This document shows positions 1 to 64,000 of a stretch of 64,000 bases of DNA, one piece after another. The notes under the pieces were generated by a model. That model saw nothing but the letters and a program-made list of their open reading frames with translations, did no database searches and was not told the DNA's origin. Each line of letters starts with the position of its first letter. Position 1 is the stretch's first letter. The DNA is from Alphaproteobacteria bacterium (lineage in GTDB: Bacteria > Pseudomonadota > Alphaproteobacteria > UBA6615): positions 186,001 through 250,000 of the forward strand of contig JBDXCV010000013.1 in assembly GCA_039980135.1 (NCBI GenBank), read 5' to 3'. A program made the position numbers and the translations under genes.

Positions 1-369
1 CCCGGCAAGGCCATTGATCTGGCCCGGGCCGGCGGGCTCGAACTTTATCAGGATCTCTCCCAACTGGTCGAAAACCTGCCGAAACTAGACACCGAGCAGT
101 TGCACATGACATCGGACAAGTTCGCCGGGGCCGCAGGAGAGGCGGGCTACCGCACTTTTCTGGAAATCCTGAACTGGTGGATGTTGCGCCGGATTCGCAG
201 CGATGCCACGTCGGGTGGGACCGTCGGCGGCCGCGGGCTTGAGCGTTGGCTCAAAGCATGGGAGAACGTCAACGAATTGACCACCCGCGCAGACAGCGTG
301 AACCTCGACCGCAAACAAGTTGTTCTGAATACGTTTTTTGAACTTTCCGCCGCTGCGAAAACAGCGTAA
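1..369 (+). CDS. holB: DNA polymerase III delta' subunit, C-terminal part (5'-truncated)
   Basis: The reading frame is open from the first base of the window, so only the last 122 residues are seen and the N-terminal AAA+ clamp-loader domain lies outside. The visible part is the helical C-terminal collar domain. It starts with a PGKAIDLARAGGLELYQDL segment, typical of delta' proteins just after the ATPase module, and ends near NLDRKQVVL, a signature of alphaproteobacterial HolB where this helix packs in the clamp-loader ring. The role is loading of the beta sliding clamp during replication. It lies upstream of metG and tatD, the usual alphaproteobacterial tmk-holB-metG-tatD order. An internal ATG at 100 is not the start. 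Confidence 0.85.
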   Translation, partial: PGKAIDLARAGGLELYQDLSQLVENLPKLDTEQLHMTSDKFAGAAGEAGYRTFLEILNWWMLRRIRSDATSGGTVGGRGLERWLKAWENVNELTTRADSVNLDRKQVVLNTFFELSAAAKTA

Positions 370-392
370 CGAACGGAGCCCGGTAACGCGCC

Positions 393-641
393 ATGAAGGC
401 ACTGCTTCTGCGATATCTGACGCCGCTGACCTACATGATGTGGGTGGTCATCATCATCGGCATGGTTGATCATTTTTTTCTCGAGCCGCGCGGCCAGGCA
501 TTTCTGCCGCCGGCCGTGTTCGACTGGCTCCTGATCCTGATGTGGCCGTTGCTCGCCGCGGTCTGGTTTGGCAATAAGGAAAACGAGAAACGAAAAGCCC
601 AGGCGCGGGCCGAAGCGCCGGAACCGCCGGCGGAAAATTGA
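393..641 (+). CDS. Small two-helix membrane protein of unknown function
   Basis: This 82-residue product has two hydrophobic segments, about residues 12-29 and 42-60. A charged, Lys/Glu/Ala/Pro-rich tail follows (about 61-82, with NKENEKRKAQ). The tail is probably cytoplasmic, giving a hairpin topology. I do not recognise the family. It sits 23 bases after holB and 42 before metG on the same strand, so it is probably co-transcribed with them. A GGAG lies about 14 bases before the ATG, further than ideal. Codon use and GC look like the neighbours, which favours a real gene over chance. Confidence 0.6.
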   Translation: MKALLLRYLTPLTYMMWVVIIIGMVDHFFLEPRGQAFLPPAVFDWLLILMWPLLAAVWFGNKENEKRKAQARAEAPEPPAEN

Positions 642-683
642 AGCGGAAATACGCGTAACCCTGGCTTTCGAAAGACCAACACC

Positions 684-2237
684 GTGGCATCAAGCCCGTA
701 CTACCTGACGACGCCGATCTATTATGTGAATGACCGGCCCCATATCGGCCACGCCTACACCACGTTGGCGTGCGATGTGCTGGCGCGTTTCAAGCGCCTC
801 GACGGCCATGACGTGCATTTCCTTACCGGGACCGACGAACACGGGCAGAAAGTCGAGAAATCCGCCCAGGCTGCGGGCGTCGACCCGCAGGCGTTCACCG
901 ACAAGGTAAGCCAGAATTTCCGTCGTCTCGCGGAAGACATGAACTATTCGAACGATGACTTCATTCGCACCACCGAGGAACGCCATGTCCGCGCGGCACA
1001 GGCGATCTGGCAGGCGATCAAGGACAACGGCCATATCTATCTCGGCAGTTATTCCGGCTGGTACGCGGTCCGCGACGAAGCGTTCTATGGGGAAGCCGAG
1101 CTCGAGGAGAATGCCGACGGCCAGAAGATCGCGCCCACCGGAGCCGAGGTCGAATGGGTCGAGGAGCCGAGCTACTTCTTCGATCTGTCGAAATGGCAGC
1201 AGCCGTTGCTCGATTTCTACGCGGCAAACCCCGATTTCATCGGTCCCGATACCCGGCGCAATGAGGTGGTTAGCTTTGTCGAAGGCGGGCTCAAGGATCT
1301 GTCGATCAGCCGCACCAGCTTCAAATGGGGCATCCCGGTGCCCGACGATCCCGAACACATCATGTATGTGTGGCTCGATGCGCTGACCAACTACATCACC
1401 GCTGTGGGATATCCAGACGAAGAAAATTCAGATTTTTCAAAGTTCTGGCCCGCAGACCTTCACATGGTGGGCAAGGACATCGTGCGGTTCCACGCGGTCT
1501 ACTGGCCGGCGTTCCTCATGGCGGCCGGGCTGGCGCCGCCGAAACGGGTCTACGCCCATGGCTGGCTGCTCAACAAGGGCGAGAAAATGTCCAAGTCCCT
1601 GGGCAACGTGGTGTTGCCCGAGGATCTGGTCGAACAATACGGCCTCGATCCCGTGCGCTATTACCTGCTGCGCGAGGTGCCGTTCGGCAATGACGGCTAT
1701 ATCAGCCACGAAACCATGGTCTCGCGGATCAACGGTGATCTCGCCAACGATATCGGCAACCTGGCCCAGCGATCCCTGTCCATGGTCGCCAAGAATTGCG
1801 ACGGCGCCGTCCCGCAGCCCGGCGCCTTCACCGCCGAGGATGACGAGCTCCTCGCCGCGGCCCACGGAGCACTGGAGAAAGTCCGCACGGAATTCGACCG
1901 GCAGGCCTTCCACCGGGGGCTCGAGGCAATCTGGCAGGTCGTCAGTGACGCCAACCGCTATGTCGACGCCCAGGCGCCGTGGGCGTTGCGAAAAACCGAT
2001 CCGCCACGCATGGGAACGGTACTGTATGTGCTGGCAGAGACAATCCGCCATCTGGGGATTCTGATACAGCCGGTGATGCCGGAGGCCGCCGCCAACATGC
2101 TGGATCAGCTCGATATTTCGCCTGAAACCCGCAGCTATTCCCATCTCGGGCCAGACCACGCCCTAGTTTCCGGCACGGCGCTGCCCAAGCCGAACCCGGT
2201 CTTCCCGCGTTACGTGGACGAAGAGGCCGCGGACTGA
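684..2237 (+). CDS. metG: Methionyl-tRNA synthetase
   Basis: Class I aminoacyl-tRNA synthetase charging tRNA-Met, 517 residues. The HIGH signature is at residues 20-23 (PHIGHAY) and KMSKS at 301-305 ([10 protein letters not shown]), with [11 protein letters not shown] between. The protein ends soon after the anticodon-binding helical domain. It has no C-terminal EMAP-type tRNA-binding domain, matching the short alphaproteobacterial form of about 515 residues. The start is GTG at 684, because the conserved TTPIYYVND begins only nine residues in. tatD follows after 5 bases, so the two are very likely co-transcribed. Confidence 0.96.
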
Positions 2238-2242
2238 ACCCC

Positions 2243-3043
2243 ATGCTGGTCGACAGCCATTGCCATCTGGATTTCGAGGATTTCGGCACCGAAGTCGATG
2301 CGGTCGTCGCGCGCGCCCGGGAAGCGGGTGTCGCAACGATGGTCTCTATCTCGACCCATCTGAGCCGGTTTGACGGCGTCAAAGCGGTCGCCGAGCGCTT
2401 CGACGATGTCTGGTGCAGCGTCGGCGTCCACCCGCACCATGCCGGCGAGGAGGGCCAGGACACCCCCGACCGTCTGATCGAGCTCGCCGCTCATCCACGC
2501 GTGGTCGGTATCGGCGAGTCCGGCCTCGACTACTACTATGACTGCAGCCCCCGCGACCGGCAGCAGATCAGCTTTCGGGCCCACATAGCCGCCGCACGCG
2601 CTACCGGACTTCCGCTGATCGTGCATGCCCGCGATGCCGACGAAGAAACCGCCGACATCTTGCGCGATGAAATGGGCAAGGGCGCCTTCACCGGCGTCAT
2701 GCACTGTTTCTCGAGCGGCCGCGGTCTGGCCGAAGCGGCGCTCGATCTGGGCATGTATGTGAGTTTCTCCGGCATCCTGACCTTCAAGAACGCCGAAGAA
2801 CTGCGTGATATAGCCCGCGACGTGCCCGAAGATCGGTTGCTGGTCGAGACCGACGCGCCTTTTCTTGCACCCGTGCCCAACCGGGGACAGCGCAACGAAC
2901 CCGCCTTCGTCGTCCACACGGCAGATACCCTGGCGAAGGTGAAGGGACTCGATGCCACGGATTTGCGTGCCACGACGACCGAGAATTTCTTCCGCCTTTT
3001 CTCCCGCGCCGTTCCACCGGCGACACGGCCCACAGGCCAATGA
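2243..3043 (+). CDS. tatD: TatD-family metal-dependent hydrolase / DNase
   Basis: TIM-barrel hydrolase of the TatD/YcfH family, 266 residues. The N-terminal metal ligands HxH are at residues 6 and 8 (VDSHCHLDF), then GVHPHHA, GIGESGLDYYYD, LIVHARDAD and the C-terminal LLVETDAPFLAP, all in family order. TatD proteins are metal-dependent 3'-5' exonucleases implicated in DNA repair and quality control. Its stop overlaps the start of the next gene in an ATGA, so the two are translationally coupled. The metG-tatD-hydrolase order is common in alphaproteobacteria. Confidence 0.9.
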   Translation: MLVDSHCHLDFEDFGTEVDAVVARAREAGVATMVSISTHLSRFDGVKAVAERFDDVWCSVGVHPHHAGEEGQDTPDRLIELAAHPRVVGIGESGLDYYYDCSPRDRQQISFRAHIAAARATGLPLIVHARDADEETADILRDEMGKGAFTGVMHCFSSGRGLAEAALDLGMYVSFSGILTFKNAEELRDIARDVPEDRLLVETDAPFLAPVPNRGQRNEPAFVVHTADTLAKVKGLDATDLRATTTENFFRLFSRAVPPATRPTGQ

Positions 3044-3816
3044 AAGTCACGCTTCTGGGATGTGGCAGCTCGGGAGGGACGCCCTTGCTGGGGCCGAACG
3101 GATGGGCCGATATCGACCGTGATGACCCGCGCAACCGGCGCCGCCGGCCGTCGATCATCGTCGAGAGCGAAAACACGCGAATTCTGGTCGATACGTCCCC
3201 GGACATGCGTGAACAGCTCCTCGATGCAGAGGTCTGGCAGGTGGACGCGATCCTGTTCACCCACGCGCATGCGGATCATGTGAACGGCATCGACGATATT
3301 CGCACCCTCAACCATTATCATGGCGGTGCGATCGATGCCTTCGGCAGCGTCGAGACCCTCGACATTCTGCAGCAACGTTTTGGCTATATTTTCGAGCCAT
3401 ACCGGGATGTTAACCCGCAATTCTGGCGGCCTTGTTTAACCCCGCATGTGATCGACGGCCCGTTCACGATCGGTGACATCGAGATCCAGCCCTTTGCACA
3501 GGAACATGGGCGGATGCCGTCACTGGGGTTTCGCTTCGGGCCGTTCGGCTACTCGACCGACGTCAAGATGTTGTCCGAAGACGCATTCGCCATGCTCGCC
3601 GGGATCGAGGTCTGGATCGTCGACGCGCTGGGAGAGACGCCCCATCCGACTCACAGCCATGTGGATCAGACCCTCGACTGGATCGACCGGATAGGCCCGA
3701 AACGCGCCATTCTGACCCATCTCAGCAACCGGACCGACTATGCACGGCTCGCCGCACGGCTACCGGCGGGCGTGGAACCCGGAATCGACGGAATGGTGAT
3801 CGAAATTCCCGAATGA
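3040..3816 (+). CDS. MBL-fold metallo-hydrolase (PhnP / COG1235-like)
   Basis: Metallo-beta-lactamase-fold protein of 258 residues. The binuclear zinc motif HAHADH is at residues 75-80. Before it is the GCGSSGGTP start seen in phosphoribosyl-cyclic-phosphodiesterase-like proteins, and later ligands include EHGR, GYSTDVK and LTHLSNRTDY. It overlaps tatD by 4 bases. PhnP-type enzymes open a cyclic phosphate, but most chromosomal copies beside tatD have no proven substrate and no other phn genes are nearby. I therefore keep the call at family level. Confidence 0.85.
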   Translation: MKVTLLGCGSSGGTPLLGPNGWADIDRDDPRNRRRRPSIIVESENTRILVDTSPDMREQLLDAEVWQVDAILFTHAHADHVNGIDDIRTLNHYHGGAIDAFGSVETLDILQQRFGYIFEPYRDVNPQFWRPCLTPHVIDGPFTIGDIEIQPFAQEHGRMPSLGFRFGPFGYSTDVKMLSEDAFAMLAGIEVWIVDALGETPHPTHSHVDQTLDWIDRIGPKRAILTHLSNRTDYARLAARLPAGVEPGIDGMVIEIPE

Positions 3817-3907
3817 AGTGCCGGGCAGGGGTTCACCGCGGCGCGGACAACGCTTTACTGTGTGCCAAAGCGTGACAATCGAGAGACGCCCCGGGAGGGC
3901 GACAAGC

Positions 3908-4603
3908 ATGGACCGAGAAATTATCTATGTCGGCGACCCGATGTGCTCCTGGTGCTGGGGGTTTTCACCCGTACTCCAGAAGATCGTGGAGAAGTATGAC
4001 AATACCGCGCCGATGCGGCTGGTTGTCGGGGGCCTGCATGCCTTCGACACCGATCCGATGAACGACGAATACAAGGCCCGGATCAAGCATCACTGGGAAC
4101 AGGTTGCCGAAGCGACCGGACAGCCGTTCAACTATGCGTTCTTCGAACGCGACGGCTTCGTCCTCGACACCGAACCGGCCTGCCGCGCTTCGGTCGTCGT
4201 CCGCAACATGAAGCCGGATGCGCTGTTGTCATTCTATGAGCGGATTCACAAGGGCTACTACGTGGAAGACACGGACACGACGAAACTCGAAACCTTCGTC
4301 GGCTACGCCGACAAGGAAGGAATCGACATGAACGCGTTCGCCGAAGCGTTTGATTCCGATGAGGCCAAGCAGGAAACCATCAATGACTTCACCTGGTGCC
4401 AGCAGTCCGGGGTCACGGGTTTTCCCACGGTGGTCTTGCGCGAAGAGGACACACTGGCGGCACTGAGTGTCGGTTATCAGCCGTTCGACAGCCTGGAGCC
4501 AATTCTGGATGCCTGGGTTACGGGCGAGATGAGTGTGAAAAAGCAGGTCGAGGCGGCACAGGCAGCCGAGGCAGACGGGAACCCGTCGCCGACCACGCAT
4601 TAA
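3908..4603 (+). CDS. DsbA-family (FrnE-like) thioredoxin-fold protein
   Basis: This 231-residue protein carries a CSWC redox motif (C13, C16 in PMCSWCWGF) and the long helical insertion of DsbA-family proteins. The cis-Pro loop is TGFPTVVL near the C terminus. It has no signal peptide, so it is probably cytoplasmic like FrnE/2-hydroxychromene-isomerase relatives rather than periplasmic DsbA. The frame is open from 3818, but ATG at 3908 is chosen because a GGGAGGG ribosome site lies just upstream and the fold begins there. The likely role is thiol-disulfide exchange or glutathione-linked detoxification; the substrate is unknown. Confidence 0.8.
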   Translation: MDREIIYVGDPMCSWCWGFSPVLQKIVEKYDNTAPMRLVVGGLHAFDTDPMNDEYKARIKHHWEQVAEATGQPFNYAFFERDGFVLDTEPACRASVVVRNMKPDALLSFYERIHKGYYVEDTDTTKLETFVGYADKEGIDMNAFAEAFDSDEAKQETINDFTWCQQSGVTGFPTVVLREEDTLAALSVGYQPFDSLEPILDAWVTGEMSVKKQVEAAQAAEADGNPSPTTH

Positions 4604-4649
4604 TATCCTGGAGCTAAACGCGCGCTAAGGCATTGATCCTGTATGACTT

Positions 4650-4668
4650 ATATTATTTAACATAATAT
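4650..4668. other. AT-rich inverted repeat between convergent genes
   Basis: ATATTAT and ATAATAT arms are separated by TTAAC, inside an almost pure A/T stretch (about 4646-4676). It lies between the ends of the DsbA-like gene (+) and the cytochrome gene (-). The position suggests a transcription end shared by both strands, but there is no GC-rich stem and no clear T-run, so terminator function is only a guess. Confidence 0.35.
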
Positions 4669-4690
4669 ATATTATGCGTATTACTGAAAT

Positions 4691-5158
4691 CTATAGCTGG
4701 ATATCTTTCTTCCCCGGATTATCCCGGTAAAGCATAAACCGCGCGAGCGGCCGCTTGATCAGATACAGATACGCACCGTGCAAGACCACGACCCAGATGA
4801 CGGTCTCCGATACCCCTTCATGTAAATCCTCGAACACATGCCCGCCATCCGTCAGCGTGAGCAATCCGGTCACGGTCGCCAGGACGACCGACACGGCCAC
4901 GGCGAGAATAAGGGCCTTGCTGATTGCCGGATGGGTGACCGCATTCGTCCATTCGATGCCGTCAAACACGGGATAAAAACGGTTGAGTCCCAGTTGTCGC
5001 GGGTTGAACACCGCCCAGCCCAAACGCACGACAATGATGGCGCCGACCCCGTAACCCAGAAAGTCGTGAATGAACCCGAAATCACCGGTGAAATACGCCA
5101 GCAATGTGAGGATCGCGAGGACTGCGTGATACCAGCGGATTTTATGCATCAGACTCAT
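4691..5158 (-). CDS. Cytochrome b561-like membrane protein
   Basis: Four-helix integral membrane protein of about 155 residues. Conserved histidines fit a di-heme b-type cytochrome: YHAVL in helix 1, a His in the FIHDFLGYG segment opening helix 2, HEGVSE, and VVLHGAYLYL in helix 4. The fold is the Ni/Fe-hydrogenase b-cytochrome/b561 family, which passes electrons across or along the inner membrane. The preferred start is ATG at 5158; a GTG at 5167 is possible but lacks a ribosome site. It is the most downstream member of a leftward accessory group. There is no hydrogenase or dehydrogenase partner nearby, so the electron donor is unknown. Confidence 0.8.
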   Translation of the reverse strand: MSLMHKIRWYHAVLAILTLLAYFTGDFGFIHDFLGYGVGAIIVVRLGWAVFNPRQLGLNRFYPVFDGIEWTNAVTHPAISKALILAVAVSVVLATVTGLLTLTDGGHVFEDLHEGVSETVIWVVVLHGAYLYLIKRPLARFMLYRDNPGKKDIQL

Positions 5159-5223
5159 GGCAAGCACTCAAACGAAAACATCATGAAATCACCCCGGCCG
5201 GAACCACCCTGCTCAAAAACCGG

Positions 5224-5919
5224 CTAACGGGCCAAACTACTCGGTACGATCTCGATAATCTCCGTCATCCGTCGCACCATTTCCTGCAATTCCGCCTCGG
5301 TCACGGGCCAGTCGTCACGATCATCGATCCCGAATGCCCCGCCCCGCCAGCGCTGGTAAACCTTCACATACGTATCCTCGTAGATCAGAAACCGCCAGAC
5401 ACTCACTTCGCCCACGTCCGGCCCGTAGCCCACATTCGTCGGCCCCCCTGCCGTTGATCCGCAGACCATGGCCAGCATGGAATCGGTCTCCGTGAGATTG
5501 AGGGTCTGCACCCCGAATTCACCTTCCGCGCAGGCCAGCCCATTCTGTTCAGCGGCGAGGTCGATGAAATCGCCCATCGAGGCCTTCTGCCGGACCCCGA
5601 ATTCCTCTGCCGTGACCGCATAGAGGCTCATCCAACTTTCAAACGCCTGACCGACGGGAATCTGTTCCAGGACGAATTGGCTGCCCGCGTGGTTGCGGTA
5701 GAACTCGCTCCGGTCCAACAACTTTTCCGGGTCAATATCGCCCGTAATCCAGGCAGGTTGCGGGTAGGTCAGAACCACGTCGTACAGTTCGATCTGCTGC
5801 GGAAAACTGCTCGCGTCGGCGCCATGGACGGGCGATTCAATTATGCCCAGCAGCGCGAAGACCGCGAGCGTTGCGCCGAGCATCGTATATTTCTTCATCT
5901 TCACGCGCTTTCCGGTCAT
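5224..5919 (-). CDS. Secreted protein of unknown function
   Basis: 231 residues with a clear Sec signal peptide: a basic N terminus, a hydrophobic core LGATLAVFALLGI, and probable cleavage near SPVHGADA. The mature part is acidic, contains just two cysteines about 40 residues apart (possible disulfide) and has no domain I recognise. A second ATG at 5898 (MKKYTML) is an equally good start and still gives a full signal peptide. The upstream SDR gene stops 7 bases before the 5919 start, so the pair is likely one transcript. It is probably periplasmic. Confidence 0.7.
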   Translation of the reverse strand: MTGKRVKMKKYTMLGATLAVFALLGIIESPVHGADASSFPQQIELYDVVLTYPQPAWITGDIDPEKLLDRSEFYRNHAGSQFVLEQIPVGQAFESWMSLYAVTAEEFGVRQKASMGDFIDLAAEQNGLACAEGEFGVQTLNLTETDSMLAMVCGSTAGGPTNVGYGPDVGEVSVWRFLIYEDTYVKVYQRWRGGAFGIDDRDDWPVTEAELQEMVRRMTEIIEIVPSSLAR

Positions 5920-5926
5920 CGCGATC

Positions 5927-6709
5927 TCAAAAACTCTTCACATCGCCCGCGCCGCCATAGGCCATCCAGCCGCCGTCGACAAACAGGGTCTCGCCGGTGA
6001 TATAGGACGCAAAATCCGACGCGAGAAAGGCAATCGCCTGCCCCACTTCCGCCGGTGTGCCCAGCCGCCCCATCGGCGTGCGGCTGTATATCCGTTCCGT
6101 ATCGACCTTGTCGGCCTCAATCAGGCCCTGAATCATCGGGGTGGCGATATATCCCGGCCCCACCGCGTTGATCCGCACCCCGTGCGGCCCCCACTCGCAG
6201 GCCAGTTCCTTGGTAAGGGCGATGATCGCGGCCTTCGACGGGCCGTAGGCGGTGCGCCGGGGCCAGCCGCCGGGGCCATTGACCGAGGCAATGTTGACGA
6301 TTGAACCGGCGGATTGCGGCACCATCACACGGGCCGCCGCGCGGCAGATCTGATAGGTGCCCTTGAAATTGACGTCCATGATCCGTTGCCACGGTCCCAT
6401 ATCCCGCTCGAGTGCGTATTTGACTTCATCGACGACTCCCGCCGCGTTGACGGCGATATCGAGCCCGCCCAGGGCCTCTGCGGCCGCGGCCACGGTCGAT
6501 TCTGCCTGCGCTTCATCGGCCACATCGCAGACGAAGGTGGGACAATCGCCGAGTTCGGCGCTGACGGCTGCCAGTCCTGCGTCGTTGATGTCCGAAATGG
6601 CGACCGTCGCCCCGAAGTCGCGCAAAATTCCGGCGGTTACGGCGCCGATGCCGCTGGCACCGCCGGTCACGAGGGCGCGCTTGCCCACGAGAGAAATACC
6701 GTTGGTCAT
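5927..6709 (-). CDS. SDR-family oxidoreductase
   Basis: Classical short-chain dehydrogenase, 260 residues. The cofactor motif TGGASGIG is at 15-22, NAAG at 88-91, catalytic Ser142 (NIASVNG) and YGPSK with Tyr155 and Lys159. The C-terminal GETLFVDGGW is typical of family members. Asp40 after the second strand (AISD) suggests NAD(H) preference. The open frame extends to 6763, but ATG at 6709 is chosen because the Rossmann fold begins right after it and a purine-rich GGAAAA site precedes it. The substrate cannot be told from sequence. It is preceded by a MarR-like regulator on the same strand. Confidence 0.85.
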   Translation of the reverse strand: MTNGISLVGKRALVTGGASGIGAVTAGILRDFGATVAISDINDAGLAAVSAELGDCPTFVCDVADEAQAESTVAAAAEALGGLDIAVNAAGVVDEVKYALERDMGPWQRIMDVNFKGTYQICRAAARVMVPQSAGSIVNIASVNGPGGWPRRTAYGPSKAAIIALTKELACEWGPHGVRINAVGPGYIATPMIQGLIEADKVDTERIYSRTPMGRLGTPAEVGQAIAFLASDFASYITGETLFVDGGWMAYGGAGDVKSF

Positions 6710-6827
6710 GAGTTTTCCGCTTCCCGATAACCGAAGACACCCCGATTGGAGCATCGACCGCAAGGCGCAGCAAGGCCCGACGCCGGATCAGCAGCGATAA
6801 TCGCCAAATTCAGAAAAATCGGAGGCG

Positions 6828-7292
6828 TTAGCCGAACTGGATATCGTCGGACCAGACACGTTCCAGCCCGCGCAGGAGCGCCCAGGCGGCGTCCACATTC
6901 TCAGCCTCGGCATTCAGCGCGCCGGCGTGCCGCGATTCCATCTCGACGAGTGACGCACACAGTGTCGTGCCCTTCTCGGTCGCACGGATCCGGACCGAAC
7001 GGCGATCGCGTTCCGAACGCTCCTGATCGAGATACCCGGTCTCGACCAGATGGCGCACGTTATAGGTCACGTTGGAACCGATGTAGTAGCCCCGATCCAC
7101 CAGCTCGCGGATCGAGACTTCGGCGCTCTGCACATTCATGAGCAGCAACGCCTGGACGGCATTGATGTCATCGATGCCGAGCTGGCTCAGTTCATAGCGG
7201 ATCACATCCAGGTAGCGACGGTGCAAACGCTCGATCAAGCGGGTGATGTCGCCGTAGGAGGCCGCGGTGGTATTTCCAGATGCGTCAGGCAT
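6828..7292 (-). CDS. MarR-family winged-helix regulator (possibly LdtR-like)
   Basis: 154 residues with a MarR-type fold. An N-terminal dimerisation helix is followed by a winged helix in which RELVDRGYYIGSNVTYNVRHL is the HTH and DQERSERDRRSVRIRAT is the wing, with the DRRS typical of the family. The YYIGSNVTYN sequence resembles LdtR, a MarR-like regulator of an L,D-transpeptidase in alphaproteobacteria, but that is recalled similarity, not a search. No L,D-transpeptidase gene is adjacent. It lies upstream of the SDR, secreted-protein and cytochrome genes and could control them. Confidence 0.8.
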   Translation of the reverse strand: MPDASGNTTAASYGDITRLIERLHRRYLDVIRYELSQLGIDDINAVQALLLMNVQSAEVSIRELVDRGYYIGSNVTYNVRHLVETGYLDQERSERDRRSVRIRATEKGTTLCASLVEMESRHAGALNAEAENVDAAWALLRGLERVWSDDIQFG

Positions 7293-7337
7293 ACCCGCAT
7301 CTTGCGCGCGGGCTTATTAACGACGGGTGAACAATAG

Positions 7338-7366
7338 ATTGGACCCGAGATATTCCCGGGTCCAAT
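7338..7366 (-). terminator. Hairpin downstream of the 69-residue protein gene
   Basis: A perfect 10-base stem (ATTGGACCCG / CGGGTCCAAT) around a 9-base loop lies 29 bases beyond the stop of the leftward gene at 7396-7605 and just before the MarR gene. There is no strong T-run, so it may be a weak or Rho-assisted terminator, or an mRNA-stabilising hairpin. Confidence 0.55.
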
Positions 7367-7395
7367 CCATTGTCGCGCTTCTTGGGACGCGGCAG

Positions 7396-7605
7396 CTAGA
7401 CGAGAATTGTCCCCTGCTCGCCGTCATCGTAATAGGTCGCGGTATCGCGCTGGGCCCAATCGCCGGCGCGGCGCTGGGCGGTGTCCTGGCCCGGCGTCGT
7501 CGGGGTGGCGCAGATCAGGATTGTGCCGGGGTTGCCGTCGTCATACTCGCGACGTTCGGTTTCGAGCTGGGTGGTGAAGCGGTTTGGGGCGGTGAGCTGG
7601 TTCAT
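7396..7605 (-). CDS. Small protein with duplicated YDDGxxGTIL motif, unknown function
   Basis: 69 residues from ATG at 7605, with an AAGGCAG ribosome site about 9 bases upstream; a TTG at 7647 is less likely. The distinctive feature is a near repeat, EYDDGNPGTILI in the middle and YYDDGEQGTILV at the very C terminus, joined by a Thr/Pro/Gln/Arg-rich linker with a single Cys. There is no signal peptide or membrane helix. I do not recognise it and no modifying enzyme or toxin partner is adjacent. It has its own upstream gap of about 160 bases and a downstream hairpin, so it looks monocistronic. Confidence 0.55.
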   Translation of the reverse strand: MNQLTAPNRFTTQLETERREYDDGNPGTILICATPTTPGQDTAQRRAGDWAQRDTATYYDDGEQGTILV

Positions 7606-7699
7606 CGGATTGCTGCCTTTTGACTGGGTGTGCCGAAGCGTTGACAAACCCTATCCGCACAAGTCGATGAACCGCCATTAAATTCAACATATTCAGTTG

Positions 7700-7711
7700 T
7701 TTACGTGTAAA
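7700..7711. promoter_or_regulatory. Palindrome TTTAC-GT-GTAAA upstream of the small repeat protein
   Basis: A 12-base inverted repeat lies about 95 bases upstream of the start at 7605 and about 57 bases from the end of the pseudopilin gene. It lies in the only AT-richer part of this gap. It could be an operator for the small gene; the protein that would bind is unknown. Confidence 0.3.
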
Positions 7712-7767
7712 GCTCTTTGCAAGATCGGCGCGAGATCCGTCAACGTTGTAAAGATTCGCGGATGCCT

Positions 7768-8364
7768 TTACTGGGCCTGCATGGCCAGAATGGCCGTCGT
7801 GCGGGGGCGGTAGATCGCCTGGTAGTAAAGGCGTTGCGGCGGAATCATGAGGGGCAACAGGAACGGCTCATAGTCGAAATAGACCTCCGTGATGACCAGC
7901 CCCTCACCCTCGTCCACATTGAAATCCTCAGGCAGGACGGCCGGATCGCCAGGCATACCGATCTGGCTCGGATCGGTCACATTGCCGGCGCCGATCTGCT
8001 GCCACAGCACCTCCGGGCCGGTATCCTCGCCTGTCACCGAGGTGACGATGATGTTGCCGCCGTCGAACAGATCGAAGGGCCGGCCGATCTGGTCGGCGGC
8101 GGCGAAATAATCATCGAAATCCGTCTCGTCCAGCGCTTCGGCCCGGGCCACGAAGTCTCCGACGAAACTCGTCACCCGCTCCATCTTCTGATTCACCAGC
8201 GCGAAACGCGCAAACTCGACGCCGCCCATCAGCAGGCCGACGAGAATCGGCATGGCGAATGCGAATTCGAGCATCACGCCGCCGCGCAGGTCTTGTAGAA
8301 ATCGTCTGAAACCCGTTCCTGCTAAGGGTTTTCGGGTCAGTTCGCCCTTATTGAATAATGCCAT
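7768..8364 (-). CDS. TadE/TadF-like pseudopilin
   Basis: 198 residues with the TadE layout. A short basic N terminus precedes a Gly-containing processing region and a hydrophobic helix (GVMLEFAFAMPILVGLLMGG, with the Glu after the Met/Leu typical of prepilin processing). A periplasmic domain follows. ATG at 8364 is chosen because GGAGG sits six bases before it; earlier in-frame ATGs exist. It overlaps the preceding TadE-like gene by 17 bases, so the two are coupled and probably act as paired minor pilins of the Tad pilus. Confidence 0.8.
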   Translation of the reverse strand: MALFNKGELTRKPLAGTGFRRFLQDLRGGVMLEFAFAMPILVGLLMGGVEFARFALVNQKMERVTSFVGDFVARAEALDETDFDDYFAAADQIGRPFDLFDGGNIIVTSVTGEDTGPEVLWQQIGAGNVTDPSQIGMPGDPAVLPEDFNVDEGEGLVITEVYFDYEPFLLPLMIPPQRLYYQAIYRPRTTAILAMQAQ

Positions 8365-8989
8365 CGCCATCCTCCAGGTCATACGGCTCGTTGCGCACGG
8401 CGATGCTGGCGACGAGCTGGATCACGTTGTCGTCGCCGCCGATCAGGTGGCTGAGGAAACCCGTCAGGGACGGCGCGTCGTAGGTTACCCGGTAGAGCAC
8501 CACCTCACCCGACTGGCCCGCGCTGGCCAGGCCCTGATCCGGGTCCCACTGGCTGTTTCCGTTGATATCGGTGTAGGTCTCGCCGACGTCATACACCCCG
8601 TTGAACGGCGGGCCGTCGACGAAAGGCTCCGGTGCACCGATGACGTCGAAGCTGCCATAGGTCAGGACATCTACCTGCGCCTCGTCCGTGTCCACCAGGC
8701 CGATGGTCCGGTCGGCGATGATGTCCTGGATGATACTCAGCCGTTCGGCCTCGTCCTGGCCGGTGACGCCGTACCGGGCCGCATCGCGCACCGCACCCTC
8801 CATCAGGGCCTCCGTCGACAGGATCATGCCGATCTCCATGGTGCCCAGAATGGTGAGAATGAAGAGTGGCCCGGTGAGCGCGAATTCGACCCCCGCAACA
8901 CCCGACTGATCTCGTCCGAATTTATCGAAAATTCTATTTAATACAGATAGTTGAGGTTTACTTCCTGATAACCTGGTTGAATTTATCAT
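8348..8989 (-). CDS. tadE: TadE-like pseudopilin with a calcium-loop-like insertion
   Basis: 213 residues. It has the TadE motif GVAGVEFALTGPLFILTILG (about 31-50) with the Glu that follows the prepilin-peptidase site, then a periplasmic region. Residues 130-153 read NGVYDVGE then DINGNSQWDPDQG, an Asp/Asn/Gly pattern like EF-hand or dockerin calcium loops, which is unusual in this family. AGGATG upstream supports ATG at 8989. It is the first gene of a leftward pair and is divergent from tadD with only 32 bases between the start codons. Confidence 0.8.
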   Translation of the reverse strand: MINSTRLSGSKPQLSVLNRIFDKFGRDQSGVAGVEFALTGPLFILTILGTMEIGMILSTEALMEGAVRDAARYGVTGQDEAERLSIIQDIIADRTIGLVDTDEAQVDVLTYGSFDVIGAPEPFVDGPPFNGVYDVGETYTDINGNSQWDPDQGLASAGQSGEVVLYRVTYDAPSLTGFLSHLIGGDDNVIQLVASIAVRNEPYDLEDGDGIIQ

Positions 8990-9021
8990 GATGTCATCCT
9001 TTCACTTCCAGAGGCATCCAG

Positions 9022-9873
9022 ATGACCCTCGTTGAACGACTGAAACAGCACCCTGCCCGCCTCACCCTCGCGGCCGGCCTTCTGCTTTCCGCCTGTGCCC
9101 CGGCCGCCCATACCGACGGCGTGTCCGGCGGCGGCAGCGACACCATGCTGCGGATCGGTGACACGGCCCGCGATGCCGGTGATATCTCCGCCGCGATTCC
9201 GATTTACCGCCGCGCCCACATGCTGGCCCCGCTGGAACTCGAACCGTTGCTGCGCCTGGCCAACACCCTGAGTGGTGTCGGCGCCCATCGCGAGGCCGGG
9301 AACGCCTGGAAACGCGCACTCCTGATCGAACCGCGCAGCTTCGATGCCCGACTCGGCTACGGCGAGACCCTGGCCGCGCTCGATCAGCCCATTCTGGCGC
9401 TGGAGCAGTTCCGGCTGGCTGCCGAACTCGGCCAGAGCGCCGACATGTTCAACGGCATGGGCGTGGCCCACGATCTGCTGGGCGATGCCCCGGCGGCGCA
9501 GCTTGCCTACCGCAAGGGCCTGGGCGACGAACGCAGCCTTAAGCTGCTCAACAATCTGGGGCTTTCCCTGGCGCTTTCGGGCGAATATGACGAGGCAATC
9601 GCGATCCTGGAGGAGGCCAGCGGCTTCCCGGCTGCGGGTTCCCGCCACCGTACCAACCTGGCGCTTGCATATGCCCTTTCGGGCGAGGCCGGACGTGCCC
9701 GCGCGATCATGGCCATGGATACCGACGAGGTGTCGGCCCAGCGCGCGCAGGCCTTCTACACGATGCTCGCCAGCCTTCCCGACCACGAATCCCGGGTTGC
9801 AGCGGTCGGCACCTACAGCGCGGTCCGTGACAACGGAACGCGCAGCATCGAAAACCCGCGCCGCGTGCGGTAG
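9022..9873 (+). CDS. tadD: TPR-repeat lipoprotein, TadD-like
   Basis: 283 residues. A lipoprotein signal ends at LLSAC (lipid-modified Cys25). A run of tetratricopeptide repeats fills about residues 40-250, recognisable by repeated A-x-x-x-Y/W-x-x-A patterns (AIPIYRRAHMLAPLE, AGNAWKRALLIEPRS). TadD is the outer-membrane-associated pilotin-like or assembly lipoprotein of Tad systems. A GAGG ribosome site precedes the ATG. It is convergent with tadC, whose stop is 33 bases away. Confidence 0.8.
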   Translation: MTLVERLKQHPARLTLAAGLLLSACAPAAHTDGVSGGGSDTMLRIGDTARDAGDISAAIPIYRRAHMLAPLELEPLLRLANTLSGVGAHREAGNAWKRALLIEPRSFDARLGYGETLAALDQPILALEQFRLAAELGQSADMFNGMGVAHDLLGDAPAAQLAYRKGLGDERSLKLLNNLGLSLALSGEYDEAIAILEEASGFPAAGSRHRTNLALAYALSGEAGRARAIMAMDTDEVSAQRAQAFYTMLASLPDHESRVAAVGTYSAVRDNGTRSIENPRRVR

Positions 9874-9892
9874 CGCAACGACATCCGAACAG

Positions 9893-9924
9893 GCTGCGGG
9901 GTGGCTCACAACACGCCCCGCAGC
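9893..9924. other. GC-rich inverted repeat between convergent tadD and tadC
   Basis: GCTGCGGGG and CCCCGCAGC form a 9-base stem around a 14-base loop. It covers the last codons of tadC and the region after the tadD stop. The position suits a bidirectional transcription end, but there is no T-tract on either side. Confidence 0.35.
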
Positions 9925-10877
9925 GCATCGATCGTCTGTAGCGCGCCCGGGCCGATCAACACCACGAACAGGGCCGGCATGATGAAGAGGATCATCGGGA
10001 CGGTGAGCACCGCGGGAAGCCGCGCCGCCTTCTCTTCCGCCTTCAGCAGGCGATTGGTCCGCATTTCCGACGACAGGACCCGCAACGCCTGGGACAGCGG
10101 TGTGCCGTAGCGCTCGGTCTGGGCGAGCGTGTTGACCAGGCCGCGCATGCCCGACACCCGGACCCGGCGGGCCAGGTTCTGCAGGGCCTGACTGCGATCG
10201 GGCAGGAAACCCAGTTCGATCGACGTCAGGCTGATCTCATCGGCGAATTCCGGCCAGGACTGGCGCAATTCTCGTCCCACCCGCTCCAGTGCGGCGTCAA
10301 GGCTCAGACCCGCCTCCGCGCAGATCACCATCAGGTCGAGCCCGTCGGGCATCGCCTTGGTGATCTTCTGCTTGCGTTTCGAGATCGTGTTGGCCGTGAA
10401 CAGATCCGGCGCATACGCGCCCAGAATTACCGCCAGCAGCGCGCAAAAAAGCTTGCCCATGGGCCCCATATCGAAGACCGGGAGCAGATACAGGAAAATG
10501 ACCGCGACCAGCCCGAAGGCGAGCGGTAATGCGAATTTGAGAAACAGGTAGACGACCATCGCGTCCTTGCCGCGCCAGCCGGCCTGCAGGAGTTTCTCGC
10601 TGATGCGCCGGGCTTGCGTCGATTGCAGCAACCGCAGCCGCTCGACGACGCCGGTGGCCATATTGAGGCCACGGATGCGCATGGGATGGGCCCGCGGTTG
10701 CAAACGCGCCCGGTGCAGGGCCACGCGCCGGTCGGACAGCGAACGCATCCGGGCCCTGATGGGCCGCGGCGCGATCAGGCCCGCCCAGACGGCCAACACG
10801 GCCGCGATCGCCGCCAAGCCGGCGAGCCAGACGACCAACTCCTCCATCGGGATCGGAATCAGCTCTCCGGGGGTCAT
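9906..10877 (-). CDS. tadC: Tad pilus inner-membrane platform protein TadC
   Basis: 323 residues with the type II secretion F (GspF-like) domain and several membrane helices. These are an N-terminal helix, a pair around residues 110-150, and a C-terminal helix near LTVPMILFIMPALFVVL. The conserved cytoplasmic core includes MPDGLDLMVICAEAGLSLDAAL and ERYGTPLSQALR. ATG at 10877 overlaps the tadB stop in an ATGA; an earlier in-frame ATG at 10901 lies inside tadB. With TadB it anchors the TadA ATPase to the assembling pilus. Confidence 0.9.
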   Translation of the reverse strand: MTPGELIPIPMEELVVWLAGLAAIAAVLAVWAGLIAPRPIRARMRSLSDRRVALHRARLQPRAHPMRIRGLNMATGVVERLRLLQSTQARRISEKLLQAGWRGKDAMVVYLFLKFALPLAFGLVAVIFLYLLPVFDMGPMGKLFCALLAVILGAYAPDLFTANTISKRKQKITKAMPDGLDLMVICAEAGLSLDAALERVGRELRQSWPEFADEISLTSIELGFLPDRSQALQNLARRVRVSGMRGLVNTLAQTERYGTPLSQALRVLSSEMRTNRLLKAEEKAARLPAVLTVPMILFIMPALFVVLIGPGALQTIDALRGVL

Positions 10878-11881
10878 ATTTCGAACCTCACCATTTTCCA
10901 CATGATCGCCACGCCGATGAACTGACTGGTGAGCCCAAAGGCGATCAGGGTCGTCCCGCGCGGATCTGTGAACAGGGTCATCACGTAGCCGGTGTTCACG
11001 AAGAAGATGATCGCGAACATGATGAAAGGCAGGCTGCCGAGGATCCAGGCACTCGCCTTCGGTTCGGACGCCATCGCCTTCACACGTTTCTTCATCTGGC
11101 GCCGCTTGCGCAGCACATCAGCGAGATTTTCGAGGGTCTCGCCCAGATTACCGCCGGTCTCTCGCTGGACCGCGATGGATACGACGAAGAATTTGAACTC
11201 CGGCGTGTCGATCCGCGGCACCGCGTCCCACAAGGCGTCTTCCAAGGTTTGTCCGAAACGCACGGCGTCCGTGATGGCCCGAAATTCCTGCCCGACGGGT
11301 TTCGGCATTTCCCGGGCCACGGTCATGATCGATTCCACGACCGGCAGGCCGGAGCGGATACCGCGAACGATCAGGTCGATCGATTCCGGGAACTGCCCCG
11401 TGAAGGCCCGCTGGCGCCGCCCGGCGAGATAGCCGATGAACATGTGGGGCAGGAGCAACCCGCCGGCGCAGCCGCCGAGAATCGAGACGGGCGTGGAGAA
11501 CCCGAACAGGAAAGACATCGTGGTTCCGGTCGAGGCACCGACGATAAGGCAGGCAACAAGGTATTGCCCGACGCTGATCGAGCGCCCCGTGCGTTTCAGC
11601 CGGCGGCGCAGCATCTCGCGGCGTGGCACCAGGCGCTTGAGGATACGGTCGACCGACGGCAGCGAACTGTCATGCTGGGCCAGCCGCAAGGTCGGCGTGC
11701 CGTCCGCCGCCACATTCGGCTGCCAGCGGCGCATGACGCCGGACAATCGCTTGTTGGTCTGGCGCTGTTCGCCGAACACCAGAATCCCGCCGACCACCGA
11801 CAGACACACCGTCGCCAGCACCACATTCGCGATCATGACCGCAACCGATATATCCACCGAGCCGAACATCGTTCCGTTCAT
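10874..11881 (-). CDS. tadB: Tad pilus inner-membrane platform protein TadB
   Basis: 335 residues. A GspF-type domain contains FPESIDLIVRGIRSGLPVVE and the QRETGGNLGETLENLADVLR motif seen in TadB/TadC. Membrane helices are an N-terminal one, a pair near residues 105-145 and two at the C terminus. It starts 13 bases after tadA, preceded by a G-rich ribosome site. It partners with TadC to form the platform on which Flp subunits are extruded. Confidence 0.92.
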   Translation of the reverse strand: MNGTMFGSVDISVAVMIANVVLATVCLSVVGGILVFGEQRQTNKRLSGVMRRWQPNVAADGTPTLRLAQHDSSLPSVDRILKRLVPRREMLRRRLKRTGRSISVGQYLVACLIVGASTGTTMSFLFGFSTPVSILGGCAGGLLLPHMFIGYLAGRRQRAFTGQFPESIDLIVRGIRSGLPVVESIMTVAREMPKPVGQEFRAITDAVRFGQTLEDALWDAVPRIDTPEFKFFVVSIAVQRETGGNLGETLENLADVLRKRRQMKKRVKAMASEPKASAWILGSLPFIMFAIIFFVNTGYVMTLFTDPRGTTLIAFGLTSQFIGVAIMWKMVRFEI

Positions 11882-11894
11882 CAGCAGCCCCCCA

Positions 11895-13624
<1,730 letters not shown>

Positions 13625-13628
<4 letters not shown>

Positions 13629-14836
13629 GCCCCTGCCTCCGTGCCGGATTTGCGCAACGACAGCAGGCTGCGCCGTTTCTTCGGCAATGGGGCAATGTCC
13701 TGAACGATCTTGCGCAGGCCGACGGCAAACTTTCCACGCCCCGCGATCTGGGCGACCGGTTTGCCCGTGGTCGCCGCGCCACCCGCCTTGGAGTCTTCGG
13801 GCAACCGCGCGATCACCGGCTTGGGCACCCCCTTGGCAAACTGCGCCACGGGAATTCCCTTCGCCCTCCCGATCCGGTTCACAATCACGCCGATGTCCGC
13901 GTCGCGGTTGAGTCCGTCGCAGTAGTTGGCGACACGCATCGTATCGCGCATGCCCGCCAGCGACAGGTCGGACACCACATGAATAAACGAAGCGTCCGAG
14001 ATCACGTTCGAATTCACGTGACAGAGCGTGCGCGGGATGTCGATCCAGACCCAATCGAAACTGCGGCGCAGTTCTTCGATCAGGCGTTCGATCCCCGCGG
14101 CGCTGTAACTCGCATCGCGCGCGAGATCCTCCTCCGCGGCGAGGACAGAGAAATTCGCGGTCTTGGGCACCAGCGCACTCGCCAGAAACAGCCCGTCGAC
14201 GCGGTCGGGATTGCGCAACGTCTCAATCATGCCGCCGGCCGGCACGAGGTCGAGTGACAGGGCGGTGGAACCGAACTGCAGATCGAGATCGACCAGCACC
14301 ACCTTCTGCTTTTGCTCCTCGGCCAGCATCCAGGCACCGTTCGTGGCGGTTGTGGTCGCGCCCACGCCACCGCGCGCGCCGATTGTCACGACAATCTTGC
14401 CGAGTGGCACATCCACGGCTTCGATCACCTGCTGTTCGCGGAACGCGGCGGCCAGCAATGCCGTTTCCAGATCTTCGGGGCTAAGCGGCTTGACCAGATA
14501 GTCGGCCACACCCGCCGCGACGAACTGCTTGTAGAGGCCCAGATCATTGACCGTGCCCAGCGCCACGACCTGGGTTGAGGCCTCGCAGGAATCCGCCAGT
14601 GTCAGAAGTTCTTCGAGCGGGTTCTCGCTGTTCCCGAGATCGACCACCAGCAAATCGGGCGCGCGCGTGCAGTCGAGATAGGTGGCCGCGGCACTCAGCC
14701 CCCCCTCCACCACGGTCGCACCGGGCCAGTGATAGCTGGCGACCTGTTCGATCATCGTCGCGGTCACCACATCAGCGGCGAAGGCCGCCAGGACCACGCC
14801 GCTCTCCCGCCTCGTATCGATCGCTGCAACTGTCAT
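13625..14836 (-). CDS. cpaE: Pilus assembly/localisation ATPase CpaE/TadZ
   Basis: 403 residues. An N-terminal receiver-like domain (about 1-135, with Asp66 in LLVVDLGNS and a Lys in YLVKPL) is followed by a ParA/MinD-type ATPase. The deviant Walker A is GARGGVGATT (153-162). It lacks the Lys of the usual GKT/S step, as in other CpaE/TadZ proteins classed as atypical ATPases. DLDLQFG and WIDIPRTL follow. These proteins mark the pole or site where the Tad machine assembles. It is coupled to cpaF and 2 bases after cpaD. Confidence 0.9.
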
Positions 14837-14838
14837 CG

Positions 14839-15525
14839 CTATTCGTTCGTCTCGACAGCGACCGGGTTTCTGACTTTCCCGGCGCGGTATCGCTGGATTC
14901 CCAGCGACAGCGCCTGCCCGTCTCCCGGCGCCAGGCTTCGCCCGCGCACAAGGTCAGCCGGATCAGCGATCATCAGGCTGAGATTTGTCGCCTGGGCACA
15001 TCCGAAATTCGCATCCGTGAGGTTGCCCGGGTTGGCGCCCGACGGGCGCGACCAGTTCGGGCAGTTCGGCGGCACGGCCACATACCGGCCGACCACCAGT
15101 CGCGCGCCGCCGGCGGGTGCGGCGCCACCGGAGAACATCAGCGCATCCACACCGGGGAGATGGCGCCGCAGGCGTTGCGAAATGGAAGTGGCGCGGGCCT
15201 GGGCCAACGGGTCGAGCCCGCCGGTATCGCCCGTATCGACCAGAAAACGATCGCCGCGGCGCAGGGTCAGCCCCGCCAGGAACGCATCGAGATGAAACCG
15301 TTCCGACGTCGAGAGCACACTGGTGCCCGGTTCGAACAAGACCGCATGATCAAGCGAGACCCATCGCACCTGAATATCGCGCGGCGACTGCGCGGGGCTA
15401 AAATCCGCCAGGGACTGTGCGCACCCGGTGACGATCACCGCCGCGACAGCCAGCAATGGCCACCACCGCGAGGGGCGTTTGGTAAAAATACGCCGGTTCC
15501 TGATCACCTTCTGTCGTCGCATCAT
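14839..15525 (-). CDS. cpaD: Tad pilus lipoprotein CpaD-like
   Basis: 228 residues. A basic N terminus and a lipobox VTGC (Cys about 35) show a lipoprotein. The CpaD-type domain includes FLAGLTLRRGDRFLVDTG, VVGRYVAVPPNCPNW and NFGCAQATNLSLMIADPADLVRGR. Two Cys in the C-terminal half probably form a disulfide. AGAGG six bases before ATG 15525 sets the start. It lies between secretin cpaC and cpaE and is likely an outer-membrane partner of the secretin. Confidence 0.88.
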   Translation of the reverse strand: MMRRQKVIRNRRIFTKRPSRWWPLLAVAAVIVTGCAQSLADFSPAQSPRDIQVRWVSLDHAVLFEPGTSVLSTSERFHLDAFLAGLTLRRGDRFLVDTGDTGGLDPLAQARATSISQRLRRHLPGVDALMFSGGAAPAGGARLVVGRYVAVPPNCPNWSRPSGANPGNLTDANFGCAQATNLSLMIADPADLVRGRSLAPGDGQALSLGIQRYRAGKVRNPVAVETNE

Positions 15526-15534
15526 GGTCAACCT

Positions 15535-16953
15535 CTACTCAATCTGAAAACCGCCGGGCCCGGACGCCCCATCAAATTCCGGCACACGCACTTCCCGTTC
15601 GCTCGGGCCTGCCTTCCGGCGTTGGGTCTCGCCATGGACAATCCGGTCGAAGTCGTCGGGAATTTCGAAACCATCCGTCGGTGCCAGCAGCGCATTGCTC
15701 GATACCGGCCGCACCAGATAAGGCGTGACGATAATCACCAGCTCCGTCTCCTGCCGGTTGAACTCGGTCGAGCGGAAGAGCGCGCCGAGGATCGGCAAAT
15801 CCGCAAGGCCGGGGAACTCATTGACGTTCTGATTGCTGTCGGCCTGCAGCAGGCCCGCGATGGCAAAGCTCTGGCCACTCCCGAGCTCGACGGTTGTGTT
15901 TGCGCGCCGGGTCGTGAGTGCCGGGATATTCAATCCGTTCACGTTGACGGCCCCCGAGGACGACAAGGCGCTCACCTCCGGCAGGACCTTCAGGCTGATC
16001 CGGTTGGCGCTAAGGATCGTCGGCGTGAAGGCCAGCGACACGCCAAATGGCTTGAAGCTCACCGTCACTTCACCATCATTGTCCACGACCGGTACCGGGA
16101 ACTCGCCGCCGGCCAGGAAACTCGCTGTCTCGCCCGTCAGCGCCGTGAGGTTCGGTTCGGCGAGAAGCGAAATCAGGCCCTCCGTCTCCAGCGCGTCGAC
16201 GACCCCGGCAACATCCACCGAGCTTGAAATATAGTTGGCCTGGGCCAGCCCCGTGTCCGGCAACCCGCTGATCAGCGTCCGCGCCGGGTTCAGAAAGCCG
16301 CGTCCCGATGCCAATCCGAAAGAGAAAGTTCCCACATCGATCAACGCATCGAAGTTGAACCCCAGCCGCTTGAGGACATTGCGTGACACTTCGGCAATCC
16401 GCACCTGCAGGTTGACCTGGTTCGGCCCCACCACCTGGATCTGGTTCACCACGACTTCGTTCTCGGCCAGGAACCGGGCCGCGATCCGGCGTGCCTCCTC
16501 GGATTCCGTCGCGGAATTGACAAGCCCCGCCAGCATCAGGCCGCCGGGTACCGAGCGCGCCTCGATCGCCGTGTCGGGCAGGACAGAGCGCAGCGACGCG
16601 CTCAACGCGGACACATTGTGGGTGACCATCAGGTTGATATTCGCCAGCACCGCATCGCGGCCATCCAGCGCAAACAGGGACGTCTCCCCCGTCCGCTTCG
16701 CCATGACATAGACGAGGGTCGGGGATTTCATCGAAATATCGGCATAGGCGGGGTTGGCCACGAACACCGCCGAGGCCGGCGCGGGCAGACGCACGAGCGC
16801 GCCCTTGTTGACTTCGATGTCGATGGTCTCGACGCCGGAGCCGACCGTTCGCACCGGGGCTTGCGCCTGTGCGCCGCCAACCCCGATCAACAGCATCGAA
16901 AGCGCCGTGAGCAGACCCAGTGCGGGGGCGAGACGCGAAACAAGCCTGATCAT
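15535..16953 (-). CDS. cpaC: Tad pilus secretin CpaC/RcpA
   Basis: 472 residues with a signal peptide ending near GGAQAQA. A pilus-assembly N-domain (GALVRLPAPASAVFVANPAYAD) and a BON-like stretch follow, then the secretin domain (AEPNLTALTGETASFLAGGEFPVPV, and GLADLPILGALFRS near the C terminus). The product is the outer-membrane channel through which the Flp fibre exits. It overlaps cpaB by 4 bases (ATGA). Confidence 0.93.
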   Translation of the reverse strand: MIRLVSRLAPALGLLTALSMLLIGVGGAQAQAPVRTVGSGVETIDIEVNKGALVRLPAPASAVFVANPAYADISMKSPTLVYVMAKRTGETSLFALDGRDAVLANINLMVTHNVSALSASLRSVLPDTAIEARSVPGGLMLAGLVNSATESEEARRIAARFLAENEVVVNQIQVVGPNQVNLQVRIAEVSRNVLKRLGFNFDALIDVGTFSFGLASGRGFLNPARTLISGLPDTGLAQANYISSSVDVAGVVDALETEGLISLLAEPNLTALTGETASFLAGGEFPVPVVDNDGEVTVSFKPFGVSLAFTPTILSANRISLKVLPEVSALSSSGAVNVNGLNIPALTTRRANTTVELGSGQSFAIAGLLQADSNQNVNEFPGLADLPILGALFRSTEFNRQETELVIIVTPYLVRPVSSNALLAPTDGFEIPDDFDRIVHGETQRRKAGPSEREVRVPEFDGASGPGGFQIE

Positions 16954-17936
16954 TTTCGGCCTCGCTTGAACTCGACGACGGCTGAATTCTCGCCGCGCAC
17001 GACACGAACCTGGTGCAAATTTCCCTTCGAGGCCGGTGCGATCAGCAATCGGCTGACTTCGCTATCCCAGGTGTGTCCCCGGCCGCGCGCGGGTTCTTCG
17101 CCACTGACCAGGCGCGCCAGGATCGGGTTGATATCGAGCGGATCGGTGGATCCGGTGTCCGGAGCGGCCCCAGGGACACTACCCGGCGTGCCAGCCGCAC
17201 CGGCGACGTCCGGCCCGCCGATCGCACCCTCATCGCGCTGCAAACTGCGCAGACTCAGGGACAGGCGGCCGATGTCGGTCACCAGGGAAACGATTTCGAC
17301 CTGTTTGGGGGTGACCTCGAGCGTGACGTTCTTCGACGGGTTGGGTTTCTCGGCCTGATCGTTCGTCGACTGGTCGATGGCCAGCACGCGGACATCGGTC
17401 AACACCGTCTCGGAAGCGCGTCGCACGCGCCCGTTCTGGCCTTCACGTCCCACGGAGTGGGAGAGAATCAGATCGATCCGGTCACCCGGGAACACGAACC
17501 CGGCCACGCCACTGGTCGTGTTAACCCCCACCGTGATGGCGCGGAACCCGGGACGCAGGACTGCCGCCATGAATCCATGCTGGCCCGGCCGCACGACGCG
17601 GGTCTCTGTTATCGGTTCGCCCGCGGCGATGCCCAGCCGCACAACCGTGCCGACAAGGCTTTCGAGATTGGTCTTGCCGTCGACAAGATAGGCGTCCGCG
17701 ACACCGGCGTCGGGCCAAGCCTGCCAACGTAGGTGGGTCTTCTTGATGAGCGTTCCGGCGGGTAGCCCCCGTTTGGCGACAATGATGCGGGTATGGTCCT
17801 TCTTGACCTGCACCTGATTTCGGTTGGCGGCCTCAAGCGCGGCACGCTGGCCCGCAAGCCAGCTGTTCGCGCCGAAGATGGCGCCACCGGCCGCGATCAA
17901 CGCGACCAGGACGAGACCAATCAGTCGTACGTTCAT
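16950..17936 (-). CDS. cpaB: Flp pilus assembly protein CpaB/RcpC
   Basis: 328 residues. An N-terminal membrane helix (about 7-27) is followed by an SAF domain (VAKRGLPAGTLIKKTHLRWQ) and the RcpC/CpaB domain (GFRAITVGVNTTSGVAGFVFPGDRIDLILS). SAF modules in this family are thought to bind carbohydrate in the periplasm and to help the secretin. The ATG at 17936 overlaps the cpaA stop by one base (TGATG). The C-terminal third is Gly/Ala/Pro-rich. Confidence 0.92.
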   Translation of the reverse strand: MNVRLIGLVLVALIAAGGAIFGANSWLAGQRAALEAANRNQVQVKKDHTRIIVAKRGLPAGTLIKKTHLRWQAWPDAGVADAYLVDGKTNLESLVGTVVRLGIAAGEPITETRVVRPGQHGFMAAVLRPGFRAITVGVNTTSGVAGFVFPGDRIDLILSHSVGREGQNGRVRRASETVLTDVRVLAIDQSTNDQAEKPNPSKNVTLEVTPKQVEIVSLVTDIGRLSLSLRSLQRDEGAIGGPDVAGAAGTPGSVPGAAPDTGSTDPLDINPILARLVSGEEPARGRGHTWDSEVSRLLIAPASKGNLHQVRVVRGENSAVVEFKRGRK

Positions 17937-18469
17937 CAGAATGCCTCCAGAGAGCCGAAGAGAATGACCGCACGCGAAACGGCCACATAAAGCGCACCGG
18001 CGAGGATCGCCGCTGCATAGGGCACGACGGCCCGCTCACGGGCGGCCGGCACGGCGATCGCGCCGTCCATCGTCGGAATATGTCGGGCCAGCAGCCGGTT
18101 GAAACCGCCGATGCGGAACCATTCGGCGAAACTCATGATCCCGCCGGTGAGCGTAATGATGACGACCATCGGCAGGACGAGCTCCGTTCCGGCCCACAGG
18201 CTGAGCGCGGCAAGAAGCTTCACGTCGCCCCCGCCCATCCAGCCGCGTGAGTAGAGAAAGACACCGACCGCGAAGACCAGGCCGCCCGCGAAGAGCCCGC
18301 CCCGAAAATCCGCGCCGCCGGCCAGTACAAAAATCGGAAAGCTGGCGGCAATCGCCAGGCTGATGCTGTTGGGAATGCGGTAGCTCCGCAGATCCGTGAC
18401 CGCGGCGGTGACCGCCAGACCCAGAAGGCCGAGCAGAAGAATGATCTGGAGCGAGAAAAATGACGTCAT
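17936..18469 (-). CDS. cpaA: Prepilin peptidase CpaA/TadV
   Basis: 177-residue A24-family aspartyl protease of the inner membrane that processes Flp and the TadE-type pseudopilins. The two catalytic Asp motifs are in TDLRSYRIPN and GMGGGDVKLLAA-type positions (here GWMGGGDVKLLAALS). About five to six membrane helices are visible. The frame stays open to 18658, but the upstream part runs through the pilin gene gap; ATG at 18469, just before the first helix, is the real start. It is the first gene after flp. Confidence 0.92.
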   Translation of the reverse strand: MTSFFSLQIILLLGLLGLAVTAAVTDLRSYRIPNSISLAIAASFPIFVLAGGADFRGGLFAGGLVFAVGVFLYSRGWMGGGDVKLLAALSLWAGTELVLPMVVIITLTGGIMSFAEWFRIGGFNRLLARHIPTMDGAIAVPAARERAVVPYAAAILAGALYVAVSRAVILFGSLEAF

Positions 18470-18563
18470 GTTGATCAGTTCCGAAATCCGTCGGGTGTGT
18501 TCTGGAGCGTGAGTGGCGGACGGCACCTGCCTGGCGCCGCCCGCCGTTTCACTTGTGTGGTGT

Positions 18564-18845
18564 TTACGGGCTACCCGTACCGCCACCCGTGCCGCCGCCG
18601 GTACCTCCACCGGTGCCGCCACCCGTACCGCCACCGGTACCGCCGCCGGTGCCAGCACCAGCCGGCATGTTCGCGACTGCAGTGTCGAGACGTCCCGACA
18701 CAGCCGTGAACATCGTATCCAGCGAGCCCCCCATCAGGGTCAGGGCACCGATCGAGGCAACCGACACAAGTGCGGCGATCAGGCCGTACTCGATGGCGGT
18801 GGCACCCGACTCATCGCGGGAAAGATTTTTAAGAGTTTGGTACAT
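18564..18845 (-). CDS. flp: Flp/Fap-type major pilin with Gly/Thr repeat tail
   Basis: 93 residues. The start MYQTLKNLSRDESGATAIEYGLIAALVSV is a textbook Flp prepilin. The processing site is between Gly14 and Ala15, with Glu19 and Tyr20 following, then a single hydrophobic helix to about residue 42. The surprise is the tail: from about residue 62 the protein is six to seven copies of GTGG/GGGT ending in SP. AAGGAG eight bases before the ATG is a strong ribosome site. It is the first gene of the leftward pilus operon. Confidence 0.93.
   Translation of the reverse strand: MYQTLKNLSRDESGATAIEYGLIAALVSVASIGALTLMGGSLDTMFTAVSGRLDTAVANMPAGAGTGGGTGGGTGGGTGGGTGGGTGGGTGSP
18570..18659 (-). repeat. Degenerate 12-base tandem repeat coding the pilin tail
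   Basis: About seven 12-base units of the type CCGTACCGCCAC (+ strand) encode Gly-Thr-Gly-Gly over and over. The units differ at synonymous third positions, so the tract is not a fresh slippage product. It may still vary in copy number between strains. Confidence 0.8.
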
Positions 18846-19207
18846 CGCTTATCTCCTTGTGGACGCAGTAGTGACGCGGCGAAGCATCGCGCTGCAGGCC
18901 TTAAGGAAGTGTTAAAAACGATGTACAGTTATTGTATTCGTAAGGCATTTTACATGTTGCGAAATGCCGTTGTTACGGTTATTTATTTAATACGATGATA
19001 TATTATTACTATTTTATTTTTAGCAGAAAATTGATTGAAATTTCATCGATATATCTGGCAATCGTCGAGGGAAAGTAAAAACGTTTTAACACGTTGATAT
19101 TATTTTATTTATCACATATCCGGATATCGACATCTTTATCCGATAGAAATTGATGGGAGGGTCACAACACATAAGTATTGACGCACCGAAACAACGCCGC
19201 GGTGCCC
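18846..19207. other. AT-rich intergenic region between flp and the TadG-like gene
   Basis: 362 bases without a credible gene, holding the divergent start regions of flp (leftward) and the VWA gene (rightward). From about 18920 to 19150 the sequence is far richer in A/T than the surrounding coding DNA. It contains several T/A tracts and small palindromes (TGAAATTTCA near 19037, ATATCCGGATAT at 19116). It probably holds the promoters and regulator sites of the pilus operon. I cannot assign -35/-10 boxes with confidence. Confidence 0.6.
19116..19127. promoter_or_regulatory. Perfect 12-base palindrome ATATCCGGATAT
   Basis: The palindrome lies about 80 bases before the VWA gene start and in the AT-rich gap shared with flp. 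Perfect dyad symmetry and position suggest an operator, but no matching regulator can be named. Confidence 0.35.
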
Positions 19208-20797
19208 ATGAAACGTCTCTCCATATTCATGTCCGACATCCTGAGCAGCCTTGCTCTCGGCGCGTTGAGATTGTGGCCCGACCGGCGCGGTGCAGTCGCG
19301 GCCTTCGTGGCGGTGGGAATCGTGCCGACAGTGGGATTCGTGGGCCTGGCGACCGATGCCGCACGCGGCTACATGGTCAAGACGAAGCTGCACCAGGCAC
19401 TGGATGCAGCCGGCCTGGCCGGCGGCCGCGCGATGCTGGAGCCGGACCGGGATGCGGACATACTTCAATTTTTCAACGCAAATTTCCCCGACGGGTATCT
19501 CGGGGCGACGGTCAACGGCCCGAATATCGATGCCGATGAAACAGAAGGACTGCTGACCCTTTCGGCATCAGCCGATATCCCGACCTCCTTCATGCAGGTG
19601 CTCGGTTTCCAGGATATCACCGTGAGTGCGCAAACAGTCGTCCATCGCGCGGTTCGCGGGATGGAGCTTGCGCTGATCATGGACAACACCGGATCCATGC
19701 GTGGCGGCGGCAAGATGGACGCCATGAAACTGGCGGCCCACGACCTCATCGATATTCTCTACGGGGAAGAGGAAACCGTGAACGACTTCTGGGTCTCGCT
19801 GATACCCTATGCCGCCACGGTGAATGTCGGCGCCGGCCGCACGGGCTGGCTGGCCGCCTATGATCCGGCGGAATACCTGCCGCCTGTCTGGGAAGCGGCA
19901 ACGAACTACGCGGCCGATGAATTCGCCAGCTTCAACAATCTTCCCTTCCAGGCTCTGCAGGCAAATGTCGGTGCCCAGCCGGACATCAACCCAGCCGACT
20001 GGCAGGCGTTGACCGCGATCCAGTGGAAAGGCTGCATCGAAGCGCGGAACGCGCCGTTCGATCAGACCGACGATCTGCCCGGCACCCAGCCCTTTGTACA
20101 TCAGTACTGGTCGTCGACCAGCGGCGTTTATACGCCGCAAACCGGCGACAATGACTGGGACTGGGCCAACATCGACGAAGCCAACGGCGCCCAGAATGAC
20201 GGGCTCGGCCCGAATCTCGGTTGCGGACCGTCAATCACACCGCTCGTGGCCGAAAAGACCAGCGTGCATGATTCGATCGACGACATGCAGCCATGGCACC
20301 GCGGCGGCACCATGGCAAATCTCGGTCTGGCCTGGGGTTGGCGCGTTCTGTCCCCAACATGGCAAGGCCTCTGGGGTGGCGCAACACCGTCGGAGTTGCC
20401 GTTGGATTACGACACGCCGCTGATGGACAAGGTTGCGATCATGCTCACCGACGGTGTGAACCAGTGGTACGACTGGCCCACCGGTCTGCCCAACAATCCC
20501 GACGCCGACTACACGGCCTACGGGCGGGTCAGCGAGGGACGGCTCGGCACCACGAATGGCGGCGCGGCGACGGCGGAGATCAACACCCGGATGCTCGCGG
20601 TCTGCAACGCAATGAAGAGCGAGGGCATCATCATCTTTGCGATCACGTTCCAGCTCAACAACAACGCGACCCAGGATTTGTATCGGAACTGCGCCACGTC
20701 GCCGGCGCATTACTTCGACTCCCCCTCGAACGATGAGTTGCAGGACGTGTTCCACGAGATCGGCAATGAGCTGACAAATCTGCGCCTCGCCCAGTAG
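19208..20797 (+). CDS. TadG-like VWA-domain pilus-associated protein
   Basis: 529 residues from ATG 19208; a TTG at 19178 or GTG at 19202 are alternatives, and GGGAGG lies at 19155-19160. The N-terminal basic segment and helix (RRGAVAAFVAVGIVPTVGFVGLATDAARGY) match TadG/TadE-type pilin-like proteins. Then comes a von Willebrand A domain with the MIDAS motif DNTGSM and a later MLTDGVN. A roughly 150-residue insertion rich in Trp, Asp and Asn splits the VWA fold. It is divergent from flp and is likely a secreted or surface component of the Tad pilus. Confidence 0.85.
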   Translation: MKRLSIFMSDILSSLALGALRLWPDRRGAVAAFVAVGIVPTVGFVGLATDAARGYMVKTKLHQALDAAGLAGGRAMLEPDRDADILQFFNANFPDGYLGATVNGPNIDADETEGLLTLSASADIPTSFMQVLGFQDITVSAQTVVHRAVRGMELALIMDNTGSMRGGGKMDAMKLAAHDLIDILYGEEETVNDFWVSLIPYAATVNVGAGRTGWLAAYDPAEYLPPVWEAATNYAADEFASFNNLPFQALQANVGAQPDINPADWQALTAIQWKGCIEARNAPFDQTDDLPGTQPFVHQYWSSTSGVYTPQTGDNDWDWANIDEANGAQNDGLGPNLGCGPSITPLVAEKTSVHDSIDDMQPWHRGGTMANLGLAWGWRVLSPTWQGLWGGATPSELPLDYDTPLMDKVAIMLTDGVNQWYDWPTGLPNNPDADYTAYGRVSEGRLGTTNGGAATAEINTRMLAVCNAMKSEGIIIFAITFQLNNNATQDLYRNCATSPAHYFDSPSNDELQDVFHEIGNELTNLRLAQ

Positions 20798-20861
20798 GTC
20801 TGCCGTTCCTCCGACTCCCCACACCCTCTAGGCTGCGCCTCCTGTTCGACCGGAGGCTGGA

Positions 20862-21665
20862 ATGACGACGCGGAACATCGATCGGCTCAATGAAATCATG
20901 GCGCAGTTGCGTCATCCGACCGACGGCTGCCCCTGGGATATTGCCCAGGACTTCAAATCGATTGCGCCCTATACGATCGAGGAAGCCTATGAGGTTGCCG
21001 ACGCCATCGCACGCGACGACCGCGACAGTCTGCGCGAAGAACTCGGGGATCTCCTGCTCCAGGTGGTATTCCACGCGCGCATGGCGGAAGAAGAGAAATC
21101 TTTCGATTTCGAAGACATCGCCGGCGCCATCGCCGACAAGCTGGTCCGCCGTCACCCCCATGTCTTCGACACCGAAAATCACGATCCGAACTCGAGCCTG
21201 CGCGACAATTGGGAGGCACAGAAAGCGGCCGAACGTATGCGCAAATCCCACGCCAAAGGTGAAAAGCCCAGCCTGCTGGACGATGTGCCGATCGGCCTGC
21301 CCGCTCTCACGCGCGCAGAGAAACTGCAAAAGCGCGCGGCGCGTGGCGGGTTCGACTGGGCGGAAATCGGTCCCGTCATCGAGAAGATCGACGAAGAACT
21401 CGGCGAGCTGAAAGCCGAAATCACCGGCGGCGGCAGCCCTGAAAGACTGGCCGACGAAATGGGTGACCTGCTGTTCTCCTGCGTCAATCTCGCCCGGCAC
21501 CTGAAGCTCGATCCCGAAGAATCGCTGCGCGGCACCAACGGCAAATTCGAACGCCGTTTTCGCTATGTCGAGACATCGATCCGGGACGATGGCCTGGACC
21601 GGGAAAAGGTTGAATTGGATGATTATGAGGAACGCTGGCAGGTGGCGAAAAAACAGGGGCTTTGA
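20862..21665 (+). CDS. mazG: Nucleoside triphosphate pyrophosphohydrolase MazG
   Basis: 267 residues with two MazG-type four-helix modules. The first has EEAYEVADAI and EELGDLLLQVVFHARMAEE, which are metal-binding Glu/Asp helices; the second has DEELGELKAE and DEMGDLLFSCVNLARHL. It hydrolyses (d)NTPs to monophosphates and pyrophosphate, cleaning abnormal nucleotides. Length and domain order are standard. It has its own 64-base upstream gap after the TadG-like gene and is not obviously part of the pilus unit. Confidence 0.95.
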   Translation: MTTRNIDRLNEIMAQLRHPTDGCPWDIAQDFKSIAPYTIEEAYEVADAIARDDRDSLREELGDLLLQVVFHARMAEEEKSFDFEDIAGAIADKLVRRHPHVFDTENHDPNSSLRDNWEAQKAAERMRKSHAKGEKPSLLDDVPIGLPALTRAEKLQKRAARGGFDWAEIGPVIEKIDEELGELKAEITGGGSPERLADEMGDLLFSCVNLARHLKLDPEESLRGTNGKFERRFRYVETSIRDDGLDREKVELDDYEERWQVAKKQGL

Positions 21666-21762
21666 GCCAGCACGTCAGCTAATCCCTTAAAATCCAACGA
21701 AAAATCAAACGTGCATTAATCTCGTTTTCCTACATTCGTCCCGCGATGCAAACACATGCGCG

Positions 21763-21810
21763 CATTGTGCGTGCGGCATGAATGACCATTGTGCGTGCGG
21801 CATGAATGAC
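21763..21810 (+). repeat. Perfect 24-base tandem duplication before the sulfotransferase gene
   Basis: CATTGTGCGTGCGGCATGAA plus TGAC occurs twice back to back (21763-21786 and 21787-21810). The second copy ends only 13 bases before the chosen start codon. As 24 is eight codons, an overlapping upstream frame from ATG 21778 reads MNDHCACG-MND and stops near 21852 inside the gene. Confidence 0.9.
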
Positions 21811-21823
21811 GGGGAGAATGGCG

Positions 21824-23926
21824 ATGGATATGAGTGTTCTCGACGGGCATAGCGACGGCCCTCTGCTGAACGATCTGCTCGAAAATGCCCGCGAGGCCGT
21901 GCGCGGCGGGCGCCTGAGCGAGGCGCGCGAGACCTGCCGGTCGCTCATCGAAATTCACCCCGATCAGCCCGACGCCTGGTTCCTCTCGGGCATGACCGCA
22001 TTGCGCAACGAGGACTTCGACACGGCACACACCCATTTGTCGCGCGCCGTCGACATGCGGCGCGGTTTCGCGCCGTACCGGATCGCACTCGGCCAAACCC
22101 TGCGGCGAACGGGGGACATCGAAGGGGCCACACGACAGTTTCGCGATGCCTGGATTCTCGACCCGCGCGCCCATGAGGCTGCGTTCGGGCTCGCCGGCGC
22201 AATCGCGGCCCGGGGCAACCGCGCCGAGGCCACCCGTGTCCAGCGGTTCGCGTTTCGATTGCTGCGGCGGAACTTGTTCCGCCAACTCGGCCGGCACCTG
22301 CTTGGCCGCGCCGCGGCCCTCGGTGCGCTTGTGCTGACCCTCCCCGGTAGCGGCGTTTCCCGGGAGTATCGATCTGCGATGACTTGCGCACGCTGGCTGA
22401 CAAACCGTGGCGACCCGAATGCGGCGTTCGCGGCGCTCGAGCGTGCGCGACGAGCGGTGCCGGACGATGCGCGGCCACTCATCGCGTTGGGGCGTCACGC
22501 CTTCGATGCCGAGAATTTCCTTCTGGCCCAGGATTTCCTGGCGCGTGCGCACGAGATCGCCCCGCAGAGCCTCGACGTGCGTTGCGAATATGGCCGTCTG
22601 TTGAGCCGGCTCGCGCGGCATGACGACGCGCTTGCGATGCTCGAAGACGCCCATCTCCAGAATCCCGACGCGATCCGGCCGCTTCTGCTCCTCGGTTGGG
22701 CGCGCTACCGTGCCGGGCAGAGCCAGCGCGCGATTGCAGATTTCGATGCCGTTCTGGAACAGGTCCCGACCTCGATCGAGGCGCATTACGGGCGCGCGCG
22801 CGCCCTCATCGATGCCGGCGCGTTAAGCGACGCCAAGCGCTGGCTTCATCGAACCATCGCGCAATCACCCGGCCATGCCGGCGCCCTGCGCGAACTGGCC
22901 AATTTGAAAGAACTCGCACCGGGCGACAAACAGTTTACCGGCCTCATTTCCGCCATCGAGGACGAGGCCACGACATCATCGCGGCGCGCGGTCCTGCACA
23001 TGGCAGCCGGCGCGAGCTGTCACAATGTAGGGGCCTGTGCCGATGCGTTCGAGCACTACAGGAACGGCAACCTGCTCAAGGATGTGGTCTTCGATATCCG
23101 GGGCTATGCCCGGCATATCGACGGTTTGATCGACAGTTTCGACCGGCAGCATTTCGAACGCACAAAGGGTTGGGGCAACCCCTCCGAAGTACCCGTTTTC
23201 ATCCTCGGCATGCCCCGGTCGGGCACGTCGCTGGTCGAGCAAATTCTAGCCAGCCACTCGCGTGTGCGTGGTGCGGGAGAACGCGAAGAGATGCTGCAGC
23301 TTGCCGATCGGCTGTCCGAGGCGTTGAACGACAGCCGACCCTATCCGGCCTGCGTCGAAGGCCTCACGGCAGATTCCGGAAAGGTTATCGCCGAGCAATT
23401 TCTCGCTGGTCTGAAAAGGGCAGACCCCCATGCCACGCGCATCACCGACAAGATGCCCGGGAACTTTCATCATGTGGGGCTGATCACGACCCTGTTTCCC
23501 AATGCCCAGATTATTCATTGCCGACGGGACCCGCGCGACACCTGTCTGTCCATCTTCTTCGGCGACTTCGTCGGCAGCCACCCCTACTCCTACGACCTCA
23601 CCAACCTGGGCCGCTACTATCGCCAGTATGAGCGGCTGATGGCCCACTGGCACGCGGTGCTGCCGGGCCGCATCCTCGATGTGAAATATGAGGACCTGGT
23701 CGACGCGCAGGAGGACTGGTCGCGCCGAATGGTTTCATTCTGCGGCCTCGACTGGGAGCCCCAATGCCTCGATTTCCATAAAACGACACGCAACGTGAAG
23801 ACCCGCAGCAACGCCCAGGTCCGTCAGCCGATCTATCGCTCATCGATCGAACGCTGGCGGCACTATGAGGCGCATCTCGAGCCTCTGTTCGCGGCACTGG
23901 GGGCGCCGGCCGAGACCTGGCGCTAG
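21824..23926 (+). CDS. TPR-sulfotransferase fusion protein
   Basis: About 700 residues. The first half carries tetratricopeptide repeats (AREAVRGGRLSEARETCRSL, ALRNEDFDTAHTHLSRAV and others). The second half is a sulfotransferase domain. Its PAPS 5'-phosphosulfate loop is ILGMPRSGTSLVEQIL near residue 465, and the 3'-phosphate region is IIHCRRDPRDTCLSIFF. Such proteins transfer sulfate from PAPS to sugars, lipids or protein tyrosines; the acceptor is unknown. ATG 21824 has GGGGAG seven bases upstream; ATG 21806 is the alternative. The stop overlaps the stop of the opposite-strand gene. Confidence 0.88.
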   Translation: MDMSVLDGHSDGPLLNDLLENAREAVRGGRLSEARETCRSLIEIHPDQPDAWFLSGMTALRNEDFDTAHTHLSRAVDMRRGFAPYRIALGQTLRRTGDIEGATRQFRDAWILDPRAHEAAFGLAGAIAARGNRAEATRVQRFAFRLLRRNLFRQLGRHLLGRAAALGALVLTLPGSGVSREYRSAMTCARWLTNRGDPNAAFAALERARRAVPDDARPLIALGRHAFDAENFLLAQDFLARAHEIAPQSLDVRCEYGRLLSRLARHDDALAMLEDAHLQNPDAIRPLLLLGWARYRAGQSQRAIADFDAVLEQVPTSIEAHYGRARALIDAGALSDAKRWLHRTIAQSPGHAGALRELANLKELAPGDKQFTGLISAIEDEATTSSRRAVLHMAAGASCHNVGACADAFEHYRNGNLLKDVVFDIRGYARHIDGLIDSFDRQHFERTKGWGNPSEVPVFILGMPRSGTSLVEQILASHSRVRGAGEREEMLQLADRLSEALNDSRPYPACVEGLTADSGKVIAEQFLAGLKRADPHATRITDKMPGNFHHVGLITTLFPNAQIIHCRRDPRDTCLSIFFGDFVGSHPYSYDLTNLGRYYRQYERLMAHWHAVLPGRILDVKYEDLVDAQEDWSRRMVSFCGLDWEPQCLDFHKTTRNVKTRSNAQVRQPIYRSSIERWRHYEAHLEPLFAALGAPAETWR

Positions 23927-24804
23927 TCGTCGTCCGTCAAAAGCTGAAGCAGGCTTGACGTATCCCACCTGCCGCCACCACGCGCCTGGACCTGAGCATA
24001 AAACTGGTCCACCAGCGCTGTCATCGGCAGGCGCGCCTCGTTGCGCGCCGTCTCGGCCAGGCAAATTCCCAGATCCTTGCGCATCCAGTCGACGGCGAAC
24101 CCGAATTCGTACTGACCGTCCACCATGGTCGACCAGCGATTTTCCATCTGCCAGGACTGCGCCGCGCCCTTCGAAATGGTACCGATGACCTTTTCCATAT
24201 CGAGCCCGGACTTCATGCCGAAATTCATCGCCTCGGACAGGCCCTGGACCACACCCGCGATGCAGATCTGGTTGACCATCTTGGCAAGCTGGCCCGATCC
24301 GCTCGGGCCGATCAGGGTACACGCCTGGGCATAGGCATCGATCACCGGGTTCGCGCGGTTGAATATTTCCGGCGCACCGCCGACCATTACGGTCAGCGAG
24401 CCGTTTTCCGCACCGGCCTGCCCGCCCGACACTGGCGCATCAAGGAACCCGATATCAAGGCCGGCGCAGGTCTCGGCCAGTTCACGCGCCAGATCCGCCG
24501 ACGCCGTAGTGTGATCCACGAGGATCGCCCCCGCCGTCATGCCGGCCAGCGCACCGTCGTCTCCCAGGACGACACTGCGGACATCGTCATCATTGCCGAC
24601 GCAGACAAACACGATATCACTGCCCTCGGCTGCTTCACGCGGGGTCGGGTAAGCTGTACCGCCGCCTTCGGCGACCCATGCGTCGGCCTTGCTGCCGGTC
24701 CTGTTATAGACGGACACGGCATGTCCCGCCGTTCGCAAATGGCCGGCCATCGGGTAACCCATGACCCCCAGGCCGATAAAAGTTGCTTTCACCTGATCGG
24801 ACAT
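23923..24804 (-). CDS. NAD(P)-dependent beta-hydroxyacid dehydrogenase
   Basis: 293 residues of the 3-hydroxyisobutyrate/tartronate-semialdehyde reductase family. The Rossmann motif is GLGVMGYPMAGHL at the N terminus, the substrate motif FLDAPVSGGQAGAENGSL, and the catalytic Lys is in LAKMVNQ. The C-terminal helical domain has DWMRKDLGI. AGGAGGGG precedes the ATG. Its TAG and the sulfotransferase TAG share the bases CTAG, so the two genes converge without any gap. The exact substrate is not determined. Confidence 0.88.
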   Translation of the reverse strand: MSDQVKATFIGLGVMGYPMAGHLRTAGHAVSVYNRTGSKADAWVAEGGGTAYPTPREAAEGSDIVFVCVGNDDDVRSVVLGDDGALAGMTAGAILVDHTTASADLARELAETCAGLDIGFLDAPVSGGQAGAENGSLTVMVGGAPEIFNRANPVIDAYAQACTLIGPSGSGQLAKMVNQICIAGVVQGLSEAMNFGMKSGLDMEKVIGTISKGAAQSWQMENRWSTMVDGQYEFGFAVDWMRKDLGICLAETARNEARLPMTALVDQFYAQVQARGGGRWDTSSLLQLLTDDD

Positions 24805-24820
24805 CCGTCCCCTCCTTAAT

Positions 24821-25630
24821 TTATCGTTCGTCGCTTTCGCTCGATGCGATCACCGCATGTATTTTTTGCCACACGTCCTGGCTGCGCGCTGTCAGCATAT
24901 CGCCCTTCGGCTTGGTCAGATCGTAGCGCCCGCCATTCAGCAGGGCATTATGGCCGCCCGCCTCGCGAACCAGGAACGTACCGGCTGCATGATCCCACGG
25001 CAGCAGTTTCGTATACGCCGAAAATGCCCGCTCGCCCGACAATATCTGGACATATTCATGACCTGCACAGCGGGGCCGGAAGACTTCCCGGACTGTCTCC
25101 GGCGCCCGTTCGGCGCGTTCACGCAGGTATCGGGCCGCCGTGCCGACGAAGTCGGTTTCCGTTTCCGCGTTCCCGAGCGCGACATCGCGCCCATTCAGAC
25201 GCACCCCGTCGCCGCGCGCGCCCAAGGCAAGCGTTTCGGAAACCGGTTCGTAGATCCAGCCCACCTGCACCTCGCCGTGGATAACGTAGGCCACGATGAC
25301 CGCAAACGTCGCACGCCCATTCGCAAAGTTCGAGGTGCCGTCCACCGGATCGATGACCCAGACCGGGTCGTCTCCGGCCAGCCTGTCGAAGACCGACTTG
25401 TCCGCAAACACCGCCTCTTCGCCCACCACGGTGCTGCCCGGCACCAGTTCGGGCAGCCGCTGGGTGAGCCATGTCTCTGTCTCGATATCCGCGATCGTGA
25501 CCAGTTCGCCGCCATCTTTTTCATCGATTTCGCCGTCTTTCAGACGACGAAAACGCGGCAATATTATCTCCGCTGCCGCGGTCGCGATCAGTTCCGCGAC
25601 CCGATCCATGTCCGGTCGTTCCCGGCTCAT
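24821..25630 (-). CDS. Inositol-monophosphatase-family phosphatase
   Basis: 269 residues with the lithium-sensitive phosphatase motifs in order: GEEAVF, DPVDGTSNFANG (metal site) and LPWDHAAGTFLVREAGG near the C terminus. Family members dephosphorylate inositol-1-phosphate, histidinol-phosphate, fructose-1,6-bisphosphate or 3'-phosphoadenosine-5'-phosphate. The upstream sulfotransferase makes the PAP option worth testing. It overlaps hflX by 4 bases (ATGA); an in-frame ATG at 25609 is also possible. Confidence 0.85.
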   Translation of the reverse strand: MSRERPDMDRVAELIATAAAEIILPRFRRLKDGEIDEKDGGELVTIADIETETWLTQRLPELVPGSTVVGEEAVFADKSVFDRLAGDDPVWVIDPVDGTSNFANGRATFAVIVAYVIHGEVQVGWIYEPVSETLALGARGDGVRLNGRDVALGNAETETDFVGTAARYLRERAERAPETVREVFRPRCAGHEYVQILSGERAFSAYTKLLPWDHAAGTFLVREAGGHNALLNGGRYDLTKPKGDMLTARSQDVWQKIHAVIASSESDER

Positions 25631-26991
25631 GGCGCCATCGCCCCTTCATCCAGGCGACGGCGGAACCGCGCCACATCTCGCGGTGCCAGCCGCACGGTAA
25701 TCCGCGTGTTCGCGCCGCTGTCGTCCCGCTTGAGCACCTCGCCCTTCTCGTAGAGCCAGGCAAGCGCCGCGCCATCGGCAAACGAAACATCGAACGTCTC
25801 GACGGTTTCCCCGGCTGCAAGAATGGCGTCGATCCGGGCCAGCAACGCGGCGCAGCCTTCACCGGTGACGGCCGATAGCATCACCACATCGTCGCTGTTC
25901 CGCGCCCGGTCGGCGAGGAACGCGCGCTCGTCGGCATCGATCAGGTCGATCTTGTTCAGGACCTCCAACTGCGCCGGCGGCCCCTTCTTTTCGCTGTCGT
26001 CATCGGGGCCGCGTTCGGCGCCCGCGAGCAGGTTTTCGAGGATCGCCTCGACATCCTGGTTCTGGGCCTCCGTGTCGGGATCCGCACAATCGCGCACGTG
26101 AACAATCACGTCGGCCGCCGTCACCTCTTCGAGCGTGGCGCGAAACGCAGCGACGAGGTCCGTCGGCAGATCGGAGATAAACCCGACCGTATCGGACAGT
26201 ATCGCCGTTCTGCCCGATGGCAGTTCGAGCTGGCGCATTGTCGGATCGAGTGTCGCGAAAAGCATGTCTTCGGCATGCACCTGGGCATCCGTGACCCGGT
26301 TGAACAGCGTCGATTTTCCGGCGTTGGTATAGCCCGCGAGCGCAATTAACGGGTACGGCACACGCGCGCGGGCACGCCGGTGCAGTCCTCGTGTACGCCG
26401 CACCTGCTCAAGTTCCCGCTTGAGCCGGGCGATCCTGTCATCGATCAGACGCCGGTCGATCTCGATCTGGCTCTCACCGGGGCCGCCAACGAACCCGAAC
26501 CCGCCGCGCTGGCGTTCGAGATGGGTCCAGGAGCGCACCAGGCGGCTGCGCTGGTAACTCAGGGCCGCGAGTTCAACCTGTAATTGTCCTTCGCGCGTCC
26601 GCGCCCGGGCACCGAAAATTTCGAGGATCAGACCGGTACGGTCGATCACCTTGCATTTCCACGCACGCTCCAGGTTGCGCTGCTGAACGGGCGTCAACGG
26701 GCCGCCGACAATGACCAGGCCGATCTCGTCGGCATCCAGCCGATCATGGACCTCCTCCACCACGCCGCCGCCGAACAGGGTCGAGGGCCGCGGGCGATTC
26801 AAAGGCACGGCCCGCATGCTGACAATGTCCAGCGCAATAGCGCGCGCGAGACCCGCCGTCTCTTCGAGAAGCGTGTCCGCGCTGCGCCCGCCGTTGGAAT
26901 CGACGCCGCCACGGATGACGGGCTGAAGCACCAGCGTCCGCGTTGGCACGGCGCCGAATTCGTCCGTCACGGAGTAGTCATTGGTTCCCAA
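25627..26991 (-). CDS. hflX: Ribosome-associated GTPase HflX
   Basis: 454 residues. An N-terminal HflX domain (VGGPLTPVQQRNLERAW, IDRTGLILEIFGARARTREG) is followed by the GTPase domain with G1 LAGYTNAGKSTLFN near residue 215, G3 DTVGFISDLP and G4 NKIDL. HflX splits stalled or stressed 70S ribosomes. A charged insertion (about EKKGPPAQLE) lies between G3 and G4. The start is uncertain: TTG at 26991 or GTG at 26970, neither with a strong ribosome site. It follows hfq by 9 bases, the classical hfq-hflX pair. Confidence 0.93.
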   Translation of the reverse strand: MGTNDYSVTDEFGAVPTRTLVLQPVIRGGVDSNGGRSADTLLEETAGLARAIALDIVSMRAVPLNRPRPSTLFGGGVVEEVHDRLDADEIGLVIVGGPLTPVQQRNLERAWKCKVIDRTGLILEIFGARARTREGQLQVELAALSYQRSRLVRSWTHLERQRGGFGFVGGPGESQIEIDRRLIDDRIARLKRELEQVRRTRGLHRRARARVPYPLIALAGYTNAGKSTLFNRVTDAQVHAEDMLFATLDPTMRQLELPSGRTAILSDTVGFISDLPTDLVAAFRATLEEVTAADVIVHVRDCADPDTEAQNQDVEAILENLLAGAERGPDDDSEKKGPPAQLEVLNKIDLIDADERAFLADRARNSDDVVMLSAVTGEGCAALLARIDAILAAGETVETFDVSFADGAALAWLYEKGEVLKRDDSGANTRITVRLAPRDVARFRRRLDEGAMAP

Positions 26992-27000
26992 GACGCGCGG

Positions 27001-27264
27001 TTACTCAGCCGCTTCGGCTTCAGCCTCGTCTGTTTCCGGCTCGAAGAGCTGGATCGGCATCGACGGCATCACCGTCGAGATCGCGTGTTTGTAGACAAGT
27101 TGCGAGTGCGCATCACGACGCAGCAAGACGCAAAAATTGTCGAACCAGGTCACGACTCCCTGCAGTTTTACGCCATTGACGAGAAAAATCGTGACCGGAG
27201 TTTTGTTTTTTCGAATGTTATTCAGGAACACGTCCTGGACATTCTGTGACCGTTCTGCAGCCAT
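27001..27264 (-). CDS. hfq: RNA chaperone Hfq
   Basis: 87 residues. The Sm1 motif spans [18 protein letters not shown] through WFDNF, and Sm2 is [10 protein letters not shown]. The acidic Glu/Ala tail is short ([11 protein letters not shown]). It forms the hexameric ring that pairs small RNAs with mRNAs. ATG at 27264 is preceded by GAGGTAA. It is placed between the aminotransferase and hflX, the standard alphaproteobacterial order after the ntr genes. Confidence 0.97.
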
Positions 27265-27365
27265 CTTGTTACCTCAGCTTTGTTCTTGTGTTGGTTGTTA
27301 TATTCGCTGTACGAAACTCAACTTAGCATGTGTTTCCGACCGCATCGCGGCTTCCCAGACACACA

Positions 27366-27404
27366 CTTATATAAGATATGCCTCGCGGACCGGATTTCCA
27401 GTCC
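27366..27404 (-). other. Hairpin and palindrome in the hfq upstream gap
   Basis: GGACCGG and CCAGTCC (27387-27404, one G-T pair) form a hairpin 23 bases past the aminotransferase stop. A perfect CTTATATAAG palindrome (27366-27375) follows. The first could end or slow transcription from the aminotransferase; the second may be part of an hfq promoter or operator. Neither has enough context for certainty. Confidence 0.35.
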
Positions 27405-27426
27405 TTCATGCACCGATTTCGCGGAT

Positions 27427-28299
27427 TCATCCCCGACCGAGCGCCAGCGGCACGGATTCCATGAATTCCATGTATCGCTCGTGTAGCGCCGCGCTCAGCG
27501 ATCCGGGCTTCCCGTTCGCGATGACCGTGTCATCGATTGCCGTCACCGGGGTCACAAAGTGCGAGGAATTGCTTAAAAACGCCTCGCGCGCCGCCAGCGC
27601 CTCGTCGCAGGAGAACTTTCGTTCCTCGAACGCTATTCCCATATCCCCCGCAAGCCGAATAATGGCCTGGCGCGTGATGCCGCGCAGGATGTCCGGGCCT
27701 GCTGGGCGGGTCACGAGCGTCCCGTCCGCGGTCACAATCCACGCATTCGATGATGTGCCCTCGGTCACGAAACCGTCCGTGTCACACATCCACGCCTCAT
27801 ATGCACCGGCTTCCGCCGCCGCTTGCTTGCCGAGCACGTTGGGCAGCAATGCAACCGTCTTGATGTCACAGCGGGCCCAGCGCAGGTCATCAATCGTGAT
27901 GACCTTGACGCCTTCCTCGCGCATATCGGCGGGAAACTCGGTAATCGGGCGGACGGTCATGACCAGGGCCGAACGCGTTTCTTCGGGAAACTTGTGATCG
28001 CGTGGCGCCACCCCGCGGGTGACCTGGATGTAGAGCAGGCCCGTGGCATAGCGGTTGCGCCTGACCAGTTCCCGCATGGCTACAACAAGCGCCGCTCGCG
28101 ACAACGGCCAGGGGATGCTCAGCTCCCCGAGGGACCGGTCCAGTCGGTCGAGATGCGGCGCCTCATCGATCAGGCGTCCGCGGAACAGGTGGATGACCTC
28201 ATACACACCGTCGGCAAACTGATACCCGCGATCCTCGACATGCACGGCAGCACGACGGTGCTCGATATATCGACCGTTTACATAGGCAATACGCGGCAC
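27427..28299 (-). CDS. D-amino-acid transaminase-like PLP enzyme (class IV)
   Basis: 290 residues from GTG 28299, with GGGAG seven bases upstream; the longer frame to 28410 runs into trkA. Fold-type IV aminotransferase: it starts RIAYVNGRYIEH, has EDRGYQFADGVYEV, the PLP Lys in DIKTVALLPNVLGKQ, and phosphate-binding EGTSSNAWIV. These best match D-alanine aminotransferase (Dat); branched-chain aminotransferase or aminodeoxychorismate lyase are the alternatives. It lies 22 bases after trkA in the ntr-hfq cluster. Confidence 0.85.
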   Translation of the reverse strand: MPRIAYVNGRYIEHRRAAVHVEDRGYQFADGVYEVIHLFRGRLIDEAPHLDRLDRSLGELSIPWPLSRAALVVAMRELVRRNRYATGLLYIQVTRGVAPRDHKFPEETRSALVMTVRPITEFPADMREEGVKVITIDDLRWARCDIKTVALLPNVLGKQAAAEAGAYEAWMCDTDGFVTEGTSSNAWIVTADGTLVTRPAGPDILRGITRQAIIRLAGDMGIAFEERKFSCDEALAAREAFLSNSSHFVTPVTAIDDTVIANGKPGSLSAALHERYMEFMESVPLALGRG

Positions 28300-28321
28300 G
28301 AACGGCTCCCGTCGACGTGAT

Positions 28322-29698
28322 CTAGAAAAACTCGAGACGAACGGCGAACATTTTCTCGACCTTGCGCACGGCATCCTTCGTCGCGAACAGGATGATCCTG
28401 TCCCCGACATTGATCACCGTATCCTTGGTGACCATCAGCACCTCGTCATCGCGCAGGATCGACGCCACGATGACGCCCGTCGGCAATTTGGCATCGTTGA
28501 TCGCCTTGCCGATGAGGCTCGACGTCTCCAGCGCCTCGGCCTCAATGACCTCCCCGAAGTTTTCTCCGATCGAATGGACCGAGCGAATGCGGCCGCGGCG
28601 CACGATCTGCAGGATCGTCGAGACGGTAATAACCCGGGGATTGACCACGACATCGATGCCCAGGGGCGCCAGCAACGGGTTGTAGGTGTTGCTGTTCACG
28701 AGCGTGACCGCGCGTTCGGCCCCGTAGCGCTTGGCCAACAACGACGCGAGGATGTTGACCTCGTCATCGTTGGTTATCGCCACCACCGTGCTCGCCTTGC
28801 TGACGCCGGCCTCCGCCAGGATATCCGGATCGAGCGCATCGCCATGGATGACACTGGTCTTGGCCAACGCGTTGGCCGCTTCTTCGGCACGCTCCTTGTT
28901 CAGTTCGATGACCCGGGCAGTAATTCCCGAGAACCGTTCCTCGATATCCGCGGCAAGGCTCTGGCCGATGTTGCCGCCGCCGATGATGATGACCCGGCGC
29001 GCCTCCTGCTCCTGATGACCGAAAGCGGCCATGGCGCGCGGCACATGCTCGGCATCGATGACGATATAGACCTCGTCGCCCGGCTCCAGATGATCGTCGC
29101 CGGTCGGCACCATCGGCTTGCCTTCGCGGATGATGCCGACGATCGACAACCGCAGATCCGGAAACAGCGTCGTCAGCTGGCGCAACGGCGTATTCAGGAT
29201 CGGGCAGTCCACTTCACACCGGACGCCGATCAACCGCAACCGGTCGTTCGCCAGCGGAATCATCTCGAAGGAGCCGGGCACGGTGAAGCGCCGGCTGATC
29301 GCTTTCGCGACTTCGATTTCCGGCGAGATGATCACGTCGATCGGCATATTGTCGCGTGAGAAAAGGTCGGCCCAGATCGGATTGCGGTAGGCCTGCGACC
29401 GAATGCGCGCAATTTTCATCGGCACGTCGAACAGCGAGTGCGCGATCTGGCATGCGATCATGTTCACCTCGTCGGCAAACGTCACGGCCACGATCATGTC
29501 GGCATCGCGCGCACCCGCCGCCTCGAGCACATCGGGATGCGAGGCGAACCCGATCATTGTGGTCACATCCAGCGTATCGCGTATGCGTCGGATCAGTTCC
29601 GGGCTTTGATCGATAACAGTGACATCCACGCGCTCCGAAGCCAGCTCGCGCGCAATACTCGATCCGACCTGACCGCCACCACAGATAATCGCTTTCAT
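28322..29698 (-). CDS. trkA: Trk potassium uptake NAD-binding regulator TrkA
   Basis: 458 residues with two RCK units. The first Rossmann motif is AIICGGGQVGSSIARELA at the N terminus, and the second is RRVIIIGGGNIGQSLA around residue 233. Each is followed by a TrkA-C domain. It forms the cytoplasmic gating ring of the Trk K+ transporter. Its location after ntrX is conserved in Rhodospirillaceae. Confidence 0.95.
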   Translation of the reverse strand: MKAIICGGGQVGSSIARELASERVDVTVIDQSPELIRRIRDTLDVTTMIGFASHPDVLEAAGARDADMIVAVTFADEVNMIACQIAHSLFDVPMKIARIRSQAYRNPIWADLFSRDNMPIDVIISPEIEVAKAISRRFTVPGSFEMIPLANDRLRLIGVRCEVDCPILNTPLRQLTTLFPDLRLSIVGIIREGKPMVPTGDDHLEPGDEVYIVIDAEHVPRAMAAFGHQEQEARRVIIIGGGNIGQSLAADIEERFSGITARVIELNKERAEEAANALAKTSVIHGDALDPDILAEAGVSKASTVVAITNDDEVNILASLLAKRYGAERAVTLVNSNTYNPLLAPLGIDVVVNPRVITVSTILQIVRRGRIRSVHSIGENFGEVIEAEALETSSLIGKAINDAKLPTGVIVASILRDDEVLMVTKDTVINVGDRIILFATKDAVRKVEKMFAVRLEFF

Positions 29699-29758
29699 GG
29701 GAATCCCCTGAAACCAGCCGCGCCGCCGGGCGCCGCATTCAACAGTTCGGCCGCCCGC

Positions 29759-31159
29759 CTACTCCATACCTCGAACGGTGGGCCCTTTTACGCCAAGCGA
29801 CTTCAATTTGCGATGCAGCGCCGAACGCTCCATTCCGACAAAGGTTGCTGTCTTGGAAATATTGCCGCCGAAACGGTTGACCTGCGCCTCAAGATACTGC
29901 CGCTCGAATTCTTCGCGCGCATCGCGCAGCGACAACCCCAGGAACTCCGTATTCGCACTGCTCTGAAACGCCCTTGGCGTTTTATCCATGATTTCCGGGG
30001 GCAGCATCTCGGGGCGAATCGAAGCACTCGAATCGCTCGATGACATGATCAACAGCCATTCGATCACATTGCGCAACTGACGCACATTGCCGGGCCAGTT
30101 ATGGGCCTGCAAGGCCGTCATCGCGTCGGGGCCGATCCGGCGCGGCGGCATGCCGGCCTGCTCGGACGCGCGGCGCATGAAGTGTTCGGCAAGCTTCGGT
30201 ATGTCTTCGCGCCGGTCGGTCAGGTTCGGAATTTCGAACGGCACCACGTTCAGCCGGTAATAGAAGTCCTCGCGGAACTCGCCTGATCGAATTTCCTCGA
30301 GCAGGTCGCGGGTGGTGGTGGCAACAACACGCACGTCGACCTTGATTCGTTGACCTCCGCCGACCCGCTCGAAGGTCTGGTCCTGCAAAACCCGAACGAT
30401 CTTCCCCTGTGTCTCGATCGGCATGTCACCGACTTCATCGAGCAACAATGTCCCGTTATGAGCCTGTTCGAACAGACCGATCTTGCGACCTTCCGCCTCG
30501 CTGGTACGCCCGGACTCGACCCCAAAAAGTTCGATTTCCATGCGATCCGGCGCCATGGACGCACAGTTCACCACGACGAACGGCTGGTCGGCGCGGCGCG
30601 AGCTGGCATGCAGCATGCGCGCCGCCACCTCCTTGCCCGAACCCGCAGGGCCGGTGATCAGAACCCGGCTGCCGGTGGGCGCAACCTTCTCGATTCCCTG
30701 GCGCAGCAGCACGATGCCGGGTGAATCGCCTACCATCTCGGTCTCGGGGCCCGCGCGCAGCCGCAACTCGCGATTTTCACGCCGCAGACGCGCCGCCTCG
30801 ATCGCGCGGCTGACGATCGTGATGAGCCGGTCGGTCTTGAACGGCTTCTCGATATAGTCATAGGCCCCGACCTTGATCGCCTGAACCGCCGTCTCGACCG
30901 AACCATGCCCGCTGATCATCACGACGGGGACGTTCGGATGCTCACGGCGGATCAGATGCAGAAGCTCCATGCCGTCAAGGCGGCTGTCCTCGAGCCAGAT
31001 ATCGAGCACAACGAGGCTCGGCCGCCGCGCCGCGATCTGCTCGATCGCCTGCTCGGCATTCGCCGCATCGCGGGTCTCGTACCCCTCATCCTCGAGTACA
31101 CCGGCGATCAGAAGACGAATATCGTCTTCATCGTCGACTATGAGAATATCTTCAGCCAT
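29759..31159 (-). CDS. ntrX: Response regulator NtrX
   Basis: 466 residues. A receiver domain with the phospho-acceptor Asp53 (VVLDIWLEDS) precedes an AAA+ domain with Walker A GPAGSGKEV and Walker B GTLLLDEVGDMP. A Fis-type HTH sits at the C terminus (ISKTATFVGMERSALHRKL). The GAFTGA loop that contacts sigma-54 is absent: the position reads GVESGRTSEAEGRKIG. It pairs with NtrY, 17 bases upstream, and is linked to nitrogen, redox and envelope control in alphaproteobacteria. Confidence 0.95.
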   Translation of the reverse strand: MAEDILIVDDEDDIRLLIAGVLEDEGYETRDAANAEQAIEQIAARRPSLVVLDIWLEDSRLDGMELLHLIRREHPNVPVVMISGHGSVETAVQAIKVGAYDYIEKPFKTDRLITIVSRAIEAARLRRENRELRLRAGPETEMVGDSPGIVLLRQGIEKVAPTGSRVLITGPAGSGKEVAARMLHASSRRADQPFVVVNCASMAPDRMEIELFGVESGRTSEAEGRKIGLFEQAHNGTLLLDEVGDMPIETQGKIVRVLQDQTFERVGGGQRIKVDVRVVATTTRDLLEEIRSGEFREDFYYRLNVVPFEIPNLTDRREDIPKLAEHFMRRASEQAGMPPRRIGPDAMTALQAHNWPGNVRQLRNVIEWLLIMSSSDSSASIRPEMLPPEIMDKTPRAFQSSANTEFLGLSLRDAREEFERQYLEAQVNRFGGNISKTATFVGMERSALHRKLKSLGVKGPTVRGME

Positions 31160-31176
31160 GCCCTGACGTATCGCCC

Positions 31177-33516
31177 CTATCTCGCCGTCGACTGTTCATC
31201 GTCTTCGGTATTGCCGGATTGCGGCAGATCGACCTGCAGGGTCAATACAATGCGTGCGCCCGGAAGGCCGACACCCCGGTCCTCCAGGATCAAGGTTCCA
31301 CCATGTTGTTCGACGATTCGCGACACAATCGCCAACCCGAGCCCGGTTCCCTTGGAGCGAGTGGTGACGTAAGGCTCGGTCAGGCGATCGCGCTCCTCGA
31401 CCGGCAGGCCGCGACCGTTATCCTCGACGATGATCGACGCCGTGTTCCCGGTCTCGGTTAGCTGCATGCGCACCCACCCCGGCTCGCGCGCCGCGCCATC
31501 CGCCCCGTCGGGGCGGCCGACAATCGCATCGACGGCGTTCTGCAACAGATTGGTAAGCGCCTGGCTGACCAGGCCCGAATCGCAATTCGCGAGCACCGGG
31601 ATGCCCGGAAATTCGGTCTCGAACCGAATATCCGCGTGCGCCTGATCCTGCAGGAAAATCGCCTCGCGACAGATCTTCGCCAGGTCGACCGGCCGCATAA
31701 CGGGATTGGGCATCCGTGCAAACGCCGAGAACTCATCGACCATTCGGCCGATGTCCCCGACCTGCCGGACGATGGTGTCCGTACATTGGGCAAACACATC
31801 CGGGTCGCTCTGGACCTCTTTCAGATATTTTCGCTTCAGGCGCTCCGCCGACAATTGAATGGGGGTCAGCGGGTTCTTGATTTCATGCGCGATACGCCGC
31901 GCCACATCCGCCCACGCTGCCTTGCGCTGCGCCGATTGAAGCTCCGTGACATCATCGAATGTCACCACAAACCCGATCACTGTTTGCTGGGCATCATGCT
32001 CCGCCGCGATCCGGACATGCAGGGTCTTGCGGTCGGTGCCGGTTTCAACCGAGACCTCATCCTCGACAAGCCGCTCGGGGTCGCCGACCGCGCGCGCAAT
32101 CAGATCGGCCAGTTCCGGCACACACTCGCCGAGCTGGCGACCCATGAGTTCGTCCAGCCGAATACCAAGCAACGCGGTCGCGGACCGGTTCGGCAGGCTG
32201 ACACGCCCGGTATTGTCGAGGCCGACAACCCCCGCCGACACACCGCCGAGAACCGCTTCGGTGAACCGCCGCCTATCCTCGAGCTGCCGGTTCGCTTCCG
32301 TCAGTTCGCGGCGTTGCTCATCGAGCTGGCGCGTCATGCGATTGAAGGCGCGGGTCAACATGCCGATCTCGTCGTCGGACCGGCTCGCCTCGGCAAGACG
32401 CACACCAAGATTACCCGAGCGCACCATTTCCGCGGCATGGACGAGGCTGGCGATCGGGCGGGTTAAACGGTTGGCAAAAACGAAGGCGAGCCCGACTGCC
32501 GTCATGAGCAACAGCAGCGTGACGATGACAAAAATTGCTGCGAGTTCGATCTGCAAGTCGGTCAGTTCCGACTCGACCAGCGCATAGTCGTTCGCCGCGC
32601 GACGGGTCGTCTCGCGCAACTCCAGTACGTTCGGGTCGATGAACCGGCCGACATAGAGAAATACCTTGGGGCGCACATCGAGCCCGATCAGGGCCCGCAC
32701 ACGGTCGCGCCCCTCCGCCACCAGGACCACGGGTTCGCCGTTGCTCGAATCGACATAGGCCCAGGCGGGCGGCAGATCGAAGGTCAGGGACGAGGTGAAG
32801 CCAGCCTGGGTCAGGATTCGCCCCGTCGGGTCGAGCAGAAGCGCGCCATGCACGGAATGGCGTTCGGCCAGAACATCCAGGCTGCGCTGGGTTCGTCGGG
32901 TATCGGTCGCGATCTGCGGCCAGATTCGGTTCAGTTCCTCGGTCATCGCGAACGCGTCCGACCGGAAGATCTGTTCATGCTCGCTCAGATAGGCTTCCGA
33001 GACCCGCACCGAACTCTCGACGGCCTGGCGCACCCGGTCGCTGAACCAGTTCTGAATCGTGACATTGAAGAACAAGGCCGCCAGAACAACGGCCAGGATC
33101 GCCGGGACGATCGCAACGATCGAAAACAGACCGACGAGCCGGACATGCAAGCGGGCTGCTGCCAGACCGGCGCGGCGCTGACCCCATAGGCGCACCAGAC
33201 CCTGGACGACAACCGCACCGAGCGCCAGAACGAGCACGAGATCGACGGCAACCAGCACATCGAGCGCGGAATCGCCCATGCCGAAATCACTGTTGCCCGT
33301 CAGGGTCAGGAGTGTCGCGATACCGGCGGTGACGCCGACCGCCATAAGCATGAAGGCAAGGCGTCTACCGATGTTGGCACGCCCGGCCCACATGGCCACG
33401 CGCCGCATGGCGGCTGCGTCCCGGCGCCCGGAACCTCCCGCATATTCCGGCGTCGGTTCAGACGTCACATGCAAGGCCTGTCCGTGCGCCTTCCCGGGGC
33501 TTACTTCATCGGTCAT
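31177..33516 (-). CDS. ntrY: Sensor histidine kinase NtrY
   Basis: 779 residues. An N-terminal multi-helix membrane region (about 50-165) and a periplasmic segment are followed by another helix and a HAMP domain (NRLTRPIASLVHAAEMV). A PAS domain, the HisKA motif RRIAHEIKNPLTP near residue 545 and an HATPase domain (DNGRGLPVEERDRLTEPY and GTGLGLAIV) complete it. It phosphorylates NtrX in response to an unknown envelope or redox cue. It starts 85 bases after ntrC, with a stem-rich spacer between. Confidence 0.95.
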   Translation of the reverse strand: MTDEVSPGKAHGQALHVTSEPTPEYAGGSGRRDAAAMRRVAMWAGRANIGRRLAFMLMAVGVTAGIATLLTLTGNSDFGMGDSALDVLVAVDLVLVLALGAVVVQGLVRLWGQRRAGLAAARLHVRLVGLFSIVAIVPAILAVVLAALFFNVTIQNWFSDRVRQAVESSVRVSEAYLSEHEQIFRSDAFAMTEELNRIWPQIATDTRRTQRSLDVLAERHSVHGALLLDPTGRILTQAGFTSSLTFDLPPAWAYVDSSNGEPVVLVAEGRDRVRALIGLDVRPKVFLYVGRFIDPNVLELRETTRRAANDYALVESELTDLQIELAAIFVIVTLLLLMTAVGLAFVFANRLTRPIASLVHAAEMVRSGNLGVRLAEASRSDDEIGMLTRAFNRMTRQLDEQRRELTEANRQLEDRRRFTEAVLGGVSAGVVGLDNTGRVSLPNRSATALLGIRLDELMGRQLGECVPELADLIARAVGDPERLVEDEVSVETGTDRKTLHVRIAAEHDAQQTVIGFVVTFDDVTELQSAQRKAAWADVARRIAHEIKNPLTPIQLSAERLKRKYLKEVQSDPDVFAQCTDTIVRQVGDIGRMVDEFSAFARMPNPVMRPVDLAKICREAIFLQDQAHADIRFETEFPGIPVLANCDSGLVSQALTNLLQNAVDAIVGRPDGADGAAREPGWVRMQLTETGNTASIIVEDNGRGLPVEERDRLTEPYVTTRSKGTGLGLAIVSRIVEQHGGTLILEDRGVGLPGARIVLTLQVDLPQSGNTEDDEQSTAR

Positions 33517-33547
33517 TCGATGCTCGATAGTGCACGTGCTTCCGTTG

Positions 33548-33577
33548 CCCCATCAGGGGTAGACCCAATATGGGGTC
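33548..33577 (-). other. Two adjacent stems in the ntrC-ntrY spacer with an alternative pairing
   Basis: CCCC-ATCA-GGGG (33548-33559) and GACCC-AATATG-GGGTC (33562-33577) lie side by side. CCCCAT (33548-33553) can also pair with ATGGGG (33570-33575), excluding both small stems. The layout allows an RNA switch or a weak attenuator between the NtrBC and NtrYX gene pairs, but no T-run follows. Confidence 0.4.
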
Positions 33578-33601
33578 AATTCGGTGAAAACGCACGATTT
33601 C

Positions 33602-35050
33602 CTATTTTACGCCTCGTACAACATCAATGTCTAACTCACGGATTTTCTTACGTAATGTGTTCCGGTTCAGCCCCAGCATTTCGGCGGCGCGAAGCTGATT
33701 ACCGCGCGTGGCCTCAAGCGCCAGCGCGATGAGTGGGCGCTCCAGTTCATGCAACATCCGACCGTAGAGTCCGGGGGCCGGCAATCCGTCCCGGTGGGCC
33801 GAGAAATATGTCCGCAAGTGGCGTTCGACGGCGCCGGAAAGCGATTCGTCCTCGCCCCCCGCTTCGCCTGCCGAGCCCGGTGCGGACTGCGCCAGTTCCG
33901 CCTCGATCATTTCGACGCTGATGACTTCCTGGCTGTAGAGTGCGGTCAGCCGCTGCACGAGGTTTTCCAACTCCCGGACATTGCCCGGCCAGCGATAGTC
34001 CTGCAGGCGCAGCATCGCCTCCGGGACAAAGGTCTTGGGAGCCATACCGCCGGTTTCGGTATTCGAAAGGAAATGCCGGACCAGCTCCGGGATATCCTCG
34101 GATCGCTCGCGCAAGGGCGGAATGCGCAGCGGCACCACGTTCAGACGGTAGTAGAGATCTTCCCGGAACAGGCCCTGACGGACGGCGAGGCGCAGATCAC
34201 GATGGGTCGCGGCGATGATGCGTACGTTCGTGGAGATCGGGGTGCGGCCGCCAACCGTCGAATACTCACCTTCCTGTAACACCCGGAGCAAACGTGTCTG
34301 GGCCTCAACCGGCATGTCGCCGATCTCATCGAGGAACAGCGTGCCGCCCTCCGCCTGTTCGAAACGTCCCGAGTACCGACTGGTGGCGCCGGTGAAGGCC
34401 CCCTTCTCATGGCCGAAGAGCTCGCTTTCAATGAGTTCGCGCGGGATTGCGGCCATGTTGATCGCCACGAAGGGGCCGAACTTGCGTTTGCCATAGTCGT
34501 GCAGTGCGCGCGCGACCAGTTCCTTGCCAGTGCCCGATTCTCCGGTCACCATGACCGTCAGATCGGTATTCATCAGTCGGGCCAGCACCCGGTAGATGTC
34601 CTGCATCGCCGAGGAACGCCCGATCAGCGGCAGATCCTCTTCCTCGCCCGGCAGACCGTGATCCGGTGCCGCGGCGGGCGCCGGGCTCTCGGACAATGCG
34701 CGCTGGACGACCTCGACCACCTCCTTGAGGTCAAAGGGCTTGGGCAGATATTCGAACGCGCCGCGTTCGGTCGCCCGAACGGCGGTCAGCAGTGTGTTCT
34801 GGGCACTCATCACGATGATGCGCAGGTCGGGGCGAATCTTCCGAATTCGGGGGATCAGGTCGAGGCCATTCTCGTCGGGCATGACCACATCCGTGATCAC
34901 CAGATCGCCTTCGCCGTCGGCAATCCAGCGCCAGAGGTTGGCCGCCGTCCCGGTCGAGCGCACCTCATGGCCAAGGCGTCCCAGCGCCTGGCCCAGAACG
35001 GTGCGGATACTCCGGTCGTCATCGGCAACGAGAATCGTCGCGGCGCTCAT
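33602..35050 (-). CDS. ntrC: Nitrogen regulator NtrC
   Basis: 482 residues. Receiver domain with Asp54 ([12 protein letters not shown]), sigma-54 AAA+ domain with GESGTGKEL, an intact GAFTGA ([12 protein letters not shown]) and FLDEIGDMP, and a C-terminal Fis-type HTH ([16 protein letters not shown]). It activates sigma-54 promoters under nitrogen limitation. It overlaps ntrB by 4 bases. Confidence 0.97.
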
Positions 35051-36177
35051 GTCGTATCTCCCGCCGCCGTGTCATCCACCGGCAGCATCACCTTGAACGC
35101 GGTGCCCGTATTATCGCTCTCCAGATCGATGACGCCGCCATGGTCGCCAACCAGCTTGGCCACAAGAGCCAGCCCCAACCCGCTTCCGTTTTTCTTGGAT
35201 GTCACGAAGGGATCAAACAGGTAGGGCTGGATATCGGCGGGCACCCCTGATCCATTGTCACGAATGGTGATTTCGATCGGCAGGTCGACCCGCTCGCCGG
35301 TCCCGGGCAGGGCCAGGCGCAGCCCGTGTCGGTAACGGGTTTCGATGCGTATTTCGCCGCCTTGGTCGTCGACGGCCTCGGCCGCATTCTTCACCAGATT
35401 GAGGAACACCTGAATCAGCTGGTCCCGGTTTCCGAATACCATCGGGAGGGAAGGATCGAACAACGGTACGAACCGGACATTGCGGGCAAAGCCGCTCTCC
35501 GCAGAACGTTGTGCCCGATCGAGGACTTCGTGAATGTTTACCGCGGATCGTTCTGGAAGCCGCTCATCGGAGAACGCCTCCATGCGATTTACCAGGGAGA
35601 CGATCCGGTCGGCCTCTTCGCAGATCAACTGCGTCAGTTCACGCCCGTTCTCGTCCGTATCGTCTTCCAGCAGCTGTGCTGCACCGCGAATACCGGAAAG
35701 CGGGTTCTTGACCTCGTGGGCCAGCATCGACGCCATCGCCGTCACCGATCGAGCCGCACCGCGATGCACCAGCTGCCGGTCGATATGCCGTGCCAACGTC
35801 TGCTCATGCAGGCTGATGATCACCACGCCGCCGTCTTCGGGAGAGGGCTGCACCTGAACGGACATCTCACGCTCGTTCAACCGCGGCCCCTCGATACGCA
35901 CATCGCGTTCGGCATAACTCGCGCCGGCCCGCCTGGCTTTTTCTATGATGAAGAACAACGGGTTGTCGGATGCAATGAAGCCATCCAGGGAGGTGCCGAC
36001 AAGACCATGTGCCGCGACGCCGAACATCTGCTCGGCCGCGTAGTTCACAAAGCGAATCGTGTTGTCCTCACCGACCGCGATCACGGCGTCGCTGAGGGCG
36101 TTGAGAATCGAGACGGGGTCAACACCGGCAAACATGCCAACGGCGGAATGGCGCGAAAGATCATCGGCGATCGTCAT
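35047..36177 (-). CDS. ntrB: Nitrogen sensor kinase NtrB
   Basis: About 376 residues. An N-terminal PAS domain ([22 protein letters not shown]) precedes the HisKA motif with His about 154 ([18 protein letters not shown]) and an HATPase domain ([26 protein letters not shown]). It is soluble, with no membrane helix, as expected for GlnL/NtrB controlled by PII proteins. ATG 36177 or GTG 36180 both overlap the dusB stop. Confidence 0.95.
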
Positions 36178-37184
36178 CACGCGGCCTCCAGCGACAAGTC
36201 ATGGAAACGGTGCATCTCGTCAAAAATCACCCGCTCGTCGAGCGTGTTGTTGACCACATTGCGGAACTCGGCGGCACCGGGAATTCCCGTGATGTACCAG
36301 CCGATATGCTTGCGGGCGTTGCGAATGCCGGTGCTCACGCCATACAGACTGAGCATCCCGTCGAGATGCTCGCGCAGGATGCGCCAGCGCGCGGCGATAT
36401 CGGGTTCGGGCCGGACCTGCCCGGTCGCGAAATGATGTGCCACATCGCCGGGGAACCAGGGGCGCCCCTGGGCCGCGCGACCAATCATCACCGCGTCCGC
36501 GCCAGACCGGTCGAGACAGGCATACGCGTCTTCGATCGTGCGAATATCGCCGTTCGCGATCAGCGGTATGGACACGCTGTCTTTTACGTTTGCGATAAAG
36601 TCCCAGTCGGCCGTGCCGGTATAGAACTGGCAACGGGTACGGCCATGAACTGTCAGCATCTGCACCCCGATATCCTCGGCGATGCGTGCAAGTTCGGGGG
36701 CATTCCGGCTGTCATCGTCCCAACCGGTGCGCATTTTCACGCTCACGGGCACGTCAACCACATCGACCACGGCCCGCATGATCGCTGTCGCCAGGGGGAC
36801 ATCGCGCATCATCGCCGAACCGGACGCCTTGCGGACAATCTTCTTGGCCGGGCAACCGAAGTTGATGTCGATCAGATCGGCGCCCCGTTCGACGGCCAGC
36901 ACGGCCGCGTCGGCCATGATCTGGGGTTCGGTGCCCGCCAGTTGGATTGCCACAGGGCCGGTGCCCTCGTCAAACAGCATCCGCTGGGAAGACTGGCGCG
37001 TGTTCAGAAGCATCTGGCGGCTGGCCACCATCTCGGATACCACCAGACCGGCACCGAATCGCGACGCCAAACGCCGGAACGGGCGATCACTGACACCCGA
37101 CATGGGCGCAAGCACGACCCTGTTGGGGAAGCTGACGGCCCCGATTTTGAGGGGCTCTGACGGATTCTGGAATATATTGCTCAT
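36177..37184 (-). CDS. dusB: tRNA-dihydrouridine synthase DusB
   Basis: 335 residues, an FMN-dependent TIM barrel. It has [16 protein letters not shown] at the start, the catalytic Cys in [13 protein letters not shown], and [14 protein letters not shown] and IPLIANGDI later. It reduces uridine in tRNA D-loops. In alphaproteobacteria it is the NifR3 protein heading the ntrBC operon, as here. There is no clear Shine-Dalgarno before the ATG. Confidence 0.95.
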
Positions 37185-37221
37185 TTATTGCGCACATGCA
37201 CCAAGTGACTATGGTTTGTGC

Positions 37222-37250
37222 ATAATAGACGCTATGTTGCAGTGCAACAA
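37222..37250 (-). promoter_or_regulatory. Predicted dusB-ntrBC promoter
   Basis: On the minus strand, TTGTTG (-35, 37245-37250) and TATTAT (-10, 37222-37227) are 17 bases apart, 38 bases before the dusB ATG. This is a good sigma-70-like match. A 15-base palindrome covers the -35 and part of the spacer. Confidence 0.5.
37235..37249. promoter_or_regulatory. Operator-like palindrome TGTTGCA-G-TGCAACA
   Basis: The dyad is perfect except for the central base. It overlaps the predicted -35 box of the dusB-ntrBC promoter, so a bound protein would block polymerase. A second inverted repeat ATGCAC/GTGCAT (37196-37201 and 37218-37223, 16-base spacer) sits just downstream. Its arms match NtrC half-sites (TGCAC) but with unusual spacing. 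NtrC autoregulation is plausible but not shown. Confidence 0.45.
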
Positions 37251-37266
37251 GAACTATTTATGGCCT

Positions 37267-38079
37267 TTAGCCCACAAGCACATCGGTCACGAATTTGACC
37301 CCGGGGAAGGCCAGCGTGATGAGCAGATAGGCGAACAGCACGATGCGTGCGGCACGCCGGCCACGCAGGCCACTCCCGCGGTTGAGCAGCAGCAATCCCC
37401 CGATTATCACGAACGTTGCCACCGACAGGATGGTCTTGTGATCCAGTTCAAAAACCGCGCCGGTCGCGGACAATTGGGTCGCCACCCCCGTCAGCAAACC
37501 GGCCCCGAGCACGATTTCCGCCGCCACCAGAAGCCTGATCTGCAAATGCTCGGCATCGGCGACCGCCGGCAATATCTCTGTCCGGCCAGACACCTTATGG
37601 GCACGCAATGCCCGTTCCTTGAGCCAGATCGCCAGCGCGGCGACGGCGGCGATACTGATCAGCCCGTAGGTGACCAGTGACACGCCGATATGTACCCGCA
37701 GCCACGTCGTCAACAAGCTGCCCGACAAGGGCTGCTCGGGAACGGACGACCATGCCAGCGCGATGAGCGCCAGCAACACCAGATAGGGCAGCAGCAAGCC
37801 GCTCAGGCGGCGCGCGGCCGGCGACAGAACACAGACGCCCAGGTAGATGACCATCGTCGCGGCAATGATCGTCCACAATGTGGCGCTGAACCCCGTACGC
37901 CAGATGCCGCCGGCAACGGAAATATCTAGCGCGAGCGGGCCGACCGTCGCCACCAGTAACAAAATCCAGAACATGGACCCGCCGCCCGGCACGATCGCAT
38001 CACGTCGGCCAAATGGCAGCGCCGCCGCCGGCAACAGCGTCAACAGCGCCGCGAGACCCAATGTGATCGATCCACCCAT
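37267..38079 (-). CDS. CcsA/YpjD-like membrane protein
   Basis: About 270 residues with eight or more membrane helices. The C-terminal half has the cytochrome-c-assembly-family pattern: WLRVHIGVSLVTYGLIS, then DHKTILSVATFVIIGGLLLL and RGRRAARIVLFAYLLITLAF. The two His (in RVHIG and LDHKT) fit heme-interacting CcsA/HemX relatives. No other cytochrome-c biogenesis genes are near; the role (heme handling, or the YpjD-type inner-membrane protein) is open. ATG 38079 is chosen since membrane helices begin there; the frame extends to 38139. Confidence 0.75.
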   Translation of the reverse strand: MGGSITLGLAALLTLLPAAALPFGRRDAIVPGGGSMFWILLLVATVGPLALDISVAGGIWRTGFSATLWTIIAATMVIYLGVCVLSPAARRLSGLLLPYLVLLALIALAWSSVPEQPLSGSLLTTWLRVHIGVSLVTYGLISIAAVAALAIWLKERALRAHKVSGRTEILPAVADAEHLQIRLLVAAEIVLGAGLLTGVATQLSATGAVFELDHKTILSVATFVIIGGLLLLNRGSGLRGRRAARIVLFAYLLITLAFPGVKFVTDVLVG

Positions 38080-38202
38080 GACCCCATCATACGAGGCGCG
38101 CGCGCGCCGGTCACTGGCCGGTGATCGTGCAGGCAACATCGCCCGTCACGCCTGCGTCTGGGTATCTTCCACATTTGCCGTGCCGGATTTCGGCGCCACG
38201 CC

Positions 38203-38231
38203 TTGGCAAGGCACAGGCGGGCGACTAACGT
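38203..38231 (+). promoter_or_regulatory. Predicted ispDF promoter
   Basis: TTGGCA (38203-38208) and TAACGT (38226-38231) are 17 bases apart and 31 bases before the GTG start. They lie in the divergent gap with the CcsA-like gene. A moderate sigma-70-like match. Confidence 0.4.
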
Positions 38232-38261
38232 GCGCCCAGATTTCCACTGGAGTGGCCGAAC

Positions 38262-39437
38262 GTGCCCGAGAACGCGCCCGAAACCGTTGCCCTGATCGTC
38301 GCCGCCGGCCGCGGCGCGCGCATGTCCGGCGACCTGCCGAAACAGTACCAGCATCTGCATGGTCGCCCCATCCTGCGCCATGTGCTCGAGGCGTTCGCTG
38401 CACACCCTGCCATCGACAGGGTACACACGGTCATTCACCGCGACGACGATGCGCGGTTCGCCGACGCCAGCCGGGGTCTGGATCTGGGGTCGTCGGTCGT
38501 CGGCGGCGAGACCCGGCAGGAATCCGTCCGCAACGGCCTGCAAAGCCTGGCTGGGGGAACGCCGCCGGCGCGGGTGCTGATCCACGATGGCGCGCGCCCC
38601 CTCACCTCCCATGCCCTGATCGAACGCGTGATCGGAGCACTGGAAAACGCGGACGGCGCGGTGCCGGCCCTGCCACTGACGGATACGATCAAACGGGTGG
38701 AAGATGACACGATCATCGATACCGTCGATCGCAGCGGCCTGTTTCGCGCGCAAACACCCCAGGGGTTCGGATTCCAGGCGCTGCTCACGGCACATGAGCG
38801 CGCAGCCGGTGACACCAGCTTCACCGACGACGCGGCGATCGCCGAGGCCGCGGGCCTGCGCGTCGCCGTCGTCGCGGGCGAGGAATGCAACATCAAGATC
38901 ACCCACGACGACGACCTGGCCCGCGCGGCCGCCTGGCTCCAGGGCACGCGCGAAACCCGCGTCGGATCGGGTTTCGACGTTCACGCCTTCGGCCCCGGCG
39001 AAAATGTGCGTCTGGGTGGGGTCGATATTCCCCACGACCGCGCGCTGGCCGGGCATTCCGACGCCGACGTCGCGCTCCACGCCCTGACCGACGCCATCCT
39101 CGGCGCCATCGGCGACGGGGATATCGGCTCCCATTTTCCGCCATCGGACCCCCAATGGCGCGGCGCGGACTCGAGCCGGTTCCTCGCCCACGCGGCGGGC
39201 CTGCTGCAACAACGACGCGGCGCGCTGGTCCATATCGACATGACGATAATCTGCGAGGCGCCGCGCATCGGCCCGCACCGCGATGCGATGCGCGCGCGCA
39301 TCGCCGAGATTCTCGAGGTCGATGTCGGCCGCATTTCGGTCAAGGCGACCACCACCGAAGGCCTCGGTTTTACCGGGCGTGGCGAAGGCATCGCCGCGCA
39401 GGCGAGCGTGACCGCTACCGTCGAGACAAGCCCATGA
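38262..39437 (+). CDS. ispDF: Bifunctional IspD/IspF enzyme of the MEP pathway
   Basis: 391 residues, a fusion of two MEP-pathway enzymes. Residues 1-230 are IspD (2-C-methyl-D-erythritol 4-phosphate cytidylyltransferase): VALIVAAGRGARMSGDLPKQY and LIHDGARPL. From about 233 is IspF (MECDP synthase): RVGSGFDVHAF and LAGHSDADVALHALTDAILGA, with metal ligands. IspDF fusions are typical of alpha- and some epsilonproteobacteria. GTG 38262 has GGAG upstream. It overlaps pgpA by 4 bases. Confidence 0.96.
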   Translation: MPENAPETVALIVAAGRGARMSGDLPKQYQHLHGRPILRHVLEAFAAHPAIDRVHTVIHRDDDARFADASRGLDLGSSVVGGETRQESVRNGLQSLAGGTPPARVLIHDGARPLTSHALIERVIGALENADGAVPALPLTDTIKRVEDDTIIDTVDRSGLFRAQTPQGFGFQALLTAHERAAGDTSFTDDAAIAEAAGLRVAVVAGEECNIKITHDDDLARAAAWLQGTRETRVGSGFDVHAFGPGENVRLGGVDIPHDRALAGHSDADVALHALTDAILGAIGDGDIGSHFPPSDPQWRGADSSRFLAHAAGLLQQRRGALVHIDMTIICEAPRIGPHRDAMRARIAEILEVDVGRISVKATTTEGLGFTGRGEGIAAQASVTATVETSP

Positions 39438-39946
39438 CACCCGAAAAACAATCCGACGCCGCCGAACCAAAGGTCGCGCGCATGCTCGCCACATGGTTCG
39501 GCGCCGGTGACCTGCCGGGTGCGCCCGGCACATGGGGCTCGCTCGCTGCGCTTCCTTTCGCTGTCATCGCGGTCATGATCGGCGGGCAGTTCCTGCTGAT
39601 GGCCCTGATTTTCATCGGGTTCGTTGTGGGCGTGTGGGCCAGCGGAAAGCTGGCGTCGTTCCACCGCCTGCAGGATCCCCAGCGGGTGGTCATCGACGAG
39701 GTGATCGGCCAGTGGCTGGCGATTCTGCCCGTGGCGCTCGACTGGCGCTTCTACGTGGTGGCATTCGTCCTGTTCCGTTTCGCCGACATCACCAAGCCAT
39801 GGCCGCTGAAAGACCTCGAGAAACTGCATGGCGGGGTCGGCATTATGGCCGACGATATCGGTGCGGGAGTCTATGCCGGCGTCCTGACCTGGCTCATCGC
39901 CGTCTGGCTCGGAACGGCCGGCACCCTTCCTACCCTGTTTGGATAA
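39434..39946 (+). CDS. pgpA: Phosphatidylglycerophosphatase A
   Basis: 170 residues with the PgpA fold. ATWFGAGDLPGAPGTWGSL at the N terminus, then RVVIDEVIGQW and FRFADITKPWPLKDLEKLHGG, carry the family acidic residues, along with about four membrane helices. It dephosphorylates phosphatidylglycerophosphate to make phosphatidylglycerol. The ATG overlaps the ispDF stop. cinA follows after 3 bases; ispDF-pgpA-cinA is a common alphaproteobacterial trio. Confidence 0.92.
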   Translation: MTPEKQSDAAEPKVARMLATWFGAGDLPGAPGTWGSLAALPFAVIAVMIGGQFLLMALIFIGFVVGVWASGKLASFHRLQDPQRVVIDEVIGQWLAILPVALDWRFYVVAFVLFRFADITKPWPLKDLEKLHGGVGIMADDIGAGVYAGVLTWLIAVWLGTAGTLPTLFG

Positions 39947-39949
39947 CAA

Positions 39950-40447
39950 ATGTTCGATGCCCAACTCCTCCACGACGCCGCCGAACTGCTGGAACTGTGC
40001 CGGCGGGCCAAGATGAAGGTCGCGACGGCGGAATCATGCACCGGCGGCCTGATCGCCGGTTGCCTGACCGAAATTGCGGGCTCGTCGGACGTGGTTGAGC
40101 GCGGTTTCGTGACCTATTCGAACGAGGCCAAGATGGAAATGCTCGGCGTCCCGAAGATGCTGATCACGCTGCATGGTGCGGTCAGCGAACAGGTCGCCCG
40201 CGCCATGGCCGAGGGCGCACTCGCCAAATCCCTGGCGGATATCACGGTCTCCGTCACCGGCGTCGCAGGCCCGGGCGGCGGCACGAAGGACAAGCCCGTC
40301 GGCCTCGTGCATTTCGCCTGCGCCGGACGCGGCCGACCCACCATCGTCCATCATGAAGTCTTTCCCGGCGACCGCGCCGACGTGCGCGATTCAACCGTCC
40401 AGACGGCTTTCACGATCCTGCGCCGCACCGTGCAGGGAGAAAGCTGA
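39950..40447 (+). CDS. pncC: Nicotinamide-nucleotide amidase (CinA C-terminal type)
   Basis: 165 residues. The CinA C-terminal amidase domain alone is present: TAESCTGGLIAGCLTEIAGSSD holds the catalytic Ser/Gly region, and VTGVAGPGGGTKDKPVG and VHFA follow. It deamidates NMN for NAD recycling. The N-terminal MoeA-like CinA domain is absent, as expected of stand-alone PncC. Confidence 0.9.
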   Translation: MFDAQLLHDAAELLELCRRAKMKVATAESCTGGLIAGCLTEIAGSSDVVERGFVTYSNEAKMEMLGVPKMLITLHGAVSEQVARAMAEGALAKSLADITVSVTGVAGPGGGTKDKPVGLVHFACAGRGRPTIVHHEVFPGDRADVRDSTVQTAFTILRRTVQGES

Positions 40448-40504
40448 CCCGGCCACGGCGTCGGGGGACGAGAAAAGCGTACCCTCGAACCGGGCCCCTG
40501 TCCG

Positions 40505-40903
40505 TCAGGCAGATTTTATCAGGCTGAAGCCTTCGTCGAGCCAGCCGGTAATGCCACCGATCATCATTTTCACCGGCATGCCAAGCCGTGCGAGACGGAC
40601 AGCAGCTTTGTTCGCACCATTGCAGTGTGGACCCGCGCAATACACCACGAACAACTTGTCTGCCGGAAACTCGGACATCCGTTCAGGCGTTATTTCCCGA
40701 TGTGGCAGATCGACAGCACCTTCAATATGTCCTTTGGCAAAAGCACTGGCACCCCTGACATCGAGCAGAACAAAATCTGCATCTCCGGTCCCGAGACTCT
40801 CGTGAACATCCCAACAGTCCGTCTCGAATTCAAGCATGGCTTGGAAATGGCGGAGTGCGACATCCGAGGGTGCAGCCTCGGTCTCGGTAACATAAGTGCT
40901 CAT
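40505..40903 (-). CDS. Single-domain rhodanese-like protein
   Basis: 132 residues. Rhodanese fold with FVLLDVRGASAFAKGHIEGAVDLPH and the active-site loop YCAGPHCNGA, where the first Cys is the predicted sulfur carrier. The loop length suits a sulfurtransferase rather than a Cdc25-like phosphatase. An N-terminal stretch of about 30 residues precedes the fold, and no signal peptide is seen. It is convergent with pncC. Confidence 0.85.
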   Translation of the reverse strand: MSTYVTETEAAPSDVALRHFQAMLEFETDCWDVHESLGTGDADFVLLDVRGASAFAKGHIEGAVDLPHREITPERMSEFPADKLFVVYCAGPHCNGANKAAVRLARLGMPVKMMIGGITGWLDEGFSLIKSA

Positions 40904-40988
40904 ATTGTCCTGCTCCTGATGGTTCCAACCAGAACTCTAACGCGGAAAAGGAAATATCGCGGCTTCGGGCCGGGTCAGTAGTGAATTG

Positions 40989-41453
40989 TCATACCGGCCG
41001 ATAGAGTTCGGCCGCGCGTTTCTCGAACGCGCCGACCATGCGGCTGATCGCCTCGTGGAACAGCGCGCCTATCATTTTCTCGAGGATGCGGCTGCGGAAC
41101 TCGAACTCCACATAGAAATCGATCTCGCAGGCACCGTCCTCGCGTGGCACAAAGACCCAATGGTTGCGCAGGAATTTGAGCGGCCCGTCCACATACTCGA
41201 CATCGATCCGGGCGTCCTGCGTGTCGTGCCGCGGGGTCAGCGTAACTTTCGACGTAAACCGTTCGCGGATCAGCTTGAACCCGACCACCAGATCGGACCA
41301 GACGATCTCGCCATCCGGTGTGTCTTCACGCTTGCGATTGCGCGCCGCGATACACCAGGGCAGAAACTCGGGATAGCTTTCGATGTCACCGACCAGCGCA
41401 TAGAGCTGATCGGGGGTATAGGGAAGAACGCGTATTTCCTTGTGGGACGGCAC
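40989..41453 (-). CDS. RatA/COQ10-like START-domain protein
   Basis: 154 residues. Polyketide-cyclase/START fold of the COQ10/RatA family: YTPDQLYALVGDIESYPEFLPWC at the N terminus and PLKFLRNHWVFVP in the middle. COQ10 homologues bind ubiquinone; the bacterial RatA name comes from a reported ribosome-association toxin. The position beside lipA and the pyruvate dehydrogenase genes is conserved in alphaproteobacteria and fits a respiratory role. Confidence 0.85.
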   Translation of the reverse strand: MPSHKEIRVLPYTPDQLYALVGDIESYPEFLPWCIAARNRKREDTPDGEIVWSDLVVGFKLIRERFTSKVTLTPRHDTQDARIDVEYVDGPLKFLRNHWVFVPREDGACEIDFYVEFEFRSRILEKMIGALFHEAISRMVGAFEKRAAELYRPV

Positions 41454-41473
41454 GCTGAAGCGGGTCTTGCCGG

Positions 41474-42442
41474 TCAGCCCGCCGCCGCGAGCTTCGCCTC
41501 GCGGGCATCCCGCAGCTTGGCGAAGTCATCCCCCGCGTGATAGCTCGACCGGGTCAGCGGCGTCGCCGACACGAGCAAAAACCCCTTGCCGCGCGCCATC
41601 TTGGCGTAACCCTCGAACTCGTCCGGCGTGACGAACTTGTCGATCCGGGCGTGCTTCGGGGTCGGCTGCAGATACTGGCCGATGGTCAGGAAATCGACGT
41701 TGGCGGCGCGCAGATCATCCATCACCTGCCCGACTTCTTCACGGGTCTCGCCGAGCCCGACCATCAGGCCGGACTTGGTGAAGATGCTTGGCACCTTGTC
41801 CTTGATCCGGTGCAGCAGATCGAGGCTGGTGAAATAACGCGAGCCGGGGCGGATCGTCGGGTAGAGCCGCGGCACGGTCTCCAGATTGTGGTTGAACACG
41901 TCCGGCGGGTCCTGTGCCAGCACGTCGATCGCGCCCGGCTTGTCCTTGAAGTCCGGCGTCAGAATCTCAATGGTCGTGGTCGGGGCCGATGCGCGCAGCG
42001 CGCGCACGACCTGGCCGAAATGGTCCGCGCCACCATCGTCCAGATCGTCCCGGTCGACCGACGTCAGCACCACATGCTCGAGCGCCATGCCGCCAACCGC
42101 CACCGCGACATTTGCCGGCTCGTTCGGGTCCAGCGGCTTCGGCACGCCGGTTGCCACGTTGCAGAACGCACAAGCGCGCGTGCAGGTGTCGCCCATGATC
42201 ATGATCGTCGCGTGCTTCTTGGCCCAGCATTCACCGATATTCGGGCAGGCTGCCTCTTCGCAGACCGTGGCCAGGTTGAGGTCGCGCATCATCTTGCGGG
42301 TCTCGTGATAGGCCTTGCTGGTCGGCGCCTTCACACGAATCCAGTCCGGCTTGCGCTGGATGGGGTTGTCCGGCCGGTTGCGCTTCTCCGGATGCCGGAG
42401 CGCGGGGTCGGTGCTCTTGTCGCGAACGGGTGTAGAAGTCAT
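41474..42442 (-). CDS. lipA: Lipoyl synthase
   Basis: 322-residue radical SAM enzyme inserting two sulfurs into protein-bound octanoate. The auxiliary cluster Cys are in [12 protein letters not shown], the radical SAM cluster motif is CTRACAFC, and the late RSSYHAGDD Ser belongs to the auxiliary cluster. It starts 3 bases after lpd and so serves the lipoyl domains of the nearby pyruvate dehydrogenase. Length and motifs are standard. Confidence 0.97.
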
Positions 42443-42445
42443 GAA

Positions 42446-43858
42446 CTAGAAATGGATCGTGCGCCCGTAAGCGTCAAGCACGGACTCGTGCATCATTTCG
42501 CTCAGGGTCGGATGCGGGAAGACGGATTCCATGAGTTCATGCTCGGTCGTCTCGAGGGTCTTGGCGATGCCGTAACCCTGGATCAGCTCGGTCACCTCGG
42601 CCCCGATCATGTGGGCACCCAGGAACTCGCCCGTATCGGCATCGAAGATCGTCTTGATCAGACCTTCGGGTTCACCAAGCGCGATCGCCTTGCCGTTGCC
42701 CTGGAACGGGAAGCGCCCGACCTTGATCTTGCGACCGGCCTTCTTCGCGGCGGCTTCGGTCATGCCGATCGACGCCACCTGGGGGCTGCAATAGGTACAA
42801 CCCGGGATGCGGCTGGTGTCGAGGGGGTGAAGGTTTTTCTCGCCGGCCATCTTCTCGACCGCGATGATCCCCTCATGAGACGCCTTGTGGGCCAACCATG
42901 GCGGGCCGGCGACATCGCCGATGGCCCAGATACCCGGCTCGGCCGTCTGGCCCCACTCGTCGATCACGATGTGCGACTTCTCGACCACCACCTTGGTGTC
43001 TTCGAGGCCGATATCCTCCACATTGCCCACGATCCCCACGGCCATGATGACGCGCTCGGTCTCGATATTCTGGAACTTGCCGTCTTTCTCGATCGTCGCG
43101 GTGACCTTGTCCGGCTGCTTGTAGAGCGATTTCACCGATGCCCCGGTGATCAGCTTCATGCCCTGCTTCTCGAACGCCTTGGCAGCGAGGTCGGAAATCT
43201 CCTCATCCTCGACCGGGAGAATACGGTCGAGAACCTCGACCACGGTCACCTCCGCCCCAAGCGTTCTGTAGAACGAAGCGAACTCGATGCCGATCGCGCC
43301 GGACCCGACAACCAGCAATGACTTCGGGAATTCCTCGGGCACCATCGCCTCGCGATAGCTCCAGATCTGCTCGCCGTCAGCTTCCATGCCCGGAATATTC
43401 CTGGCGCGGGCGCCGGTCGCCAGCAGGACATTCTTCGCCGTGACGTCGGCGATTTTCTTGCCGTCCTTCTCCACGACGACCTTGTGCGCCCCGGGTTTGC
43501 CGCCAGCGAGCTTGCCCCAGCCGTCGATCACCTCGACCTTGTTCTTCTTCAAAAGGAAGCCGACGCCCTGGTTGAGCTGGTTCGCGACCCCGCGCGAGCG
43601 CTCGACGACCTTCTTGAGATCGAACGAGACATTATCCGCCTTCAACCCATAGGCTTCGGCGTTCTGCATGTAGTGATAGATTTCCGAGGTGCGCAGGAGC
43701 GCCTTGGTCGGTATGCAACCCCAGTTCAGGCAGATGCCGCCGAGATGGTTGGCCTCGATCACGGCCGCCTTCATGCCCAGTTGGGCGGCACGGATCGCCG
43801 CGACATAGCCGCCGGGCCCGCCGCCGACTACCACCAGATCGAATTGCTTGTCCGCCAT
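42446..43858 (-). CDS. lpdA: Dihydrolipoyl dehydrogenase (E3)
   Basis: 470 residues. N-terminal FAD site GGGPGGYVAA, redox-active CLNWGC disulfide, NAD site VGSGAIGIEFASFYRTLG, and the C-terminal HPTLSEMM with the catalytic His. It reoxidises lipoamide for pyruvate dehydrogenase. It follows pdhC by 55 bases. Confidence 0.96.
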   Translation of the reverse strand: MADKQFDLVVVGGGPGGYVAAIRAAQLGMKAAVIEANHLGGICLNWGCIPTKALLRTSEIYHYMQNAEAYGLKADNVSFDLKKVVERSRGVANQLNQGVGFLLKKNKVEVIDGWGKLAGGKPGAHKVVVEKDGKKIADVTAKNVLLATGARARNIPGMEADGEQIWSYREAMVPEEFPKSLLVVGSGAIGIEFASFYRTLGAEVTVVEVLDRILPVEDEEISDLAAKAFEKQGMKLITGASVKSLYKQPDKVTATIEKDGKFQNIETERVIMAVGIVGNVEDIGLEDTKVVVEKSHIVIDEWGQTAEPGIWAIGDVAGPPWLAHKASHEGIIAVEKMAGEKNLHPLDTSRIPGCTYCSPQVASIGMTEAAAKKAGRKIKVGRFPFQGNGKAIALGEPEGLIKTIFDADTGEFLGAHMIGAEVTELIQGYGIAKTLETTEHELMESVFPHPTLSEMMHESVLDAYGRTIHF

Positions 43859-43913
43859 AGGTTCAACCTCGAAGGTTTCGGCGCACGCAATATCGGCGCC
43901 GGGTCAATTTTGA

Positions 43914-45191
43914 TTACAGGAGAAGCCCGAGCGGCTCTTCGATGAGACCCTTGAGCGCCGCCAGATACTCGGCCCCGATCGCGCCATCGAGCGCGCGATG
44001 GTCTACCGACAAGGTCAGGGACATGACCGTCGCCACAGCCAACTCGCCGTCATGCACCACCGGGCGCTGTTCGCCCGCACCCACGGCCAGAATTGCGCCC
44101 TGGGGCTGATTGATGACGGCATCAAACTGTTTCAGCCCGTACATGCCAAGGTTCGAGATGGAGAAGGTGCCGCCCTGGAACTCTTCCGGTGCCAGCTTGT
44201 TTTCCTTCGCGCGCGCGGCAAGATCCGCCATCTCCGACGAAATCGCCTTGAGACCCTTGCTCTCGGCCCCGCGCACGATCGGCGTGATCAACCCATCGTC
44301 GATTGCCACGGCGACGGAAATGTCCGCCCGCTTGAACAGCCGGACCCCCTCGTCCGACCAGGCCGCATTGGCGCGCGGCACCTCGATCAGCGCCGCGGCG
44401 GCGGACTTGATAATCATGTCGTTTACGGAAATCTTGAATTCGCCGTCCTTGGCCCGGGCATTGAGATTCTTGCGCGCCTCCAGCAGCCGGTCGATCTCGC
44501 AATCCACCGTCAGGTAGAAATGCGGAACCTGCTGCTTGGAGTCCGTCATCCGCTTGGCGATGACCTTGCGCATATTCGACAGCGGCAGCACCTCATACGG
44601 CGCATCGCCCTCGACCGAGGCGGCCGGCGCCGGCGCTGTCGCTCCCGATGCCGCGGACGCGCCCGAGAAGTTCTCGATGTCGTCTTTCACGATACGACCG
44701 TTCGGGCCGGAACCGGTCACCTGGGCCAGATCGATCCCCTGCTGGGCCGCCAGACGGCGGGCCAGCGGGCTGGCGACCACCCGATCACCGGTGCTCGCCG
44801 GCGTGGCCGGTGTCGCGGGTGCGGTCGGTGCAGCAGCCGGTGCCTCGGCTTGCGGCTCGGGCGCTTCGGGCGCGGGAGCAGGGTCATCGCCTTTTGCGGC
44901 CGGTTCCGCACCGCCGGTGTCGAACCCGTCGAGGGCGGAATCATCCTCGCCCTCTTCCAGCAGGATTGCGATAGGTGTGTTGACGGCGACTTCTTCGGCA
45001 CCTTCCGCGATCAGGATTTTTGCGAGGACGCCTTCATCGACCGCCTCGACTTCCATGGTCGCCTTGTCGGTCTCGATCTCGGCTATGACGTCGCCCGGCG
45101 CGACGGCATCCCCTTCGGCCTTGAGCCAGCGCGCAAGATTGCCTTCGGTCATGGTGGGCGACAAGGCGGGCATGAGAATGGAAATCGGCAT
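43914..45191 (-). CDS. pdhC: Pyruvate dehydrogenase E2 (dihydrolipoamide acetyltransferase)
   Basis: About 425 residues from ATG 45191, with GAGGGAAG upstream. It carries one lipoyl domain (lipoyl Lys in [12 protein letters not shown]), an Ala/Pro-rich linker, a peripheral subunit-binding domain ([20 protein letters not shown]) and the acyltransferase domain ending [14 protein letters not shown]. It transfers the acetyl group to CoA. It lies 177 bases after pdhB; the gap holds no credible gene. Confidence 0.96.
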
Positions 45192-45368
45192 CAGTGCTTC
45201 CCTCAGGTACAATCTGCAAAACGGTCCGCCGGGATCATATCCCCACCACCGTTTACGCGTGTTGCGACTTGAATGGTCGTTCGCGCCATCCGCGCAACGT
45301 TCTGCTTAAATCGCATTGACTTGCAACTATTCGTGCCAACGCATCGCTGTGATCCGTCACGCACCGCA

Positions 45369-46745
45369 TCAGTCCTTGTAACAAACGCGCTTGGCCGCGG
45401 CCGCGATCTTCTCCGCCTGCGGCAACGCCAGTTTCTCGAGGTTGGCCGCATATGGCATCGGCACATCCTCGCCGGTGACCCGAACGACCGGCGCGTCGAG
45501 ATAGTCGAACGCGTCTTCCATCATTCGCATGCCGATTTCCGCGCCAATGCCGGCAAAGGGCCAGCCCTCTTCCACCGAGACGATACGGTTCGTGCGTTTC
45601 ACGGATTCGACGACGGTCTCGGTGTCGAGCGGCCGAATGGAACGCAGATCGATGACCTCCGCCTCGATGCCCTCCGCGGCCAGCATTTCGGCGGCCTCCA
45701 GGGCGCGACCGACCATCAGCGAAAACGCGGTGATAGTTACGTCTCCACCCGCGCGCACAATTTTCGCCTTGCCGATCGGCACGGTGTAGTCAGCGTCGTC
45801 CGGCACATCGAATGTGGTGCCGTAGAGCATTTCATTCTCGAGGATCAAAACCGGGTTCGGATCGCGAATCGCCGACTTGAGCAGTCCCTTCGCATCCGCC
45901 CCGGAATAGGGCGCGACAACCTTCAGGCCCGGAACATGGCCGTACCAGCTCGCATAGCATTGGGAATGCTGTGCTCCGACGCGTGAGGCCGCGCCGTTCG
46001 GACCGCGAAACACAATGGGCACATCCATCTGGCCGCCGGACATGTAGAGCGTCTTGGCCGCCGAGTTGATGATCTGGTCGATCGCCTGCATGGCGAAGTT
46101 GAAGGTCATGAACTCGACGATCGGACGGAGGCCGTGATAGGCCGCACCGACGCCGATGCCTGCAAAACCCTGCTCGGTAATGGGCGTGTCGATCACCCGG
46201 CGATCGCCGAACTCCTCAAGCAGGCCCTGGCTGACCTTGTAGGCGCCCTGATACTGCGCGACCTCCTCGCCCATCAGGAAGACCTTGTCGTCGCGGCGCA
46301 TTTCTTCCGCCATACCGTCGCGAAGGGCCTCGCGCACCGTCACTTCGACGGTCGGGCCGTCATAGTCGGCCTCGGCGGCGGGTATCGCCGCAACCGGTGC
46401 GGACGGCGCTTCGTCCGCCGCCGCATCCGGAGCAGCCGCAGACTCTTCTGCCGGCGCACTCTCGGCAGCCGGTGCGGCATCACCGATATCCGCAGCGCTC
46501 TCGCCATCCTGCAGGATCACCGCGATCGGCGTGTTGACCGCGACTTCCTCGGTGCCCTCGGCAATCAGGATCTTGCCCAACGTGCCTTCGTCGACGGCCT
46601 CGACTTCCATTGTCGCCTTGTCGGTCTCGATTTCGGCGATCACGTCACCCGGTGCAATGCTGTCACCTTCGGATTTGAGCCAGCGCGCGAGGTTGCCCTC
46701 GGTCATGGTCGGCGAAAGCGCCGGCATTAGTACCTGGATCGGCAT
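45369..46745 (-). CDS. pdhB: Pyruvate dehydrogenase E1 beta with N-terminal lipoyl domain
   Basis: 458 residues. Residues 1-80 are a lipoyl domain ([12 protein letters not shown]) almost identical to that of pdhC. An Ala/Pro/Glu linker and then the transketolase-like E1 beta domain ([39 protein letters not shown]) follow. Fusion of a lipoyl domain to E1 beta is an alphaproteobacterial trait. It lies 30 bases after pdhA. Confidence 0.95.
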
Positions 46746-46775
46746 ATCAATTTTCCTCCCTGTCCCGCGTCTGGG

Positions 46776-47864
46776 TCAGGCTTCAATCAGAATGTCGGTG
46801 TAAAGCTCGGACGGATCGGGCTCGGGGCTCTCCTGGGCAAAGTCCGCCGCCGCGTTGACCCGCTCGCGGACATCGCGGTCGATCGCCTTGAGCGCATCTT
46901 CGTCCGCCATTTTCTGCGCGATCAAGACGGCCTTGAGGGTCTCGATGGGATCCTTCTCGGTCCGCATCTTCTGGACTTCTTCCTTGGTCCGGTACTTGGC
47001 CGGATCGGACATCGAATGCCCGCGATAGCGGTAGGTCTGCATCTCCAGGATAAACGGTCCCTTGCCGGAGGAGCGGGTGTATTCGACGGCTTCCTGGCCG
47101 GCCTCAAATACTTTCACCACGTCCATCCCGTCGACCTGGGCACCCGGGATGCCGTATGCCGAACCGCGGTTGAACAGGTCCGGCTCGGCCGAGGCGCGGG
47201 CGACCGACGTGCCCATGGCGTAGCGGTTATTCTCGATGATGTAGATGATCGGCAGGTCCCAAAGGGCCGCCATATTGAAGGATTCGTACACCTGTCCCTG
47301 GTTCAGGGCACCATCGCCGAAATATGCCAGGCAGATGCCGTTATCACCCTGATACTTGTGCGAGAAGGCGATGCCGGTGCCGAGCGGCACGTTGGCACCG
47401 ACAATGCCATGGCCGCCGTAGAAGTTCTTCTCCTTCGAGAACATGTGCATCGAGCCGCCCTTGCCGCGCGAATACCCGCCCTCGCGGCCGGTCAGCTCTG
47501 CCATCACGCCGTTCGGGTCCATGCCGCACGCAAGCATGTGGCCATGGTCGCGGTAGGTCGTGATGACCGAATCCTGTTCCTGAAGCGCGGCCTGCATGCC
47601 GACGACGACGGCTTCCTGACCGATATACAGATGGCAGAACCCGCCAATGAGGCCCATGCCGTACATCTGGCCGGCCTTCTCCTCGAATCGGCGGATGAGC
47701 AGCATCTCGCCATAGAGTTCAAGTAGTTTGTCGGCGCCGTATGATTTGTAATCCGGCTTGTCGGACTTGGCTCTTGCCGCAGCGGTTTTCTTGCGTGGGG
47801 TTGCCCCCTTGGACGCCGACCGTTTGCTTGTCCGTGACGATTTCGTGGCTGGCTTTCGCGCCAT
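46776..47864 (-). CDS. pdhA: Pyruvate dehydrogenase E1 alpha
   Basis: About 362 residues. A Lys/Arg/Ser/Thr-rich N-terminal extension of about 40 residues comes first. The thiamine-diphosphate domain follows with MLLIRRFEEKAGQMYGMGLIGG and the TPP motif YFGDGALNQGQVYESFNMA, and later RYRGHSMSDPAKYR. It starts with ATG 47864 (GTG 47867 also possible), preceded by GGGGGAG. It decarboxylates pyruvate and forms the E1 heterotetramer with pdhB. Confidence 0.95.
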   Translation of the reverse strand: MARKPATKSSRTSKRSASKGATPRKKTAAARAKSDKPDYKSYGADKLLELYGEMLLIRRFEEKAGQMYGMGLIGGFCHLYIGQEAVVVGMQAALQEQDSVITTYRDHGHMLACGMDPNGVMAELTGREGGYSRGKGGSMHMFSKEKNFYGGHGIVGANVPLGTGIAFSHKYQGDNGICLAYFGDGALNQGQVYESFNMAALWDLPIIYIIENNRYAMGTSVARASAEPDLFNRGSAYGIPGAQVDGMDVVKVFEAGQEAVEYTRSSGKGPFILEMQTYRYRGHSMSDPAKYRTKEEVQKMRTEKDPIETLKAVLIAQKMADEDALKAIDRDVRERVNAAADFAQESPEPDPSELYTDILIEA

Positions 47865-48086
47865 CACACTCTCCCCCTACAACAGTGATCGGCGTCTTTC
47901 GCCTCCCCGACAAGTAGGCGAAAAGGCAAATTTCGACAAGTGCGGATACGGCAAAAGACGTGTAAATTCAGGGAAAAGTGAGATATTTACTGATGTTCAG
48001 TTAATTAGCCCGATCCGGCGCGCAATATTTGAACCCAACGCAGCATTGTTGTTCGCGGATGTTGCGCGACGAATGTGGCCCGAATG
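47865..48086 (-). promoter_or_regulatory. Upstream region of pdhA (probable promoter zone)
   Basis: About 220 bases between the ftsB-like gene and pdhA, more AT-rich than average around 47940-48010. On the minus strand TTGTCG and TACTTG are 17 bases apart near 47900-47945, a weak promoter candidate. I see no gene and no strong regulator site. Confidence 0.3.
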
Positions 48087-48395
48087 CTACTCGAGGATGA
48101 CGATCTCATTCGGGTGGGCGAAGTTCAGCATCACCCGGGCACGTTCTTCGAGCATATCGGGATCGAGGTTGTCGGGCCGGAGCAGCGCCACGCGGGCATC
48201 GAGCTTCATGCGCTCGGCCTGAAGAGTTGCATGCACCGTTTGCGCCTGGTCGACCTTCGCGCGGAGTTGCAACAACGAGAGCAACCCATGGTCGCCCTGG
48301 ACCATGTGGTATGAGAAATAGGCGAGCAGCAGCGCCCCGATAATCGGCCACAAGGCGCTTCGGGCGCGCATTCGTATTTCGTCGAGCACTGCCAT
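48087..48395 (-). CDS. FtsB/DivIC-like septum formation protein
   Basis: 102 residues: one membrane helix (SALWPIIGALLLAYFSYHM) followed by a coiled coil (LLQLRAKVDQAQTVHATLQAERMKL) and a LRPDNLDPDMLEERARVMLNFAHPNEIVI tail typical of FtsB. It would bridge FtsL and FtsQ in the divisome. It lies between eno and pdhA, the usual alphaproteobacterial place. Confidence 0.88.
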   Translation of the reverse strand: MAVLDEIRMRARSALWPIIGALLLAYFSYHMVQGDHGLLSLLQLRAKVDQAQTVHATLQAERMKLDARVALLRPDNLDPDMLEERARVMLNFAHPNEIVILE

Positions 48396-48434
48396 GCCGT
48401 CAACGAATCACAGGCCGAGTCATACCGTCAACAC

Positions 48435-48459
48435 AGAATTGTTCATTGAATTCAATTCT
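48435..48459. other. Inverted repeat in the gap between eno and the ftsB-like gene
   Basis: AGAATTG and CAATTCT arms surround an 11-base loop containing GAATTC. The gap from 48396 to 48604 (209 bases) otherwise shows no gene. The repeat could mark an eno transcript end or an ftsB upstream site; no T-run supports a terminator. Confidence 0.3.
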
Positions 48460-48604
48460 TTGCCGACTTCGGGCTTAGTGTTGCAAAAGTGACTCAGAGT
48501 TCTCGTTTTGGACTCATTCAGACCGTCTGCGCAGAACAAACCCGATCTCCGCGCCGACCGGAATCCACGATCGGAGCGAGCGAGAATATGGAGCAGTCCG
48601 GCCC

Positions 48605-50756
<2,152 letters not shown>

Positions 50757-50759
50757 CGC

Positions 50760-52433
<1,674 letters not shown>

Positions 52434-52481
52434 TCATCCACAGTCGTCAAGCTGTTGAGATACCGGCATTTGGCAGAGAAA

Positions 52482-52503
52482 AAGGCGGCTTGAAAGCCGC
52501 CTT
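52482..52503 (-). terminator. Rho-independent terminator after secG
   Basis: A perfect 10-base stem (AAGGCGGCTT / AAGCCGCCTT) with a 2-base spacer is followed, on the minus strand, by a run of five T. It lies 29 bases beyond the secG stop. This is the clearest intrinsic terminator in the window. Confidence 0.85.
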
Positions 52504-52531
52504 CGGAATTCGACTCGGGACGCCGCGCCAT

Positions 52532-52879
52532 CTACTCGGACGTCGGAACCGATGGGGTTGTCGGCTCAGCCGGCGCCATCTCGTCACTATGTGCCGGCGG
52601 GGCTTCGTTGATGATCGAACCGGTGCTGCCGCTGTCGTTGGCGAGAATAGCCAGGCCGATGCTGGTGACCATGAAGGCCAGCGCCAACAGGCCGGTGGAG
52701 CGGGTCAGCAAATTGGCCGTCTGGCGATTGCCCAGCAAGCCGCCCATGCCGCCGCTGGCACCGCCGCCGCCGCCACCGCCGCCAAGGCCGCCCAGGCCGC
52801 CTTCGGACTTCTGCATCAGCACGACGCCGACCAGCGCCACGCCGATCAGCATGTGAATGACCAGTATGATGGTTTCCAT
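52532..52879 (-). CDS. secG: Protein-export membrane protein SecG
   Basis: 115 residues from ATG 52879. Two membrane helices (ILVIHMLIGVALVGVVLMQ and LLALAFMVTSIGLAIL) flank the Gly-rich loop and the conserved RQTANLLTRSTG. The loop is extreme (a run of Gly broken by Leu). An acidic Pro/Glu tail follows. It is part of the SecYEG translocon. Confidence 0.93.
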   Translation of the reverse strand: METIILVIHMLIGVALVGVVLMQKSEGGLGGLGGGGGGGGASGGMGGLLGNRQTANLLTRSTGLLALAFMVTSIGLAILANDSGSTGSIINEAPPAHSDEMAPAEPTTPSVPTSE

Positions 52880-52991
52880 AGTCTCGGCCGATTCTTGTAT
52901 GCGCGGTGCCGACGGATCGCCGCACCGCAACTGCTTGGCGGGTATTTAGTCGGTTGTGCGCCGCAATTCCAGTCCCAATCCTGTCAAAAGA

Positions 52992-53747
52992 CTACGCCGC
53001 GGCGGCGGCGGCGATCGTCAGGAAGCTTTCGGCGTTCAGACTGGCACCGCCGATCAGCCCGCCATCGACGTTTTCCACGGCGAGAAGCGTCGCGGCGTTC
53101 CCGGGTTTCATGGAGCCGCCATAGAGCAGGCGAATGGACGCCGCTTCGCCCTCCAGGGCCGCTTCCAGGGTCGCGCGGATGTGGTCATGTGCGGCTGCCA
53201 CCTCTTCCAGGGTCGGCGTCCGGCCCGTCCCGATCGCCCACACAGGCTCGTATGCGACCACGGTGTTGGTGCCGGTCACGCCGGTGTCGGGCAGCGAGCC
53301 GGCCAGTTGTGCCGTCAATACTTCAAGCGTCTGCCCGGCATCCCGCTCCGCCTCGGTCTCGCCGATGCAAACAATGGCAATCAACCCCGCCCCATGCGCG
53401 GCAAGCGTCTTGGCGCGGACCCGGGCATCGCTCTCGTCCAGGCCATGCCGGCGTTCGGAATGACCGAGGATCACATGGCTCGCCCCCGCATCGGCGACCA
53501 TCAAGGCTGATACATCGCCGGTGTAGGCGCCGTTTTCGGCCTCGTGACAATCTTGTCCGCCGGCCGCGACGGCGGTGTCGGCCAGGGCCGCCGCGACAGG
53601 TTGCAGGATCGTCGCGGGCGGGCATACCAGCAGATCGCAGGTGACGCCGCCCGCACCGGCGCTGATATCGCGCGCCAGCTGGACGCCGTCCGACGCCAGC
53701 ATGTTCATTTTCCAGTTTCCGGCGATCAGTTTCTTCGGCGCGGCCAT
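52992..53747 (-). CDS. tpiA: Triosephosphate isomerase
   Basis: 251 residues, TIM barrel. LIAGNWKMN with the catalytic Lys, ILGHSERR with the catalytic His, and VAYEPVWAIGTGRTP with the catalytic Glu. GGTGAAGAT precedes the ATG. It is divergent from ppiD and upstream of secG; tpiA-secG-pyrG-kdsA-eno is a conserved order. Confidence 0.97.
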   Translation of the reverse strand: MAAPKKLIAGNWKMNMLASDGVQLARDISAGAGGVTCDLLVCPPATILQPVAAALADTAVAAGGQDCHEAENGAYTGDVSALMVADAGASHVILGHSERRHGLDESDARVRAKTLAAHGAGLIAIVCIGETEAERDAGQTLEVLTAQLAGSLPDTGVTGTNTVVAYEPVWAIGTGRTPTLEEVAAAHDHIRATLEAALEGEAASIRLLYGGSMKPGNAATLLAVENVDGGLIGGASLNAESFLTIAAAAAA

Positions 53748-53867
53748 ATCTTCACCAAAATGTTGCTTTTCATTGCGTTAGCAGGCCACTACATCGGCCA
53801 GATGCTGCTCTAGCATAGCCGTGAACGCGCCGCCAACCGGCCCCTTGCGAAAGGTCCCGCACGGCGC

Positions 53868-53896
53868 TTGAGACGGCGCATCGCGATCACTATCAT
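53868..53896 (+). promoter_or_regulatory. Predicted ppiD-trpE promoter
   Basis: TTGAGA (53868-53873) and TATCAT (53891-53896) are 17 bases apart, a near-consensus sigma-70 pair. It lies about 50 bases before the ppiD start and in the divergent gap with tpiA. trpE follows ppiD by 20 bases, so this promoter probably drives it too. Confidence 0.55.
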
Positions 53897-53945
53897 GCGC
53901 CGCCCGCAGCCGGGCTGCGGTCCCGAACCAACTGGTGAAAACAAA

Positions 53946-55841
53946 ATGCTCGAAGCTCTCAGACAAAGCTCAAAAAGCTGGGTGATGAAGGTCATCCTGG
54001 GGGCGCTCGCCCTGACATTCGTTCTGTTCTTCGGGACCGACTTCGGGGGCGGCGGCGGTCATGGCGGCGGGACATCCGGTGCCTCTTCGGTCGTCGAGGT
54101 CGGCGATACAAACTTCACGGTTCACGAAGTCGGCCGCGAGTTCAACGACCAGATCCAGCGGGCGTCCCAGTTCACCGGCCGTCAGCTCGACACCCAGACG
54201 GCCATTCAGGCCGGTCTCCTCGACCAGGCCATCGCCCAGCTCGTGACCCGGACCCTGTTCGACCAGGCCGCCCAGCAATTGGGGGTGACCACGTCCCTCG
54301 ATGCCGCCGCGACGGCGATCCGCGCCCTGCCCCAGTTCCAGGGACAGAGCGGGCGCTTCGAACGTGCCCAGTTCGAACGCTACCTGCTGCACAACAACCA
54401 GACGGAGGCCGACTTCGTCAATCAGGTGCGCCTTGATCTCCTGCGCACCCAGTATATCGACACTATCCGGAATGCTGTCGCCGCGCCGGCACCGTTGACG
54501 GACGCGATCTTCAAGCGCCGCGGCGAACGGCGGGTCGCCGAACTCGTCATCGTGCCGCCGCGCGCGGACACGCAGGTCGGCGATCCGGACTCCGCCCAAC
54601 TGCTCGGTTTCTACGAAGATAACAAGGCCGCGTTCGAGACCCCCGAATTCCGGGTCGCGGCGATCGCCAGCATGGACGCGGAAACTCTGGCGCGTGAAAT
54701 CGTCATTCCTGAGGAAGACCTGCGCGAGGAATATGCGGTACGGGGCAACGAGTTCTTCCAGGCCGAAATCCGTGATGTCTCGCAGGCGACCTTCCTGTCG
54801 CGCGAGGATGCCCAGCGCGCCGCGACCCTGATCGAGGACGGCAAGACCTTCGAACAGGCCGCCGAAGAGGTCTCCGGCCTGCCACCGGTCGACCTGGGCA
54901 GCGTCAGCGCCACCGATGTGCCGGTCGCCGAACTGGCCGACGCCGCCTTCGGTCTGACAGCCAACGTGATCAGCGCCCCGGTCGAGAGCGATCTGGGCTG
55001 GCATCTCGTGCGTGTGCGCAACATCCGGCCGGGCCGCACAATTCCGTTCGAAGAGGTCCGCGAGGCACTGCGCAACGAACTCGCGCTGGACGAAGCCCGG
55101 GACGGCATTTTCGACGTCCTCAACGACGTCGAGGACGGGCTCGCCGGTGGCGCGTCTCTCGAGGAAGTCGCGCGCGACAGCAACCTGACCATGACCCGCA
55201 TCGACGGCGTCGCGCGGACCGGCCAGCTGCGGACAGAGCAGGCCGATCCGGACGGCGCGGTATCCGCCGAACTGGTCCAGCGCCTGTTCGCCATCGAGGC
55301 CCCCGGCATCGCCGAGACGATCGAGGGCCGCGACGGCGGGTTTGCCGTCGTCCGCCTCGATGAGATCGTCGCCCCGCGCATTCCGTCCATCGATGAGGTT
55401 CGCGCCCAGGTGATCACGGCCTGGAAGGCCGATCGCATCGCCGCGCTCGCCGAGGAAACCGCCGAGAAGATTGCCGACCGGGCCCGCGGCGGCGAGAGCC
55501 TCGAGACCCTGGCCGGCGAATTCGACGCCCGGTTCGAGCGCACGCCCGCCTTCGACCGCACCGGCGATGGCTCGACGATCTCCACGGAACTGATCGCGTC
55601 GGTGTTCGAGGCCAACCGCGGCGACGTCGTCGCGCAAAGCCTGTCCAGCGGCGCGGCGGTGGCCAAGCTCATCGACATCGAGCCTGCCGACATGACCGAC
55701 CCGGCGCGCGCGGAGATGTCCGCCGTGCTGACCGGACAAATTGCCAACGACCTGGTGACCCAGTTGTCGATCGCCCTGCAGGACGAGATCGGGGTCAACA
55801 TCGACCGGAATGCGCTCGAAGACGCCTTCCAGCCGCAATGA
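53946..55841 (+). CDS. ppiD: Periplasmic peptidyl-prolyl isomerase PpiD/SurA-like
   Basis: 631 residues from ATG 53946, with GGTGA upstream. A single N-terminal membrane helix (VILGALALTFVLFFG) anchors it. The SurA_N-type region is about 40-260, and a divergent parvulin domain around 280-390 contains DLGWHLVRVRNI. Further repeats of FDARFERTP type follow. PpiD is an inner-membrane-tethered chaperone acting on proteins leaving SecYEG. ppiD upstream of trpE is conserved in alphaproteobacteria. Confidence 0.9.
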   Translation: MLEALRQSSKSWVMKVILGALALTFVLFFGTDFGGGGGHGGGTSGASSVVEVGDTNFTVHEVGREFNDQIQRASQFTGRQLDTQTAIQAGLLDQAIAQLVTRTLFDQAAQQLGVTTSLDAAATAIRALPQFQGQSGRFERAQFERYLLHNNQTEADFVNQVRLDLLRTQYIDTIRNAVAAPAPLTDAIFKRRGERRVAELVIVPPRADTQVGDPDSAQLLGFYEDNKAAFETPEFRVAAIASMDAETLAREIVIPEEDLREEYAVRGNEFFQAEIRDVSQATFLSREDAQRAATLIEDGKTFEQAAEEVSGLPPVDLGSVSATDVPVAELADAAFGLTANVISAPVESDLGWHLVRVRNIRPGRTIPFEEVREALRNELALDEARDGIFDVLNDVEDGLAGGASLEEVARDSNLTMTRIDGVARTGQLRTEQADPDGAVSAELVQRLFAIEAPGIAETIEGRDGGFAVVRLDEIVAPRIPSIDEVRAQVITAWKADRIAALAEETAEKIADRARGGESLETLAGEFDARFERTPAFDRTGDGSTISTELIASVFEANRGDVVAQSLSSGAAVAKLIDIEPADMTDPARAEMSAVLTGQIANDLVTQLSIALQDEIGVNIDRNALEDAFQPQ

Positions 55842-55860
55842 TCCCCCGGTAGCCGCGCCC

Positions 55861-57366
55861 GTGACCCTGCAAACCGCCACCGATAGCGAATCCTTCGCCG
55901 CGCGCTACGCCAACGGCGAGCCCCAGCTTGTCTGGACGGAACTGGTGGCGGATCTCGAGACTCCGGTCTCGGCGCTGCTCAAGCTCGCGGATGACGAGAC
56001 GCATTCGATCCTGCTGGAGTCGGTCGAGGGCGGTGCGGTCCGCGGCCGCTACTCGATCCTGGCCTTCGCCCCGGACCTGATCTGGCGCTGCACCGGCGAG
56101 AATGCGGAGATCAACCGCAACGCCCGTACCGCACCCGACGCGTTCGAACCGATGGCGGGCCGCAGCCTGGACCTGCTCTCGGCACTGGTCGACGAATGCC
56201 GGATCGACCTGCCGCCGGAACTCCCGCCCATGGCGGCCGGCCTGTTCGGCTATTTTGCCTATGATGCGGTCCGCCTCATGGAGCGCCTGCCCGACGACAA
56301 CCCGGATTCGATCGACATCCCGGATTCGGTATTCTTCCGGCCGACCATGATCGCCGTGTTCGACAATGTCGCGGACAAGGTCACCCTGGTCACGCCGGTC
56401 TGGCCCGACCCGGCGGTCGATTGCGACCGCGCCTATGCCGGCGCCTGCGCCCGGCTCGATGCGGCCGTCGAGGATTTCGACCGCGGCGTGCCCCGCATCG
56501 CCAGCGTACCCGAGGGCTCCGAGATCGAGATCACCCCTGTGTCGAACCGGACCCAGGGCGAGTATCACGCCATGGTCGAGGCGGCGAAAGAGTATGTCCG
56601 CGCCGGCGACATCTTCCAGGTCGTCCCGTCCCAGCGGTTCAGCTTCCCCTTCGATCTGCCGCCCACGGCGCTGTACCGCTCGCTGCGTAGGCTCAACCCC
56701 TCGCCGTTCCTGTTCGTGCTGAAAATCGGCGGCTTCTCCCTCGTCGGGTCGAGCCCGGAAATCCTCGTCCGCCTGCGCGACGACACGGTCACGGTCCGAC
56801 CCATCGCCGGCACCCGGCCGCGCGGCGCCACGCCCGATGCCGATGCCGCGCTCGCCGAGGAACTGCTCGCCGACCCCAAGGAACAGGCCGAACATCTGAT
56901 GTTGCTCGACCTCGGTCGCAACGATGTGGGTCGCGTGTCCGAGATCGGTACGGTGGAAGTCACGGAAGAATTCAAAATCGAGCGCTACAGCCATGTCATG
57001 CACATCGTCTCCAACGTGCAGGGCAAGGTGAAACCGGGCACCCGGGCGGTCGAGGCTCTGGCCGCGGGTTTCCCGGCCGGCACCGTGTCCGGCGCGCCGA
57101 AAATCCGGGCGATGGAGATCATCGACGAACTCGAAGACGAGCGCCGGAGTTTCTATGCGGGCGCGGTCGGCTATTTCGCGGCCGACGGCAGCATGGATAC
57201 CTGCATCACCTTGCGCACCGCGCTGATCAAGGACGGCACAATGTATGTCCAGGCGGGCGGCGGCGTGGTGGCGGATTCGGACCCCGAAGCCGAGTATCAG
57301 GAAAGCCAGAACAAGGCCCGCGCGCTCATCCGCGCGGCCGAACAGGCCCACCGCTTCGTGAACTAG
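55861..57366 (+). CDS. trpE: Anthranilate synthase component I
   Basis: 501 residues from GTG 55861, since the alignment begins there; an earlier frame start overlaps ppiD. The N-terminal domain has the tryptophan-binding ILLES motif (SILLESVEGG). The chorismate-binding domain has GDIFQVVPSQRF, RPIAGTRPRG, LLDLGRNDVGRV, and AGTVSGAPKIRAMEIIDELE near the C terminus. It makes anthranilate with TrpG. It stands alone here, apart from trpGDC. Confidence 0.96.
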   Translation: MTLQTATDSESFAARYANGEPQLVWTELVADLETPVSALLKLADDETHSILLESVEGGAVRGRYSILAFAPDLIWRCTGENAEINRNARTAPDAFEPMAGRSLDLLSALVDECRIDLPPELPPMAAGLFGYFAYDAVRLMERLPDDNPDSIDIPDSVFFRPTMIAVFDNVADKVTLVTPVWPDPAVDCDRAYAGACARLDAAVEDFDRGVPRIASVPEGSEIEITPVSNRTQGEYHAMVEAAKEYVRAGDIFQVVPSQRFSFPFDLPPTALYRSLRRLNPSPFLFVLKIGGFSLVGSSPEILVRLRDDTVTVRPIAGTRPRGATPDADAALAEELLADPKEQAEHLMLLDLGRNDVGRVSEIGTVEVTEEFKIERYSHVMHIVSNVQGKVKPGTRAVEALAAGFPAGTVSGAPKIRAMEIIDELEDERRSFYAGAVGYFAADGSMDTCITLRTALIKDGTMYVQAGGGVVADSDPEAEYQESQNKARALIRAAEQAHRFVN

Positions 57367-57388
57367 CATCCGGTGTCGGCGGCTAGTT
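57361..57388. terminator. Symmetric hairpin at the trpE/deacetylase convergence
   Basis: AACTAGC and GCTAGTT arms contain the TAG stop codons of both convergent genes, with CCG/CGG pairing within the loop. It would form in both transcripts and may act as a shared end or RNA-stabilising stem, though no T-run follows. Confidence 0.4.
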
Positions 57389-58432
57389 GGCCGCCCGCTG
57401 CTTCCCCTTGGCCAGACGCAACGCGACCACGCTGACCGGCACCAGCGCGAAACCCCGCGCGCGGACATCCGGCAGCCATTCGGCCAGGGCGTCGATCGTC
57501 GCGTCCCGGGGATGGCCGATGGCGATGGCATGCCCCTGGCGGCGCGCGACCGCCTCGACCTGGTCCAGGGCGGCCCGCACCGCGATCGGCGACGGATCGT
57601 GGTCGAGGAATACGTCGCGTTGCAGCGCGGGTACCCCCTGCCGTTCGGCTTCCGCATAGGCCACGGTCGCGCCCGACGTGCGGCTGTCCAGAAACAGCAG
57701 TCCCCGGTCCCGGAGTTTCGTCATGACGGCGGTCATCGAGGGCCGGTGCGATGTGGCCTTGCTGCCCATATGATTGTTGATCCCGACGAACCGCGTGAAC
57801 TGGGACAGGTTCCAGTCGACCCGGCGGTCGAACTCCGCCGGCGCGAGGCCGGTCAACAGCGCGTGGGGACCGGGATCCGCGCCGGGCCCGGGCTCCATCG
57901 GGACATGCACCAGCAATTCATGCCCGGCCCCGCGCGCCGCGTCCGTTTGCCTGTCGAGGTTATCCGCATAGGCCAGGTAGGCCAGGGTCAGCGGCGCGGG
58001 CAGAGCGATGGTCCGCTCGGAGCGCGCCCGGTCGAGCCCCATATCGTCGATCACGACCGCGATCATCGGCTGGCCCGGCGCGACCGATACGGATACGGCA
58101 TGCTGCCGCCATGACTTTTCGGGCGCCGGTGCCGGAGGCGGCGCCTGTGAAGGGACTTCTGGCGGAACAGCGGCGATCTGCGGCGGCGGTTTTACGGCGG
58201 CCGGGGGCTGGGCCGGCACCTGCGTGGTTGCCACGCGCGACGGCGGGGTATCGCGCGCACCCGGCCCGAACATCAGGATCGCTGCCAGCGACAGGACCGC
58301 GACCGTCAGCGCACCCGCCGTCACCCACACCAGCCCCACGAGACGGGACTGGCCCGTCTTGGCCCGTCGTCGCGTCTTCTTTCCGGCCGTCTTGCGCGGC
58401 TTGGGTTTGGCGTTGCGGGCCCGTTTGGCCAT
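57383..58432 (-). CDS. Divergent polysaccharide deacetylase family protein
   Basis: 349 residues. A strongly basic N terminus and one membrane helix ([21 protein letters not shown]) come first. A Pro/Ala-rich linker to about residue 110 and the COG2861/YibQ-type domain follow, with [29 protein letters not shown] and [11 protein letters not shown]. The domain is periplasmic and predicted to act on cell-wall or exported sugars; activity is inferred from fold. It sits on the opposite strand between trpE and trpG. Confidence 0.88.
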
Positions 58433-58548
58433 GGCGTGGCGTCTCGTTTCCTCGTCGGCCCGCCAGAAGGACAGGCAATTGGGGCACGCTTATGACAGAT
58501 TCGCGCGCGAACTCGATAATCGCGATCACCCGGGGCATCCACTCTGCT

Positions 58549-58576
58549 TTGCCGCCCCGGACAACGCTGTTATAAG
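58549..58576 (+). promoter_or_regulatory. Predicted trpGDC promoter
   Basis: TTGCCG (58549-58554) and TATAAG (58571-58576) are 16 bases apart in the 214-base gap before trpG. The predicted leader is about 65 bases. No run of Trp codons or attenuator stem is visible in it, so leader-peptide attenuation is not supported. Confidence 0.4.
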
Positions 58577-58646
58577 TCTCCGCCCCGCGACAAGGCGCCA
58601 GCAACGTCGTCGGACCCAACGCAAGAACGCCGGACAACCCGTTGAG

Positions 58647-59276
58647 ATGTTTCTGTTAATCGACAACTATGACAGCTTTACCTACAACCTCGTCCATTTC
58701 CTGGGCGAGCTGGGGGTAACTTGCGATGTCCGGCGCAACGACACCCTGACGCCCGACGAAGCCCTCGCGCTCGCGCCCGAGGCAATCGTGATTTCGCCGG
58801 GGCCGTCCGATCCCGACCATGCGGGCATCTGCCTCAAGCTGGTCGCGAAGGCGGCAGAAGCGCGTATGCCGGTGCTGGGCGTATGTCTGGGACATCAGAC
58901 CATCGGTCAGGCCTTCGGTGGCAAGATCGTCCGCGCCCCCGAACCCATGCACGGGAAGGTCGATCGGGTGCGCCATGACGGCCAGAGCCTGTTCCGCGGC
59001 CTGCCGAACCCGGTCGAGGCGACCCGCTATCATTCGCTTTGCGTCGACCGCGCCTCCGTTCCGGATTGCTTCGAAATCACGGCCCACACCGGCGACGAGG
59101 TCATCATGGGCCTGAGCCACAAGGACTTGCCGATCCATGGCGTGCAATTCCACCCGGAGAGCATCGCGACCGAAGCCGGTCATGATCTGCTGGCCAATTT
59201 TGTTGAACTCGCGACCGGCCAGCCGGTGGAAGCCTATGGCGACGACACGCGCGCCGGAGAGATGATGGCGCTATGA
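58647..59276 (+). CDS. trpG: Anthranilate synthase component II (glutaminase)
   Basis: 209 residues from ATG 58647. Class I amidotransferase: [17 protein letters not shown], the catalytic Cys in [15 protein letters not shown], and the His/Glu pair in VQFHPESI. It feeds ammonia to TrpE. It overlaps trpD by 4 bases. The frame is open much further upstream through the deacetylase, but that is antisense. Confidence 0.96.
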
Positions 59277-60304
59277 CCTCTGATATGGACGATCTGAAAC
59301 CGCTTCTCGGCCGCGTCGCGGACGGCGGCACCCTGGGCGAGGACGAGGCCGAGATGGCCTTCGACATCATCATGTCCGGTAACGCCACCCCGGCCCAGAT
59401 CGGTGCCTTCCTGATGGCGCTGCGCCTGCGTGGCGAGACCATCGGCGAGATCACCGGTGCCGCACGCACCATGCGGGCCAAGGCCCACATCATCGACGCG
59501 CCCGAAGGCGCGATGGACATCGTCGGGACCGGCGGCGACGGCACCGGCACCCTCAACATTTCCACCGCCTCCGCGATCGTCGTGGCCGGCTGCGGCGTGC
59601 CCGTCGCCAAGCACGGCAACCGGGCACTGAGTTCCAAGACCGGTGCGGCGGACGTGCTGACCGAGCTGGGCATAAACATCGATGCGGATTTCGAGCTGGT
59701 CCGGGAATCCATCTGGGAAAACAATCTCGGATTCCTGATGGCGCCGCGCCATCACAGCGCCATGCGCAACGTCGCCGGGCCGCGCGTCGAACTGGGCACC
59801 CGCACCATCTTCAACATCCTCGGGCCCCTGTCGAACCCGTCCCTGGTCAAACGCCAGATGACCGGCGTGTTCGCACCCCAGTGGACCGAACCCATGGCCC
59901 ATGTGCTGGGCAATCTGGGCCTGGAACGCGCATGGGTGGTTCACGGTTCCGACGGCACGGACGAGTTGACCACCACGGGGCCCTCACGCGTATCCGAACT
60001 CAGGGACGGCAAGGTCACGACCTATGAGGTGAACCCGGAAGACGCCGATCTGCCCCGCGGCACCCTGGCAGACATCAAGGGGGGCGATGCCGCCTACAAC
60101 GCCGCCGCCGTCCACGAGTTGCTCGACGGCAAGGCGAGCGCCTACCGCAACGCCGTCATCCTGACCGCCGCCGGCTCGCTGATGATCGCCGACAAAGCCG
60201 ATGACCTGCTGGGTGGTGCGAAGATTGCCCGCGAGGCCATTGATTCCGGCGCGGCGCGTGATTGTCTTGCCCGCCTCGTCGAGATCACCAACCGGGGCGC
60301 GTGA
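59273..60304 (+). CDS. trpD: Anthranilate phosphoribosyltransferase
   Basis: 343 residues. [17 protein letters not shown] is the pyrophosphate-binding loop, and [21 protein letters not shown] and [15 protein letters not shown] follow. It attaches PRPP to anthranilate. It is coupled to trpG by ATGA and is 1 base before trpC. Confidence 0.97.
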
Positions 60305-60305
60305 G

Positions 60306-61133
60306 ATGCCGGCTGATACAAGCGACGTCCTGACGAAGATCAACCATGACAAGCGCGAACATATCGCCGCCTGCAAGGCCAAAACGTCGCTGGCCACGCT
60401 GGAAGAACGCGCCCGCAACGCAGGCGAGACGCGCGGCTTCGCGCGCCGCCTCGCCGAGCGCGCCGCGGCCGGGCGCTTCGGCCTGATCGCAGAGATCAAG
60501 AAGGCCAGCCCGAGCAAGGGTCTGATCCGCGAAGACTTCGATCCGCCCGCGATCGCCCGGGCCTACGAGGCCGGCGGGGCGACCTGCATGTCGGTGCTGA
60601 CCGACACGCCCTATTTCCAGGGACGCGACGAAGATCTGGTCGCCGCACGGGCCGCCGTCTCCCTGCCGGCCATCCGCAAGGATTTCATGCTCGACACCTA
60701 TCAGGTGGTCGAGGCACGCGCGCTGGGCGCGGACTGCATCCTGCTGATCATGGCCGGACTGGAAGACATCCAGGCCGCCGAACTCGCCGCCGCCGCCCAT
60801 GACTGGGGCATGGACGTGCTGGTCGAGGTGCACAATGCCGAGGAGCTCGACCGGGCGCTTGCAGTCGACGGCGATCTGATCGGCATCAACAACCGCAATC
60901 TCAAGACCCTCAAGGTAGACATCGCGACCACTGAAGAACTCGCCCCGCGGGTGCCGTCCGACCGGGTGCTGGTCTGCGAGAGCGGGCTGTTCACACCCGA
61001 TGATCTGGTGCGTATGTCCCAAGTCGGCGCGCGGTGTTTTCTCATCGGAGAATCCCTGATGCGCCAGGACGACATTACCGGCGCGGTGCGCGGTCTGCTG
61101 GCGCCGGGCGAAACCCTGCAGGAAAGCGCCTGA
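60306..61133 (+). CDS. trpC: Indole-3-glycerol phosphate synthase
   Basis: 275 residues from ATG 60306. TIM barrel with [34 protein letters not shown] and the late CESGLF. It is the monofunctional TrpC (no TrpF fusion). It closes indole-glycerol phosphate in tryptophan synthesis. moaC starts one base after its stop. Confidence 0.96.
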
Positions 61134-61134
61134 C

Positions 61135-61623
61135 ATGGCTGATGAAGGCGACAAGCTCACCCACATAGATGCGGACGGGAACGCCCGCATGGTCGATGTC
61201 TCCGACAAGGACGTCACCCGCCGCACGGCGACCGCCGGTTGCCGGGTGATCATGCAGCCCGGGACCATCGCGCTGATCCGCGACGGCGCGGTCAAGAAGG
61301 GCGATGTGCTCTCCGTCGCGCGGCTGGCGGGCATCATGGGTGCGAAGAAGACCTCCGAGCTGATCCCGCTCTGCCACCCCCTGCTGATCAACAAGGCCGA
61401 TGTGGAACTGTCCATCGACGACGGGGCCAACGCCGTGGTCATCGAGGCGACCGTGCGTGTCGACGGCAAGACCGGCGTCGAGATGGAGGCGCTGACGGCG
61501 GCAACCGTCGCCGCACTCACCGTCTACGATATGGTCAAGGCGGTCGACCGGGGCACCGAAATCACCGATGTCCGCCTGATCCACAAGGCCGGCGGCAAGT
61601 CGGGCACCTACGAGGCGAAATGA
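61135..61623 (+). CDS. moaC: Cyclic pyranopterin monophosphate synthase MoaC
   Basis: 162 residues. [46 protein letters not shown] and [18 protein letters not shown] all match MoaC. It makes cyclic pyranopterin monophosphate for molybdopterin. Association with trpC and moeA is conserved in alphaproteobacteria. Confidence 0.96.
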
Positions 61624-62078
61624 GCAAGACGCTCACCCTTGTCCTTCTGATCGTCGCCGCGTTCGCCGCGCCGGCGGTCGTGGTCGCGGTCGAATGGGCG
61701 CGTACCGTGATGGGATTCTTCAATCTCGCGCCGGGCACCCTCTACATGCCCAACGGGTTCCTGCAATTCTATCTGATCGTCGCCGGCACCATGCTGCTGA
61801 TCGCCGTGCCGTCGTCCCTGAGCCTGCTGAAACTTGGTGAATTACGGGCCGCCCGCTACATCCGCAACGCGCTGATGATCCTGATCTTCTGGAAGATCAT
61901 CGACGTCACCATGCTGTCGGGCGGCGTGCCCGACCTCGACGACTTGGCCTCCACCCTCGTGCTGTCCCTGGGCACGTTTCTATATGGCGTCATCGCCGGG
62001 TTGGTCTTCTGGCGCATCGCCATCCGGCCCCATCGCGGTTTTACGGCCATCACTATGGACGGGGTGTCGGACCAGTGA
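61620..62078 (+). CDS. Small integral membrane protein of unknown function
   Basis: 152 residues with about four membrane helices: residues 3-25, around 48-68, around 82-98 and 112-132. It overlaps moaC (ATGA) and moeA (GTGA) on both ends, so it is translationally coupled to both. No metal or catalytic motif is seen. The frame extends upstream over moaC but the true start is ATG 61620. I do not recognise the family. Confidence 0.7.
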
Positions 62079-63298
62079 CCCAGACCCTCATGCCCGTCGC
62101 CGAGGCGCGCCACCGAATCCTCGCAGATCTGCCGACCATGGCGTCCGAACAGGTCGCGCTGACCGAGGGTCACGGCCGGGTGCTGGCCGACGACTTGGCG
62201 GCACGCGTGACCCAGCCGCCATTGGCGGTCTCAGCGATGGACGGTTACGCCGTGCGCGCCGAAGACATCGCCGAAGTGCCGGTGGAACTCACCGTGGTCG
62301 GCGCGGTCCCGGCCGGCGGCCTCCATGACGGCACGGTCGGCAAGGGCCAAGCGGTCCGCATCTTCACCGGCGCCCCCGTCCCCGACGGGGCCGACGCCAT
62401 CGTCATCCAGGAGGACACGGACCGAAATGGTGACAAAGTCACCGTGAAGGAAAGCGCCGCCGCCGGACGTTACGTGCGCAAGGCCGGACTCGACTTCGCG
62501 AAAGGCGACGTGCTGCTCAAGGCCGGGACGATCCTCACCGCCCGTGACATCGGACTGGCCGCCGCCATGAACCACCCCTGGCTGCAGGTCCGGCGCAGAC
62601 CCCAGGTCGCGTTGCTGGCGACCGGGGATGAAATCTTCCTGCCCGGCGAGGAACGCGGTGCCACGGGCATCGTCAGTTCCAACACGTTCGCACTCGAAGG
62701 GCTCATCCGTGCCGCCGGCGGCGAGCCTGTCACCCTCGGCATCGCACCCGACGACCGGGCCGCGATCAGCGCACTGGCCGAGGGCGCGCGCGGCGCCGAC
62801 ATGCTGGTCACCACCGGCGGCGCGTCGGTCGGCGAGCATGATCTGGTGCAGGATGCCTTGCAGGATATCGGGCTGGAGCTGGATTTCTGGCAAATCGCCA
62901 TGCGCCCGGGAAAACCATTGATGTTCGGCCGGCTGGGCGATGTGCCCATGCTCGGCTTCCCGGGCAACCCGGTCTCATCGACCGTCTGCGGTGTGCTGTT
63001 CCTGAAGCCCGCCCTGGCGAAGATGCTCGGCACGGATGAGACCGAACCGGTCTTCGAGACCGCCACACTGGGCGTCGATCTGGGCGAGAACGATCGGCGC
63101 GAGGACTATCTCCGCGCCACGCTGACCCGCGACGGCGACGCGCTGGTGGCCGCGCCCTTCCCCAGGCAGGACAGCTCCATGTTCTCACGCCTGGCCGCAT
63201 CCGACTGCCTCATCGTCCGCCCGCCCCACGCCCCGGCGGCCAAGGCCGGCGCCAAGGTTGAATTTGTGCGGCTGGGGGACGGGAACGCCCGGATTTAG
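62075..63298 (+). CDS. moeA: Molybdopterin molybdenumtransferase MoeA
   Basis: 407 residues. PLAVSAMDGYAVRAED, FTGAPVPDGADAIVIQED, LLATGDEIFLPGE and TTGGASVGEHDLV in the MPT-binding domain, then PGKPLMFG and LGFPGNPVSS. It inserts molybdate into adenylated molybdopterin. GTG 62075 overlaps the preceding stop. Confidence 0.96.
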   Translation: MTQTLMPVAEARHRILADLPTMASEQVALTEGHGRVLADDLAARVTQPPLAVSAMDGYAVRAEDIAEVPVELTVVGAVPAGGLHDGTVGKGQAVRIFTGAPVPDGADAIVIQEDTDRNGDKVTVKESAAAGRYVRKAGLDFAKGDVLLKAGTILTARDIGLAAAMNHPWLQVRRRPQVALLATGDEIFLPGEERGATGIVSSNTFALEGLIRAAGGEPVTLGIAPDDRAAISALAEGARGADMLVTTGGASVGEHDLVQDALQDIGLELDFWQIAMRPGKPLMFGRLGDVPMLGFPGNPVSSTVCGVLFLKPALAKMLGTDETEPVFETATLGVDLGENDRREDYLRATLTRDGDALVAAPFPRQDSSMFSRLAASDCLIVRPPHAPAAKAGAKVEFVRLGDGNARI

Positions 63299-63328
63299 TC
63301 CCCGCATACCCCAAAGGGACAAGCGCGG

Positions 63329-63357
63329 TTGACGAGTCAAAAGAACATCACTAGAAC
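63329..63357 (+). promoter_or_regulatory. Predicted lexA promoter
   Basis: TTGACG (63329-63334) and TAGAAC (63352-63357) are 17 bases apart. The -10 box lies inside the first SOS box, so LexA binding would block transcription. The leader to the ATG is about 90 bases. Confidence 0.5.
63343..63357 (-). promoter_or_regulatory. SOS (LexA) box GAAC-N7-GAAC
   Basis: This is an exact reverse complement of the alphaproteobacterial LexA box GTTC-N7-GTTC. It lies about 100 bases before lexA and overlaps the predicted -10. It strongly suggests autoregulation by LexA. Confidence 0.8.
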
Positions 63358-63367
63358 ATGCGTCGAT

Positions 63368-63382
63368 GTTTGCGGTTTGTTC
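63368..63382 (+). promoter_or_regulatory. Second, near-consensus SOS box GTTT-N7-GTTC
   Basis: One base differs from GTTC-N7-GTTC. It is in the opposite orientation to the first box and 10 bases downstream of it, within the likely start of the transcript. Two boxes could give tighter or graded lexA control. Confidence 0.6.
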
Positions 63383-63453
63383 CGTATATTGTGGTACTGC
63401 CGCACTTTAGGAAATGTCCGAGACCGGACCGGCTTACTGGGGGCCCTGACAAT

Positions 63454-64000
63454 ATGTTGACGCGCAAGCAGCACCAGCTTCTCACCTTCATTAACGAACG
63501 GCTCAACGCGACCGGCGTTGCACCCTCCTTCGACGAGATGAAGGACGCCCTCGGGCTCAAGTCCAAATCGGGCATTCACCGGCTGATCACCGGGCTGGAG
63601 GAACGCGGCTTCATCCGCCGCCTCGCCCACCGCGCCCGCGCACTCGAAGTGCTGCGCCTGCCCGACGAGACGGGTGTCGGTGCCACGGACGGTCAGCAGG
63701 CAGCGGCCTTCTCACCCCAGGTCATCGAGGGCGGCCGGGATAGCGAGACATCTCCCGCCATCGCCCCCTCGGAGATGACCGGCCCGGTATCGTCGGGTGA
63801 CAGCTCCGGCGCGGCGGAGATCGAATTGCCGTTCCTGGGCAAGATCGCTGCGGGCACGCCCATCGAGGCCCTGCGCGACCCGACGCGCCATATCAGCGTG
63901 CCCCCGTCCATGCTCGGGCGCGGCAACCATTACTGTCTCGAGGTCGAAGGCGATTCGATGATCGATGCCGGTATTCTCGATGGCGACACGGTCCTCATCC
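63454..64000 (+). CDS. lexA: SOS repressor LexA (3'-truncated by window end)
   Basis: 182 residues are visible. The N-terminal winged helix is [17 protein letters not shown] through [17 protein letters not shown] long flexible linker (about 72-124, rich in Gly, Ser and Asp) leads to the S24 peptidase domain. The self-cleavage bond is Ala133-Gly134 ([10 protein letters not shown]) and the nucleophile Ser168 (EGDSM). The catalytic Lys lies beyond the window. It represses DNA-repair genes until RecA triggers cleavage. A GGGGG tract lies upstream of the ATG. Confidence 0.95.

Follow-up and report, generated by a model that had tools for sequence, protein, structure and literature searches.

The closest solved relatives of the pilin described here are the Caulobacter-type PilA chains 8u1k and 8u2b (E 4e-6 to 8u1k). 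Cleavage of Caulobacter PilA after residue 14 leaves a mature pilin of 45 residues whose N-terminal end is central in the pilus and whose C-terminal end points outward and fits into a pocket of the maturation protein (Mat) of phage phiCb5 (PMC11067988). Here we analysed a 64,000-nucleotide stretch of alphaproteobacterial DNA (the window) with an open reading frame for a pilin of this type that runs on into a long C-terminal repeat. The frame, whose boundaries the preliminary description had placed exactly, starts with ATG and encodes 93 residues, with the following features:

18564-18845, minus strand: flp, major Tad/Flp pilin prepilin (open reading frame, PF04964 match, sole Flp in the genome)
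18852-18858, minus strand: ribosome-binding site AAGGAGA of flp (from the sequence)
18804-18845, minus strand: prepilin leader, residues 1-14, MYQTLKNLSRDESG (sequence and alignment)
18663-18803, minus strand: mature pilin helix, residues 15-61 (AlphaFold helix; matches PilA chains 8u1k/8u2b)
18567-18662, minus strand: C-terminal tail, residues 62-93, AGA(GTGG)x6GTGSP (sequence; coil with pLDDT of about 60)
18582-18653, minus strand: array of six 12-base units, each coding for GTGG and all different in DNA (sequence, repeat finding)

The product matches the Pfam family Flp_Fap (PF04964) over residues 10-50 with 63.4 bits (E 1.7e-17), above the gathering score of 32.2, and a profile search revealed no other Flp gene in the 3.76-Mb genome. 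Prepilin cleavage is predicted between G14 and A15, ahead of ATAIEY (site SG/ATAIEYG, with E at +5 and Y at +6), and G14, E19 and Y20 are invariant across 45 aligned pilins. The mature protein is expected to measure 79 residues versus 45 both for Caulobacter PilA and for the median of the census described below. AlphaFold, supplied with the alignment of 45 pilins, modelled a single helix (2-58, pLDDT >90 in its middle part) followed by a coil with a pLDDT of about 60; the pilin is thus predicted to have no head domain or other fold, and what it has beyond a small helical Flp would be the coil tail. A Foldseek comparison of the single-helix model, an uninformative type of query, with the PDB gave no match.

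A complete leftward tad locus begins with flp and includes a prepilin peptidase, a secretin, an ATPase and inner-membrane proteins, with TadD-like and TadG-like genes on the opposite strand:

17936-18466, minus strand: cpaA/tadV prepilin peptidase (Peptidase_A24)
16950-17936, minus strand: cpaB/rcpC (PF16976)
15535-16953, minus strand: cpaC/rcpA secretin (PF00263, PF13629)
14839-15531, minus strand: cpaD-like protein (open reading frame, lipobox-like VTGC, locus position)
13625-14836, minus strand: cpaE/tadZ (PF13614)
11895-13580, minus strand: cpaF/tadA ATPase (PF00437, 218 bits; the coordinates are those of the stretch scanned and the start is approximate)
9906-11881, minus strand: tadB (10874-11881) and tadC (9906-10901), PF00482 in both
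7768-8989, minus strand: two TadE/TadF-like pseudopilin open reading frames, 7768-8382 and 8348-8989 (hydrophobic leaders by eye; no NCBIfam match)
9022-9873, plus strand: TadD-like TPR protein (TPR-family matches, position)
19178-20797, plus strand: TadG-like VWA protein, divergent from flp (PF13400, PF00092)

The profile score, the leader, the ribosome-binding site and the complete tad locus uphold the initial identification as a Flp pilin, and judged by its sequence and setting the product is a genuine Flp/Fap (Tad, type IVc) pilin.

Two genes past the TadG-like gene lies a gene for a large TPR protein (21806-23926, plus strand) with a C-terminal sulfotransferase-like motif, FILGMPRSGTSLVEQIL, which makes it a possible candidate for a surface-modifying enzyme. 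A perfect two-copy tandem repeat of 24 bases (21763-21810) is found at the start of this gene.

The tail that follows Pro61 comprises 32 residues with six exact GTGG units and a terminal GTGSP, in keeping with the "about 30 extra residues" first estimated. Tandem Repeats Finder reported the array with a period of 12 and 6.5 copies, the top score of 120 being obtained at a period of 36. The six units have six distinct DNA sequences and encode one peptide, and are in this sense the degenerate 12-base units that had been described; the six-unit count in the window genome comes from one assembly. Across the whole 3.76-Mb genome the degenerate two-unit pattern GGNACNGGNGGNGGNACNGGNGGN occurred only in flp (reversed control pattern: 0), on which basis we rejected the GTGG repeat as a general trait of the proteome, and the combined pattern of Flp and tail was found in 0 of 100 shuffles of the window.

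Very recent slippage alone leaves repeat units that are identical in DNA, whereas old units that are free of constraint come to differ in their amino acids. Within the arrays of the window and of two tail-bearing relatives (G022 and G002), every pairwise difference between units falls at a third codon position (30/30, 22/22 and 4/4, respectively) and all unit-to-unit differences are synonymous. All four third-position columns vary in the window array, the chance of hitting exactly those four among twelve being 1/495. Because the differences between units are confined to third positions, the Gly-Thr-Gly-Gly composition looks selected, that is, kept at the protein level as the preliminary description had proposed. 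Purifying selection is thus supported for the composition of the tail by three array-bearing genomes, and we limit the claim to composition, leaving out length and presence, because the long GTGG array is carried by these three genomes only.

Comparison of the repeat number between related genomes, as had been suggested, gave six, five and three full GTGG units in the window genome, G022 and G002, with protein lengths of 93, 88 and 81 residues. The DNA of the pilin core is 79% identical to the window in the five-unit genome and 88% in the three-unit genome. G002 belongs to the same genus as the window genome (CpaF 90% identical) and G022 to another (84%); CpaF was detected in 9 of the 24 genomes of the family at the threshold used, and the tail in the window genome, G002 and G022. 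Two of these three genomes are metagenome assemblies (L033 and L036 being the records of G002 and G022). Since the pilus contig of G022 is only 15 kb long and the other five genomes of its genus have no CpaF match, lateral transfer or misbinning is possible in G022. An artefact of assembly or a false gene, in which either the repeat or the reading frame would be spurious, is barely credible: short tandem repeats are indeed prone to misassembly of their length, but the tail recurs with diverged DNA in two other genomes, and the gene has a good Pfam match, a ribosome-binding site and a fitting locus context. The refutation by assembly error that had been contemplated for the tail fails on the same two genomes, which carry it with fewer units, and we rejected an artefact as regards the existence of the tail.

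The nearest tail-less pilins, from other genera of the same family (G018, G012 and G014), end in ...AMPST, ...AMPAT and ...VMPAT, respectively, and the tailed ones run on as ...NMP, the array and GTG[ST]P. As the tail-less pilins stop at the same Met-Pro, the array appears to have been inserted after the ancestral Met-Pro, ahead of the stop codon, and the comparison identifies insertion and expansion at this ancestral end as the origin of the tail. The unit number varies between species, probably by slippage or recombination.

The 3' end of the array and the sequence downstream of it bear on a role at the RNA level. Eight repeat codons (residues 82-89; 18579-18602, minus strand) are identical in DNA in the three genomes, synonymous sites included (codon shuffling, uncorrected for relatedness: P 9e-5 across the three genomes together and 0.006-0.014 by pair), which exceeds the agreement between the window and G022 at the four-fold sites of the pilin core (9/30). 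The 3' end of the array seems stable, and units seem to be gained or lost towards the 5' end. Between flp and the next gene there is a further element:

18515-18545, minus strand: intercistronic RNA hairpin lying between the flp stop and the cpaA start, 13-bp stem and AGGCA loop (folding versus shuffles)

This hairpin has a z of -4.23, with 0/200 shuffles folding equally well, and recurs at the corresponding position in G002 and G022, three sequences in all, with an unchanged loop and a mostly retained stem, in which several changes are one-sided, one is two-sided and one pair is broken. It may uncouple a high expression of the pilin from the expression of the assembly genes, and is possibly an attenuator or a 3' stabiliser of the pilin message. 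We consider it very unlikely that the repeat is kept mainly for RNA or DNA, where it would give the flp message a structured, GC-rich 3' end for regulation or stability. The identity of the eight-codon run at all positions and the strong hairpin downstream of the stop codon speak for such a role, but the repeat does not include the hairpin, the array varies freely at its other third positions, and its own folding surpasses that of shuffles by a small margin (z -2.3, -2.0 and -1.3), with predicted structures that differ among the three sequences. With z between -1.3 and -2.3, an origin of the repeat in RNA structure was rejected as weak.

In 84,980 species genomes we searched for an IEYG motif with GTGGGTG after it at the right spacing, a pattern that undercounts because it fixes ATC for Ile and the exact tail, and obtained five stretches: L033 and L036, L032, L034 and L035. 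L034 is a chance match outside any pilin frame and L035 one in a ketoacyl-synthase-like frame, and both were discarded. L032, from Rhodospirillales, is a true Flp with a shorter version of the tail, ...GGGTGGGTGGSTGGGI. Among the sequences scanned, the long exact GTGG array is restricted to the window genome, G002 and G022. Plasmid-borne relatives amounted to 99 matching records, none covering 80% of the query; among the matches listed, they end near residue 62 or earlier and none has the tail.

A census of 154 mature Flp-type sequences (best matches drawn from 385 alphaproteobacterial genomes, together with 60 relatives, and hence biased towards the type in the window) gave a median mature length of 45, with at least 50 residues in 25 and at least 70 in five. 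Extensions were Gly/Thr/Ser-rich in 15 cases, Pro-Ala-rich in six and of other kinds in ten. The window tail is the longest Gly/Thr tail in the census and, among tails of all kinds, is exceeded in length by one, the unrelated, non-repetitive tail of L011. Mapped onto a poorly resolved tree of 42 helix columns, tail labels clustered no more tightly than shuffled ones (10 changes for the Gly/Thr/Ser class versus a shuffled mean of 10.7), and simple C-terminal extensions seem, from these sequences, to have been gained and lost often in alphaproteobacterial Flp pilins. L009 (G051) encodes at 1504-1740 on the plus strand a Flp pilin with a Ser/Thr-rich tail of 27 residues, SPLGTGTDSSTTTTGADTSTTTTSTGG, which is a candidate glycosylated tail. 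Pro-Ala repeat ends (PAPAPAPAP and similar) were found in the Flp pilins at 1489-1698 of L041, 1483-1686 of L056 and 1501-1695 of L045, and by their sequences are a second recurrent type of simple Flp tail. The preliminary remark that no Flp with such a tail is known stands insofar as we found no description of a Gly-Thr repeat tail on a Flp pilin in the open-access literature; it does not extend to the kind of tail, since Gly/Thr/Ser-rich or Pro-Ala extensions recur. Similarly, the proposed search for C-terminal (GTGG)n tails uncovered the long array in two more genomes and a shorter one in L032, but also simple tails elsewhere.

These distributions raise the possibility that the tail is a nearly neutral appendage: any short, soluble and uncharged C-terminal extension would be tolerated, slippage would make and lose tails without specific function, and selection would merely remove residues that disturb assembly. 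Gly/Thr, Ser/Thr, Pro-Ala and poly-Gly tails are scattered on the pilin tree with a clustering close to that of shuffled labels, and relatives differ in repeat number, as this reading predicts. Pure tolerance would, however, admit Ser, Ala, Asn or Asp, as other tails show, and the three genomes keep strictly to GTGG even though their third positions have diverged strongly. We therefore regard neutrality as conceivable and as a serious rival, with the strict GTGG arguing against neutral composition and not against neutral length.

O-glycosylation of the tail threonines, giving the pilus a glycan coat, is in our estimate quite unlikely. The tail has seven Thr, proteins with a Wzy_C domain are encoded in 3/3 tail-bearing genomes, C-terminal glycosylation occurs in other type IV pilins (PMC13234629), and Aggregatibacter Flp1, like the window pilin the major Flp pilin of a tad system, is reported to be glycosylated (PMC6182317). 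On the other hand, the Wzy_C domain also spans O-antigen ligases and polymerases, which leaves the type of these proteins ambiguous; two of them were scanned without a match to any NCBIfam pilin glycosylation family, and no glycosyltransferase gene adjoins flp among the neighbours scanned. A search of the genome for the PglL_A domain (PF15864) gave no match, and neither did its positive controls. To our knowledge, Aggregatibacter Flp1 is without a tail of the GTGG type.

Taking these results together, the likely overall explanation is that flp encodes a major Tad pilin whose C-terminus has been extended by in-frame 12-base units into a flexible tail displayed on the pilus. In-frame gain of such units past the ancestral Met-Pro end, before the stop codon, would have lengthened the C-terminus; by homology, CpaA would cut the prepilin after Gly14 and CpaF would polymerise the pilin via its normal helix. 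Because the C-terminus of the Caulobacter pilin faces outward and docks a phage, we infer that the window pilus has a coat that is flexible and uncharged, in which a Gly/Thr chain of 32 residues would project from each subunit. Display of the tail at the surface, as originally envisaged, is well supported by analogy with the outward C-terminal end of the Caulobacter pilin (PMC11067988), and its flexibility is consistent with the predicted coil, although the tail might be clipped off after assembly. Repeat number shifts between species while purifying selection, supported by the codon positions, holds the GTGG unit, and the resulting hydrophilic brush would cover the C-terminal docking surface that the pilin offers to pilus phages and partner surfaces. 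We tentatively hypothesize that this brush alters adhesion, bundling or phage binding while leaving the polymerising helix untouched. That the length-varying, sequence-constrained tail on each subunit is a selected surface shield, whose number of units adjusts phage adsorption or bundling on a fixed helix, seems rather unlikely. Few pilins are as small as those of Tad pili, and naturally occurring long tails of variable repeat length point to a filament that can accommodate an added coat and perhaps exploit it; the tail offers a simple handle on how the pilus surface governs adhesion and phage binding.

Compared with known systems, the window pilin shares with Caulobacter PilA the leader, the G/ATAIEY cleavage site, the single long helix and the tad locus context, but differs in its greater expected mature length and in the (GTGG)n tail that it alone carries. 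Four other Flps, with the extensions SPLGTGTDSSTTTTGADTSTTTTSTGG (L009/G051), GGTGGGTGGSTGGGI (L032), PAPAPAPAP (L041) and GGGTDGGT (L024/G035), resemble it in having a low-complexity, mostly uncharged extension past mature residue 45; their tails are shorter or less regular and of other composition. Set against these sequences, the window tail appears to lie at the upper extreme of length in a spectrum of simple, flexible Flp tails and does not look like a system of a new kind.
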